NCBI GenBank assembly: GCA_002917775.1
Contig: KZ627161.1
Coordinates: 284,428-348,427 of the forward strand
Length of the DNA: 64,000 nucleotides
Direction of reading: 5' to 3'
Origin: Glaciozyma antarctica PI12
Lineage: Eukaryota; Basidiomycota; Microbotryomycetes; Kriegeriales; Camptobasidiaceae
Under the pieces are notes generated by a model. That model was not told the DNA's origin. It saw nothing but the letters and a program-made list of their open reading frames with translations, and searched no databases. The position numbers were made by a program, and so were the translations under genes. Below are positions 1 through 64,000 of the stretch, one piece after another (position 1 is the first letter of the stretch; each line of letters starts with the position of its first letter).

Positions 1-1707
1 TNNCCCAAAAAAAAATNTCCTGGCACAGCTTGATCTTGGCGAACTGCTGCTCGGGCGTGATGTCGTTTCCGTGCACGGTCGAAGCGAATCTGCGGTCCCT
101 CATCAGCTCCCCTCGAAACCGATGAAGAGACATCACGTACCCGCACTGAGGCCCAACGCTGAGTTGCTCCAGAGGCGCGAACTTGGCCGCCTCCCTGATG
201 CGCGCAATAACCTCATCCTTGTTCTCCAGCTCACCCGTCTTGGTGGAGATGAGGCCGAGAGTGACGACCTTGTGTCCCTTGGGGAGGTGACGAAGGGGCT
301 CAAAGCCGCCCGAACGGGAGTCGTCGTACTCGAGGAGGTACATGTCGACGTTGAGTTCCTTGAGGAGGACTGCGCGAGGGGGTTAGCGAGCGCGAAGGAG
401 GGGAGAGGGGACGGACCCTCGGCGACGGGCTCGTAGCCTCCAGAGCTGAAGGAGCGACTGCGGAAGTTACCACTGCGTCCGTACTCATCAGCTGCCGTAC
501 CGAAAAGGAGGAGGGAGAAAGGACGTACCGGCACAAGTGGATCGCAGCGGTCATGTCGGCGGGCTTATCCCTCAACGCAGCGTTGATCAAGCTCGCGTAC
601 TGCTTAGGGAGCTGCTGAATATCCTCCCCGCGCTCGACGGCGCCGGCACGCATCTCGTCGGAGCACAAGTAGGCGAGGTTGGTATCATCGAGCTGGATGT
701 ACTTGCACTTCGCGGCGCGTTAGTAGCTGCTCGCTGGGTAGGAACACAGGACGTACGCCTGCAGCGGCGAGGGCGGCGATCTCGGCGCGGTAGACGGCTG
801 CGAGGTCCTCGAAGAAATCGTCGAGGTTGGGGTCTGCGAAAGAGGTCTTAGGACGCTGACAGCGCAGGAAGCGAGAGGGAACGCACAATAGTAAATATCG
901 ATGGCTGCGCGACCTCCACGGAAGTGAACCTGCTCAGATTCATCAGCTAGGTTCACGAATGAAGGGGGGGCAGAACGCACCATGGTGGGCGAAGGAATGG
1001 CGACCTTGACCTGGGAGTCCTTGCCGGTCAAGCAGCTCTGGACGTAAAGGAAGTCCTCGACCTGAATGGGAGCAGTGTGCTAAAACACCTCACGCATCAG
1101 CATACAAGCCGCGGCACGAGCAGGAACGCAGGAGGAGAGAGAGAGGACAAACCTCGAGCTTGCCAGTAACGGTAAGCTGCGGGGGAGCGGCCTCAGCCTT
1201 CTCTCCGACAAGCTTGTTCTTGGTGACGGTGACTCCTCCAACGTGCTTGAGGAAGCTGCGACCCCGCTCGTCAGCTTCCGCCCCACCAGCACCGTCCGCC
1301 TAAACTCACTCGAGGTGGAAGTACTCTCGTCTGCGCACGCAACTTATCAGCTCCCCTCGCCTCCTTCCCATAGCTAAAAAGGACTCACCGGAACTCTCCA
1401 TCGCTAATTCCCTTGAGTCCCGCCTCCTCCTGCTGCCTCACGACCTCCTTGATCGCAACATCCTCGACAGCGCGGAGCTCAGCGTCCGTGACCTTTCCCT
1501 CGAGGTTCGACTGGCGGGCAGCGTGAATCTCCTTGGGGCGGAGGAAGGATCCGACTGCGAGCGGCGACGTGTCAGTTCGTTGTGCTGAGTTGGGAGGAAA
1601 ACTCGGAGGAAGGGATTCGGGCCGAGGTGGGGGGCGCGCTGATGGAAGGGGAGCTTACCGTGCTCGGGGCGGTTGATGATGAGGCTTGCTGCTGCGGTAG
1701 GTGCCAT
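1..1707 (-). CDS. MetE-like cobalamin-independent methionine synthase C-domain protein (partial)
   Basis: Stand-alone UROD/MetE-type methyltransferase-like protein, related to the C-terminal catalytic half of vitamin B12-independent methionine synthase and to bacterial YxjG/YxjH. The start is the ATG at 1705-1707. After a first short exon the next reads VGSFLRPKEIHAARQ, then a GISDGEFRR motif, both typical of the family. Further exons carry HLCRGNFRSRSF (the zinc-site His-x-Cys region) and LSVGPQCGYVMSLHR (the second conserved Cys region). At least seven short introns are visible. The coding sequence runs off the left edge, where Ns begin, so the last residues are missing. Catalytic-looking His and Cys residues are present, but whether it makes methionine or acts on another thiol is unknown: the N-terminal half of true MetE is absent. 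Family call is firm, function is not. Confidence 0.85.
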
Positions 1708-2061
1708 CGTCTAGGTTTTGGCTGGGAGCTGGGTGGAGGGGGAGGAGAGAGAGAGAGGGAAAGCTGTTGATCGGTTCTTCCGCTCTCCGAAGATTCGAAC
1801 GGCACCGCAGCTGGGCCGTCTCTCCAGCCTGGATTCGTTTTTACGAGCTCGGTCTCTCTCTCTCGCTGCTGTGGTAGGAGGTGGGTGAGGAAAGACTCCA
1901 GCAAAGGAGTCCAACCAGAATACTGATCTAGAGTTGCGACTAAACGAAAAAAAGGGACAGAGAGCTATGTAAAGACTGGGTGGTACATCCATCGAGGAGC
2001 CTGCGATGGGGGGGAATAAAGGCAGACGGGGGGTATAGATGAGAAATGGGGCGAAGGCGCT
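1708..2061. other. intergenic gap, MetE-like promoter side
   Basis: The stretch upstream of the MetE-like start is rich in CT/GA runs (about 1740-1880) of the kind seen in 5' leaders here. No credible gene, RNA gene or clear TATA element is visible. Confidence 0.5.
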
Positions 2062-3237
2062 TCACGACGAAGACGATACAACACCGCGTCCTTCGCGACC
2101 GAGCTGCGAGAATCGAATCAGCTCCTATCGCACACAATCTCAAACTCGAAATCGCACTCACCTCCAATCCGAGCTGGCCTCCAGGATGGCACCTAAAGAA
2201 GTCGAGTCTCCTCTCCTTGCCCCCCTTGTCCCACCCGAGCCTCAGCCGACTCACGCACAGCGCGAGCGCATCCCCCATCGCCATCGCCGTCATCACACTG
2301 CTCGTCGGAGCTGGCAACGCCGAATCCGCCTCATCGCTCGCAGCCTTCTCCCCTCCCGCCCTCGCGCTCGCTCCCATATCCGCTCCCGTTCCCGCATCGA
2401 GCCATTTCGCACATCCACGCGCGAGGACTGAGTCGGGATCGCGCGTGACGGCGATGAGAGTTCGTACTCTAGGTCGGACGATGGGGAGGAGACGCATGAG
2501 CTCAGCGGTGGCGCCAGAGTGGGAGATGAGGAGGAGGGCGTCGCAGGGAGAGGAGGGGGAACAGGGGCATAGGACGCCTAGGTCGCCGTGGAGCGCTTCG
2601 AGTGGGTGCATGAAGACGGATTGGATGCCTGCGATCGTTCCTGAGTTAGCTGCGGAGCCGTGTACTACAAGCAGAGCAGCTCACCAAGCGAATTGAACGT
2701 CGCTACCATCTTTTTGGCTACGATCCCCGATTTGCCCACGCCGGTAATGACAACCTTGCCATGAGCTGGCAAGTTGCCCAAGCTCTCCACGACCTCCTTG
2801 AACGCCAGGTTCGTCCTCGATTCGCTCCTCTCCCATCCGATCTGCACGTGCGGCTCGAGGTCGACGCGGAACGGTTCGTCCTCCAGGATCGGCTCTGCCG
2901 CTGGAGCCATGCGCGCCGCGAGCGCTAGGAGTGCGTAGGCCTCATTACGGATTATGGACGAGGCGTAGGCGGCCAGTTGTGTGGGTGTAGGCTTGGCGAT
3001 AGAGTCGGGCAGATGAAGATCGGGGACGACCGACGAGAAGGGGCTGGCGGGGAGGGCGGGCGATGAGGCGAGGGAGGAGGAAGACGAGGTGCTGGAGAAG
3101 GAATGGGGAGTAGAAGAGGTGTCCGAGTCTGAGGAGAAGGGATCGGAGAGGGAGTTGGACTTGGTGAAGCCGCAAGGAGAAGTTGGGAGCGAGAATGAGA
3201 CTCCTGAGTCGTGGCGCTGCTTGAGGGCGTAGGACAT
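2062..3237 (-). CDS. SIS-domain protein, KpsF/GutQ-like sugar-phosphate isomerase homologue
   Basis: Begins at the ATG at 3235-3237 with a Ser-rich tail of about 90 residues, followed by a SIS (sugar isomerase) domain. Visible motifs are VVITGVGKSGIVAKKM (sugar-phosphate binding loop), LLLISHSGATAEL and RCHPGGQLGLE, all hallmarks of the arabinose-5-phosphate isomerase (KpsF/KdsD) family. One intron near 2660-2690 and a last one near 2110-2170 are inferred; the final exon ends LGREGRGVVSSSS and stop (2062-2064). Bacterial homologues carry two CBS domains after the SIS domain; these are absent. Fungi do not make KDO, so the substrate is unknown. It is divergent from the thiamine pyrophosphokinase gene. 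Family call strong, reaction not assignable. Confidence 0.8.
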
Positions 3238-3815
3238 AGCTGAGGTGTTGCTGGCTCTGATGCCTTTTGAACGAGAGAGGTTGGAGGAAGAGAGAGAGAG
3301 GGATCGAGTCGATTTGCTGCTGACTTTCTCGTCCCTCGGGCGAGAGCAGCCAGCGCGGACGGCGATTGCGAGATCCAGATTGACCGCGTCACTTTTTTCC
3401 ACGAAAAACAGTGCCGTTTCGAGGTAAAATTCAGGCAGGACCAGTAGTATATATATACCCACCATACTCGTACGCAGAGGACCCTGCAGGAACGAGTCGA
3501 AAACGAGGTGTTGTTGACGAGGAACCGCGTGCTGAGCCTGCCCTCAGCACGAATCGAATGCGAGCTTTTCGCCTGTTCGCTCGCCGTCAGATCTCGATCC
3601 AACACGCGCTACCCAAGCTCAAGAGCGCGCCGATAGCCTTGTCGTAGTAGTGGTTTGTCTGTGCAGTTGTCAGCTGGAGCTGTATTACCCACGCTCTCTC
3701 GCGATGAGGAACCGATCTACTCTCGCTTTCAAACCCGAACTTGCTGCTTTCGCTCCAGATCCGCTCACGCCGTTAAGCGCACCTCCGCCGCCGCTCTCTG
3801 CGATCCTCGAGCGCG
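3238..3815. other. divergent intergenic region
   Basis: Shared upstream region of the SIS-domain gene (minus) and the thiamine pyrophosphokinase gene (plus). It holds one strong TATA-like tract, listed separately. Open frames here have no recognisable content. Confidence 0.5.
3448..3457. promoter_or_regulatory. TATA-like tract
   Basis: A palindromic TATATATATA run about 210 bp upstream of the SIS-domain start codon in an otherwise GC-rich region. Being palindromic it could serve either strand; position favours the minus-strand gene. Confidence 0.45.
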
Positions 3816-4894
3816 ATGGCGTCCAAGTCGTGGTCTACTAGTTCGTTCCTCAGCCCGCCAACGTCCAGCTCACGACCCAACGCGCTCGTCATCCTCAACT
3901 CGCCTCTGGTACACGACGGCCTCTTCCGCCTCCTCTGGGCCGCCTGTACGTTCCTCCCGCCTTTCCTGCAAAGCCTCACAGCGTACTGACTGCTCGGCTT
4001 CAGCGTCAGTGCGGTACTGCGCCGACGGAGGAGCAAACAGGCTTTACGAGCGCTTCGTACGGACAGCAGAGGCGAGGGGAGAGGATCCCGCGGCGTTCCT
4101 GCCTGATCTTATTAAGGGGGACTTGGACTCGCTCAAACCTCACGTACGCGAGTTCTACGCCTCGAACGTACGTCCCTCCGTCCCCTCCCTTCCTCCAGCA
4201 AGCTCACCTCTCCGCACGCGCGCAGAACGTTCCCATCATCCGCGACTCAGATCAGGACTCTACCGACCTAGGGAAATGCATCGCCTCGCTGGTGGAGCAC
4301 GAGCTCGCGCAAGGCGGAATGGAGCACCAGCTCATCCTCTCGGGCGGGCTGAGCGGGCGACTGGACCAGACGGTGCACACTATGCACGCTCTCACACTGC
4401 TGGGGGAGAGCAGGGAGTTTACTTGGGCAGTGGGGGCGGAGAGCGTGGCGTGCGTTCTGATGAAAGTGCGTTCTTTTGGGGCAGGAGGTGTGGTGCGACG
4501 AGCTGATGCAGAGCAGGGGAGGCACGAGATGAGGATTAATTTGGACCACTTTGGGGATACGTGTGGGGTGCTGCCGGTGGGAGAACCGGCGAAGGTGACG
4601 ACGAAGGGGCTCAAGTGGGACCTCGGACCAGACTCTTGTACGTGGCTCCTTCCACCCCTCCCCTCCAGCTCCCACGACCTCCCCTCCGTACTCAGACATC
4701 TTTTGTGCGGCCCGTGTGCGTTGGAGTCCCATCGAGCGCACGCTGACTCTCCTTCGCAACCCCTCGCAGACGCCTACCCCACCTCCGTCGCCACAGCCGT
4801 CTCCTCCTCGAACCACCTCCCCGGAGAGTACGTTACGCTCGAGACGGACGTTCCGATCGTCTGGACTTTCGAAGTGCGAGGAGCGAAGGAGTGA
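3816..4894 (+). CDS. THI80: Thiamine pyrophosphokinase
   Basis: Makes thiamine diphosphate from thiamine and ATP in the cytosol. The start is ATG 3816. Exons joined by eye read [16 protein letters not shown], then [14 protein letters not shown] (conserved catalytic-domain start), [14 protein letters not shown] (the GDxDS motif), [15 protein letters not shown] (the DQDxTD motif) and [16 protein letters not shown] (the GGxxGRxDQ motif). The C-terminal thiamin-binding domain includes [10 protein letters not shown] and a Ser-Ser-Asn-His stretch. Four introns, roughly 3946-4003, 4168-4225, 4466-4516 and 4638-4770, keep the frame when removed. All family motifs are intact and length is normal, about 255 residues. 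No thiamine riboswitch was recognised near it. Confidence 0.93.
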
Positions 4895-5291
4895 TGGGCG
4901 ATGAGCGAGCCGACGATTTCGCTCGCGCGAGCTTCGAGCAGCGACGGAATGCGGGCGGGACCCTGCAATGGCGGATGGAGCTCGCCGTGGGAAGCTTGTG
5001 GGGAGCTTGTTTGGCTGGGGGAGGAGCATGAAGGGCGTCGTTCGAGCAGAGCGGCCTTCGTACTCGAGGATGCTCCGAGTCGATGCTTCGCCGCAAGGCT
5101 GTCCTCGTGGCCTGTTTGGATCTCTTTAGAACGCCTTTACCGTGCATCTACGAACCCTTGTAAAGCAATCTTAGATCCAGTCGTCGCAGGAGAAGGCAGG
5201 AGACTGAAACCGCTCCCCTCCTCTCGCCGCGCCAAGTTCCAGCTCCACCAGCACCACCTCTCTCCCTCCTCCCCCGGCTCCCTCTCTCAAA
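4895..5291. other. intergenic gap
   Basis: Between the THI80 3' end and the NUO9.5 start. An ATG-initiated frame from 4901 continues out of frame into the next gene; it has no recognisable content and is probably leader or promoter DNA. CT-rich DNA just before 5292 resembles a 5' leader. Confidence 0.45.
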
Positions 5292-6047
5292 ATGGCCTCC
5301 ATCCACGCCCAAGTCCTCGGTCCCTTCCGCCGTACCTACACCTACCTCGTCCGCCCCCTCCCTCTCCTCCCAGCCCCCGCTGACCCCCCCTCCTTCCAAC
5401 AGCAACGCCAGGCGCACGAGCAGCCCGCCATCTTCTACTCCGTCATCATTGGTGCCGTCGGTGCGCTCCTTTCTTCTTCCCCCAAGAACAGAGGAGTAGC
5501 TGACTAGGTGTGAAGGACCCGTTTTGGTGCTCGTCGTGCCGGAGGTGCGCAAGTCCTTCTTCGGGTGGACCCCGATCGAGCGCCCGCCTACGACCTACCC
5601 CGGTACGTGGTCTCTCCTCTCCTACGTACAGAGGTGGCAGGGCGGTGAAGCTGACGGTCTTTGCTCTCCTCCCTCCTTCCTCCGATCCCTCCCTCCCTTT
5701 CTCCCCCGCCTCTCCTTCGACTGCGACTCCGCCTATTCGACTATGCGCGTACGATGGGGAACAGTGCCCAGTCGAGCACGGGATGCGTCGTTGGTGGGGT
5801 ACGAGGATGGATGGAAGCCTTCCGCATGAGCGGCTTGCTTTGCGGCGGGCGGACGGGCGTAGAGGAGGGCACGTGGCGCGGAGGGGGATGGAAGTACAAC
5901 ACGGTTTCGCTGGACCTGGTTGCTGGGACATGCCGCGTGGACGAGGACGCTGCTCGGGCTCACTGCTCCTGCTCGCTTGAGAGGCGGTATTCTCTCTCTC
6001 TGCTCATTCTCTCTCTCTGCTCGATACCAGCTCCAAAAGAAGTGTAG
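5292..6047 (+). CDS. NUO9.5: NADH:ubiquinone oxidoreductase 9.5-kDa subunit (NDUFA3-like)
   Basis: Small single-span accessory subunit of mitochondrial complex I. Exon 1 (5292-5460) encodes an N-terminal stretch ending FYSVIIGAVG; exon 2 (5516-5602) gives PVLVLVVPEVRKSFFGWTP and IERPPTTYP. The last coding exon (6031-6047) is only 17 nt and encodes APKEV and stop, reached after a 428-nt intron (5603-6030). The product is 90 residues, the family's usual size, and the hydrophobic VIIGAVGPVLVLVVP segment is the membrane helix. The pattern (short N terminus, F-Y-S-x-I-I-G, G-P-V, T-Y-P near the end) matches fungal NUO9.5 from memory. The long last intron is unusual for this region. The tail assignment rests on frame plus the TYP-(A/V)-P ending. 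Confidence 0.82.
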
Positions 6048-6094
6048 GCTAGCGTTCCAGCCCCAGCCCCCTCTTCCCCTCGCCTGCAAGCCCT

Positions 6095-6939
6095 CTACTT
6101 CGACACGGCCTCGACAACGGCGTCCTTGACAGCCTCAACGGGCGCAAGTGCCTTGGCCTTGGCTTCTTTCTCTGCTCCTCCAAGATCTGCGTGCGGACGT
6201 TAGCTGAGTGCTGCAACTACAAGAGAGAGGGGAGACGTGCAGTGGTCTGCGGAGGAGTAAAAGGGTCAGCACTGAGAGCGAGACGGTGAGGGGGAGGACG
6301 CACAGTTCACGAAGCGGAATCCCTGGGTCATCTGTGTTGTTGCGTTCGTGGCGTGCTGCGGTGTAGAACATAAGCTTGCTGCTAGGTTACGAGCAGAGAA
6401 GAGGACGCACGCAGGCGAAGAGAAGGTACTGACGGGGAGAGATGATCAGCTCAGCTCCTCACGACGCACAGCTAGCGAACTGAACGTACGTTTCGGGGCT
6501 GCACGCGCCAGGCTTTGTACCGAACGCACAGTCAGCTCCTCTCCAGCAATCCCTCCACCGGCCCGGACTCACCAAAGCGCATGAACACCATCCTGCATTC
6601 ACCATATCAGCTCTCCCTCCCACAGCGTTCCCACAAGAAAAAGCACGCACGAGTAGGAAGATAGGGCAACAGTCATAGGTCCCGAAATGAATTCGGGATC
6701 CTTGCGCAGGTCCGCAATCGCCGCGAGGGGGAGTCCCCAGTTCGCGAGCGGTCTGGTCGGTTCGCCATCAGCTCGAGCGCGCCAGGAGGAAGGAGGAGGA
6801 CGGACCCCCAAAAGTGGGTGGAGAAGAAGTACTTGCGCGCCTCGGGGGACCTGAGCAAAGGGTGTTAGAAGGGGTTGGGGAGGGAGGAGCGAAGGGAGGA
6901 GTGGACGAACTTGGCCCAGTGGATGAAGCCGGATGACAT
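6095..6939 (-). CDS. MPC1: Mitochondrial pyruvate carrier subunit 1
   Basis: Inner-membrane subunit of the heterodimeric pyruvate carrier. The coding sequence is split into very small exons that join cleanly: [94 protein letters not shown], then a charged tail ending VVEAVSK and stop (6095-6097). [33 protein letters not shown] and ACHATN are the MPC1 signature segments. Length is about 126 residues, as expected. Six or seven introns interrupt under 400 coding nt. The ATG at 6937-6939 follows what looks like a 5' leader intron ending GCGCAG. It is divergent from the methyltransferase gene with a 225-bp spacer. Confidence 0.93.
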
Positions 6940-7164
6940 CTGCGCTGGGGTTAGCTGAGGCCTGTAGGCTACTAGGCACTGTACGTACGCTGATCTGCTG
7001 CTGTGGAGAGAAGAGGAGGAGGAAGAGAGGGACTCTTCACCGCGAGCGCCAGGTCAATCGATGCTCGCGCTGAGGGGGTTGGTTCCTGCCACACCACCGC
7101 TCCAGACAAGGACTCTGCCCAAGCGCACAGCTGCTCCAGCCAGGTTACAAGCGAACCTCCAGCC

Positions 7165-8398
7165 ATGGCTCCCTCCCGCTCTCCCTCACCAACTCCTTCC
7201 AGCTCCTCCTCCCATGGCTTCGCCGACTTTATGGAGGTACGCCCGTCCCTCCTGAGCCTATCCGAGCCAGCTAACGCAGAGCACCCTCTTTCAGGAGCCT
7301 GCTTCCTTCCGCCCCGCGACGCCTCCTCCCACAACGGTCCCCTACGCTCGAAGAAAGTACGGCGGCGAAGGTCCCCTCCTCGGCCCTTCCTCTGTCGAAG
7401 TAGGGCTGGTTAGCGGGCACCCACTGTGGGGTAAGCGCTACCGTACCTCTGCGAACCAACGACAGAGCTAACGCGCCTCGGCAGGCCACATTCTCTACCC
7501 AGCTGCGATCGCGATGTCGCACTTCCTCGAGCTGCATTCCTTAGCTCTTCTGCGCGGGGAGAACGGGAAAGGAAAGGGGAAGAACGTGCTGGAGCTTGGT
7601 GCGGGAGGCGGACTCCCAGCACTCGTCGCAGCGCTCGAAGGCGCAGGCCAGGCGAGTCTCCCTCCTCCTCCCTCCTCCTCCCTCCTCCTCCCTCCTCCTC
7701 CCTCCTCCTCCCTCCTCCCTCCCTCCTCCTCCTCGCTAACCCAGGCACCCGCAGGTCGTCATCTCCGACTTCCCCGACCCTTCGCTCGTGAACAACATCG
7801 CGAAGAACATCTCTCTCAACATCGGCGCACTGAGCGATACCCCAGGAGTCGCAGCGACCCACTCCGTCGTTCGTCCGTTCCCCTCCCCTCCCTACCCGGC
7901 TAACAGGACCACAGGGCTTCACCTGGGGCGGTCCCACTGCACCTCTCTTCGAACCTCTGTCCTCCGTACCCTACCTCGACCTCCAACCTCGTCTCCAACC
8001 TCGTCTTCAACCACTCGCAGCACGGCGCCCTCCTCGACAGCTGCCTCGCTCTCCTCTCCCCTCCCACCCCTTCCACCCCCCTCAAACCCTCTAACGAGAT
8101 TCCTCCGATCGACCTCTCGCTCGAGACTCTCTCGACTCCAGCATTACTGTGCTTCTACTCGCACCACCGACCGACCGAGGAGCTCATAGCGGCGGATCTG
8201 GGGTTCGTAGCTCTTGCGCGCGCGAAAGGGTGGACGGTGAGGAGGGTGTGGAAGGACGATGGAGCGGGGGTGAGTAGGCTGGCTTTCGCAGTGAGAGGAG
8301 GGCGCTGATGTCTTGTCGTGCAGCCGGCGTTCCCGGAGGACGGGGGAGATATCTGCATTCGCGGAACGGTACACGGGTGGGCACTGACGAGGGAGTAG
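7165..8398 (+). CDS. EFM7: EFM7/NNT1-type protein N-lysine methyltransferase
   Basis: Seven-beta-strand SAM methyltransferase of the family that modifies the N-terminal region of elongation factor eEF1A. Starts at ATG 7165. The joined exons show STLFQEPASFRP, SGHPLWGHILYPAAIAMS, then motif I NVLELGAGGGLPALVAAL, VVISDFPDPSLVNNI (post-I, the acidic SAM contact) and GFTWGG, matching the yeast EFM7 order. A Pro/Arg-rich insertion follows, then FYSHHRPTEELIAADLG and a C-terminal strand ending GWALTRE and stop (8396-8398). One intron, 7652-7754, begins GCGAGT, a GC-AG type, and holds a CTCCCTC microsatellite. Assignment to EFM7 rather than another METTL21-like enzyme rests on the HPLWGH and YPDPDL-like motifs. 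Confidence 0.82.
7657..7738 (+). repeat. CT-rich microsatellite in intron
   Basis: Interrupted tandem repeat of CTCCTCC/CTCCCTC units filling most of the GC-AG intron of the EFM7-type gene. Length is probably variable between strains. Confidence 0.8.
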
Positions 8399-8782
8399 AG
8401 CGAGCGGAGTGGAATGAATACACTAGTTCGGAACGACTTCGTCCTCAGGGCTGCCTGTGCGAGCCGTCCTCGAATTGCGTTCACGACTGCGTTCGCTTGC
8501 CAGCGCCGTTGAAGAGAGCTGTGCACGCGACGAGCAGCAGTACGGCACGTGCGAGGAGCAGTCAGACGCACAGGGCGAAGCTGGCGAACGCAAGCAGCGG
8601 GTCGGACGAAAGTTTCGACGCAGAGCCTCCCACCCCAACGCAATCGAGCAGAGGTTCCCCAGCAGCGTCCAATCCTCCCCAGTCCTCCTCCGCACCCCAT
8701 AATTGGTGAGAAGGACGCGCACTGCATTCCCACACTGCACCTCTCCTCCGCCCTCAACAATCCCAAAAAGACGTCCAAAAGC
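8399..8782. other. convergent 3' region
   Basis: Space between the stops of the EFM7-type gene (plus) and uL14 (minus). It holds the two 3' UTRs; no further gene is supported. Confidence 0.5.
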
Positions 8783-9435
8783 TTAGACGACGGTTCCGGC
8801 GTTGGAGGCAATTCGGGGCCAGAGATCAGCCTGCGAAGAAACGGGTTCAGTACTGCGAGCCAGGCGGAGAGGGTGAGAGGGACGCACGCATTCCTTGGCG
8901 ACGGGGCCAGCGATGGCAGATCCCTTCATCTCTCCCTTGGGGTTCACGATAACACCTGTTCCGCGCATCGTCAGCACCAGCTCGGGAGATGGAACGCCCG
9001 GAGAAAGACGTACCGGCGTTGTCCTCGAAGTAGAGGAAGACACCGTCACGACGACGCCACGCCTTGCGCTGGCGAATGACGATAGCGGGGTGGACTGCAA
9101 AGACCCTCGTCAGCCCTCCTCCTTCACTCCACACGCAGGAACAAGCGCACCCTTCTTTCGGAGGTCGGGCTTTCCCTTCTTCACCGTCGCCATCACCATG
9201 TCTCCAGCGGAGGCGGCCGGGAGCCTGTTGAGACGGGCACCGAAGCGGGTGACGGAGATGACCTGTAATCCACGCGCTCCGTCAGCTCCCATCCACCCCA
9301 TCCCCAACGAGAACGACGCACGTAGAGGTTCTTGGCTCCAGAGTTGTCGGCGCAGTTCATCACGGCTCCGACGGGGAGGGCGAGCGTCATGCGGAACTTG
9401 TTTCCGGCGGATCCTCCGCGTCCTCGGGCTGCCAT
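8783..9435 (-). CDS. RPL23: 60S ribosomal protein uL14 (L23)
   Basis: Conserved protein of the large ribosomal subunit, at the subunit interface. Start ATG 9433-9435. Exons read [122 protein letters not shown] and [15 protein letters not shown], stop TAA at 8783-8785. Length about 139 residues and sequence order are exactly those of eukaryotic uL14. Four introns; the last splits GPVAKEC from ADLWPR. The upstream stretch is purine-rich on the plus strand, so CT-rich in the leader, as usual for ribosomal protein genes. Confidence 0.97.
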
Positions 9436-11615
9436 CTTGAGTTAAGGGGGGTGGGGTGGTGGGGGGGAGAACTGCGAGAGAGGGAGGGAGCGGAGGTTAG
9501 TTCTGTCGTGCTGGCAAGCGATTCGATGTTGGTGTGGGCGTCCTCCTGCGATCGGCGATACCCTCCCCCTCCGCTCCTTCGTGTAGCCTCTCCCCCTCTA
9601 TACGCCCTGCCCAACGCCCTCTCGCCTCGACGTCCCTCTGGCCCCTCCCTGCTCCACCACGCAAATTCTTCCCCTCCCTCGCTTCCTCCCCTCTGTCGGC
9701 CAATCGTTCGAGGGCGGGTCGTTCGGGAGAGTCGAGGGGGCACACAATGGGGTTACTGACGGGCTGCGTAAAACTTACGTTTGCGAGGATACGACCGGAA
9801 GAGCGAGCAGGAGGGGGGGGGGGGCGGTCGAAAATGGGACCGCAAGGTCTGTGGTGAGCCTCTCATTTCCGCACGGGTTGACCACGTCGAAATTCCGGCC
9901 CCTTCTCCTCCTCTCTCCTTCTTCTCCTTTTCCTCCCTCTAGAGAGAATGAATGCCTGTAATAAGCAAGCAAATCACTCGACAAAGTTGCAAGCCTGTGG
10001 CAGCTCCTGCGATCCACCGTCTCTCCTTGCTCTGGCTGCGCGCCGTTCCAGCCCTCTTTCATGGGAGCGAGCTCGGTCCTCCTTCTCGTCTTTGACGTCG
10101 CAAAGAAGAGAAACCTAGACCGTGACAGCTACTCGTACGACTGCTCATGCGAAGCGAGTTCGGAGAAGACGCGCGGGCTCCGATTTTCAGTGAGACAAGG
10201 ACCAGGCCCGCACTGAGGAGCATCGCTGGTCGAGCTTGGGAAAGGGTGACGCGGGCACAGGTGTACGCTATATAATTTGTTGGTCCTGGCTCGTTCAGGT
10301 GCATACTACACCACCTTGAGAGAGAGCGTTCCACCTCAGTCTTCTCCGTCTTCTCGAGGGTTGGGGGAAATGGTTTTAGCTGCGTTGCCCGGTGAGGGTA
10401 TCTTGAGGGGATCTTTGCTGTCGTGGGCAAGCCCGCCCAAACGCGCAGGAAGCAGTATTCTCGCAGGAGTCCTGGAACCTTCGCAATGCCAGCAAGAAGG
10501 CCGGGACTCCGGGAGACGTTTTGCGATCGCAAGAGGTTCAGCGTTTCTCCATCCTGAAGTTCAGGATTCTGGCTATTCTGGAATCGAGTGTCGAGCGAGC
10601 CGCCTCGGTGGGTCCTGTGGTGGTGGGTGGGGTGACCTCTCGTTCCAAGCCAGCTCAATGTTCCTGGCTGCGCATCCACGTTCTTCCCCAGTGTTGGCCG
10701 GGACTGCAGCTGACCTTTCCCTCAAGGCATAACATTGTTTTCAGGCTGTACCTTAGCAACAACACCGGGGAGGCTAGGGACCCGCGTCTCTATGTTCGCA
10801 CGTTATGTAGCGAGATTAATTCGTCGGGAAATAGGGTTGCAGGAAACGCCCTCGACCCTCGGGGACGGTGGGCAGGAGCTCGGTGTTTCGTACTTCTGTC
10901 TGCCCTCGTACGTTAATACGTGTCTGAGTGGTCGTCTGAACCTAGCTGAGGTTGTTCTGCGTGCCCCTCCCCCCCCCCCTCGCTCCCATCTCGGTGCTCT
11001 CCAAGTGAGCAGTCCTCTGGCGCTGAACCTCAAACGTCCCCGTCAGTCGCAATTGAGAGCATTAAGTGGTGCTGGCGCCGGGGCCCGGGAGAGAAGAAAG
11101 ATCACCCAAAGCGCGAAGCCTCTCCCGGATCGTCGCCGAGCCGTCCCCTGCGCAAAAAGTCAATCTCTCTCAGAGGGAGGCGGGTCTCCTCCTTCTCTGT
11201 CCTTCATCCTCCCCCTTTGTATCGTAACTTTGTCTCCCTAGATCCGCCATCTACAATCTACATTTAATGCATCAGGCGACGGCATCTTGCGAACCCACCA
11301 GATGGAAAGTGCGATCGCACGCTCCGTTCTTCCCCACGCGATCGAAGCTTCGGACAGAAGGGCTATTTTGCCTTCGCTCTTCCAAGTTCCATCGTCTGGC
11401 CAATCCCTCGTTCCTTTCTTCCTTGCTGGACCTTCACCTCCACGACCCTGCTCGCACTCGCTCGAGTGAACCCAACTCAACCTCTCCACCTTCGCCCGCC
11501 GCCGGAATCCCCGCACTTCCTTCGCCGAGTGCGTCTTCTTAACGCGACCTCCCACCTCGAAAGAGTTCCCTCTCCAGCGACATCGTCCAATCCTTCCAGC
11601 GACCACACCCACTCC
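9436..11615. other. 2.2-kb intergenic region
   Basis: Separates uL14 (minus) from the regulator-like gene (plus). It contains CT-rich leader DNA near uL14, a G-run near 9810-9825, a TATATAA element near 10268 and a C-run near 10970. A 206-codon open frame on the minus strand (10059-10679) lacks an ATG at its start and shows no family features. No tRNA with both A and B boxes was seen. Short upstream frames with ATGs occur from 11267 on (separate entry). The length suggests a large regulatory region for the plus-strand gene, which is inference. Confidence 0.5.
11267..11542 (+). other. candidate upstream open reading frame(s)
   Basis: An ATG at 11267 opens a 91-codon frame ending at 11542, 73 bp before the main ATG at 11616; another ATG near 11301 opens a shorter overlapping frame. 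If the transcript starts upstream of 11267 these would precede the main frame and could lower its translation. The transcript start is not known. Confidence 0.35.
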
Positions 11616-12919
11616 ATGGATCTCCAGTTCCAGCAGGCGCACGGGAGCTCTCACTGGTCGGAGCCTCGGGTCCCCCAGTGCCGCGAACTCCCCGCGTCCG
11701 ATGGCGCTCTCTGCGACGAGGGCCTCTACGGGATGGCCAACTTCTCGCCCTACGACGGAATCGAGACCCATCGCGAGCAATCAAGCTACCTCCTCACACC
11801 CCCGGCCTCCGTCAGCGGCAGCTACCAACCTCTCCGCGAGGTCCCGACCTTCAGCACGGCGTCCTCCATCTACCCCTTCCAGCGCCCCGCGACGACGTCT
11901 CCTCCTCCCACCATCTTTTCGCCTATCTTCCAAGAGACGGTAACCGCGCGGCCGATCGAGACGCGGCAGGCGTCGCAAGGTGAGGAGGCTTCGCAGGGAC
12001 GACCACAAGGAGGATCACGGTACCGAGCCGTTCACAACCTCACCATCAAGGTTCCCGAAGGCCCCATGGCGGCGTACTCGTCGCCTTCCTTTGGCGTTCC
12101 GTTGGCGACCCCAACTTCGGAACCGTCGTCGACGTCGTCGACTTCGGCGCCTTCTCAACTTGAGATCAACCAGGTGCGCACCAGTTCTTCCACTCGAAGC
12201 CAGACTTCAAACTAATGTCCCTTTCCTCCTTGCAGTTTCTTGCAGACATGGGCGAAATCCTCGGTCCCAAGACGATGGCGTCCCTCTCCCCTCCCCTGGC
12301 CCATTCCTACCCCCCGTCTCCCTTCAGCCCCGACAAGACGGCGACGTCGCAGTTCTCCGGCGCCGGAGTCTACTCGGGCGTCTACGTCAACGCCGAGGAC
12401 ATGGCCCTCTTCTCGCGCTCGCCTTCCCCTCCTCCCCTCCAATCCACGTACCAGTTCCCTCGCTCCGCCCCCGCCTACCGCACCACTTTCGACGAATCCA
12501 TCTTCCGCCCCCTCGCCTCCCCCTCCCCCTTCTACCCCATCTCCTCCCTCCCTCTCCACTCTCCCCGCTCCTCCAACCCTCCCTCTCCCAACCTCGCCTT
12601 CCGCCACCGCCGCGGTTCCTCCCTCGACGCAGAACTGCGCGGATCCCATTCCCACGCCGCGTCCTACTCGTACCCTTCCCACCTCGTCTCTCCCGCTATT
12701 CAACCCCGCGCGTCGCCCTACAACACACTCCGCAGACCGATGGCACCTCCACGCCGAACGATGGCGCCGCCGAAGGGAGGATTCTCGTTCATTAATTATG
12801 GAGTGGGAGATGCGAGCGCGTTGCTGAATGGGGTGGCGCCGAGTGGGTCGAGTAAGAGGAAGAGGGAGGAGGCGGAGGAGGCGGAGAGGGAGAGGGAGAG
12901 GGCGAGGCAGAGGGTTTGA
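11616..12919 (+). CDS. Low-complexity regulator-like protein of unknown function
   Basis: Not recognised as a named family. Two exons: 11616 to about 12172 and from about 12237 (after a TTGCAG acceptor) to the stop at 12917-12919, about 410 residues. Mostly disordered Ser/Pro/Tyr-rich sequence with many SP and TP sites, such as SPSPPPLQSTYQFPRS. The ordered-looking parts are RAVHNLTIKVPEGPMAAYSS in the middle and, near the end, GGFSFINYGVGDASALLNGV followed by APSGSSKRKREEAEE. That FINY...LLNGVAPSGSSK+KR pattern resembles, from memory, a conserved C-terminal element of uncharacterised fungal proteins, and the Lys/Arg run could be a nuclear signal. Long upstream region, candidate uORFs and composition suggest a regulator; this is inference. 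Confidence 0.7.
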
Positions 12920-13132
12920 GAAGGTGGCTTTGGGAGCTGGGCTGGAGGGAGATTTGTATACTGTCGCATCGCACACTGTGATAATACCATGCATATGTGA
13001 ACTTGTTAATTGCTCGAGAGGAGAGCAAAGGTCTTCAGCTTCAGAAAAGTCGGGGAGCCACATCGCCTTGCTTCGAGACGCGCAGATGACCCGAGCAGTG
13101 AGGATCCTCGTGAGTGGGAGAGAAGAGTGTGG

Positions 13133-14111
13133 TTACTGCACACGTTTTGTCAGCGAAGCAGTGGCGCAAAGGAGGAAGAGCACGAACCATAAAGTCGTCG
13201 TCGGGGTCAAACGAGCCCTCCTTGCGATTCCGCTCCCACTCCTCATCCTCATCATCAAGAGTCCCCTTATTCGCATACAGCCCAGCGTAGCCCCTCCCTT
13301 CCGCTGCGACCTTTCGCTGCCGCGCAATCTCGAGTTCCGCGTTCCTCTAGCGGCTTGAAGATCAGCGACCTCCTTGCGAACGAAGTCGACGACTCTCACC
13401 CGCTCGTTCGCCTCCAGTCGTCGAACCTTCGAACCTTCGCTTTAGCCGCTCAATGCGGTCCGATTCATGATCTACCTCCCGCTCCACTTTCGTCTGTGGC
13501 AAGGGAACAGGGTTAGCGAGGTGTCGCTGAGACGCGAGAATGTCCCTTGCCTTGTTCAGGCGGTTGACGATGAGGTTAGAGCGCTCCACGACGTGCACGC
13601 GCTTCACCTTCTTGTCGGAGTGGAAAGAAACTGGCAACATGAGAACATCAGGAGCTGCTTCGAAGCCGTGGCAGCTCACGCACCTTGCCCGACCTCCATC
13701 GAGCCGTCCTTCTTGAGATTTGACGCCGGGGTGTAGATGATCGTCAGGTCATTCTTTTTGTTGCCGATGATACTGTTGGCCTTGACGAGCTGAGCGGCGT
13801 CTTGGAGTAGGGCTTCGGGGATGGTTTCCCAGGATACACCTGGAGGAAGACGCAAATCTGCTCCGAAAGGGAAGTAAGCAGCCATTCGGCGGAGAGAGAT
13901 GTAGCGGAAGAGCTCACAGACGTGTGCACTCGACAGTTTGTCGACGTGGAACCAGCAGTCCTGCTCCAGAGCGTACTTGATCAGGTCCTCGTCTGCGGCA
14001 GTTAGCTCAAGCCCTCGCGGCGCAGGGACGGGACGCACTCTCCACCTTGTCCTTGCCCATGTAGATGAAGCATGGCGGCGATACAGCGGTGGAAGTGAAG
14101 AAAAGTACCAT
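13133..14111 (-). CDS. CCDC25 homologue (NFACT-R/DUF814 domain)
   Basis: Homologue of human CCDC25, a short protein built on the NFACT-R domain of the ribosome quality-control factor Rqc2/NEMF. Start ATG 14109-14111. Exons read [114 protein letters not shown] and NRLNK. A GC-AG intron joins NRLNK to TKVERE, matching the human NRLEKTKVE. Two more short introns (one about 49 nt) lead to RRLEANER and [10 protein letters not shown], and the protein ends DPDDDFM. The last Met codon is followed directly by an intron, with TAA (13133-13135) as the first codon of the last exon. The human protein also ends DEFM. It shares a 151-bp spacer with UBLCP1. Confidence 0.88.
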
Positions 14112-14262
14112 CTCGAGCGAGAGGGCGAGAGGAAGAGCAGCGCGCCGTCGAGCTGCCGCCTTGCCTCCTCCCACAACCTTCCACCCCAGCGCACCTCTAG
14201 CCAGGCTTTCTCGACTGATCCCGCACCAACCGCAACACCCGACGCGCCTCCCAACCACAAGC

Positions 14263-15977
14263 ATGGACGTCGATGAGCCCGAATCGCCAGCGACTCCTGT
14301 CGGCCACCTCGAAGGATCAACACCAGGAGCCAGCGACCGCGCGCTCGAGTCGTCGGGATTCGGAGAAGCGCTTCCCGTTGAGCTGGTACTCTCGCTTATC
14401 ATGAGCTGGAAGGGAGGAAAGGTGCGCGAGGACTGGTTGCGTGTGCACGCGGAGGGAGCTGACCCTACCCTCCGGCTCAGTACGAGGTGTCGCTGTATCC
14501 TTCCGATACCGTCGGGGATCTCAAGCAGCACATCTGGTCGATTACGAGCGTACCGCCGGACCGCATGAAGCTGCTCAACTTGGTCAAGGGGAAGCTACCG
14601 GAGGACGAATCGGACCTGAGGTCGCTGGGGATTCCTGAGGGCAAGCCGAAGATGTTTATGATGGTGCGTGTACGAGATGAGGAAGTGGAGAAGGCGGAAT
14701 GGGAGCTAACGCGGCACGCAGGTCGGTACTCCAGAGGGGGAGGAGCTGAAGGAGACTGGACCGACGTACGGAGACGCGACGAGCGAGGCCGACGTCGACT
14801 ACTCTGCAAGTCAGAAGGCTGCTATGCATGCGGCACAGAGCATTCGGAATCGGTGAGTCTTTCCCGCCCTTCCTGCTATCGTGCTGAACTCGTTCGCAGG
14901 CGCAAGCTCGCTGAGGCTGCGAGCGCGCTCACGATTGATGTGATCTCTCCACCCCGCCAAGGGAAGAAGCTCCTCGTTATCGACCTCGATTACTGCATCC
15001 TCGACACCGGACTTTGGAAGGAGGGCTCGAATTTCAACGCTTCGCGTGCGTTCCTTTCTCCGTCGGCGGCTTCCTCGCTAATGCGCGCCCTTCAGACTAC
15101 GGTCGACCCTACCTCCACAAGATGCTGGAGACTCTTTCCGAGTACTACGACATTGCGTTTTGGTCCCAGACGAGCTGGAGGTGGCTGGAGCAGAAGCTGG
15201 TGGAGCTCGAGGTACGTCCAGTCCCTTTCGGCCTCCTCCACCTTGCTCTACACTACATCGTCGACCCTCCCTGCCCCAAACGATCCTTCAACCATCTCTC
15301 GCTTACGTGCGTCTCGCCAATACTGACTCTCGCGTCTTATAGATTATCGGAGAGCAACGCCGCGGAAACTACGAGATCAAGTTCGTCCTCGACAGGTGAG
15401 CCATCGTCTCCGACCCGATGCGAAGAAGGTTCTTTTGCTAAGCTGGCGCGACAACAGGACGCCAATGTTTAGCGTGTTCTCCGAGCGAGAGGGCAAGCCG
15501 TTCAAGCACGAAGTGAGTCGCTCGCTCGCCTTTGCCTGCTTTTGCTGATTGATCGCGCAGGTCAAGGCTCTCGGTATCATCTGGAGCAAGTTTCCCGAGT
15601 ACTACGACCACAAGAATACGATCCACATCGACGACCTTTCGAGGAACTTTGCACTCAATCCTCGGAACGGGATCAAGGTCAAGGCGTACAAGGTTCGTTC
15701 TGCGATCCATTCCGCGCATCGAAAAGTGCTGACGAGCCCTCAGGATTCGATGGCGAACGTCTCTACAGACGTCGAGCTCATCTACGTGACCAGGTTCGTC
15801 CTCCCTATCGTTCCTCCCTGCGAGATCTCACGGTTCTGCGACAGGTACCTCCTCCAGCTTGCGCTCCACGCCGACTTCACGAAGCTCGACCACGGACGGT
15901 TCAGGAAGCTCGACGCGCCGATTCCGCAGGGCAGGGAGGATCCGGTGGTGAAGGCTGGGCTTCCGAAGCGAGGTTAG
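14263..15977 (+). CDS. UBLCP1: Ubiquitin-like domain CTD phosphatase (UBLCP1)
   Basis: Nuclear phosphatase with an N-terminal ubiquitin-like domain ([20 protein letters not shown], then [15 protein letters not shown]) and a C-terminal FCP/HAD phosphatase domain; in animals it dephosphorylates the proteasome. Start ATG 14263. Phosphatase motifs: [13 protein letters not shown] (motif I), [15 protein letters not shown] (motif II Ser/Thr), then [17 protein letters not shown] and [20 protein letters not shown] (motif III and the DD pair), followed by [16 protein letters not shown]. Stop at 15975-15977. Seven or more introns join these segments in frame. Oddity: the usual DxDxT motif reads DLDYC, with Cys in place of Thr; the nucleophile Asp and the second Asp are intact. 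Family call very secure. Confidence 0.92.
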
Positions 15978-16276
15978 GGAGCGCAATGAGTGTTGTACGC
16001 TGCTCGAGGATCGAAACTCTGCTCGCGTACGGGACTTCACGAAGCTAGAGACCTCAACACTGCTTCGACTCGAGTCCGCGGCCCCTCTCTCGTCTGTGCG
16101 AAGCTCTCGCACGAACTGACGAGTGGGTCGCTTCGGAGTTGCTTAGGGTTACTTAGGAATCTTCTGGGCTCAGCTTCGCTTACAATTGCGGTAGAGAAGG
16201 AATAGGCTGAGCCTGCGGCAGAGGGGTTTCGCAATCTCAGGCTGGGGGCGCTCTTGCTCCCCTACTCCACCCCGCC

Positions 16277-17024
16277 ATGGCCAACTACAGCATCTCTCCT
16301 CTAGCGTACCTCAAGGTCATCCTCCACGCCAGCAAGTTCCCCTACGCAACCGTCACCGGTCTCCTCCTAGGCACCCAAACCGCCGGCGTCGTCGCCATCT
16401 CGGATGCGATCCCTCTCCTTCACCACTGGACGGACCTGAGCCCCATGATGGAAGCTGGTTTGCAACTCGTGCGTTCCCTCGTCCTGATCTGCGAGCGCGC
16501 AAAGCTGAACGCGTTCGAGAGCAGGCAGAGATCCATGCGCGGAGTCAAGGGCAGGTGTTTGTGGGCTTGTACGTTGGGAACAAGGGGCTGGAGGAGACGG
16601 GAATCCCGGCTACGTTGGTCAAGGTGGCAGATGCGCTGCGGAGAGAGTTCCTGGAGGCTATCGTGCTGGTGGTGAGTCGCGTGGAGCAGGGGAGAGGAGG
16701 GGAAGCTGAGCTGCTGAGCGCAGGTTGACAACCTCAAGCTGGCTGGCGATTCTCCAGCGCTCATCGTACGTGTGTTCACTTGGTAGCCACGTGGACTTGC
16801 AGCTGACGAGGCGTCACTCGCAGCCCTACCTCGCCTCATCCCCTTCAGCATCTTGGACGCCTTCTCCCCTCCCCTCTCCCAGAATCACCCTCTCCGACCC
16901 TTCCATACCCGCAACGGCTCTGACACAGGTGGCGGCGGGGAAGCACACGCGTATCGGAGATTTTGATGAGCACTTGGAGGACGTGACGGTGGATTGGCTC
17001 AAGAATGCGAAGGTGGCGGTATGA
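16277..17024 (+). CDS. EMC8: ER membrane protein complex subunit 8/9
   Basis: Cytosolic MPN-like subunit of the EMC insertase, which places tail-anchored and multi-pass proteins into the ER membrane. Start ATG 16277. Exons: ISPLAYLKVILHASKFPYAT, VTGLLLGTQTAGVVAISDAI, PLLHHWTDLSPMMEAGLQL, then AEIHARSQGQVFVGLYVGNK, LVKVADALRREFLEAIVLVV, DNLKLAGDSPAL and a C-terminal part ending DVTVDWLKNAKVAV, stop 17022-17024. The HASKFPYATVTGLLLG, IPLLHHW and MLEVA-like (MMEAG) segments are diagnostic. Introns near 16469-16525 and two further short ones. As in other EMC8/9 proteins the JAMM metal ligands are missing. Fungi usually have one gene for both paralogues, so EMC8/9 is the safe name. Confidence 0.9.
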
Positions 17025-17156
17025 GAGGGCTCGCTAGAGGACCAGCAGCGAAATAGCGAACGCGTAGCAATACAAAGCCGTCCTAGAGCATCGCAGCTCG
17101 AGAGAAGTGACATCGCCCTACGATCCCTACGATCTCTCCTCAAGTCCCCGGTTCGA

Positions 17157-18586
17157 TTAACCTCGGTTGTTGTTCTGGTATCCCGACGAGGTGTTGTGGT
17201 AGTCGGCAGCGAATAGAATCTTCTGGTTGAGCGTCATCCAGCTGCAGTGAGAGAAAATCAGCGTGCTTCCCCAGCGCGAGACGCAGGAGGACGTACCCGA
17301 GGAAGCCAGCAAGGTTCTCCTTCAAGACCTGAGTCGTCTCGGGATCCAGAGACGTGTGCGCGAGCAGCTCGGGCAGATTGACTTCGCAGCAGGTGTTAGC
17401 GTACGCTTCCACTGCGACGCGATGTGAGAAGGACTCACCGAAGAGCCGCAGTAGATGCTCAGCGCCGTAAACAGAGCTCATCTCCTTGCCCTCCGCGAGC
17501 TTGACCTGCTCGCTGTACTGCCCTCGTTCAAACCGGTACAGAAGGTTGTTTCCAAGCGCCTTGTTGAAGTACAGACGCAGACCGGAGGCGACTTCGGCTG
17601 CGAGGCTGAGGAGAACGGTCAGTTGGGCGAAGGCGAAGGAGGAGCGTAGACGTACCGACGACGGTCAGCAGAATCGTTCATAAGCCACTTGAGCCACTCG
17701 TCGAGAATGGTGTCGACGTTGGGATCCCGTGGAAGCTTGACGAGCTTCAGTTCCGCGTCAGCTGTGTTCTCGAAAGACCGAACGAGGGGAGAGCGGCAGC
17801 ATACCTGCATGTTCTTCGTGATAGCCTCCCAGTCGTCCACCAGCTGAGTCTTGAGCACATCAGGAATGAAGACCTTGATCTCCGGCCGCTTCTGGTACTC
17901 CTCCTCCTGCAGACACCACAATCAGCTCCCCCCTCCTCGCACACTCGCAGAGAGCCAACTCACCCCCTCTCCCTCCCTCCCCCTCTTCTGCCCTCTTCTT
18001 CTCCTCTCTCCTCCGTCCCATCCCGCTCGGCACCGCCCCGCCCCCGCCCAGGCTCACGCCGCTCTTCTTCGCCAGCTCACTCGCAGCGGCCTTCTCCGCC
18101 GCCTCGCGCTCGGCCTTGTCGCGCGCCTTCTGTGCCTCGACGAGCTTCTTCTGCTGCAGGAGGTTCTCGGGTGTGTGCTTCTTGAGGCGCTCTTCGGGAA
18201 CCCACTCGTCCCAGCTGCGAGGAGAGGAGGGATGAGATGATCGTCACTGGCGCGCGCAGGACGAAGAAGGACGCGCCTCTGTTTCCACCCCTTGTAGTGA
18301 ACAAAGTAGTGAGGGCCAATATCCCCCGTCTCAGTCGTCTCCTCGGTCCAGTACGTCGCCTTGGAGACCTGCACACGCGACGAACGACCCCGTCAGCTTC
18401 CGCCCGTTCTGCTCCTCCAAGCTCCACGCCGCTACGCACCTTCGCCTCGTACATCAGTGGCCCGTGGAAGCATAGCGCCTTCTCGTTCTCGGCGTACGCG
18501 AGTTTTGGCCTGAGATGAGACGCGATTTCGAGACGAGGTCAGTGGGGAGTGATGGAGGGGGGCGGGGCGAAGGAGAGGCGTACATG
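17157..18586 (-). CDS. EAF3: Chromatin reader Eaf3/MRG15 (chromodomain plus MRG domain)
   Basis: Subunit shared by NuA4 acetyltransferase and Rpd3S deacetylase that binds methylated H3K36. The N-terminal chromodomain shows AENEKALCFHGPLMYEAK, VSKATYWTEE, HYFVHYKGWKQ and SWDEWVPEERLKK. A Lys/Glu-rich linker follows, then the MRG domain: RPEIKVFIPDVLKTQLVDDW, LPRDPNVDTILDEWLKWLMN, RLYFNKALGNNLLYRFERGQ, SVYGAEHLLRLFVNLPELLA and FLGWMTLNQKILFAADYHNT, ending YQNNNRG and stop (17157-17159). The initiator ATG appears split by an intron: AT at 18585-18586, G at 18509, intron 18510-18584 with a GTACGC donor and CTCAG acceptor. No other in-frame ATG was found upstream of the chromodomain. At least seven further introns. 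Confidence 0.92.
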
Positions 18587-18834
18587 GTGGTAATGCGTAA
18601 TGGATGATTCGTGCGTAAACGACAGGGCAGTGACAGGCGCAGGGGCGAGAGGTGAAAGGAGTGAGTGGTAGAGAGGAGAGGAGCGAGCAGCCCGTTTCTC
18701 GCAAAGTCCCTTGTTGACACTTCCTTTCGCTCGCCTCGCCACGATTGATGCTGTCTAACTCCTGGGTATCTTTGCGTAGGTGTCTATCAAAACAGAAATG
18801 ATCTACAAACGAAGCTACAACTCCGCCGTCGCCC

Positions 18835-20126
18835 TCACTGATTCGGCCTCGCCCCCTGCGCCAGCAGCATGCTCTGCAACTGCTCGTAGCTCAGCGTCCC
18901 CGCTCCCTGCTGAGCATTGAACTGAGCCAAGAACTGCTGCTGCGCCGCGTTCTGCTGAGCCTGTTGCTGAGCCTGCGCCTGCTGGAGGTTGAACTGCATC
19001 TGCTGCTGCTGTTGCTGATTCGGGTTCGTCGCGAACGCTTGCTGCTGCTGTTGCTGCTGCTGCTGTCCTTGCTGGGTCCAGACGTCCGGGATCGGGATTT
19101 TAGTGAAGACGATTCCGACGAGGCGAGCTTGCTTCGGCATCGAGATGATGACCATCCCTAGGTTCGACGTTCCGAACTTGACGATCCCGCACTGTCCATT
19201 CCGTCGTCAGTGTACGCGCGACAAGCGGAAGTGGGAGACGACGCACGCTCCCTCGATGCTCCATACTCTTCGCGAACATCCCATACAGCTCCTCGTTCCC
19301 GCTCCCTCCTCCCGCAGCGCTCTGCTTCTCCCTCAACTCCTTCGGTAGCTGCTCGTTCGGAATCGCCTTGATCTGCACGGCGGGAAGGGTGTGCTTGTTC
19401 GCGAGGTCCTGCAGCGTGCTCATCTGCATCGGAACGAGGCCCGCGATACGCCATGCGGTGGGGAACTGGACTTCGGCACTGCGACGACGAGGTTAGCGGG
19501 CGTCGGGTACGAGGCAAGGACGAAGACGAACAGGTCTCGAATCGCGCTGGCTTGGAGGGGAGAGGCCTGGCAGTAGACGACGATCTCCTTCTTGGGCGTG
19601 ACTGCGTCTCCGCCAATAGTCCACGAGATCGGTCCGCGCCAGATGACGGCCGAGGGCGGCTCGGCTTGCGGTGGCGGAGGCGGAAGAGTGGGTGCCGTAG
19701 CGTACGAAGGAGAATTTTGGTAGGCGCCGGAGGGTTGGGGAGGGTACGAGTTGGGGTTCTGAGGCTGGGAGGGAGGGCGGCGATTGGCATTGGTGAGAGC
19801 GGAGGGAACCCCGGCGGAGGACTGGGGCTGGAGAGCGTTGCGTTCGCTCATCTGCTTTTGAGCGAGCTGAACTCGGTGACTGTAGGCCGCAGACGTCAGC
19901 GAGGGAGGAGGACGGAGGTGAGGAAGAACGCACGAGTTGGCGAGGTCTTGGAGCCGCTTGACCTGCGTGTTCGCCTCCTCCTGGTTGAGCGTCCCGTCGG
20001 CTACCTTCGCTTTGATGGTCGCCAAGTGGTTCTCGATCTTGGCCCGCATGTCTGCCGGGATCTGGGGGAGCGAGTTGATCTGGGCGGGCGTGAGCGTCGC
20101 CGCTGAGATCTGCGGCGGTTGCTGAC

Positions 20127-20176
<50 letters not shown>

Positions 20177-21776
20177 AGATGCTGTTGTTGCTGCTGTTGG
20201 AGTTGCTGAAGCTGCTGCTGCTGCGACTGGGAAAGGGTGGCGGAAGGTAGATTTCGGTTCTGCAGCTGTTGGGGCGACGCGAAGTTGGAGGTGGATTGGA
20301 GGATCGCAGCTTGAAGTTCGGCGAGGGAGGGAGGAGGGGCGCCCGCGCGCGCAGCTGCCGCCTTCATGTCGGCGAGGTACTGCTGGAGGTGCTCGTTCGA
20401 TAGGCCGCCAAAGACGGGCTTGTCGATTCGCGGAGGTTGGGTCGGCGCGACGAAAGGCGGGTTTTGGGTAGGTGGCGCGCGGGCGGCGGGCGGCGGGACC
20501 GTCGCAGGAGCGTTGATTCGCTGCTTTTTGTTCGCGCTCGTCGAATCTGATGTCGTTGTGCGTTTAGATCCGTTGGCAGCGGAGGGTTGGAGAGGTTGGG
20601 GAGAGGGTGCAGGCGGGGGATTGATGCGACTGTTGTAGAAGCCGACGAGGAAGCATGAATGCGAGGCGGAGAAGAGGGGAAAAGTGAAGGGGATGTTGGG
20701 CGGGGGATCCGTCGAGGTGAAGACGAGATTGGTGGGGAATCGGGCGGTAGACTGCGATGAGCAGCGCGTTAGATGCGACGCCAGCAGTGTAGCGGCGCGT
20801 ACGTACCTCTTTCCAGAACGCTTCGAGGTTCGGCGTGTACCCCAGTGATATCAGCGAAAATAGGGTCGTCATATGAGATCCCTGAGAGCGGCCAGGCACG
20901 CGTGAGCTCCCCTCCTACAGCAGCAGGAACGCAGCTACTCACCGTCGCAAAGTTCTTGGCCACGGTCTGCCAGCTGTCCTCCTCCTCCACATCCTCGAGC
21001 CAAAGGTCTTGCCCTTCCTCTCCCTCCAGATCCGTTGCACTCAGCACGACGACGTAGCGAGGCAGTTGGCCCCTCCCCTCCGATCCCGCACCTCCGACCG
21101 CTCCCTCGAGTAACCGCCGAGCCGACTTGATCGCGCGAAGGAGACCGGAAGAGGAACGCCATAAGCTGGTGTGTGGTCGAGAGGGTCTTCGAAGGAGTGA
21201 GGGGAGGGCGGCGAGGAAAGCTGCGGGAGGGAGGAAGGGGTGGGTCGGAAGGGCGTGGGATGTGGGGGTCAACGAGGTGATGAGAAGCTGGGGATTCAAG
21301 CGGACGAGTCAGTGACTTGTAACCGTGTGAGTAGGGCTGTTTTGGCACGTCTGTGAGCAGGCTGCCAAGCTCCCAAAGAGGACACTCTGTGAGACGCAAC
21401 CTTGCTGCCGGAGCACCCCCGCAGAGCGAACGCCTACGCCTTCCTGGTAGTCCAGTCCCTCCTGACAATCCAGTCGTCCCTCTGAAGCATCCGCGCCTCT
21501 CCATCTGGTCCGATACCGCCCCCACCGAGCTCAAACGCGCGGCAACAGTCTCTTGAGCCTCACCTGCATCTGGGGGTGAAGTGTCTGCAGCGATCTGCGG
21601 AACGCGAAGAGGTAAGCTACCAACACCCAGCCCCCGCAAAGAAAGCAAACGCACGCAATGATGGTCTTGCAATACGTCCCGACGGCGGACTGGACAGAGG
21701 AGTCGAGAACGAGGACAACAGGAACGGTATTGCCGCCTTTACGCTTCTGTTGCTGGGGAGGCGGCTTTGCAGCCAT
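18835..21776 (-). CDS. MED25: Mediator subunit 25-like protein (VWA plus polyQ)
   Basis: Probable metazoan/plant-type Med25 homologue, a Mediator subunit contacted by activators. Start ATG 21774-21776. N terminus NTVPVVLVLDSSVQSAVGTY begins a von Willebrand A-like domain continuing through MNPQLLITSLTPTSHALPTH, LPRYVVVLSATDLEGEEGQD and GYTPNLEAFWKEV. A low-complexity middle follows with HLQQYLADMKAAAARAG and a long polyglutamine tract, then an ordered C-terminal domain WRGPISWTIGGDAVTPKKE, FPTAWRIAGLVPMQMSTLQD and LVGIVFTKIPIPDVWTQQGQ resembling the Med25/PTOV ACID fold, and a second Gln-rich tail ending GARPNQ (stop 18835-18837). About 800 residues. The VWA plus polyQ plus ACID-like order supports Med25; a different Gln-rich coactivator cannot be excluded. 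Confidence 0.72.
18990..19075 (+). repeat. polyglutamine-coding trinucleotide repeat (C-terminal)
   Basis: CTG/TTG-rich triplets on the plus strand encode interrupted glutamine runs near the Med25-like C terminus (minus strand). Confidence 0.85.
20126..20231 (+). repeat. polyglutamine-coding CTG/CAG repeat
   Basis: Nearly pure GCTGCTG run (CAG/CAA on the coding minus strand) in the middle of the Med25-like gene, about 30 Gln codons with few interruptions. Likely length-polymorphic. Confidence 0.9.
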
Positions 21777-21904
21777 TTGTAAAGCTCCAAGCCCGTCGAA
21801 GAGCGTCTGAGGAGTTGGGGAGGAGACGAGGAGCAACAGGTGACGGAGCCAGATCTTGAGATTGCTCTCGGGGCGACTCTCTCCTTCCTATCATCAAGCT
21901 CGCC

Positions 21905-22585
21905 ATGTCAGACGTACGTACTCGCGCGTAACAGCAAGTCAGCACGCTCAGCTAACCCCCTGCACCTCTCACAGCGAGACCAAGAATGGGGTTCGTCCCT
22001 ACCCCACCTACCCAACTCCTCCTCCCGCTGACCCTCTCCCGCAGAGATCCGCTACTCCAACAGTCGTTCGCGACCCTACTTCTACTCAATCACCGCTAAG
22101 GAATCACGCTGGGAGCCCCCGTCCTGCTTCACTCCCGAAGAGCTCCTCGCCCTCCCAGGAGCCGAGCACCTCTCTGCCCGGCCTAAGCAAGTCCGCGCGT
22201 CCCACCTCCTCATCAAGCATGCGGGAAGTAGGAAGCCTGCGAGCTGGAAGGAGAAGGTCATCACGAGGAGCAAGGAGGAGGCGATTGCGATCCTCAAGGC
22301 GCACCAGAAGGCGTTGAACGAGGCGGACGACTTGGGGGAGGAGTTTGGAAGGCTGGCCACGACGGAGAGCGATTGCTCGAGTGCCAAGTACGGCGGTGAC
22401 CTCGGTGCGTGACTTTCTCGAGCTGGAGGGGACGGGCAGGAGCTGACGAGGAGCTCCTAGGGACCTTCGGGCCGAAGCAGATGCAGAAGCCTTTCGAGGA
22501 CGCGACGTTCGCGACGGAGATTGGCAAGATGAGCGAGATCGTCGACACCGACTCGGGTGTGCACCTTATTCTCAGGACGGGATAA
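21905..22585 (+). CDS. ESS1: Pin1/Ess1 peptidyl-prolyl cis-trans isomerase
   Basis: Phospho-Ser/Thr-Pro-specific prolyl isomerase acting on the RNA polymerase II CTD. Start ATG 21905; a 9-nt first coding exon (MSD) is followed by an intron, then RDQEW, another intron, and [20 protein letters not shown], completing the WW domain (W...YFY...W). The parvulin domain reads [79 protein letters not shown] and [18 protein letters not shown], stop 22583-22585. The active-site Cys (SDCSSA) and the His residues of SHLL and GVHLI are intact; basic residues in the [10 protein letters not shown] loop suit phosphate binding. Four introns. Divergent from the Med25-like gene with a 128-bp spacer. Confidence 0.96.
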
Positions 22586-22768
22586 AGAAGGCGGCGCGTT
22601 GAATTGCATTTATTGTGTCGTGTATCGCTGCGCTGCTCCTCCCTGCTCTGCTTCGTCTCCCAGCTCAGCCTGCGTTTCGACTCTCCCTGCTCAAGACGAA
22701 TTGCTTCTGGATAGTGGAACGTAACCAATGAATGCGAGCTGCGAGTTACAAATCTATCGCCACCACCC

Positions 22769-25700
22769 TCAGATCTCTACGAGCGGAGCAGCGCGCACTC
22801 TCGCCAACAGTGCCGCCATCGGTCTGCACGCGCGACGTCAGCGTACTCTCCTTGACTAGGAAAGGAAATCACGCACAGGAACTTCTCCTCGCACAGGCTC
22901 GAGAAGTAGAAAGAGTGCTCTGCATCATGAGGGCCGACGAGGTTGTGTGCCAGCTCGCTATGTCTCTTCGTCAGCGCACCATCCGAGAAGGAGTAGAAAC
23001 GTAGAAACGTACTGTGCCAACGTATGGAACACGCTGATGAGCGGTTCCGCCAGCTCCCCCCTCACGACCGCCGCATCGTGCCAAGCGAGGTAGTAACGCA
23101 GGTTTAGATAAAGCGACCCGTTCCGGTTGAACGCGATCAACGGGCCGGAGAGGTCGTGGAAGATGTGGAGAGAGCGAGGGTCGACGCCGAAGACTTCTCC
23201 GACGGGACGGACAACGAGAGTGATGAATCGAAGGAGGGCGGCGTGGTGCGATCGTACGAAGTCGGGCCTGTCGCGAACGGAGAACAGAGTTAGCGGCGAG
23301 AGGGAGGAAAATGGAGGAAACGCACGGGTCGAGGATCTCGCGAGCGACGAAGAACCTGAGTCCACCAAGCTCGGCAGCGAAGACGAGGTCTGCAGCGGCG
23401 GTCGAATCGCAGTACGAAGACTCCGATTCTTTGACCTGCGTCTTCTCGACGGCATTCGAAATCGAGTTGGATGATTCGGGTCGAGAAGCCTGCACATCAC
23501 GAGACCGTCAACCCAGGCTGGCGTCCGAGCGAGCGAGCGAGCGACGTACCTGGATCGCGCGAAGCACGTTCGAGCGGATTGTGTCAGTCGACGTGGGCGT
23601 TTCCGCTGCCGTCGAAGACGATCTCGTTCCCGTCCGAGGAGGAATAGCTGCAGCGAGGTTCGGCGTAGGAAGGCCCTGCGAGCTCCCGTCGCCCATCGAG
23701 CTCGCTCCCCGGCTCTCAGGCCGGAGCCTGCGCTTGAGGTTCCCAAAGAGTCCGCTGTCGGAGCCGGGCATCCGCTGCTCGCCCATGATCATTGGGACTG
23801 GAGGAGGGGGAGGGCGCTTGGGGTAGTTGCTGGAAAGGAGCTGGTTCGCGGCGTTTTCGACGTGCGATCCGGATTGAGCTTGGAGGAGAGAGCGGAGGTA
23901 CGAAGGTTCGGCGTCGGGAAAGAGGGAGCCGAGCTGCTTCTCGTGGCTGGCGAGCTTCTCTGGAGACTGGAGTGGGGTTAGCGTTGAGCCAGTGCGAGAA
24001 AGAGACGACGAACAAGGGCGTTCGCGCAGCGGAGCTGGGCTTGCAATCGTTCTTCGCGTAGACGCTGCTCCGCTATTTCCCGTTCGACTTGACGCGCATT
24101 AAGAATCCTGTCGACCTGTGATCGAAGCGCTCGTCAGTCGAAGGCAAAGACTCTGAGTGCAGGAAAGGTTACGTTGAAGCCTCGACGCTTGAGGTTCTTC
24201 AGGGTCGTGCTGAGGATAGTCATGAAGAGCAGTGCGTCGTTCGGCCGCTGCCTCGAGAGCAGAAGGCGGCAGAGAGCGATTGCGACCTCGTAGTAGTCTA
24301 GCTCGAGGTCGGAACTGACGAAGAGGAGAACGTCGCCTTTGGGGTCGAGCTTGGCGAATGCAGAAGCCGCCTGCGTGTCCTTCTTGAGCGTGCCAGCCGT
24401 CGCAAGCGTGCGAATGAGCTCGATCGACCTGCGTTACAAAGTCAGATGTGCGAGCAGAAAATCCTACCGATGAGGACGCACCGAACTTCGGAGACGAGAA
24501 GATGGGACTGAATCCACTCAGCGTCGTGCTTGAGCTCTCCCTTCCCATACTGCTGTCTTCGTTCCGCAAGAAAGAGGAAGGTCCGCTCGGTCACCGCTGC
24601 AGCTACCTAGTCAGCCCCGGTTCGACGACGACAACGCCGCGAAGACGCACCTCGCCGAAGCTCTGCAGCTCGCTTTGATCCCATGTCCGGCTCGCCAATG
24701 CTTCGATAGTGCTCCTTGACAAGTTGCGAGATCCTCGAGGCTCCCAGCGCCTCTGCAAACGCCTCGATCGAGTCCTCCTGAGGACAAGCGAGGATGTCGC
24801 TCTGGAAGACGCGAAAAGCTGCAAGTGGAATGCGACGTTAGGAAGCTTCGCAGGAAGGGTCGGAACGGGAAAGCACTTTGTGGGTCGTCGTTAACGGCAA
24901 GCTCGTCGGCCCGAGCGAGCTTGTAGATGAGGCTGCCTGCTTCTTCATCGTCGTCGTCATCATCGTCGCGAGCTGCCTTCTTCGGCGCCGAGGTCGAGAT
25001 TCGCATCGAACCGAGGAAGAACGCCGACGTCTTCATCTGGCTTCGCAGCGTCGAAGATAGGGCACCGTAGTTGATTGCCAGCATGCGCAGTACTGAGGAG
25101 AGTGTCGTCAGCGTGCGGCCTCTGCGCAAGAACGCTGGCGTACCTGCGAGATAGCGATCCGCAGAGCCGCAAAGATCGAGAAAGCGTCCTGGAGAGCGAA
25201 CGCACGTCGTCAGTCCTGTTCGGAGATGGCTGCATGCCGACTTACCTGGATCAGCAACGACAGAGACGGTGATCTCAGTCGGTGAAGGGGTATCCTTGAC
25301 TCCGATGGCGACGAGGAACGGTTTCGCGGCGGGACCAAAGTCAGGAAGAGTCGTAAATAACGCCTTGAGTCCAGCGGGAAGCGCTGTATCTGCGCCGAAG
25401 AAGCACGACGACGGTGAGCTGAGCTCGATGGCGCCTCCAGCTCGCTCAACGGGGATGATGTTTGCTGCTCGAAGCGTAGCGACGTCGGACGATGATAAGC
25501 CTGCGAAGAGATGCCAGCTTAGTTGAGCTCGTCGGGCGAAAATTGACGCACGAGAGACCTGGCTCGACATGTAGCCAAAGATGTCTCGAGCCTTGCGAAC
25601 ACTCGCCGGAGGTGCCTTGACGAGGGCGACCACGAGCTCGGAAGGCGGAGGATCTTGAGCGATCTTGAGCCGTCCTGCGTCGTTCTGCAGGCGGTTCGCC

Positions 25701-28700
25701 AGAACAGCGAAGCCCAGGAGAGAGGCAGCGACGTTCGAGACGACCTCAGCCGGCTTTGCGAAAATCAACTTGTCGTTCCGAACCGCCGGAACGAATGGGA
25801 GAGCGTGCTTGGTAGGAGAGTCTGCGGTGGAGCTCAGCTTGCGTATTCCTCAAACAAGGTGCGTGTACGCACAGGTCTTGTCAAAGCCGGCGGTAGAGTA
25901 CTCGTCGAGAAAGTAGCGGAGCGCAGCTTCTTGGCGAGAAGGGTTGTCGGTCGAGGCGGCAATTTGAAGGACTTGGTCGACTGCAGGCGTGCGCTGAAGG
26001 CCAAGCTCGAAGAGGAATTTGGCTGTGTAGGACGTTAGCTGCAGCCGAACAGCGGAGAGAGGCTACTGACCTTCGTCGGAGGTTGTTCGCCATTTGTGCA
26101 CTCCCGTTGACCAATCGACGACAGGCAGACCGAGCAATCTCAAGGGGTCCGTTGGCTACAGAAGCGAGAGTTAGTGTGAGGCCAGGTTTGGGAGTGAAGG
26201 AAGAAGACCGACCTCGAAAAGTTGCGCAGCAGTGAACCGAACGACCTTGCGAGAGCTCGGAACCGTTCCCGGAGCAGCAGTGTCGACGACGGCAGCTCCT
26301 CCCTCCTTCGGTAGCCACGCAGTCTTCCTCAGACGGTCGACCTCGCTGGAAGACAGGGTATCCCGAACCGAAACGAGGTACTTGACGAGGTCGACGTGCG
26401 ACCAGTCGCCTTGACCGAGCAACCGCGTGAAGACAAGCTGGAGCTGCAGGAGGAGGGCTGTAAGTCGCTGAGAGTCAACCGAAAAAGCGGACGAACCTCG
26501 ACGTGCCGCCGAACGCCCAACGCCGTGAGAAGCTTCTCGAGGTTGCCCTTGACGGGAAGCCCGCTGGGAAGAGTGACGATGGGCAGGTCGTCAAAGAGAA
26601 GGACGTTGGCGAAGTAGCTTTCGGTAGGTTTGCGAGGACCTTGGCGGGTTTGGGAGGCGAGAAGAGTGGAGAGGCGAGAAGAGTGGAGAGCTCGGCATGT
26701 CGAGGAAGCGAGAGAGTCGGCCAGCCGCGCGCGAGGGTGTTGAGGACCTGCGCAGCTCAATTAGTGGTATCCTCGTGCGAAGGCGGCCGAGACGCACCTT
26801 CTCCGCAAAGTGAGGCGAGACGAGGAGATTCGTATCGGCCTTGGCTCCCGCTCCAGCCATCGGCAACGAGAGGAGGTAGCGAACCCACTCGAGAAGCGAC
26901 AGCTCCTCAAACTGGAAGACGCGATTCAGATCCGTCGCAGCGAAGGATCGAGTGAGGGCGAACGGGAGGGTGTGCTCGGGGAGAGGGAGGTCGACGGAGA
27001 TGAGCTTGGGATTGAGAAAGGTCTTGTAGCCGGCCAGAGGGTGGATCCGAGTGTCGGGATCGGTGATCGAGATCATGGCGGCCTCCTTGAGCTTGCTGAG
27101 GAGAGCTAAATCGTACGACCGGTTCGCAGCAAGCGAAATCCACCACTTGAAGCAATGCTCCGCCTCCTCGATCGTGAGAGCGTGCGTAGCGAGGTCGGCC
27201 AGCACGTCCTCCAGCGAAATGTCTCGCACCAGGTTTCGATCTCGCAGCGCCGCGAGGAAGCGAGGTGCGCCGCTCGAGACGGCCTCGGGGACGGTGGGGA
27301 TCTCTTTGAGGAAGCTGGCGAGTTGCGGATTGGGAAGGCGAACTTGCGAGGCGGGAAGAGGGCCGAGCTGGGAGATGAGAGTGATGGCGGAGTTGCGGTT
27401 CGTGGCGAAGAAGCTCGTTTCGGTTTCCGACCCGACGACGGGGGAGGGAGTCGATAGGGAGAAGGTGAAGAACCTGGAGAGGTGATCTCAGCGGTGAACT
27501 GCGAGGGAGTAGAAGGTGGGACGCACTTCATGAGGTGGAGAGCTCTTCCTTGAAGCTTCGCCTTGCCCTCGGCACTCAGTCCCTTGGACACGAACAGCCT
27601 CGCGATATCTGCGACCGAATTCAGCGCGAGATTTCGGCCTTGACGCACAGAAGAGCTCACTCGCCAGCTCCTCCTCGTAAACCGTGCGCGCGAGAATCCC
27701 TCCAGCCCACAGCAGCTCGCGATTCCAGTCGGCGACGTGTCTCGCCTGGAAGTCGAGGGATTCGCGCTCGACCGTCGAGACGAACCTCGCCGCCACTGAT
27801 GCGGCGCATCCCGTTGTCTGAAACGTCCTGCGAGATCGCACTATCAGTGATGTCGCCTGCGAACACAGCGGGAAGTGCTCACGGGAAGCCAATAAACACT
27901 CGCCCATTCGTCTCCAAGTCCGAGAGCAAGCCTACAAACACCTTGCGCGCATCTTCGTCTCCCTCGACGCCCTTGCCCTTCGCATGCGAGCTCCCAGAAT
28001 CCCTGCTCGCGTCAAACTCGTCCTTCCCCGTCCAAATAAGGCTATACGCCGTCGATTTCGGGAGAGCCTTCTTGGTCGCGCGCAGCATCTCGGCGCTAAA
28101 GTACGTCGAGGGAGTGACTCGAAGCTCGGCGGAGACGGTGCGAAGGAAGAGGGTCGAAAGGAGGAGGTCGAGAGGGTCTTTCGTTGACGGCGGTGGAAAA
28201 ATGGCGGTGGGTGTGCTCGCGACAGTGGGACGGGGTTTAGAGGAGAAGGCGGCGAGCATCTTAGTTGCGAAGGAGGAGGTCGCGGTCGCAGCTGCTGCCA
28301 GGCTGACGGCGGGCTTGGGCTTGGCGGCATACGAGGAGAGCCAGCGCGAGACCTCGGCGCGGAGTTGAAGTGGGACTTCGGAGATGGACGTGAGGTGAAG
28401 GATCTTGAGGGGAGAAGTGGAAGCGAGGTTCGGGTGCGGAGTGATGAGTCGGGAGGGGGCGAGGGTCTTTGAGATGCGAAAGAGGAGCTACGTGAGGCGG
28501 AAGTCAGCGGCTGTTACTTCGCTTAAAGGGGAGGTAATTACGTGTCCGTCAAAGTGCACTGTGAGGGCGAGAATCAATAAGGACATGCGCGATCGAAACT
28601 GAGGGACGAACTCGAGATGGTGCGAATGCTGCTCGTGAATGCTAGGCACGTCGTCAAGAACCGCGCAAACTGGAGGACAGTATCAGCTCCGCTTGGCAAT

Positions 28701-29514
28701 AACGAAGCTGGGACGCACGTCGGTCGGCTCTGGCATCGGCGCCTGCTCGCGAAGGTCAACCAGAATCGTCGTCCAAGGCTTTCCGTCTTTCGTAACGTTC
28801 TTAACTCCATTCTCGTCGCTTGCCGTCTTGACGCTGTGATCGTGCGCTGTCAGCACCTCGCCAAATCGTGAGCTGGGGGCGACACTGACTAGAGTTGATC
28901 GCCTCCTCCCTTCCAGTAGAACTGCATCATCCGAGATCCGGAGAGTACGACCGGCTCCTCGCAAAGGGAGAAGAGCGAGTACCATCCTACTCCGAATGCA
29001 CCTATCTTGCCCTCGTCGGGATTGCCTTCAGCAATCTCAAAGCGTGCTCGAGGTTAGCTTGGCCCCTCTCATCCCCCTCCTGAGACGCACCTTCTTGAGC
29101 CGGTTCCAATCCTCGTCCCTGAAAACCATCCCGTCGTTCCGGACCATGATGCTCGTTACTGCTTGAGTCTTGAGGTTCGGGAGACGGTCCTTGGGGTGCA
29201 AGAGCGGCGACTCGGTGGGACCGGCGTCGGGGGTGGTGCGGAAGTGGATCTCGACCGTCGAGGCGGAGGCGCTGTGCAATGATAGATCAGCTGTGCTTTC
29301 CAAAGCTTCTCTTGCAGCGCGTACTCGTCGGCGTTCTGCAGGAGCTCGCGAAAGACTGGGAGAACGTCAGCGAGCGTTCGACGACCTCCACATCGTGGCA
29401 CTCACCAGTCGATTCGCCCGAGTAGCGTGCTAGGATCTTCTCCACTAGAGCTCGCTGGTTGACGCTCACTGCCTCGTCTACGCCTGAGTGGAGGAGCGCC
29501 TTGAAGTCGGCCAT
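22769..29514 (-). CDS. Giant fungal GHKL-ATPase (sacsin/Hsp90-like, DUF3684) protein with C-terminal HExxH motif
   Basis: Very large protein, about 1,700 residues by estimate, spread over many short exons. It starts MADFKALLHSGVDEAVSVNQ (ATG 29512-29514). The N-terminal domain is a Bergerat-fold ATPase: ELLQNADDA (N-box, made by splicing out a GTACGC intron), MVRNDGMVFRDEDWNRLKKI (G1 box) and GAFGVGWYSLFSLCEEP (G2 box), close to sacsin and Hsp90. The order matches the fungal DUF3684 family as remembered. The long middle has no motif I recognise. Near the C terminus, FVRSHHAALLRFITLVVRPV and SLYLNLRYYLAWHD precede HTLAHELAHNLVGPHDAEH, an HExxH metallopeptidase-like site assembled across one intron. 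Ends RAAPLVEI and stop (22769-22771). Cellular role unknown; a chaperone-like function is inferred only from the ATPase fold. Confidence 0.85.
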
Positions 29515-30588
29515 TGCGTTCGCGTGTTCGAGGGGCGCGGGCTGCTGGCTGCTCTTCACCTGGGCCTCTTCAAAGTGCGGCTGGGAGCTGAGTTCCAGAA
29601 AGAGGGAGAGGGAGAGGGGAGGAAGAGGTAGGGAAGAGGGGGAGACACACCGTCAAAGTACGCTGCAGCGAACTCCGAAGATCCGAAGGCCGAGAAATTG
29701 GATCCCTTCCTCCCCTCTCTGCTCTGCAAGAGTAGGAAACCGTGAAGCTACGACTACTGGCTTGGCAAGGCTAATTGGCGTTCGGCTTGCTGAGCTGCTG
29801 AGCCGCAGGCACAGTACCGTGTTTGCCCCGGAAGCGGTCCCTTTTGTGTGATTTTGCGTTCCTTCTCGCACGCTTCCGCAATCTCATATTTTCAAACTTT
29901 TCTGGTGCACAACCGTATAATATCTCGCATCTATCACATGGCCAAAGCTGGAGTTGTTTCGTAAAGTGTTGGAGGTGTAGTGCCTGTTCCCGCGAGACGC
30001 CTTCTCTCGCGCCCGTCGGTCAAAATCGTGCCCCCTCTCCCCTCCTTCCTCAGTGACTTCTGCACTGATCTGGATGTTGGAAACCCCTGCGAGAGCCCTT
30101 TAATCGAGATTGCCTGCAAGGCACCCGCTGGAAAGGACTGCAGCACTTACAGTGTGATGAACAAGGTGGCCGCACAGCGTCTTAACTGGTTGTTGGGCGT
30201 GCTGGATTTGAAGCGGTAATTTGCAAATGAACGGCAGCAAATCCTGACAGTAGAGGAAACTCAAGTCGCAGGAGAGACTGGGAGACTGTTGGGCAGCTAC
30301 AACCGTCCGGAAGGGACCCTGTCGATCTGTGTGAACTTTGCACCTGAGAATGTGAGCATGTCGCTGGGTGAGATCTCCTTTCAATAGAAGCTGTAGCCGC
30401 ACCGACTGGTGAAAGAGCGGAGAGAATATCTAAGAAAGGAACATGGGTTGTCCCGACGCTTCATCTCACTCTGAGGCGCGGTACGAAAACCCGTAGCCCG
30501 GAAGTCCGGATCAGGTGAAGGCGGTGAGGCATTGGGCCCTCCCTCCTTTCTTCATCTCCACGGTCCTTGGCGGTCCTTTTTAAAAAGA
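29515..30588. other. upstream region of the giant ATPase gene and edge of gene-poor island
   Basis: No gene recognised. CT/GA-rich leader-like DNA near 29560-29650 gives way to sequence of lower GC. Open frames of 60-90 codons here mostly lack ATG starts and show no family features. Confidence 0.5.
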
Positions 30589-30770
30589 AATTGGAGTCCA
30601 GCAAGTCCGAGTTGCAAATCGCGAGGGAGAGGCTTGGAAGCCCAAGTGGTGTTAGTTGCAAAGGTTGATTCCGCAAAGGTGGATAAAATGAGAAGATAGA
30701 CAATTGCAAATAAAAAGTAAAGTTAAGGATTAAGAATAGTGAATAGAGACTATATACTATATATTGTAGT
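30589..30770 (+). repeat. dispersed repeat block, copy A
   Basis: Begins with TTGGAGTCCAG and includes GGCTTGGAAGCCCAAGTGGT. It matches copy B (32971-33145) along its length with scattered substitutions and small gaps. Both copies are followed by a copy of the tRNA-flank repeat, so the duplication may be one larger block later disturbed. Confidence 0.75.
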
Positions 30771-30930
30771 TAAGGAACGAACAAAGGCCAGAAACAACAC
30801 TCAGAAATAATAATCTCTCGTAAACATCCCCTATGATGGTGAAATCCGTCGAGCATGAAGTCACGCACCGCGCAGAAAGAGACTCAGAGCCCACACCAAT
30901 ACTGTAAAATGCCGTGAGTGCCAAAAAAGG

Positions 30931-31078
30931 CTGGGAGTGTCAATGTTTGTAGCCAAGGACCATGGATTGGATCTGAATGCCAGAAACGGTCCCTCTCTTC
31001 ATTAAACGGGCAAGTAGTCAAGTGGTTACGACGATAGTTTCGAATTAATCGATGAGCTGTTCCTCTTGTAGGGCGTAG
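30931..31078 (+). repeat. tRNA-flank repeat copy 1 with truncated tRNA-Ser
   Basis: About 148 bp that read identically to 31117-31264: 77 bp of 5' flank plus a tRNA-Ser gene from its first base to the start of the T stem. The copy breaks off at GGCGTAG, before the T loop, so it lacks the B box and 3' acceptor strand and cannot fold as a tRNA. Unrelated DNA follows before copy 2. Confidence 0.85.
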
Positions 31079-31116
31079 ACACTAATACTGCGATGCCCGT
31101 TCATTTCTGGAAAAAG

Positions 31117-31193
31117 CTGGGAGTGTCAATGTTTGTAGCCAAGGACCATGGATTGGATCTGAATGCCAGAAACGGTCCCTCTCTTCATTAAAC
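31117..31193 (+). repeat. tRNA-flank repeat copy 2 (5' flank of the intact tRNA)
   Basis: 5' flank identical to copy 1 and nearly identical to copy 3 (33174). It directly precedes the complete tRNA-Ser gene. Confidence 0.85.
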
Positions 31194-31285
31194 GGGCAAG
31201 TAGTCAAGTGGTTACGACGATAGTTTCGAATTAATCGATGAGCTGTTCCTCTTGTAGGGCGTAGGTTCGAATCCTGCCTTGCTCG
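31194..31285 (+). tRNA. tRNA-Ser(CGA), intron-containing
   Basis: Folded by eye. Acceptor stem GGGCAAG/CTTGCTC (31194-31200 with 31278-31284), discriminator G, D stem GTC/GAC, anticodon stem ATAGT/GCTGT with loop TTCGAA...A giving anticodon CGA, and T arm GTAGG-TTCGAAT-CCTGC. A variable arm of about 14 nt (T-CCT-CTTGT-AGG-GC) marks a class II tRNA, and the discriminator G fits serine. About 10 nt (near 31231-31240) after the base 3' of the anticodon is read as an intron; yeast tRNA-Ser(CGA) is also intron-bearing. A-box (TAGTCAAGTGG) and B-box (GGTTCGAATCC) are good, and a T-run directly follows as a Pol III terminator. Confidence 0.8.
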
Positions 31286-31293
31286 TTTTTTTT
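31286..31293 (+). terminator. Pol III terminator T-run
   Basis: Run of eight T immediately after the tRNA-Ser discriminator base. Confidence 0.75.
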
Positions 31294-32112
31294 GGCGAAA
31301 ACGAGAGGGCCCAGCTTGTTTCAAGAGATTGTAGATGCAGGATTTCGATTTACGGGGTGGGGGGGATTGAGCAGGGTAGCGCTTCACACACTGTTCCTTG
31401 CAGAGCTGTTGAGCACGCTCGTCCCTGTCCCGCAACAAAGTGAGTGCAAGCTCAAGTGGAAAGGTGAATGATGGCACCGGAGAGGTCTTTAGCTTGCATT
31501 ACCGTGAGCAGGGAGAGACCTTGCCCCTTCAGAGTCCTCTCATCCAAACATTTTCTCAAGTAATGCGAGGGGAGTCCCTGTCCTGCACAGCGTTGAAAGC
31601 AGCATTATATAGCTGGGAGAGCTGCTTAAAAAAAGTCCCATTCCTGCTCACCACCACAGGCTGGACCAACACGGTCGGTGCAGGAACCACCAGTCTCAGC
31701 GCAGTGGGTGAGTCTAGGATACCGGCTTGGGGGACGAGGAGGCGAGGAGGTGAAGGCAGGAGTCTGGCGAGGGCGAATCGAGGTGTTTCTCTCGAGGAGT
31801 AACAGAGAATCGAGTCTAGGTTTCGAAAGACTGAGGGGGGAGTGAGGGAGTGGGGAGGAAAGTCGAGGGGAGAGGTCAATGGGGAGAGATGAGGAGGAGA
31901 AGCTACGCCGAGGTCCCAAAAGTTCATTGAGAATCCAACTCGCGTGCTTGCCGGCCACCGTTGAGAACGCGCCGGCTCTAATCTGCTTGCTTTCACATCG
32001 GAGAGTCCTGCAAGGAGAAAGGAAGTCAACAGTGTTCAAAGTGAAAGTGATTGTGACTTAGCGGAGTCAGAGTGAGAGATTGTGTGAGAGATCCTTGCAA
32101 GAAGGGTGCAGT
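31294..32112. other. gene-poor spacer
   Basis: No gene or RNA recognised between the tRNA and the inverted repeat. A 131-codon frame overlapping the tRNA in antisense is an artefact (see rejected). Confidence 0.45.
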
Positions 32113-32249
32113 TACAAGACACGGCGTCTAATCGTGCCTTTCTCTAAACGGCTTGACCGCTAGGCTACAAAAGCAAAGGACAATCAATGAATAGCATTGA
32201 TTGCAAGACGCGCCTATATAAAGAGCAAGGAAGCGGTGTATTCCTTGCA
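32113..32249 (+). repeat. 137-bp inverted repeat, left arm
   Basis: Reverse complement of 32626-32762 with one mismatch seen by eye. The arm contains a TATATAAAG element, a short palindrome (CAATGAATAGCATTG) and, read on the minus strand, a tRNA-like segment with a perfect A-box (TAGCCTAGCGG) but no B-box. Confidence 0.9.
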
Positions 32250-32625
32250 GCAGTCCTCCAACCTGAGTTGAGGATCTTGATGAGGGATCGAGATGAATCC
32301 TAAGGCCTGTGCTGGTGTTTGAAGAGGCGGAGGTCGGAGTGCAGTTAATCTCAGCTGCTGGAGAGCCATTCCTACACCAGAGTTGGGGGAGGTCAAGATG
32401 TGGGTTGACAGCTTGAGAGGGTGAATGGCATCACTCATCTGGGAGGCTTGAAGAGCTGTCCAACAAAGTGATGGATGAGTGTGAATGGTGTCCTGGAAAA
32501 ACTGAGAATTGAGGAACGGGAGGTGGAGAGGAAGAGGGAGGTTGTGCGAAGTTGAGCAAGATCAAACAGTGAAGAATCAGGAATGAGAGTGTTGACGGCT
32601 TGCAAGGAAGGCACACGGCGGTGGG
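32250..32625. other. spacer between inverted-repeat arms
   Basis: 376 bp unique spacer between the arms. No coding content recognised. Confidence 0.6.
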
Positions 32626-32762
32626 TGCAAGGAATACGCCGCTTCCTTGCTCTTTATATAGGCGCGTCTTGCAATCAATGCTATTCATTGATTGTCCTTT
32701 GCTTTTGTAGCCTAGCGGTCAAGCCGTTTAGAGAAAGGCACGATTAGACGCCGTGTCTTGTA
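32626..32762 (-). repeat. 137-bp inverted repeat, right arm
   Basis: Pairs with 32113-32249. The tRNA-like segment (about 32700-32762, plus strand here) stops at CTTGTAG, close to where the truncated tRNA-Ser copy at 31078 stops (CGTAG), before any T loop. With both arms present the region could form a long hairpin or yield double-stranded RNA. Confidence 0.9.
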
Positions 32763-32970
32763 GTGGAGCCCCCTGAGAAAATTCATGCTGTCACCGGGGA
32801 GCAAGGGAAGCAAATTCGGCAAGGCAGGACTGAGGAAGAGATGAGGAAGAGGTGAAGGAAGGATAGGGGCTTTCAAATCTCGGTCGTGGCGGAGGTTGAA
32901 GTGGTACTTCCCTTGCTGTGCATGCTGGAGGCTGGAGGAGTGATGGTGGGTTGCGCGAAAAGGAGAAAAG

Positions 32971-33145
32971 AGATTGGAGTCCAGTAAGGCCGAGTTGCAA
33001 ATCACGAGGGCGAGGCTTGGAAGCCCAAGTGGTGTCAGTTGCAAAGGTTGATTGCAGAGGTGGATAAAGTGAGATGATTGTCAATGGCAAGTAAAGTGGG
33101 GGGGAAAGGATGCTGAAGAATTATTGGAGACTATATATTGAGATT
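32971..33145 (+). repeat. dispersed repeat block, copy B
   Basis: Diverged copy of 30589-30770, sharing TTGGAGTCCAG, GAGTTGCAAATC, GGCTTGGAAGCCCAAGTGGT, GTTGCAAAGGTTGATT and an AT-rich GACTATATA tail. Confidence 0.75.
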
Positions 33146-33173
33146 TTGAGCTCTCGTCAGAACAGCCAAAGGA

Positions 33174-33306
33174 TGGGAGTGTCAATGTTTGTAGCCAAGG
33201 ACCATGGATTGGATCTGAATGCCAGAAACGGTCCCTCTCTTCATTAAATGGGCAAGTAGTCAAGTGGTTACGACAGTAGTTTTCCGAATTAACCAATAAG
33301 CTGTTC
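33174..33306 (+). repeat. tRNA-flank repeat copy 3 with decayed tRNA-Ser
   Basis: The 5' flank and D arm match copy 2 with one difference in about 100 bp. From the anticodon arm on, the copy carries many changes and then runs into unrelated DNA. No T arm, so not a functional tRNA. Confidence 0.8.
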
Positions 33307-33930
33307 CACCATTATTCTGTTCCTTGATCTGTCCCTCGACTACCTCACGCATCCCGCTCTGACTCCGCTTGAGGCGGCTTCACTCCTGACGAAAGCTGTG
33401 ATAACCAATATCAAGTACATCCCTCCTCATCTAGCGATGAGCAGGCTGTGGGGAAAGGAAGGACCTGTTTCCTTGTGATGGTGACTCATGAGCCCACCAG
33501 ACAGCCACTTGTCATTGCACGTAGACATCAGTCAGTGCTACATATTTCCAGTGTGCTTCAGCTTGGATTGAAGTCTACATCGCAGAACTGTATTTACCAG
33601 TCACCCTATTTACCAGTCACACGTAAAATACTGGTGACGGTGCGTGACTATGCTAGGGAGGAGGCTGTGAGAGCAGTCGTGATGCGCGCAGGCAGGCAAG
33701 TCCTGTAAAGGTACAGAGTCCCAGGCAACATTGACATCATTGATGGCAGATGCAAGGGGGGTAGCAACATTGAGGTGTCAGTTTTCAATGAGATTGCACG
33801 CGTGCCTGCGCAAACACGAAGAAACCGGGTCAAAGAGTGACCGCAAAAAACACTGTTACAAGCTGGGTGCAAGGACTGCGCCCTTTGCCTGCGGAGAGGG
33901 AGGATGGGAGACCGGTCGATAGCTGCCCCG
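33307..33930. other. gene-poor spacer
   Basis: No gene recognised. A short coding-like stretch (about 33450-33840) has no ATG start and no recognised family. Confidence 0.4.
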
Positions 33931-34262
33931 AGTGGCGGGGACTCTCAAGCAGACCTTTGGGGATTTGTTTAGTTTAGCCTCGAAGTCGACCTCGCCCGAA
34001 GTTTCCCTCCCACCTAGCTGACGAAAAACTCANGGTCGTCNTCCTCACGGTTTCTCGGCAGCCTTGGCGACCGGAAACTCAGGAAACAAAACCGNNCNAA
34101 AGTTTCCTCCANTGGCGGGGGCTCTAAAAGAAAACCTTGGAAAATTGTTTAGTGTAGCTTCGAAGTCGACGTCGCCTGAGGTTTCTCTCCAGCCTAGCTG
34201 ACGAGAACCTCAGGTACGTCTTCCTCACGGTTTCTCGCCAGCCTAGCTGACGAGAACCTCAG
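33931..34262 (+). repeat. 180-bp tandem repeat, assembly-damaged
   Basis: Two units about 180 bp apart begin at 33931 and 34111 (AGTGGCGGGG...CTCGAAGTCGAC...CCTAGCTGACGA...CTCACGGTTTCTCG). A partial third unit repeats GCCTAGCTGACGAGAACCTCAGG near 34232-34262. Several Ns lie between 34033 and 34113, so the copy number is probably collapsed or uncertain. Confidence 0.8.
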
Positions 34263-34372
34263 GAATCCAAACGCACACCTTGGTCCTGTCCTCGCTGCCG
34301 CTCTAGTGTTTGGCTCTTTAACCCAGAGCCTTCCACTGGGTATCTTCAAGCTTGAATCAATTCCGACACGGT

Positions 34373-34560
34373 CTCCAGGATAGGGCTCGGAAGGCGTAGG
34401 CGTACGGAGGCGTATACGCTCCGCTCCACACTCCGCTCCGCACGCCTCAACGGCCGTATTCTATGCTGGATTTTTGATACGGTTCTGCACCCGTATACAC
34501 CAGCGTACGGAACATGGGGAGGCAAATGCGCTACGGGCGGCTACGCCGTATACGCCTGGC
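34373..34560 (+). repeat. degenerate inverted repeat element, left copy
   Basis: Contains CCAGGATAGGGCTCGGAAG followed by GCGTAGGCGTACGG and several CGTATAC motifs. Its start is similar, in inverse orientation, to 35150-35330. Possible TIR or MITE-like copy. Confidence 0.5.
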
Positions 34561-35149
34561 TGCTGGGTCGTCAGCAGAGAACCTTGTACCACCCCTCCAG
34601 TGCAGGAGTTATGACCAACCACAGCTTAACCACTGACCTACCAAAAGGAAACGCAATTCATAGATAATGAATTGTTTCTGGTTGGCCTATATGTCGGTGC
34701 ACGTGATTGCACGGACAGTCATGAGGATGGCTAATCCTTACATCCAGGGACTTCCCAGAGCAGAGCGTGTCCTTCCAGATCTTTCACTCGGTCTCGAAAG
34801 AGAGCAAACAGGATGTATTACAAGAACGACCCCTGATTGCGAAGTTCGAGCTGAAGGAAGACCTCTCGCTCCCCTCCGCCCCTCCTCTCCTCTCCTCTCC
34901 TAGCTGCAGTTTCTGGAGTATGACACGGTCGTTCTCACAGGCTCGTCCGTTGCTGTTGAGTGCACTTCCAGCGGCAGTCGCGACACGATCTCTATGCGCC
35001 GTCACTCGCTCGTCGCATCGACAATTTGGAGGCTCATGATCTACAAGGCCCTCTTGCGGGAGGGGAACGGGGGGGGGGGCTTGAGACGGGTTAGCTGGAA
35101 CGTAAACGATGCATTGCACGCCTTTACAAGCTCTGCAACGCCCTCAAGA
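34561..35149. other. spacer between degenerate inverted repeats
   Basis: No transposase or other coding region was recognised. A run of about ten G occurs near 35070-35080. Confidence 0.4.
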
Positions 35150-35330
35150 GCGAACGAGAGGTATCGGCCCATACAGCCCGTATACGCCCGTACGAAGCCG
35201 TACCGGCGGATTCTGCAAGCTCGCTGGGAGTTGTACGTTACGCCTACGCTCCGGCTCCGGGGTGCGGACGTATCGAGGAGGTGGAATCCGCCTACGGTAC
35301 GCTACGTTTCCGAGCCCTACTCCAGGATGG
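35150..35330 (-). repeat. degenerate inverted repeat element, right copy
   Basis: Reverse complement begins CCTGGAGTAGGGCTCGGAAA and continues with CGTAGCGTACCGTAGGC, matching the left copy at 34373 at roughly 80% over the first 36 bases by eye; further similarity is limited to CGTATACG motifs. Confidence 0.5.
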
Positions 35331-35340
35331 CTGCAGAAAG

Positions 35341-35376
35341 GTCAAATTGTGGCATCAGGTCAAATTGTGGCATCAT
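35341..35376 (+). repeat. 18-bp tandem duplication
   Basis: GTCAAATTGTGGCATCAG is followed directly by a second copy differing only at its last base. Confidence 0.9.
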
Positions 35377-36229
35377 TTAAAGACCCAGGAGGTCCTTGAG
35401 CCCACACTTATCTTCAGAAGGTGAGGACAGTGCTGAAACAGTCTTGAACGCTGACCCCCATTGACGTCTACATGCACAAACAAAAAAGAGAAAGCAAGTG
35501 GGGTCCCCTGCCAAGGGACAGCTGGGCTCAACGGCGGTCCGCACAAAAGTACCCTCGGCGTGCACTGAGAGGGTGCACCTGTACAGTTCTGAGATTCACC
35601 AGCTCCCCTAAACCGGCTAGCACGACCCCCCCAGCAGTTCAATGCCAGCGGGCAGCCCCCCTCAACAGAGCGATAATCCTGGCATCAACACACCATTTTA
35701 TTTCAAGGTCTATCTCCTTGCCCAGGCAGGCAAAGCAGAGCAGCATACGACGTGACGCAGCTGCAGTAAAATCCCTCACCTCTCCGTCTTGCATGACTGC
35801 CGACATTCCGCACCTCCGAGAGGCTGCTCCATCGCCGAACAAGCTGGCTCCTCACGCAACCAGGATACCCACTCACCTGACTTGGTGAACCGTTGACGTA
35901 TCACGGGAAAGATTCTAAAAGATCAGCGGAGGCTACGGTGCGCTGCTGGTGCCAAAGAGAGCTGAGAAGAGGTTCGGAAGGTGGCCCCTGGATCCCAGTG
36001 GGCGGCGATAAGGCGGAATGCAGAGGTGGCGTTCGTGGAGGGGCGGGGTCGGGATAGGAAGGTCTGGAGTGGCGGCGTGACAACTGTTAAGGTCGCTGGG
36101 TCAGGCGGGTTGAGAGAGAGAACGGGAGAGGACGGCCAGGTGAAGCGGACGCGTGCTCCGAGTGAGCCTCCCCTTCTCTCCTCCACCCGTTTACACGTTC
36201 TCGCACGACACCTAGAGCAAGGCCAGGAC
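35377..36229. other. upstream region of the Far11/STRIP gene
   Basis: No gene recognised. GC rises again toward 36 kb. An open frame from 35981 continues into the Far11 gene but begins with GTG, so it is treated as leader. Confidence 0.45.
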
Positions 36230-39200
36230 ATGGGGGACACGATCAACCAGCCCAAGCCCATCGCACCTCTCACCTCTCTCGACACTCCTCCAGAAACAGT
36301 CGGCCAACAGTCCTGTCTCCGAACAGCAGCGCAGCAAGCAGCTCAGGACGACCTCACACGCCGCTCCGACAGCCCTGTCGCCACCTCTCCGTCAAAGAGT
36401 CAAGGCGGAATAGGTTCCGCGTCCGTCTCTGGAGTCACGTCACCCATCCGCATCGCCGTCAGCCCGCTCAGCACGAACGTGAATGCGAAGCCGACAACAG
36501 CGGCTGCAGCGGCGGGGGGAGTGCAGAACACGGGTGCAGGAGTGAGCAAGGACGGGACGCAGGCGCCTACGGACTCGATCACGCTGGGACAGCTCAAGCA
36601 GCTCACGGCGGCGTTTCCCAAGCCCAAGGTGCGTGCTGTAGCGTTGATGGAGGGAGGGAGCTGACCCAGGGCGACTGCAGCAATCCTTGTACACGTTCCC
36701 TTCGCCACCTCCCGATACAAGCGACCTCCTCTCCGAGCTCGAAGAGTTCTACTCGTACGTCGAGGTACCTCAAGTCATCGAGCACAAGGATTCGTTCATC
36801 GCAGCTTGGCCGCATTCGACGGGTTCGCGTGGCTCTCTGGTGCACTGGTTGAGCAGAGAGCTAACAGCGGTCCCGCAGAGTTCATCAAGACGCCCAAGAG
36901 GCTCCAGCTCGCGTTCATCGAGGAGCTCCTGGAAGGCCTCTCGAGCTCCGACTCTGAAACGCGCTTCAGCAACGCTCGTCACCTCCTCTACATCGCTCAA
37001 GGTGAGTAGCCGCTTTGACAGTCCCCGCGCAACTCCTAACGCAGCAACCCCAGGCACCTTTCAATCCTCGTCCTCACCAGAGCATCACCTCCACCTCATC
37101 CTCTCCAACGTCGCCCTCCTTCGCTCCGTCAACGCCCTCCAACGAGTCTGGGAAGCCGTCAAGTCCACTGGCGTACGATGGGAGACTTTCAGCACGCTCT
37201 CAGACCCGGACGTCCCGCATTCCGCGCAAGGCCAGTCGGCGCAGGAACGCCAGGATCACTTGGACGAGATCAACGGCGAGCTGGCGCTCCATCTTGCGGT
37301 GCTATACTTTATGGTGGAGGTGTATCGCGGGGAAGAGGAATGGGCGGACGAGTTGAGTGAGTTGGGGTCCTCACGACGAAAAGGGCGGTAGCTAACTCGA
37401 GTGCGCAGTGAGTCTCGAGCCACCGATGCCGATCTACCTATTCAACCTCGTCGCTGGTTTACGGGAGAAGAACGCCAAAGGTTACCCAGTCAAGAAGGTA
37501 AGCTCGGTCGAGTTGCGGAGAAGCTGGGACTGACGAAGGCGGCTACAGCTGCTGCTCCTCCTCTGGAAGAGCATCCTTTCGTGCATCGGCGGGATGAAGG
37601 ACATTTCCCGCGTCAAGACGTTTGTACGCGAGATCGAAGGGCTTCCCTCTGACGAAAACAGGAAGAATCGCGAGGCTCGTTCGTTCCGTCTCCTCCCTCG
37701 CATTGCGCAGCTCTTTCTGATCTCGCAAGCTCGCAGGTCCCGACACCAAGGTCGCTCCAACCGATTATCAGTCTTTCCGAAACGAAATCACCTCCAAGTA
37801 CCCCTCCTACCAACCTCCTCCGATACCCCAAGTCGTCGACCTTGACCGCATCTCCGCCGCCGCTGCTCCGACCCCCGTTCGCCCAACCTTCTCCTACCAC
37901 ATCAACGCAAACCACGACCCCACTTCCCCCTCCAACGCCGCTCCCGCCGCTCCCGCCGCTCCCGCCGCTCCTCTCCACGCTCCTCCCCCCGGAACTCCTG
38001 CCCCCAGTCCGCCCCCGTCTCCCGCGCCGAAACTCAAAAAGCAGCAGTTCCAAACTGATCAAACCCGCCCGTTCGTCCTGCCGTTCTCGCCCGCCAACGC
38101 AGGGCCAAAAGGTCGACCGCGCGCCGTGCCGCAGAGTATCGACGAGGCGGGAGAACTGTACCGCAAGAACATGCGCGTCAGTACGGAGCTATGGCAGACG
38201 TGGAAGTTGCGCGAGGAGTTTATGGCGGACGAGAGTGGCATCTTGAGGGCCGAGGCGGCGGCGGCGAATGCGGGGGCGACGAGCAGGGACGAGGCGGCCA
38301 AATTGAGCAGGAGGATGTCGGCGCTGGTGATTGATGATGATGAGGAGGAGGAGAGGGAGGATTCGATGGACCCGCTGTCGATGCTGAGGACGCTGGAGAA
38401 GAAGATGCGCGACGAGGAGAAGGCCGAATTGGACACGAAGAAGCGGAAAGTGCTGGCGCAGAAGAGGGGGGACGTTCAGCGGTTGGAGAGGATCGAGGTC
38501 CTTTACGTGAGTCTGTCGTCCGTGCGGATTGCGAGTGAGAGCTGACGCCGTTGATCGATAGCGATCGATCTTGCCGCAAATGCAGAGCGCCGTGATCGTC
38601 CTGCTCAAGCTTCTGCTGGCGACGGTGACTGCGAACAACAACCTCAACAACGGCGGAGGGAATCCCGACTCCGGGAACGGTGCGTGGCGACTCTCTCGGG
38701 CGTAGACCTCTCCTGACGAATTATTCGCAGAGGAACCCGTCGAGCTCAACCTCGAGGATACCGACATCATGCGCCATCGCGAGATCACGTCCAAGGCGGT
38801 TTCGGCGATCCTCATCCTCTCCCTCAAGTGGTTTAAGACTTCGCCGTGCGTGCCTTGCCACCCACCTCCGAACGCGCTGCTGACCCGCAACCCGCAGACG
38901 TGATGAAGTTCCACTACCTCTCGCAGCTCCTCGTCGACTCCAACTGCCTTCTCCTCATCCTCAAGATGTTCGGACTGCAAGAAGTGTCGACTTCGGTGCG
39001 AACGAAGAACGACCGACCGGATCACAAGTACGTCCTCGCCCTCATGAGCTTTTCGCGAGAGCTAACCCCTGCGCTTGAAGCTTCTTCAAGTACTGTAACG
39101 ACCGAATCAACCCATCCTCGCTCAACTCCCCTCGACCCGAAGACGCCATGCTCGAAGCCAAACCGCCAGGCGCTCGTCCCGGCTCGCCGAAAGCGGGAGA

Positions 39201-40521
39201 CGACGACGAGGTCGAGCTCATCACCGACTTTTCGTGGCGCAACTTCTTCAGCGTCATCAACTTTGTTCACATCCTCCAGAAGTTGACGAAGCGGAAGACG
39301 CATCGCGTGCTGCTTCTGGTTCAGTACAAGAGCTCGGTGCGTTCAGCCCTCGCGTCTCGATGCGCGCTGACTGACTTTTGACTTGCGACGACAGGCCATC
39401 CTCAAGCGTATCCTCAAGGTCTCGCACCCCACTCTTCAACTCTACGTCCTCAAAGTTATCAAGAGCCAAGTGCCGTACTGCGGTCGCAAATGGCGACAGT
39501 GTGCGTTCTCGCCGAGCTAGCAAGTCTTCGCCGCTGAACTCGCACTCTCGCAGCCAACATGAAGGTTATTACCGCCATCTACCTCCACTGCCGACCAGAC
39601 CTTCGCGACGAATGGCTCACTGGAGTTGACGTGGATGCTGATGTCGAGGAGTCACTCGTGCGTCGCTCCTCTCACTTCCACGTTTCGCATCTAACGGCCC
39701 TCGACAGCCCCACGAGCAGGCCCTGCGCGCTCTCGTCCGATTCTTCAACACAAAGCACTACGGCGCCTACGCTCCTCATCTCCACCGACGATCCTCGAGT
39801 GCGAACCACCCTCCTCCCGACTTTGGCCAAGCTCCTCCTCCTTCTCCCGGCGGCACGCACCACACCGCCGACAACGACGTCTTCCCTCCGCGGCGTTCGA
39901 TGAGCTCGTTCGACGTCGACTCGTCCTTCCGCGCCGCGTACGGGCACGACACGTCGGAGGACCTGGGAGAGTACGATGCGGACGAGCTGCTGTTCGGGCA
40001 GGGCGAGGGAGATGGGGAGATGGATCCGACGGCGTCGAGGGCGGCTTGGGACCGGCTCGGAGACCTCTTGGGGCATTACGACGACGACATCAGCGATAGC
40101 GAGAGCGTCGGGTCGTACGGCTTCCTTGGCTTCGGCGGCGGTGACGACTCGTCGGAGGGCAGCGTCTCGGATTTCGACATGGAGGAGGAGGTCGTGGACG
40201 AGCAGAAGACCCGAGACGAGTGGGAGCACATTAGGTTAGTTCCTTTCTCGCTTCCCTATCCCTCCGCCTGCTGACGAAGTCCTCTGCAGCCCCGAGACAA
40301 TCACCGCTCTCGAGGAAGAACGCAACGCAGCCTCTCCGCGCTCTCCTCGTCCTCGCGGCCGGAGGTCGAGCACGGGACCAATCTCTCCTGCCCTCCGACC
40401 AGTCCTCATCGACCGGGACGACGATTCGGGAGCGATTGACGAGACGGAGGATGGGCCGATTCCCGCTGAGCCGCATGCGGGACCAGCAGTCGATGAGGTC
40501 GAGTTGGTGTTTGGCGAGTAG
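36230..40521 (+). CDS. FAR11: STRIPAK complex subunit Far11/STRIP1-2
   Basis: Scaffold protein of the striatin-interacting phosphatase and kinase complex (Far complex in yeast, PRO22 in Sordaria), which controls cell fusion, septation and signalling. Start ATG 36230. After a disordered N terminus, the N1221 domain appears: DLLSELEEFYSYVEVPQ, EFIKTPKRLQLAFIEELLEG, RFSNARHLLYIAQG and LALHLAVLYFMVEVYRGEE. An Ala/Pro-rich linker leads to the Far11/DUF3402 domain: SIDEAGELYRKNMRVSTELW, DIMRHREITSKAVSAILILS, HVMKFHYLSQLLVDSNCLLL, ILKMFGLQEVSTSVRTKN and FSWRNFFSVINFVHILQKLT, ending with an acidic tail VDEVELVFGE (stop 40519-40521). At least a dozen introns; about 1,080 residues by estimate, in the family range. 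Confidence 0.92.
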
Positions 40522-40666
40522 GAACTCGTTCTGTAACAAAACGTCGTTTGCATGCTATAGTCTAGCCCTCGTTTGCAACCCATTCGCGCGAGCACTTCGC
40601 ACGTGAGGTGGGATCCAACTGCGAGAGGTCAGCGGGAGTTCCGGGAGATGCGAGAGCTTGACGCAC

Positions 40667-42990
<2,324 letters not shown>

Positions 42991-43019
42991 TCTTGGGAAT
43001 ACACGCGTCCTTGCAGATT

Positions 43020-43961
43020 CTATTTGGCTGCAGGAGCTCCCTCCTCTGCACCACCGCTAATCGCGGCGATGATCAGAACGGGGAGCGCGTACTGCGAGAG
43101 AAGACCGTCAGCTCCGCTTGAATGTAGGCTCCCTCAGCAAAAGCGACGTACAATCCAGTACTTCTCAATCATGCTGTGGCGCGGAACACCATCAGTACGA
43201 GTTCGCATTCGCAGCAGCACAGAGAGCAGGAGACTCACCTCTTCTCCTTCGGCGGCACAACGACCTTGCCATCCTTGCCCACCTCAACCGGCGTCGGATC
43301 CTTAAACCTCGCCCTGCAGACCCATCAGCTCCCTCCTCACCCGCAATAAGAACAAACTCACGGCTCCACCTCCATCCCTCGATCCACCTCGACCTCCACC
43401 ACGCCTCCCCCGCGCTCCAACGGGCCCTTCGCGTCCTTCTCACACCCCTCAAGCGTACTGGTGAGGTACCTAAAATGGATCAACTCCTGCTCCGGTGCAC
43501 GCGTGTACGCGAGGATGAACGTCTCTTCAAACGCCGTCTCCGGAGCATGCAACAGGACGCACTGTACCCTCGTCAGCTCCCTGCTCCTCCTACAGCTCAG
43601 AACTCACGGAATCCACGATGACGATATTGAGCTCCTCCAACGCGGTGTCCAGGTGCCGTCCTAGGCCAAGCTGGTACCGTTCCCCCTCCCCAAGAGAGGA
43701 AGGAGGATCACCGTTCTCGTCCAGCCAAGCGTCAGAGGTGTGCGAGTCGAGGTAGATCACCCCGCGGCGGGACCAGGGAGGGAGAGGTGAGGAGAGGGAG
43801 ACGACGCGGTGGTAGAGGGGGAGGGAGTGCGTTGAGAGGCGCGAGTCGCGAGTGATCGTGTTAGGGGAGGGACGGGAAGGAGAGGGGGGACGTACGGCTG
43901 CTGCAGAGGCTTGGGGAGCGAAGAGCGCTAGTAGAGGTAGCAGGAGGAGGGAGTGAAACAT
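43020..43961 (-). CDS. EMC10: ER membrane protein complex subunit 10
   Basis: Lumenal, single-span subunit of the EMC insertase. Start ATG 43959-43961. The N terminus MFHSLLLLPLLALFAPQASA is a clear signal peptide. The lumenal domain follows: SLPLYHRVVSLSSPLPPWSR, GVIYLDSHTSDAWLDENGD, GERYQLGLGRHLDTALEELN, CVLLHAPETAFEETFILAYT, RAPEQELIHFRYLTSTLEGC and VEVEVDRGMEVEPARFKDPT. It ends with VVPPKEKSMIEKYW and the membrane helix YALPVLIIAAISGG, then AEEGAPAAK and stop (43020-43022). This order is that of fungal EMC10; sequence conservation in the family is low, so the call rests on topology plus the KYW-(M/Y)-(Y/A)-x-PV ending. The window also holds EMC8/9. Confidence 0.82.
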
Positions 43962-44462
43962 TGTCGTGAAGGGGAGGAGGAAGAGAGGAGGAGAACCGCG
44001 ACGGCGCGGAGCTGGTCCTCTCGCGCTTGGGCGGGCGTACCAAGTCAGCTCTCAAGTCCTTGCTGTACCAGATGCTTTGGGAATAAGACTAAGGTTAGTC
44101 TGCGTCGCTCTGCCAAACGTCCCTGGTGCAAGCTCCAGGGAGAGAGGTACCCTCGCTCCTCGCCTCGTTCCTGGCCTGTTCGTCGCGATTCCACAAAAAT
44201 GTGCGCTCTTTTCTAAGCCTACACAAAGCTGAAACCCGTGTAAAAATCATATCAAGAGCTTCAAGCTTCAAGAGGTAGAGAATAGCGAACACCTCGCACG
44301 CTTCGCTGCGATCTCGCTTCCCCCTCCTTCTCCTTCTCTTCTCCTTCCTGCCATTCTCAACGAAGCGCTAATCACTCTGTTGCAGTTCAGTAATGCGACC
44401 AGCAACCACATCGAAGCTGAGCCAAAGCAGTCAGCGGATAGCCCGCTGCGCAATGTCCCACA
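43962..44462. other. intergenic gap
   Basis: 501 bp between EMC10 and gluconokinase, both minus strand: EMC10 promoter plus gluconokinase 3' region. No extra gene seen. Confidence 0.5.
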
Positions 44463-45316
44463 TCATTCCAGCCACATCTTCGCAATATCCACGGCCGCAG
44501 CAACGACCCCCTCCATCCCGACTTCTTGTGCGTCTTGCTCTCCTTTTCCTAACCGCACTGCTGCGACGTTCGGTTCGCTCGCAGTTGGCACCTCGAGCGT
44601 CGCAAGCTGAGAATCGAGCATCGTGTCCTTGAAGAAATGGCCTGGTCGATTCGTCATTCGATTGAGGAGGAGAGGGCGAGTGCCGTGTACTGCGTATAAA
44701 TCTGGTCAGCCTCCTCAACAAGACCATCAGAGCTGGAGAGGACGCACGATACAGGAAGTACGCCTCGACACCTTCTCCATCCCCTCGCAAGAGATCCCGG
44801 TACGCGACCTTGAGCGCCGAGCAACCAATAACCACCGCCTCCCTCGTCCTCTTCCCTTCTAGAGCGCATATCGACCCAGGGTGAACGACCGTCAACGCCG
44901 CCTCCATCTCCCCATGCGGTTCGCTCGGAATTGGCGTTCCCTCCGCAAGGCGACTGACCGCAGCGACCCCTTCGTCGGACGTGAGCAGTTGTGCCGTCCT
45001 CCTGATCTTGCGCAACCACGGTAATCGGTCCTACAGCGTTGGGATTAGCTAGAACCCCCCCACGCCAGCGCTGGAACGCACCTCGTCGTTCAGAGGATTC
45101 CCACTCGCCATCTTGGCGACGTTCGAGGCGGGATGAAGGTCGTCGCCGTCGCAGAAGGGTACGGCAAGAGCTTGAGCTACGGCGAGGCCGATGCTCGACT
45201 TGCTGGAGCTGGAAGTCAGAGGGGAGCGGCGTGGGGGGGGGGGGGAGGTCTTCGTACCCGCAACCGGAGCAGCCCATGACGACGATAAGGGCGGGGGTTG
45301 AGCTTGCAGAGGGCAT
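44463..45316 (-). CDS. Gluconokinase
   Basis: Phosphorylates gluconate to 6-phosphogluconate for the pentose phosphate pathway. Start ATG 45314-45316: ALIVVMGCSGCGKSSIGLAV is the P-loop, split by an intron with a long G-run near 45235. Then FCDGDDLHPASNVAKMASGN (substrate loop), PLNDEDRLPWLRKIRRTAQL, GKRTREAVVIGCSALKVAYR, DLLRGDGEGVEAYFLY, RMTNRPGHFFKDTMLDSQLA, TLEVPTASEPNVAAVRLG and VAAAVDIAKMWLE, stop 44463-44465. GDDLHP, NPLNDEDR-PWL, CSALK-YR, R-GHF and DSQ-ATLE are family signatures. Length about 220 residues, somewhat longer than the bacterial enzyme owing to an insertion before the Cys-Ser-Ala-Leu-Lys motif. Confidence 0.93.
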
Positions 45317-45596
45317 TCGTGCTGTACCGGCGGGCTGAGTTGGGGAGCAGGGAGAAAGGGAATAAGGAGAAAACGGTTTGTCTGCCGGCGCGGGCGGCGG
45401 GAGGCTCGCTCCCCGGGCCCCTGTCTCTAATCGATCTCTCTTTCGAACTTGTTTTCATTCCCTCCTTCCTTCCACTCCTCCCTTCCACCGATCCATCTCC
45501 ATCTTCCCCGCCAGCAGAGCATCACCAGGTCCGTACCGCCTCGCCCCCTCAAGGAATCCAACGCTCGCCCCCTCTTCAAGGAACCTCATCTCCGCC

Positions 45597-46589
45597 ATGT
45601 CCTTCTTCCCCCTCCCTCGCGTCGACCTCCTCGTCTACTCTCCCAGCCCAGCCGCCTTCGTCCCAGTCTTATCCGAGCTCCTCGAGCCCTCCCCACGCCT
45701 CACCAACCTCCTCATCCCCCAACTCCACGCCACTCTCCAAACCCTCGTTCGCACTCCTTCTCAGCTCCCCAAGACGTACGCCAGCCTCATCGCCTTGTGC
45801 GCCGAGACCGCGAATGCATGGGACGTGGACGACAAGGCCGCGTTCCTGGCGTGCCATCCTAGGATCGGAGAGACGAAGGGACTTAGCGCGGCAAGCAGCG
45901 CGGAACAGGGGCAGACGCCCGTCGGGGTCACTCAGGGAACGCCGGGAGAGGTGCTAAAGAGGCTCGGGGTGAGTTCCTTTCTATTGCAAGCTACATCGAT
46001 CGTGGGTTGGAGCTGCTGGGATTGCTGGGTGGTGGTGCGTTCGCGTCCCCACTTTGCGGGGGCGGAGCGACCCGAACAGCGAAGGAGGGTTGGAGAAGCT
46101 TCTTCTGCGGATGGGAGGTGCGGATGGGAGGGCCTTGTTTTTCTGGAGACGCGGATCAGCAAGTTCCTGGAGGCTAAGGGGGGCTTCGCAAGGACTCACG
46201 ACGCGGTGTTGAAGACGAGCTCGCTAACCGCTGTCTCTTCCTCCTCTCCAGATCCTCAACTCGCTATACGAAGAGTCCTTCCCCGGACTTCGCTTCGTCA
46301 CCTTCGTCAACGGCCGATCTCGCGCCGCCATCGTCCCCGAGCTAGAAGTGCGTCTTCGCTTCCTTGTCAACAATCTCGCGCTGACCCTTCTGTTGGATCA
46401 CAGGGTATCCTCGGTCTCTCCCTCCCCCCTCCCAGCGCCTCCACTTCCGAGCCCACTCTCTCCTCCCTTCGAACTCGCGCGAGCGTCCGCATCACGGGGA
46501 GTAAAGCGTGGAGGGAGGAGCTGCAGCGGGGGTTGGACGCGGTGTTTGCTATCGCGCTGGCACGGCTGGCGGCGAGGGGAGCCAAGTGA
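45597..46589 (+). CDS. OHCU decarboxylase (uric acid degradation)
   Basis: 2-oxo-4-hydroxy-4-carboxy-5-ureidoimidazoline decarboxylase, the last step from urate to S-allantoin. Start ATG 45597. Segments: PRVDLLVYSPSPAAFVPVLS, YASLIALCAETANAWDVDDK, AAFLACHPRIGETKGLSAAS (the catalytic His in CHPRIG), SAEQ, then a 283-nt intron (45969-46251), ILNSLYEESFPGLRFVTFVN, GRSRAAIVPELE, ILGLSLPPPS, ITGSKAWREELQRGLDAVFA and IALARLAARGAK, stop 46587-46589. HPRIG, S-EQ, LN-YE-FP-FV-FVNGR are the family motifs. An ORF reads through the long intron but contributes unrelated sequence. No peroxisomal PTS1 at the C terminus (ends RGAK). Confidence 0.9.
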   Translation: MSFFPLPRVDLLVYSPSPAAFVPVLSELLEPSPRLTNLLIPQLHATLQTLVRTPSQLPKTYASLIALCAETANAWDVDDKAAFLACHPRIGETKGLSAASSAEQGQTPVGVTQGTPGEVLKRLGVSSFLLQATSIVGWSCWDCWVVVRSRPHFAGAERPEQRRRVGEASSADGRCGWEGLVFLETRISKFLEAKGGFARTHDAVLKTSSLTAVSSSSPDPQLAIRRVLPRTSLRHLRQRPISRRHRPRARSASSLPCQQSRADPSVGSQGILGLSLPPPSASTSEPTLSSLRTRASVRITGSKAWREELQRGLDAVFAIALARLAARGAK

Positions 46590-46996
46590 GCTGGAACCCA
46601 GGGGAGGGCGCGCTTAGACAGGGTGGGTAGATACGGAGGTTGTTGTAGAAAGCAGGGGTCGCATCGTTGCGACCAAATTTTCCCAGTTTATTCGTCGCGT
46701 TCTGAAAGAGAGGCTCCTTGCTTCGGAATGGCACAGCGTGTTGAGATACGAAGGCGAGAGGTGAGTTCGAAGCGCAACATCGCAAAAGGTCCAAGTCGTT
46801 CGACGGGGCCCAAGTTCCGCGGCGCTCTGCTTTTCTCTCTCTCCCCTCCACCGTCAGTTCCCCAGGCAAGTCTTTGTTCCAAACCACTCTACGGTCGCTG
46901 CCACGGCAGACGTCCAACGCCGGCGGTCGTATCGTTCCCCACGCAGCTCCTGCGCTGACTCCACTTCCTCCCTGCGCTCAGGCCAGTCTCTCAGCA
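46590..46996. other. intergenic gap
   Basis: Between two plus-strand genes; holds the OHCU decarboxylase 3' end and the promoter of the methyltransferase. No gene seen. Confidence 0.5.
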
Positions 46997-48088
46997 ATGG
47001 ACGACGCAGAGCACACCCTCCGACCTCCATCCTCTCTGCTCCTCCCCTCTGCTTCAGTCCCCGTCGTCGACGCAGACGAGGAGGTGCGTCTCCTCCTCCC
47101 CCGCGTTCTGGAGGAACGCGTCACCTGACTCGACTCCAGACTCCAGATCCTCTACACCGCCAAAGCGCAGTACGAAGCCTCGGAAGCTTCCAGAGCTACT
47201 CCAGCGAGCTTGGGATTCGTACAAGCCAACGCGGACCTCGTGCCGATCTCGTTGACGATCGTCGAACCTGTTCGTGGTGCGGAGCCGACGACGACGACGG
47301 GGAAGAAGGCGAAGGGGAAACGGAAGGCGCCGTTGAAGCAGGTCGAGATTAAGTTAGAGCTTCATCAGGATTTGGATAGCTTGCGGAATCGGAAAGGCGA
47401 TACTGGTACGTTCACGCTCTCCGACCTCCTCTCGCAGTTCGCTCATTCCTCCTGACCCACAGGTTCAGTACTCTGGCGCGTCAGGTACGTTCCCACCTCT
47501 CCCTCCTTCTCAGAAGCCAATCCTCGTTACAGCCTGCACCTCGCCCAATTCCTCCTCCGCCAACACCACTTCCCCCCTCCCTCCCCTCTCCTCCCCCACT
47601 GGTCCACCTCCCGCATCCTCGAACTCGGCAGCGGCACTGGTTTCCTCGGCCTCGCTCTCTCCCGCACCGTCTCCCACTGGACCTTCTCAGACCAACTCCC
47701 TTCCCTCCCTCTCGTCCTCAAGAACGTCCGCGGCGCGCAGGATGTTCGGGAGCTGGATTGGCTTGCGGAGAGTAGGGATTGGAGAGAGGGGAAGAGGAAG
47801 AAAGAGGATGAGAGGTGGGATATCATCCTCGCGTGCGACTGTATCTACAACCCCTCCCTCTCCGTCCCCCTCGCTCAGACTATCTCCCACCTCGCGAAAC
47901 CAGGGACAGTAGTACTGGTGGCTTCGGAGCTGAGGGATCCGGAACCGCTTGAGGTGTTCTTGAGAGCTTGGCTTGAGCTCGGGTGGACGGTTGCGAGGGT
48001 TGGATTTGGCGAGGAGGAGGGGGAGGGGATTGGTGCGGGACAGTTTATAGTTTGGGCGGGGTGGAGGGAGGGCGATGCTGTACTTTGA
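46997..48088 (+). CDS. RKM5: Rkm5/METTL21-family lysine methyltransferase
   Basis: Seven-beta-strand SAM methyltransferase of the Lys-methyltransferase family; yeast Rkm5 modifies ribosomal protein L1. Start ATG 46997. After an N-terminal strand region (PISLTIVEPVRG, KQVEIKLELHQDLDSLRNRK), GDTGSVLWRV leads into SLHLAQFLLRQHHFPPPSP, motif I RILELGSGTGFLGLALSRTV, FSDQLPSLPLVLKNVRG, LDWLAESRDW, IILACDCIYNPSLSVPLAQT and a C-terminal GQFIVWAGWREGDAVL, stop 48086-48088. The G-SVLW, LELGSGTG, D-LP-LLKN, LDW and DCIYN motifs are those of Rkm5/METTL21. Choice of Rkm5 over other paralogues rests on the N-terminal extension and the VLWRV and IVWxGW ends, so the symbol is tentative. Confidence 0.78.
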
Positions 48089-48106
48089 TCGAGACGAACG
48101 ATAGGC

Positions 48107-49800
48107 TCAGAGACCATAGCTATCGTCCACTCCTTCCGGAGGATCCTCATCTACGAAAAACACCGTCAGCACTTCACACCCTCGCAACCCCACACGTTAC
48201 TCACCCAACAGCTCCTCCAAAAAACTCTCCGCTCCTCTCCCCGTCGCTCTCTCCACTCTCGGCGGCGTCTTCTTCCCTCCCCATTCCTCCCTCGCCATCG
48301 ACGCCCTGAGCTTCGGCTCCGCGACCGGCTGATCGTCCTCGACGTGATGGATCGCTGGAGGAGGCGGTACGACGCGTGAGGGGAGTCGAGAGGGTTTGAT
48401 GAGCTTGGGAAAGACTGGTAGAGGGGGAGGAGGTGCGAGAGAGTCGAGGAGGTGCGCGACGCGGAGGTCGAGGGATCCTGGGGTCGCCAAAGGGGTGCGA
48501 AGGAGGTGAGAGGACGTGGGATTTGATGGGGGCTTGAAGTTGAATAGTGAGGGAGGAGGGGAGCGCGCTGGAGGAGGGAGGGAGGAGGCGTGGGTCGTGC
48601 GGGCGAGGAGGGAGGACTCGGCGCGTAGAGCTGTGGACCAGGCGGCGGCGTGCGAAGAGTGCGTTGGATGCGAGGTTTCGGGTGTCGAGGAGGAGGCGGA
48701 GATGTTGGTCGGCGCCGTAGATTTGGCTGCGTCCGAAAGCGTTGCGAGAGAGGAGAGGAGGAGGTTGTGGGCGGACGTTGTGTCGCTGGTTGTTGAGGAT
48801 GGCGATGACCGAAGTGCGGCGTCGTCCTGACCTGGTAACGAAGCCTACGGAGTTACTTCAGCAAACTTTTTCTGTACGCGAGAGGAGAACGCACCTTCGC
48901 AGTAGTATCTGAAGGCAGAAACGCTGGAGAGGAGCGACATGTACGCGGATCTCCGGTCGCAAGTAGTGACCACACAGCAGGAGATAACTGCTGCACTCGC
49001 TCGTCCCGTAGAGCAAAAAGATGCTTCATATCGAGATCTGCGTGCTCCCGTTTGACGAAAGAGTCAGACGCGAGCTGCGCCTGCCCAAAGGGGTCAGGAT
49101 CAGAAGCTCGCCAAGGGGGCGCGAGCTGGACGCACCTTGGTCTGGAGAAGCTCAAGGCCATGTGCTCGTAGAATAGCTAGCTTCTTTCCGCATTCCTGGA
49201 CTCGAGCAGACGCGACCGCAGCCTCGGCTCGATACAAGCCCGCAGCGAGCTCCGCAACCTCGACTGCTTGCTCCGGGGAGAGGTCCTTCGGTACCTTGCA
49301 GTCTGCGCCACCAATCAGCCCGCTTGAACACACAGCTCAGGTACCCTACTCACCGACCAGGCTCCCCTTCATTCCCTCCACCCGAGTCCGCAACGCCAGC
49401 GCGCCCAAGAACGACAGGACCTTCTCCCACCTCTCCCCTTTCGCCTCATCCCCAAAGCTGCGCCTCCACACCACACCCACTTCTATCCCCTCCCCCCTCT
49501 CCTTCTCCGTCTTTAAGAGCCCCTCCACCGCCCTCCCCATTTCGGCCCTAAACTGCTTCGCGTCGGCATGTGAGAGAGGCGGCCAGAGGGGCAAGGACTT
49601 GGCGGGTGCGATGAGGGTGAGAAAAGAGTAGAGGAGGAGGTCAAATTGGCGTTGGCGAGTGGTGAGTGGGGTCGAGGGGTGGAAGGAGAGGGAGGATACA
49701 GGAGGGAGAGTGGAATATGGTCCAACAAGGAGGGAGGGCGAGGGGAGGAGGAGGAGAGCGGCGAGGGAGGACCAGTGCCAGGTTAGGAACTCCAGTTTGG
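48107..49800 (-). CDS. HAUS6: HAUS6-like augmin subunit (start unresolved)
   Basis: Probable homologue of HAUS augmin complex subunit 6, which recruits gamma-tubulin to spindle microtubules. The N-terminal domain reads LTTRQRQFDLLLYSFLTLIA, LPLWPPLSHADAKQFRAEMG and VVWRRSFGDEAKGERWEKVL, followed by SFLGALALRTRVEGMK, matching the HAUS6_N pattern (V-R-S-x-x-D-E-x-K-G-E-R-x-E-x-V-L). A helical part follows (LSPEQAVEVAELAAGLYRAE, VQECGKKLAILRAHGLELLQ), then a Ser/Pro-rich tail and PPEGVDDSYGL, stop 48107-48109. No in-frame ATG was found upstream of this domain except an internal Met at about 49541; the only other minus-strand ATG overlaps the divergent gene's ATG at 50018. The start given is a guess. 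Confidence 0.65.
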
Positions 49801-50017
49801 CAGTGTCTTGAGAGCTTGGACGCGTTCGTCGTCGCTGGGAGGTTGGGGGAAGAGGAAGGCGAGGGGACGCCAGCTCTTTTCGCTCGAGTCGCCTCTCTCC
49901 TTCCTACCCTCAACACCCAGCACAGAGTATCACCTTGCACGAGCACCTAGAGCTCTGTATCCGTATCGGGCCACCAGCACGAGCTCCGACCTCCCTCCTT
50001 CAACCGAAAACGCAAAC

Positions 50018-51067
50018 ATGGCCACCACCTCTTCCACCTCTCCCCCTTCGTTCGACGGCGGCATGCTCGACTTCTTCCACACTCTAGAGAAGCTCAAGGT
50101 GAGCCACGATTCCTCAGCCAGGTGGACCAAGTCGGGAGGAGAGCGAGAGGAGCTGACTTGCGTCTGCGCTCCAACAGACGGAGAAGCGAACGGGCTGGGT
50201 CAACCAGAAGGTCCATCAGCCCGAGTCCGTCGCAGACCACATGTACCGCATGGCAATGATGGCCCTCGTACTTCCCGAGAGCGACGGACCTCCCCTCAAC
50301 ATCGCTCGGTGCGCTCTCTCTCTCCCTTCGGCCGAGCGCTGCGCTGACGCTCGCGGTAGATGCGTGATGATGTCGCTCGTGCACGATTTGGCGGAAGCGG
50401 ATGTGGGAGATATTACACCGCCTCATGCGAGTGGGATCTCGCGCGCGGACAAGCTCGAGATGGAAGCTGTGCGTACTCCTCTCTACGCGTTCTCCTCTCG
50501 CGAGCTGATCAAGATTCGACTGCAGAAAGCGATTGTTCGCATTACTGGACTCCTGGGACACCCTTCAATCCAGAGCTTGCGCGTCCTATCGCTGTGGGAG
50601 GAGTACGAGGCGAGGGAGACTCCAGAGTCCAAGTTTGTCAAGGATCTGGACCTGTTTGAGCTGGGAGTGCAGGCGGTCGAGTACGAGAATTGTGAGTCCG
50701 TTTGGAAGTGGTGCACGGCGTGAGGGAGCTGACGATGTTGGCCCAGCGAACGGAATTCGAACGCTCCAAGGCTTCTTCGAGTCGACAGTGCCCCGAATCC
50801 TCCACCCCACCGTCAAGCTTTGGGCCCAAGAGCTGTGCGTAGTTTTTATTACTGCGTGTTGAGCTTGCTGGAACTCACTCGTTCTTGCGCAGAATGGAGC
50901 AGCGACGATCAAAATGGGCCGAGCGAGGCTGGACCGACTACGTTCACGTCGATATCGCTCCGTCGGAACCTCTCACGCTCAACTGGCTTACGCTGAATGG
51001 GACGAATGTGGAGGAGGAGACGAATGGAGTGCGGTTGCCGGAGAGGGTTTGGGGATCGCACGCCTAG
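50018..51067 (+). CDS. HDDC2/YfbR-type HD-domain 5'-deoxynucleotidase
   Basis: HD-domain phosphohydrolase of the HDDC2 family (yeast YGK1/YBR242W), which dephosphorylates deoxynucleoside 5'-monophosphates. Start ATG 50018. Segments: MLDFFHTLEKLKTEKRTGWV, VHQPESVADHMYRMAMMALV (first metal His), CVMMSLVHDLAEADVGDITP (the HD pair), SGISRADKLEMEAEAI, VRITGLLG, SLWEEYEARETPESKFVKDL (E-Y-x5-T-P-E-x-x-x-x-K-D-x-D), FELGVQAVEYE, TLQGFFESTV and LWAQELMEQRRSKWAERGW, stop 51065-51067. All HD ligands (H, HD, D) are present. Six introns. The initiator sits in a CATG palindrome, so the same four bases also hold a minus-strand ATG. Confidence 0.92.
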
Positions 51068-51339
51068 TCCGAGGCGTAGGTAATTCGGCGTCGAGATGGT
51101 CGAAAGGAGGGCGAACTTTTTAGCATTAATAGATTGTAGAATTTAGCACCGTCGTGGCTCAGAGTAGTGTTTCCTCAGAGAAAGAGCGACGGGTCGAATA
51201 AAACCGGGGAGTTTGGCGGAGTTGCTCAAACGAGGAGAGAGGACGGCGACGTCGCCGCAGGCTTTCTCTTCCTCTCTCTTTCCTCACAGCAGCGCAGGCG
51301 AAGTCTCAGGTCGGAGAAGGAGCTTCTTCTGCAGGAACC

Positions 51340-53690
51340 ATGGTGCGTCTCCTCCGGCGGCAGCCCTGGCTTGCAGCGCGCCCTCAGCTAACGCTCTCCG
51401 ACCCTCACCAGTTCCCCGACCTTCTCCCCATACGCATCAGTAAGTCCCCGTCCTGCTCCTCGTACGGCCAGTCGCTCACACCCTACGCAGTCCTCCGAGT
51501 CGCCATTGCCGCCCTCAACAGCATCGCCCCTTTCTGCCTTCTCTACTCCTCCCTCTCCTACCTCGTCTACCCCGCCCCACCTCTCATCCTCCTCAACTTC
51601 ATCCCTCTCTCCAACCTCTTCGCCACCGACTCGTACCACCAGCTCTTCCACGCGTGGTGCCTCGTCGAATCACTCTGGTTCTTCGTCCACGCGCTCGGGC
51701 GGCAGCTCGTCGCGCGGGGATTATGGGATCTAAGAGGGAAGAAGGAGGTGATGGGGAGTGAGGAGAGGTGGAGGTTGTGGATCAAGATGCTGGAGAGCTC
51801 GGTGGACCCGAGCAGCTGGCTGAATGGGATGTTCATGGCGCCTGGGTTCAAGGCGGCGCCGCTGGGGATGCAGGATGAGGCGATTACGAGGGTTAGGATC
51901 GAGGAGATTGGGAGGGATAATGTGGAGGAGGTGCGTGGGTTTGGGACGCGCTAAAAGGGCGAGAGCTAACGGGCATGAGGGCAGTTCATCGCTCACTTCA
52001 TGTTTGGTTCCGCTGCGCGATTGATGAAGCCAGGGTCCCTACAACGAGGTAAGAACTGCCCCGCCGGCGCTCGAAGACCCGCTCATCAAGTTACTGTCGC
52101 AGCCGAGCTTCATTCGATGGTCCTCCTGCTCGAGCTGGCGATTCAAACCTCTCGCACGACCTCCTCTGGACCCGCGGCAAACGGCACTCTCCCATTTCGC
52201 TTTCCTCACGGACGCAGTCTCCACAAGGCGTTCTTGATCTACGATGAACCGATGGTCACCTCTCACCACCCGTTCCTATTTTATTTCGTGCGTCTCGTCT
52301 CGCTCTGCCTCGCCCTGCGCCGTTGCTGAGCATGAACGTTGTGAAGGTCGTATGGGTGGCTTCAGGGATGGGAAACACGGCGCTATACCTAGCTGGCTTT
52401 CGCTATTACGGGATGCGAAGATCCGTGAGCTCTCCAGGCTGCTGCGGCTTCGACCGGAAGCTGACGTCTGGATGTTCGCAGTGGCCCTTCCCACTGTTCA
52501 TTATGCGAGGCTCTCGAACCGCTCTCGACAGCTTGCTGGAGCCGCTCAAGTTCGAAGTCGACGCGCACCTCGCCGACAAGGCAAGCTTCCCTCCGCCTCG
52601 ACCGCTTGCACCTCGCTAACCACTCTCCCAGATCGGGTACTGGTTCCACCCCGGCTCGAAGAAAGCTCAAGCAGCTGGCCTACAGCCTGTCCTCTTCTTC
52701 CACGGCATCAGCGGAACGTACGGACCCTCGCTCTTCATCGTCTTCCTGCGATACTGCACTGGACGACCTTTCTTCCTCCCCGAGTATCCGTACGTGACGA
52801 TGCGCCTCGCTCCCCCCAGTTCAATCGTGACGAGGAGGGAGACGATCGCGGCGGCGCGGAAGATGCTGTGGAGGCATGGGTTTACGATTCCGGATGTGGG
52901 AGGGGAGAAGGAGGAGTGGAGGAAGGGGAAGGTCATCTTGGTCGGGCATTCGTTGGGCGCTGGGCCGTGTGCGTGGATGCTGCGTGATGGGGTGAGTCGT
53001 TTGTCGTTGTGAGCGAGCGTGTTGAGCTGATGTCTCCTCGCTCAGCCTGATATCGTCGCGGGGAGCGTGTTAATCGACCCCATGAGCGTGTTGATCTTTG
53101 CAGCCGACGGTCCTCGCAGCTTCTTCAGGACCGAATGCCGCACAGCAGGGTACGTGACCTCTCCATTTTCTCAAAGATCAACGGCTGACCCCAAATCATC
53201 GCAGCGAGATCTTCTTCCGCTACTTTGCTCTCGAGCGAGGGATCAACCACTTTCTGACCCGCCATCTTCGCTGGACCGACTCAGTCATATTTGGCCCCAA
53301 GCCCGTCGCTCCTCTCCCCCCCTCCGCAGCCGCCATCATTCCTCGCATCGCTCTCCGACCCCTTTCGCCACCGAACGACATACCCAACTACGCTCCTTTC
53401 ATCTCTCCCTGCCCTCTAGGCCCCTTCGTGAGCTCCCAACTCCTTCCTTTGAGTCAAGCTAACGACGCTCGCAGCCCTCAATCCTCTTCTACAGCGAAGC
53501 CGACTGCATCCTCTCCGTTCGCAAGATTCGCACGTACCTCGAAGGAACGGGCTTCGATGAAAGGTCTCTGAGGATCATGCCGGCGATGGAACATGCGGGG
53601 TTGTTGATTAGACCGAGTTGGGCGAGACAGGTTGCGAGTGCTATTGATGAGGTTGGAAGGGCGGCGGAGGAGGAGGATGAGGTAGATTAG
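51340..53690 (+). CDS. Membrane-anchored alpha/beta hydrolase
   Basis: Fungal serine-hydrolase-like protein with N-terminal membrane helices. Start ATG 51340; this codon is the whole first coding exon if the GTGCGT...CACCAG intron (51343-51411) is removed, giving MFPDLLPIRI, then LRVAIAALNSIAPFCLLYSS and PPLILLNFIPLSNLFATDSY (hydrophobic), FHAWCLVESLWFFVHAL, FIAHFMFGSAARLMKP, then the hydrolase fold: IGYWFHPGSKKAQAAGLQP, VLFFHGISGTYGPSLFIVF (the HG oxyanion strand), EWRKGKVILVGHSLGAGPCA (nucleophile elbow GHSLG), SVLIDPMSVLIF, PSILFYSEADCILSVRK (acid) and LRIMPAMEHAGLLIRP (catalytic His), ending EEEDEVD. The Ser-Asp-His triad is complete. Lipase, thioesterase or esterase activity cannot be told apart. 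Confidence 0.85.
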
Positions 53691-53878
53691 ATTAGAGATG
53701 AGGTTGCTTAATTAGAGTGGATGAGTTCTCGGTAGACGGATTGAGGGATTGAGCGAGGAAACTCGACGCGTGCGAAGGTCCTCGTCGCACACCTCGATCA
53801 GAAAATCGACGAGGGGGAGGAGCTCGAGAGCCCTCCGCTGCTTCTCCTTCCACTCCTCCCAGCCCTCAAGTGCAAACC

Positions 53879-56043
53879 ATGTCTGGTAAGCCACAGCACC
53901 AGCTGCGCGCTCCCTGCCCAGCCACTCGCCGCGCCCCTCCCAAAAGAGCTCGAGCTAACCTTCCCTCCTCCCAGACGCCGTAGCCTCTCTCAGCTCCCGT
54001 CTCGCCGACCTCGACCCAGCTCTCGCCCCTTCCACCCCCGAGCGCTCACCCGCCGCCCCGACTTCTCCCACCGCCACGCCCGTCGTCGTAGCAGAACCTC
54101 CTCCGAGCGTGGGGACTGGTGAAAAAGGTTTGTCGTAGGCGCCATGGGCACGGGCGGAGGGAGCTGATGTGTTGCTTGGGAGTAGCGTCTGCGTTGTTGG
54201 AGAGCTTGTCGCACGAGGTTCAGGTCGAGGAGCGCGGAGTGGAGGTAGCGGAGTATGGAGCTGACGCCTTGTGCGGGTGCGTAGGTGACGCTGGCGGACC
54301 AGCAGCAGGATCCCAACTCGCCTCTCTTCTCTGCAAAGTCCTTTGAGGACCTCAACCTGTGCGTGTGCACTGGCTTCGTGCTCGTTCGAGGGAAGCTGAT
54401 GGAGCGGGACGATCAAGTCATCCGAACCTGCTCAAGGGTGTCTACAAGATGGGGTTCCAGAAGCCTTCCAAGATCCAAGAGCGTGCTCTGCCTTTGTTGC
54501 TACAGAACCCGTGCGTTAGGTCCCGCCCCATCTGCCTCGCGCCAGCTCACGTCGTCTCCTCAACAGTCCGAGGAACATGATCGGGCAATCGCAGTCAGGA
54601 ACAGGCAAGACTGCAGCTTTCGCCTTGACTATGCTCTCGCGCGTCGATATGGATCTCAAGCAGCCGCAGGTACGGTTTCCTGCCACCACGAAACCAGGTC
54701 GTTGAGGTGCTGATCGAGCTCTCCGCAGGCCATCTGCATCGCGCCTTCACGCGAGCTCGCACTACAGATCATGTCGGTCGTGCAGCGGATGGGAGAGTAC
54801 ACGCCCGTCGAGTGCTTTCACGCAGGACGCGACTCGGTCAAGCGAGGGATGCCCAAGTTGACGTGCCAGATCGTTGTCGGAACGCCGGGAACGATCATCG
54901 ACGTGAGTAGGCGTGCTGAAGGGGAGCTAAAGGGAGCGAGCTGACGAATGACTGCAGATGGTCATCAAGTCGAGGGTGCTGGAGCTTACCCACGTCAAGG
55001 TTTTTGTCCTCGATGAGGCGGACAACATGCTCGAGTCGGGAACGATGGGCGAGCAGAGTATCCAAGTCAAGAAGTGCGTCTCTCCCGTCATCTCGTCCTT
55101 GTTCATCACGCTGATCAACCCTCGCTTCCAGCCTCATCACCAAGTTCGCTCAAAATCCCCAGATCGTCCTCTTCTCCGCCACTTTCGCCGACTCGGTCCG
55201 GAACTTTGCCGCTCGCTTCGCACCAAGCGCCAACGAGATTCGTCTGAAGCAAGAGGAGCTGAGTCTGGACGCGATCAAGCAGTTCTTCATGGGTGCGCGC
55301 GGACTTCGCTTTTCGAGTCGGACCTCGCTGACCGAGGACTCGACAGACTGCCGAGACGAGGCTCACAAATACGAGGTTCTTGTCGAGCTCTACAACCTTC
55401 TCACCATCGGCCAGAGCATCATCTTCGTCAAGGTGCGTTCTTTCGCTCTTCTCCCTCTGCGATGTTTCGTTGCTGAACCTCGCTTCCGTCCGCCAGAGAC
55501 GCGACACTGCCGATGAGATCGCCAAGCGCATGACTGCAGAAGGACATCAAGTCACCTCTCTTCACGGCAAGCTCGAGACTGGCGAGCGCGACGCGGTGAT
55601 GGAGTCGTTCCGGGACGGCAAGACCAAGGTCCTCATCACGACCAACGTTATCGCCCGCGGAATCGACGTCCTCCAGGTTAACATGGTCGTCAACTACGAC
55701 CTCCCTCTCGATGCGAGCAACAAGCCTGATCCCGAAACGTACCTGCACCGAATCGGTACGTCGTTCTGCTGGTGCCGTGCGAGGAATGGGAGCTGATTTA
55801 TCTTTTTCGCAGGCCGGACGGGGCGGTTTGGACGTCAAGGAGTCTCGATCAACTTTGTGCACGACCGCAAGTCGTTCCAGGACATGGAGTTTATTCGAAA
55901 GGCGCTCGGGAAACCCATTGTTCGCGTCGACACGTCGGATTTCGAGCAGATGGAGGCTGTGAGTTTGCTTTCGCCGTTTCGAGGTCTTCGTGTGCTGATT
56001 TCGCTGCTGTGGATAGACTCTCAAGGCTGCGATGAAGGCGTAG
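53879..56043 (+). CDS. DBP5: DEAD-box RNA helicase Dbp5 (DDX19)
   Basis: ATP-dependent helicase at the cytoplasmic face of the nuclear pore that strips export factors from mRNA. Start ATG 53879; the first coding exon is only 7 nt (MS plus one base). Motifs in order: [37 protein letters not shown] (Q motif), [20 protein letters not shown] (I), [15 protein letters not shown] (Ia), [14 protein letters not shown] (Ib), [16 protein letters not shown] (II), [19 protein letters not shown] (III), [17 protein letters not shown] (IV), [19 protein letters not shown] (V) and [20 protein letters not shown] (VI), ending TLKAAMKA, stop 56041-56043. [18 protein letters not shown] and the short tail identify Dbp5 among DEAD-box proteins. 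About ten introns. Rae1, another export factor, lies 7 kb downstream. Confidence 0.96.
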
Positions 56044-56316
56044 AGAGGAGGGAGAGGAATACCCGCAATTTGATACCCAGCTCAGCTACAGCTGCATTTA
56101 TATAGACAGCATCCTCTCGCTCAAGTTGCTACTGTCCCCTTTCAAGCTGCTCAAGCTGAAGCTTCCCTTTGTCTTGAGGGAGAACAAAGGGAGGTAAACA
56201 AACTTGAAAGGAAGTCGCGTCTTTTGTCTCCCACGCGGGGGCCTTTGTGCTCGTCCTCGTTCGTTTGCTCCTTGACTCTTCGACACGACTCTCAGCGACA
56301 GGCCCCAAACCCCAAA

Positions 56317-57433
56317 ATGAACGACGTCTCGCCTCCCGCCAGCCCTTCACACGAGAAGCACACTCCATCCGACTCTGAGCTCCCAGCAGCTCCCGCGTCT
56401 TCAGCAACCGCCCCTTACAACCTCTCCGGCCAACCCCTTCCTATCGAATACCCCCTCACCTCCTTCGCCTCCACGCCCCACAACGTCTCCGCTATCGGCT
56501 TCGTCCTCGGCGCCTTCTGGTCCCTCGGCCTCCTCTCAGCCGCTGGCATCTTCTTCGGACGGCACCTCCTCTGGGACCCTACGTCCGCTGCTCCGGCGCT
56601 CGCGCCGCAAGGTCTCTGGGCGGCGGTAAATTCTCCGATGTTGGGAGCGTACATCGCATGCTGGACGACGTTCCATTTGCTAGAGTTCTTGGTGACGAGC
56701 ATGTACAATCCGGGGAAGCTGTCGGTGTCGTGTGAGTGCTGCTTCCGTGTTTGCGAGGAGGAGAGCAGCTGATCAGAGATGGTTTACAGCTTATCTGCTG
56801 GATAACGGAGCGGCGTACCACATTGCGCATGCGGTGGGAATCCTTGAGTACGTCCTCGAGGAGGTGTACCTCCCCGAGGAGTGGCGGCGGTACAAGCACG
56901 CTGGAGCAGTCGTAGTTCTTGGTGAGTTTCCTCAAACTGTTGTCCAGATTTCAGCTGACGCGTGACTTTGTGCAGGCGCTCTGCTCGTGATCGGTGGACA
57001 GGTCCTTCGCTCCGGAGCGATGATTACGGCTAGCAGCAACTTTGCGCACCTGTGAGTCCGTTCGCGCTCTTCCACAATCGTCCGTATTGAACGAATCTGT
57101 ATCAGTGTCGCCGACAAGAAGCTACCGACCCACGTCCTCGTCAAAACTGGGATTTACGCCTGGTCTCGCCATCCCTCCTATGCCGGCTTCGTCTGGTGGG
57201 CTCTCGGCACACAGGTGCGTCTCCTTCGCTTCTCAAGGAAGCATGCTGAGAATTTAATGCTTCCCAGGTGATGCTAGCGAACCCACTGGGGGTCCTCGCA
57301 TTCGCCGTCGTCCTGTACAACTTCTTTAGCTCGCGAATCTACGGTACGCACAGGCGACTAGCTCCCGCTGCGTACACAAACTCACTCGTGTCGTTCTGCA
57401 GCGGAGGAAATCTTCCTCGTCAGGTTCTTTTAG
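56317..57433 (+). CDS. STE14: Isoprenylcysteine carboxyl methyltransferase Ste14 (tail out of frame)
   Basis: ER-membrane methyltransferase that caps CAAX-processed proteins such as Ras and mating factors. Start ATG 56317. Segments: IGFVLGAFWSLGLLSAAGIF, LGAYIACWTTFHLLEFLVTS, NPGKLSVSSYLLDNGAAYHI, GALLVIGGQVLRSGAMITAS, LVKTGIYAWSRHPSYAGFVW (the RHPxY SAM motif), WALGTQVMLANPLGVLAFAV and VLYNFFSSRIYAEEIFLVRF (the EE and final helix). As assembled, the frame meets TAG at 57431-57433 right after VRFF. The missing family ending is recognisable just downstream but not in this frame (EYAR, then YRRKDPTRILFIR and TGA in the next frames), so the tail is disrupted by a small indel plus substitutions, or by sequence error. 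Confidence 0.88.
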
Positions 57434-57667
57434 TAGGAGTACGCAAGAGTACCGACGCAAGGATCCGACGAGGATCTTGTTTATTCGATGATTTCTCCCG
57501 ATACCCTTGACAATACCACCAGCATCTGCATACCATCTCCATGTCGTTATACTCTCGCCTTCACCTTCACCGCTTGCAGGAAAAAAGTGGTCTCGCGTCG
57601 TTCGCGAATCCAAAGTATAGTTCGCGTCTTCCTCCCTCCTGCGTTCCTCTTTCGTCTTCCTCCCACC

Positions 57668-59634
57668 ATGCCTCCACAACCGTCCCTCCTCACGAGGCCT
57701 ACGCTCCTCTTCGGCGGGCTCCTCCTAGTGCTCCTAACGTTCACCTTGCTCTCCAGGTGAGCTCCCGAAGACTTGTGTCCCGGGCCCACGCTAATCCCTT
57801 TTCAGAACCAGCTCGTACACCAGGGAGCACGGTACCGAGCAGCCGGCCGCAAGAGCTCTGGCGAAAGACGTTTGGCGGCATTGGACGAGTGGGACGGGAG
57901 CTGGAGGAGGGGTGGACGAGTTTGGAGAGCTAGGGGAGGGGGAGACGGGTGAGGAGCTCGTGTTTGAGGAGGTCTGGGTCGGGAGGCAGGAGCTGATCTC
58001 GATTCGTGGCTTTGCAGTGAGGCAAGCTCCGCGATGTGGAGTGGAGAGGGAGATTGTAGATGAGTATGGACGGCATGCTGTGCGGCTGTCGCGCGTGCAT
58101 GAGGGGAGCGGGTTCAGGCTGCAGAAGGTGCTGGAGAAGGCTACGCGAGGGGAGCGGATACGAGTAGGAGTGTTAGGAGGGAGTGGTACGTTGCTTCTGC
58201 GGAGGCACTGCAGGAGCGGAGCTGATTGCGTTGCTTGCTCAGTTTCGACGGGCCATGGAGCGGTCCCGGGGCTGGGACCTCATCAGTACGGCGCTATTCC
58301 CTTTGAGAATCAGTGGCATCAGGTCGTGCTTGCGTACCTTAACTCGACGTTCCCTGGAGGCACCACTTTCTCGAATGGCGCGAAGGCTGCGGTGGATTCG
58401 ACGTTCTTCGAGTGGTGTTGGAGCAGCCTCATGTGCGTCGCGTCGATCTAAGCTCGAAGGGTGGAACTGACAACTCGCTGAAACAGTGGAACCAAGCTTG
58501 ACTTGATCTTTGTCGAGATGGCGGTGAACGACGAGTAGTGCGTCTCCTTCGTCGCCAGTCCCCTCTCTCGCGAACTGACGAGTCGCCACAACAGCGACGA
58601 GCTAGCACTTCACGCTTCTGAGAACTTGCTTCGCTCTCTCCTTTCGCTCCCGTCGGCACCTGCGGTCATCTACGTCGACGCCTTCGCTCTCCGCACGAAA
58701 AGCGGCCGGGGAGGAATGATGAACGGAGGAGACGCGCACAACCCCCTCGCGTCCTTCTACGACGTGCCTCAAGTGAGTCACTTCAGAATCCAACTCGTCG
58801 CTCGTCGCCTTATTGACGAATGTACCGCAGATCTCGATTCGAGGACCCCTCCTTCCAGCTCTCCTCCGAAATCGCACGCTGGCAACACCGTGGTTCCTGG
58901 GAGATGCCCGACACATCTCGTTACCGCTTCACGCTTTTCTCGGGAAGATGGTCGTGGCGTTCCTGCAAGACGAGCGATGTCGAAGCGCAGAGCCTACGTC
59001 GAACGAGCTGGTGGCGAGCGACAGTCTGTGGCCGAGTTCGGAGATCTTGGGCCGCGTCCCCAAGGTACGTTCTTCTCCTCTCCTCCTCTTCGTTCTCAAC
59101 TAATGACGAACTCTCAAAGCTCAAAATCACGGACAACTGGAACGACCGCGACAAGCACTACCCCATCAGCCCTCCGACCTGCCTCGTCGCCGGCGCCGAG
59201 TCGGCCTTCGCCCTCCAGCCCATCTCCGGCGCCCCACAATGGACTCTCCTCAGCTGGAAAGACTCTAAATTCTACCTCGAAGCGCACGAAGCCAACATCG
59301 AAGTCGTTTTCGAGATCGACGTGCCGAAGGGAGGACCGGGAGTCGTCGCGATTGGGTACCTGAGGTCGGCGCAGTATAATCTCGGGAAAGCGAGGTGTAG
59401 AGTTGGGGAGCAGGAGCTGACGATTGATGGGAAGTGGACGCGCGGCGTCTCGCTCGCTCAGTGCGTCTTTCTCCTTGCTGGATATGCGCTGTAGCTGATG
59501 GGGCGTGCTTGGGCAGGACAGCGATCGTCGCAAAGGGACTGGCTCCTGGCGAGCGAGTGGAGGTGCGGTGTAGAGTCTTGCCGTCGTCGAAACCGGCGAA
59601 GACGTTCAGGATCATGAGCTTGATGAGTTTATAG
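57668..59634 (+). CDS. SGNH/GDSL-type hydrolase, type II membrane protein
   Basis: Start ATG 57668. An N-terminal hydrophobic segment (LLFGGLLLVLLTFTLLSR) suggests a signal anchor with the enzyme in the secretory lumen or outside. Catalytic blocks: IRVGVLGGSVSTGHGAVPGL (block I, Ser in GGS), WHQVVLAYLNSTFPGGTTFS, LDLIFVEMAVNDEY (block III, the Asn), PAVIYVDAFALRTKSG, YDVPQISIRGPLLPALL and FLGDARHISLPLHAFLGKMV (block V, Asp and His). A beta-rich C-terminal module follows (LLSWKDSKFYLEAHEANIEV, VAIGYLRSAQYNLGKARCRV) and ends FRIMSLMSL, stop 59632-59634. The arrangement matches fungal SGNH-hydrolase-type esterase proteins; substrate unknown, a cell-wall or capsule polysaccharide ester is plausible. 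Confidence 0.82.
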
Positions 59635-59805
59635 ATGCATGCGAAGTACAAGTGTCGGTATCATTGAGCAACTTTAGAAGTCATTTTTGAGAAGGACCTC
59701 CTTCTGCTCGTCGCTCTCGGCTCCTTCATCAGGGCATTGCGAAGATATACATGGGGGACTACAGCGATAGGAATTAGGAGAGGACTACACAAGGGCGTGC
59801 ACGCT

Positions 59806-61215
59806 TCAGGAATGGGGACTAAAGAACGGGTCGCTGAGCCGCGAGCGATCTGCAAGTGGCGACCCAGGAAGAGGGGAGCGTCCAAGGGACGGGCGAACCG
59901 ACTCGCTAGGAGGAGTAGGGAGGAAGAAAGGCTGGCGGGGGGAGACGTCGTCGTCGAGGAAAACGCTCCTGATCGGAGCGACGGGGCAGGTGGGAGAATC
60001 GGGTTGCGAGTAGGAGGACCATTCGAATGTCGAGCCGCCTGAGGAGAGGAGGGGTGCGCCGGGGATGTGGGAGGGGGTGAGGGGAGTGAGGGGTCCGGTA
60101 TTGGTGTAGGAGAAGGCGGAGGAGCGAACGATGACGGGTGAGGGAGGGGAGTTGGTATGTGGCGTGCGATCGCGCGGAGAGGAGAGTTGAGGCGAGGCGG
60201 AGAGGTTGAGCTTGTCGAGGAGTTTGGAGCCGCGGAGGGAGGGAGGGATCTTGACCATCTCGGGTGAGGAGGGAGTGGCGGCGCCGGGGCTGAGGGCGAG
60301 AAGGCGTCGTCGATTGGAGAACGAAGTCTGCCGAATGAGGGTGGGCGATGCGAGGACGGATTGCGGAGGTGAAGGGCACTTCGAGTTCTCGTCCTCCTTC
60401 CCAGAATCTCGCAAACAGATACCGTCCTCCTCCTTGCCTCCGTCGAGCCCCAACGCCAACCGAAATGCCATCCCCGCACCTCCTTGCAGCCCAGGGCTCC
60501 CAGGACTGACGCGCGGCAGTCCAGGACTGATTCCCTCCAGCGAGGCTGACCCTGGCCCTAGTCCTAGTCCCATTCCTCCGTCCTTCGATTCGAAGCGCAT
60601 CTGCTGGAGACTGACGAGCGCCTTGCTCGGCAGCTTCCCCGCAGCTGCTCGTCGAGCGAGGAGTCCGGGAGAATCGGGAGAATCTGGAGAGTCGGGAGAG
60701 GCTTGAGGCGATGAAGTCTTGGTTCGAGAGCGAGGAGGAGTGGGAGGTGTGACGAGGGCAGAGGTCGAGGTGGAAGCCTGGGGCAGATGCGGTTTTTCGG
60801 GCGTGGAGTAGAAGAGGGAGGATGTGTTGGAGAAATGGGGAGGGGTAGAGTCGGTGCTAGGCTCCTCTGTAGCTCGTTCAAGGTCGGATCCGATGCTGCG
60901 AAGGCGTTTCGACTGGCTGCTGAGGTCGGAGAGGGGAGGAGTGGAGTGGGACGAGGGCGAAGGGCGGAGGGGGGATGCGGGAGGCGTGGTGTCGCTGGGC
61001 GCTTCTACTCAGCAGTTGCGAGTTAGCAAAAGAACAATGGCTTCTAGTGCGTGATACTCACCTCGCGGGTCTAGCTCCCCGTCAACAACGGTCGAGAAAC
61101 GCAATCCTCCTTCCAGAGCCAGATCCTCAAGAGCGAGGGACCGCAGCGGAGCCCCGATTACGGAGAACGTGTCGTGCGGTGGGGGAAAGGATTGGGGAGG
61201 GAGGACTCCAGCCAT
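59806..61215 (-). CDS. Ser/Pro-rich disordered protein of unknown function
   Basis: Not recognised. Start ATG 61213-61215 (MAGVLPPQSFPPPHDTFSVI, GAPLRSLALEDLALEGGLRF), one intron near 61005-61071, stop 59806-59808, about 445 residues. Almost all of it is low complexity with dense SP/TP sites, for example SPQASPDSPDSPDSPG, SPGLPRVSPGSPG and GPLTPLTPSHIPG, typical of proteins phosphorylated by CDK or MAP kinases. Slightly more ordered stretches are LARRAAAGKLPSKALVSLQQ and IRSVFLDDDVSPRQPFFLPT. The frame is supported by continuous low-complexity composition across the single intron; competing frames are Arg-rich shadows. No domain can be named. Confidence 0.7.
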
Positions 61216-61923
61216 CGGAGCTGAGGGAGGCGGGAGGAGCGAGAGAAAGGTCGGAAACCGCGGTACCGTTGAGATCCGTTGAGTTCGGGAGCAGGCGGCG
61301 CGTCGACCGAGTCCGGATCTCTCGTTGGAGTTGGGCTGCTCGGCGAGAGGTGGAAGAGGTGGACAAGCTGGTGGGGTAGCGGGAGAGGGTTGGCGTGCCT
61401 GAAGGGGGAAGGAGGAGAACAAGCTCAGGGCGAAGCTAAACTGCAAGAGGAAAGATCGCCCTCAGAGCGCTCGAGCTCGCGATCCGCGAGCTCATTTACG
61501 CGTCCCTCTCGACGTGCCTGCTCTTCAAAACCTCAAAATGATACAGAGCTCGACTCAAAGTGCGAACGGCCTAAAACAGGCAAAGCTCTCCCCGCGAAGT
61601 AGATCGAGTCGTACGAACTTGCCCGAGGAAAGGACTGCTCCGCAAGGGGTCCCTATGTAGCTTTTGTCGCGTCGCCGTTCTCGCTAGGCGGCGCGCTTCG
61701 CAACCTCCCCGGCGCGCAAAGCGAGAGTCCTATCACGAATTGAGCGAGCAGCGAGCAGGGCTAGCTTTCACCCCGAGCTTTGAGTAGCCAACGGCCGTGT
61801 CTGCGAAAACGGCGAAATATCGACAAGATAGAGCAGGGTTCGACGATCTCCAAGCAAAGCAGGGGAAGCCGGCGCTGATCAGAGAAGTATGCGATACAGA
61901 TAATGAGCTTGCAGCGCACGCCC
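61216..61923. other. intergenic gap
   Basis: 708 bp upstream of the Ser/Pro-rich gene and downstream of PLP1. No gene or RNA recognised; a palindromic-looking GGCGCGC pair occurs near 61690-61715. Confidence 0.45.
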
Positions 61924-62973
61924 TTAATCCGAATCGTCGCTGTCCGCCTCTCGGCCTCTGATCCCTCTGCGCCCTGTCGTCCGCGAAGAGGAAGCGGAGG
62001 CTAGTCCAGCAAGAGAAGTCGGAAGAGACCCTCCTGGATTCGGGTTGATAACGTCTGCGATAAGCGAGGTCAGCGGGGCCTCGTCTTCGAGCGAAACTGG
62101 ACTTGCCGCATTGAATCATCGTGAGCTCCAGCGAGGCGTTGCTGAAGTCATCGCCGCCTTCGAGCTCTTCGAAGCCGACGATCCTGTGAGTGGAGATGTT
62201 CAGCGAGTGCACATCCATGTGAAGCCCGGACTCACTTCATCTTGGACACCCCGCTAACGAACCCGACGACGCAAGGCAAGACTTGCACCTCCATCTTCGC
62301 GACCAGGAAGGGAACGTTGGAGACTTCGGCCTTTACGAAGAGAGTATCGAAATGCTTTGCTGCGAGTTTCTTGGGAGAAGGTCAGACGCGTCTTTGAGGC
62401 GCCTCGGCACGACCAAGCTTACCTCGAGATGCTTGTCCATGATCTTGCAGCGTCGGAAGTCGCGGTGGAAGAAGTGGATTACTGAACGCTTCGCCTTACT
62501 GTAGAGAGTCGTACGCTAGTTAACTTTCAAGCACTCGAACGAGGAACGAGGACGAGGACGAACGCAGTGGCAGCAATGATCTCCTTCTCCACCTTCATCT
62601 CCGTCAGCTTGCCATAGTCGCTCTGCCGAAGCTGCTGAGTCTTCTGCATCCTGCCCGCCCCAACGCGTCAGCTCCTGCCCACCCAAGCCGCCGCGAAAGC
62701 ACGCACTGAGCCCGTAGCTCCTCCATCCGTCTCTCGCGGAAGCCTCCCAAGTCAAAGTCCTCGTCCAGGTCGTCCTCCAGTTCCTCTAATAGCGCATCTG
62801 GGTCCTCCTCGATCTCGGCTGCTTGTTGAGCGATGGTGAGAGGAGCGTCGGAAGCAGGGTCGTCGGGCTTGTCGTGGATGAAGGAGGAGGACGCGACGCT
62901 GCGAACGAGGGACGCCTGGTGAGCTGAGACTCCTGCTCTCTCCGGTAGCCTGTGCTCACGCTTGCTCAGTCAT
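61924..62973 (-). CDS. PLP1: Phosducin-like thioredoxin-fold protein Plp1/TXNDC9
   Basis: Co-chaperone of the CCT chaperonin for tubulin and actin folding. Start ATG 62971-62973; exon 1 is MTEQA, then SSSFIHDKPDDPASDAPLTI, ALLEELEDDLDEDFDLGGFR, ERRMEELRAQ, KTQQLRQSDYGKLTEMKVEK and the thioredoxin fold VVHFFHRDFRRCKIMDKHLE, KLAAKHFDTLFVKAEVSNVP, FLVTKMEVQVLPCVVGFVSG, IVGFEELEGGDDFSNASLEL. The end matches the human C terminus: a 43-nt intron (GTTTCG donor, TCGCAG acceptor) joins CGKS to NVINPNPGGSLP, and the protein closes with RRGIRGREADSDDSD, stop 61924-61926. As in the family, no CxxC redox pair is present. Divergent from RAE1 with a 125-bp spacer. Confidence 0.92.
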
Positions 62974-63098
62974 AACTTGGAGTCGGGTTAGGGAGGAGGA
63001 AGGGAGTCACAACGGGCGCGCGGTGGGGAGCTTCTTCCAGCTCGAGCTCGCGCCCTTTCTGCCTTCTCCCTCTCTCCTCGTCGCCCGTTCGCTTCAAG

Positions 63099-64000
63099 AT
63101 GAGCATCTTTGGTGCGAAGATAACGCAGCCAGATGTCAAGGACGTGGAGGTATGGAGCCCTTGGTCTCTCCTGGAGGCGCGGGCGTCCAGCAACGGCGGG
63201 ACCGTCTCTCCGAGCCGGCACAGGAAGCTGACTCTCTTCTCTCCCCAGGTCCAGCAGATCCAGCCAGACTCCATGTACGTGCTCATCAGCCAGGTTTTCA
63301 GGCCGAGAGCTAACGAGTTGTGTGCCGTCGCGCAGCTCCGCCATCGCTTTCTCGCCTGTGGCCGACTTCCTCGCTGTCGCCTCCTGGAACAACGAGGTTC
63401 GAGTCTTCGAAGTAGGCGCAGGAGGTCAGAACCAGCCCAAGGCGCTCTATTCACACGAGGGTAAGAAGCTCCGAGCATCGTCGACTTCTCGAGCTGATAA
63501 GCGTCTTTCTCCCCAGGTCCGGTTCTCGACGTCAAGTGGTCCAAGGACGGCACGAAGATCGTTAGCGGAGGAGCTGATAAGACTGCGAGGATTTACGACG
63601 TGGCGACGGGGCAGTCGATGCAGGTCGCTCAGCATGATTCTCCCATCAAGAACGTCAGGTGGATTGACATGCAAGGGGGATTGCTGGCGACGGGGTCTTG
63701 GGATAAGGTGCGTTTGGAGGGAATGAGGAGGAGGAAGGAGCTGATAGGGAGTGCAGACTATCAAGTACTGGGATCTGAGGGCGCCGAATGCTGTCGCATC
63801 GGTTGCTCTGCCCGAGAGGTGCTACAGTGCGTTCAGGCTCTGCTGGCGAGTGAGAGTCGCGCTGACTAGGCTCGCAAAGGCATGGATGTTGCGGGGAACT
63901 TGATGGTGGTCGCCACGGCGGAGCGGCACGTCCAGATCTTCAATCTCAGTGCGTTTCGCGTCTTCAGTTCCGTCCTCGTCGCGCGTCGCTGATCACCTTT
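63099..64000 (+). CDS. GLE2: mRNA export factor Rae1/Gle2 (partial)
   Basis: WD40 beta-propeller that docks at Nup98/Nup116 GLEBS motifs for mRNA export and acts in mitotic checkpoint control. Start ATG 63099: MSIFGAKITQPDVKDVEVQQ, then QPDSISAIAFSPVADFLAVA, SWNNEVRVFEVGAGGQNQPK, VLDVKWSKDGTKIVSGGADK, TARIYDVATGQSMQVAQHDS, PIKNVRWIDMQGGLLATGSW and DKTIKYWDLRAPNAVASVAL, LPERCYSMDV and MVVATAERHVQIFNLS. PDSISxIAFSP, SWDxxVRxxEV, SGGADKT, TGSWDKTxKYWDLR and ERCYxMDV are Rae1 signatures. Five or six short introns are present. The gene runs off the right edge within an intron after about four blades. Confidence 0.95.

What the first reader, a model, noticed from the sequence alone, without database searches (positions are those of the whole stretch)
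22769..29514. GHKL ATPase and HExxH metallopeptidase-like motif in one giant fungal protein
The N terminus has all three Bergerat boxes (ELLQNADDA, RNDGMVF, GAFGVGWYS) of sacsin/Hsp90-like ATPases. The C terminus, after splicing one intron, reads HTLAHELAHNLVGPHDAEH: an HExxH with two further His at a spacing that recalls WLM (Wss1) and SprT zincin sites. An Hsp90-like ATPase joined to a possible zinc protease would be an unusual machine for protein remodelling and cleavage. I know of no described function for this fungal (DUF3684) family. The zincin similarity is from memory of motif spacing only.
Basis: partly seen in the sequence, partly recalled or inferred. Interest (0 to 1): 0.7.

Follow-up and report, generated by a model that had tools for sequence, protein, structure and literature searches.

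The report
Fungal sacsin-type ATPase with protease-like tail
A large fungal protein joins a sacsin/Hsp90-type ATP-driven chaperone engine to a small tail that carries a conserved zinc-protease-like motif, which suggests, but does not prove, a single-chain machine that remodels and cuts proteins.

Summary
A minus-strand gene (28 exons in my model) spans exactly 29514-22769 and encodes a sacsin-type GHKL ATPase domain (Pfam SACS 8e-18), DUF3684 (9e-148 and 9e-142 on two parts), a linker, and a C-terminal domain with HELAHNLVGPHDAEHSFY. One divergent fungal orthologue, on a contig filed in a bacterial MAG, keeps the H, E, H and both further His (domain 38% identical). Evidence for a zinc-protease fold is mixed: WLM 4.8e-5 lies just below Pfam's cut-off and covers about 25 residues; the orthologue matches no zincin model; profile similarity to SprT and YgjP hardly extends past the motif. 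A low-confidence model of the preceding exon, which lacks the motif, ranks selecase, a minigluzincin, first in the PDB, at E 1.8. The window's linker has a CUE-like segment (3e-4) that the orthologue lacks. Exon 12 holds a 17-bp tandem duplication that shifts the frame in this assembly. Best reading: a sacsin-like remodelling ATPase fused to a minimal zinc-protease-like domain; zinc binding and catalysis are unproven.

The parts
22769..29514 (-). whole gene, 28 exons, 27 GT-AG introns of 47-60 nt
   Evidence: splice model
28925..29445 (-). sacsin-type GHKL (Bergerat) ATPase match, residues 24-144, within exons 1-4; FRELLQNADDA, RNDGMVF, KIGAFGVGWYS
   Evidence: Pfam SACS 8e-18; residues 24-200 are 46% identical to the orthologue, 78 of 169 aligned; PDB profile search led by sacsin
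24567..28645 (-). DUF3684 region, within exons 6-21
   Evidence: PF12449 9e-148 (positions 1-536) and 8.9e-142 (614-1097) on the two open parts; the only place in the genome with a match
26657..26690 (-). 17-bp tandem duplication inside exon 12; frame differs on its two sides
   Evidence: sequence
23832..23939 (-). CUE-like ubiquitin-binding segment (KQLGSLFPDAEPSYLRSLLQ...NQLLSS), exon 24
   Evidence: Pfam CUE 3.1e-4, 20.8 bits against cut-off 21.1; 0 of 4 shuffles hit; only PDB match the Toll-interacting protein chain 1wgl, E 0.18
22769..23420 (-). C-terminal putative zincin domain (YCDST ... IAFNRNGSLYLNLRYY ... HELAHN ...), exons 25-28 (start approximate)
   Evidence: alignment A1 with the orthologue, 38% identity; exon-26 model H-E-E-E-H-H
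23013..23014 (-). first two bases of the codon of the first motif His, at the end of exon 26
   Evidence: splice model
22906..22957 (-). rest of the motif HELAHNLVGPHDAEHSFY, in exon 27
   Evidence: H, E, H, H, H invariant in the orthologue

Best explanation
The gene encodes a fungal sacsin-type ATPase: one GHKL ATPase unit followed by the long DUF3684 middle region, whose C terminus carries a small zinc-peptidase domain of the minimal gluzincin type (the group of Wss1/WLM, SprT and selecase). Proposed working: substrate is bound and opened by ATP-driven movement of the sacsin-like part, held partly through a ubiquitin-binding CUE segment in this lineage, and presented to the C-terminal zinc site, which cuts it. 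Shown: domain order, ATPase boxes, and conservation of H, E, H, H, H in two distant fungal proteins. Inferred: zinc binding, proteolysis, ATP-coupled remodelling, ubiquitin-dependent substrate choice and a role in protein quality control.
Confidence: 0.58

Rival explanations
1. The C-terminal domain is a zinc-binding zincin fold, but serves as a structural or substrate-binding module and does not cut; the protein works only as a sacsin-like chaperone.
For: Two extra conserved His (third and fourth of the motif) could make a site with four protein ligands and no free place for water. Inactive zincin-like domains on NTPase proteins are reported in bacterial conflict systems (PMC8195603, passage seen).
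Against: The Glu of HExxH is kept together with the His, which a purely structural site does not need.
Confidence: 0.22
2. The motif is not a zinc site; the C terminus is a fungal-specific fold and the likeness to WLM is chance.
For: No zincin model matches the orthologue; similarity is nearly confined to the motif.
Against: Motif expected 0.0007 times per protein by composition, and kept in a distant orthologue; exon 26 without the motif points, weakly, to selecase.
Confidence: 0.13
3. It is a DNA-protein-crosslink protease like Wss1/SPRTN with its own unfolding engine, instead of a general quality-control factor.
For: WLM-like motif; CUE-like segment; SPRTN acts on polyubiquitinated crosslinks (PMC12277127, abstract listing and passages).
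Against: The genome has other WLM matches, on three contigs, and a SprT match; Pfam shows no DNA-binding domain in the linker or C terminus.
Confidence: 0.1

Closest known systems
Sacsin (SACS; sacsin repeat region)
   Same: Same GHKL ATPase type (Pfam SACS 8e-18; best-matching solved structures 5v44-5v47), followed by a very long middle region.
   Different: One ATPase unit; [quoted passage not shown] Here the tail is zincin-like instead.
DUF3684 (PF12449)
   Same: Member over positions 1-536 and 614-1097 of 1098.
   Different: The Pfam match covers neither the ATPase boxes nor the C-terminal zincin-like domain.
WLM / Wss1 metalloproteases (PF08325)
   Same: HELxHNLxGPHD shared with the Wss1p chain; E 4.7e-5.
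   Different: Below the curated cut-off; His where the Wss1p chain has Phe; GP not kept in the orthologue; fused to an ATPase.
Selecase / jannalysin minigluzincins
   Same: The exon-26 model, helix and strands ahead of the presumed active-site helix, matches them best or nearly best in the PDB.
SprT/Spartan and YgjP-like
   Same: HExxH with a further His close by in the sequences inspected; hhalign to SprT 69% probability over 28 columns.
   Different: Little similarity beyond the motif by shuffle test.
Hsp90
   Same: Bergerat boxes, including the N-box Glu.
   Different: Sacsin ranks above it; Pfam shows no Hsp90 middle or C-terminal domain in the parts scanned.
rIIA-type phage proteins
   Same: GHKL ATPase domain with a different domain at the C terminus (PMC7824862, passage seen).
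   Different: Not compared by sequence; phage counter-defence proteins.

Membership tests
Sacsin-type GHKL ATPase | Bergerat boxes in order, match to the SACS model | tested here: met
   65.6 bits against cut-off 32.8; orthologue 60.8 bits
Sacsin-type GHKL ATPase | ATP hydrolysis | not testable with these tools
   needs protein
DUF3684 (PF12449) | score above curated cut-off of 27 bits | tested here: met
   494.4 and 474.6 bits
WLM (PF08325) | score above curated cut-off of 26 bits | tested here: not met
   24 bits in the window protein; no match in the orthologue
WLM (PF08325) | HExxHx5H metal-site spacing | tested here: met
   both sequences
WLM (PF08325) | GPH and following aromatic residue (recalled pattern) | tested here: not met
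   GPH in the window but KEH in the orthologue; His at the aromatic place in both
SprT-like (PF10263) / YgjP-like (PF01863) | profile similarity beyond the HExxH helix | tested here: inconclusive
   upstream shuffles score as well (128 to 450 of 500), except window against SprT, 6 of 500
Minigluzincins (selecase, jannalysin) | shared fold | tested here: inconclusive
   [not shown]
Metzincins (M12, adamalysin) | Gly three residues before the third His (HExxHxxGxxH; recalled) | tested here: not met
   Val at that place in both sequences
CUE domain (PF02845) | score above curated cut-off of 21.1 bits | tested here: not met
   20.8 bits, E 3.1e-4 for the segment alone; 16.8 bits in the longer piece
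Zinc peptidase (any) | zinc content and cleavage | not testable with these tools
   needs protein

The most novel reading that the evidence does not exclude
DUF3684 proteins are a class of ATP-driven single-chain chaperone-protease whose engine is a GHKL/sacsin unit instead of an AAA+ ring: a sacsin-like body remodels (in some lineages ubiquitin-marked) substrates and feeds them to a C-terminal zinc site whose HExxH...H...H form fits none of the peptidase families tested here.
Probability: 0.33. Interest if true: 0.82.

Novelty: new variant of a known kind. Interest (0 to 1): 0.62.

Why it matters
The ATP-driven proteases that I can recall use AAA+ domains. A GHKL-type engine joined to a protease site in one chain would be a different solution to the same task. 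It would also give fungal genetics a way into the sacsin ATPase family, whose human member is mutated in spastic ataxia of Charlevoix-Saguenay (PMC3710099, passage) and whose molecular function is called not clear (PMC9437860, abstract listing). In animals the sacsin body carries ubiquitin-like, J and HEPN domains; here it carries a CUE-like and a zincin-like domain, which fits one core with exchangeable tails (inference).

Tried and rejected
Looked for more orthologues. In viral contigs a C-terminal protein query and three DNA patterns gave none; the N-terminal query gave six loci, of which I opened two: both are bacterial sacsin-like ATPases with helicase-like C termini, not orthologues. A HELAHNL...H...H pattern in genome contigs gave 0; the orthologue reads HELAHNI and so escaped it. 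An NPDE.KIG.FG.G pattern there gave one, which proved decisive. tblastn with the C-terminal domain gave 2 phage records at E 3 and 5 and 11 plasmid records at E 0.8 or worse; the orthologue's domain gave none in plasmids, nor did its N terminus.

Rejected: full WLM membership (below cut-off; orthologue without match). Rejected: metzincin membership (no Gly at the required place). SprT/YgjP membership left open. The SACS search of the genome found nothing even here, probably because the exons are short, so it says nothing on paralogues; the C-terminal domain has no second copy that the search could find. In one search RseP and GGTaseIII rows appear beside selecase; WLM and SprT structures do not appear among the rows, which excludes nothing.

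I modelled exon 26 alone. A control exon of the same gene and length (exon 17) gave pLDDT 43 and three Foldseek hits at E 10, two 26S proteasome chains and one Csm chain, no selecase; it is a weak control, as its model is poorer. I did not check whether the end of the exon-26 helix falls in register with the HExxH helix of selecase; the paper sought for this is not held.

Literature (open-licence PMC only): no paper for DUF3684, nor for PF12449, HELAHN, IPR022155 and three phrases, nor for GHKL ATPase with metalloprotease terms. Searches with sacsin, zincin and fungal terms gave listings in which no title or opening abstract lines described such a protein; I looked at passages of four of the papers listed (PMC3710099, PMC11503967, PMC7824862, PMC8195603). 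PMC11503967 names a Psilocybe 'Sacsin' as best match of one fungal transcript, without domains.

Full report
What is there. The minus strand of 29514-22769 holds one gene. The genome is 20.0 Mb in 18 contigs and the window is 59% G+C; with the short introns this fits a basidiomycete yeast, which is my inference and comes from no call.

Exon 12 contains a 17-bp tandem duplication (26690-26657). The frame open before it is not the frame open after it, so the assembly as given has a broken frame. It may be an assembly error, a variant of this strain or a real lesion. The genome has no other DUF3684 match, and the orthologue's frame is open through the corresponding region. I analysed the parts of 729 and 954 codons separately.

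N terminus. Pfam SACS matches residues 24-144 at 8e-18 and HATPase_c_3 at 0.01; the orthologue's N terminus matches SACS at 2.4e-16 and HATPase_c_3 at 1.8e-4. A profile of the two finds sacsin structures first (2.2e-11), then Hsp90-type proteins (best 60 of 157 shown). The N-box Glu and Asn, N.G..F and KIGAFGVG are identical apart from variable positions in both. DUF3684 follows, at 9e-148 and 8.9e-142 on the two open parts.

Linker. It begins with a charged helical-looking stretch and a CUE-like segment: Pfam CUE 3.1e-4, 20.8 bits with cut-off 21.1; 0 of 4 shuffles match; the only PDB match is a Toll-interacting protein chain, E 0.18. The orthologue's linker gives no CUE match and lacks the segment in the alignment, so CUE is at best a feature of some lineages.

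C terminus. The final sequence is YCDST...IAFNRNGSLYLNLRYYLAWHD...VFHTLAHELAHNLVGPHDAEHSFYFSSLCEEKFLPMAALLARVRAAPLVEI. Pfam WLM matches it at 4.7e-5 (24 bits; cut-off 26), over the motif only, and Reprolysin_5 at 0.033; 0 of 4 whole-domain shuffles match any family. With the earlier form of the sequence the best PDB matches are Wss1p (E 0.022 and 0.06), a fission-yeast WLM protein (0.28), then adamalysin II (0.59 and up).

Orthologue. A DNA pattern for NPDE.KIG.FG.G found one contig in genome contigs, filed as a Deltaproteobacteria MAG. It encodes a spliced DUF3684 protein: N terminus with the same boxes, DUF3684 match with E reported as 0, and a C-terminal domain. That it is a fungal contaminant is my inference. 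Aligned with the window (38% identity) it keeps YCDST, SG..IAFN..G....N.R.Y...H and AHELAHN.V..H.AEH.FY; the base N leaves one residue in the last stretch unread. Around the motif 14 of 21 aligned positions agree, against 37 of 112 in the rest of the domain (Fisher p 0.004). Six of ten His of the window domain are kept, among them all four of the motif. The Gly-Pro before the third His, which gives part of the WLM likeness, is not kept.

Tests that did not support membership. The orthologue's domain matches no zincin model. A two-sequence profile finds nothing significant in the PDB: best E 0.57, an RNA polymerase chain; snake venom metalloproteases at 0.94 and 1.2. Against profiles of 12 YgjP and 10 SprT proteins, shuffling the residues upstream of the motif gives scores as good as the real ones in 239 and 128 of 500 (YgjP) and 6 and 450 of 500 (SprT) trials, for window and orthologue; shuffling everything does so in 6 and 0, and 0 and 7, of 500. 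So the motif carries nearly all of the signal, save perhaps for the window against SprT. hhalign gives a 15-column match to YgjP (probability 6%) and a 28-column match to SprT (69%), both in the motif helix.

Genome context. The genome has WLM matches on three other contigs and one SprT match, and no second copy of this C-terminal domain that the search could find. The protein is therefore probably additional to the usual crosslink proteases.

Interpretation. The best-supported reading is a sacsin-type ATPase with a minigluzincin-like zinc peptidase at its C terminus. The authors of PMC4559962 (passages seen) compare WLM with minigluzincins and SprT and report Wss1 binding the Cdc48 ATPase; SPRTN acts on polyubiquitinated crosslinks (PMC12277127, abstract listing and passages seen). 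Sacsin combines Hsp90-like modules with a J domain and HEPN (PMC3710099, passages seen), and ATP hydrolysis is said to matter for sacsin (PMC8745260, passages seen). GHKL ATPases with variable C-terminal domains (rIIA; PMC7824862, passage seen) and inactive zincin-like domains on NTPases (PMC8195603, passage seen) are reported elsewhere, so each half of the idea has a parallel. A fungal protein that puts an Hsp90-like engine, a ubiquitin-binding segment and a zinc peptidase on one chain would combine these roles. Zinc binding, cleavage and coupling are all inferred.

Verdict. Observation confirmed; interpretation partly supported. The second (fold) could not be completed.

Noticed in passing
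window 26690-26657: A 17-bp tandem duplication in exon 12 of the DUF3684 gene shifts the reading frame in this assembly; real lesion, strain variant or assembly error is open.
   Followed up: partly
L019 / L023 (NYXK01000053.1): A 295-kb contig filed as a Deltaproteobacteria MAG carries a spliced DUF3684 gene of fungal kind; it looks like fungal contamination in a bacterial genome record.
   Followed up: partly
L023, orthologue linker: The orthologue's linker lacks the CUE-like segment but has NPPTYDE, a PPxY-like motif (recalled as a WW-domain ligand), so the linker may recruit different partners in different fungi.
   Followed up: no
L006:4908-10064 and L009:3884-8155: Viral-contig loci encode large bacterial proteins with a sacsin-like ATPase N terminus and a helicase-like C terminus; in L006 the neighbours look like a restriction-modification system (named from recall).
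   Followed up: no
window about 22032-22585, + strand: A Pin1/Ess1-like parvulin gene (named from recall, no search) ends just downstream of this gene, convergent with it.
   Followed up: no
C-terminal domain, alignment A1 positions 66 and 95: Two further His outside the motif are conserved in both sequences and could be part of the active site or a second metal site.
   Followed up: no
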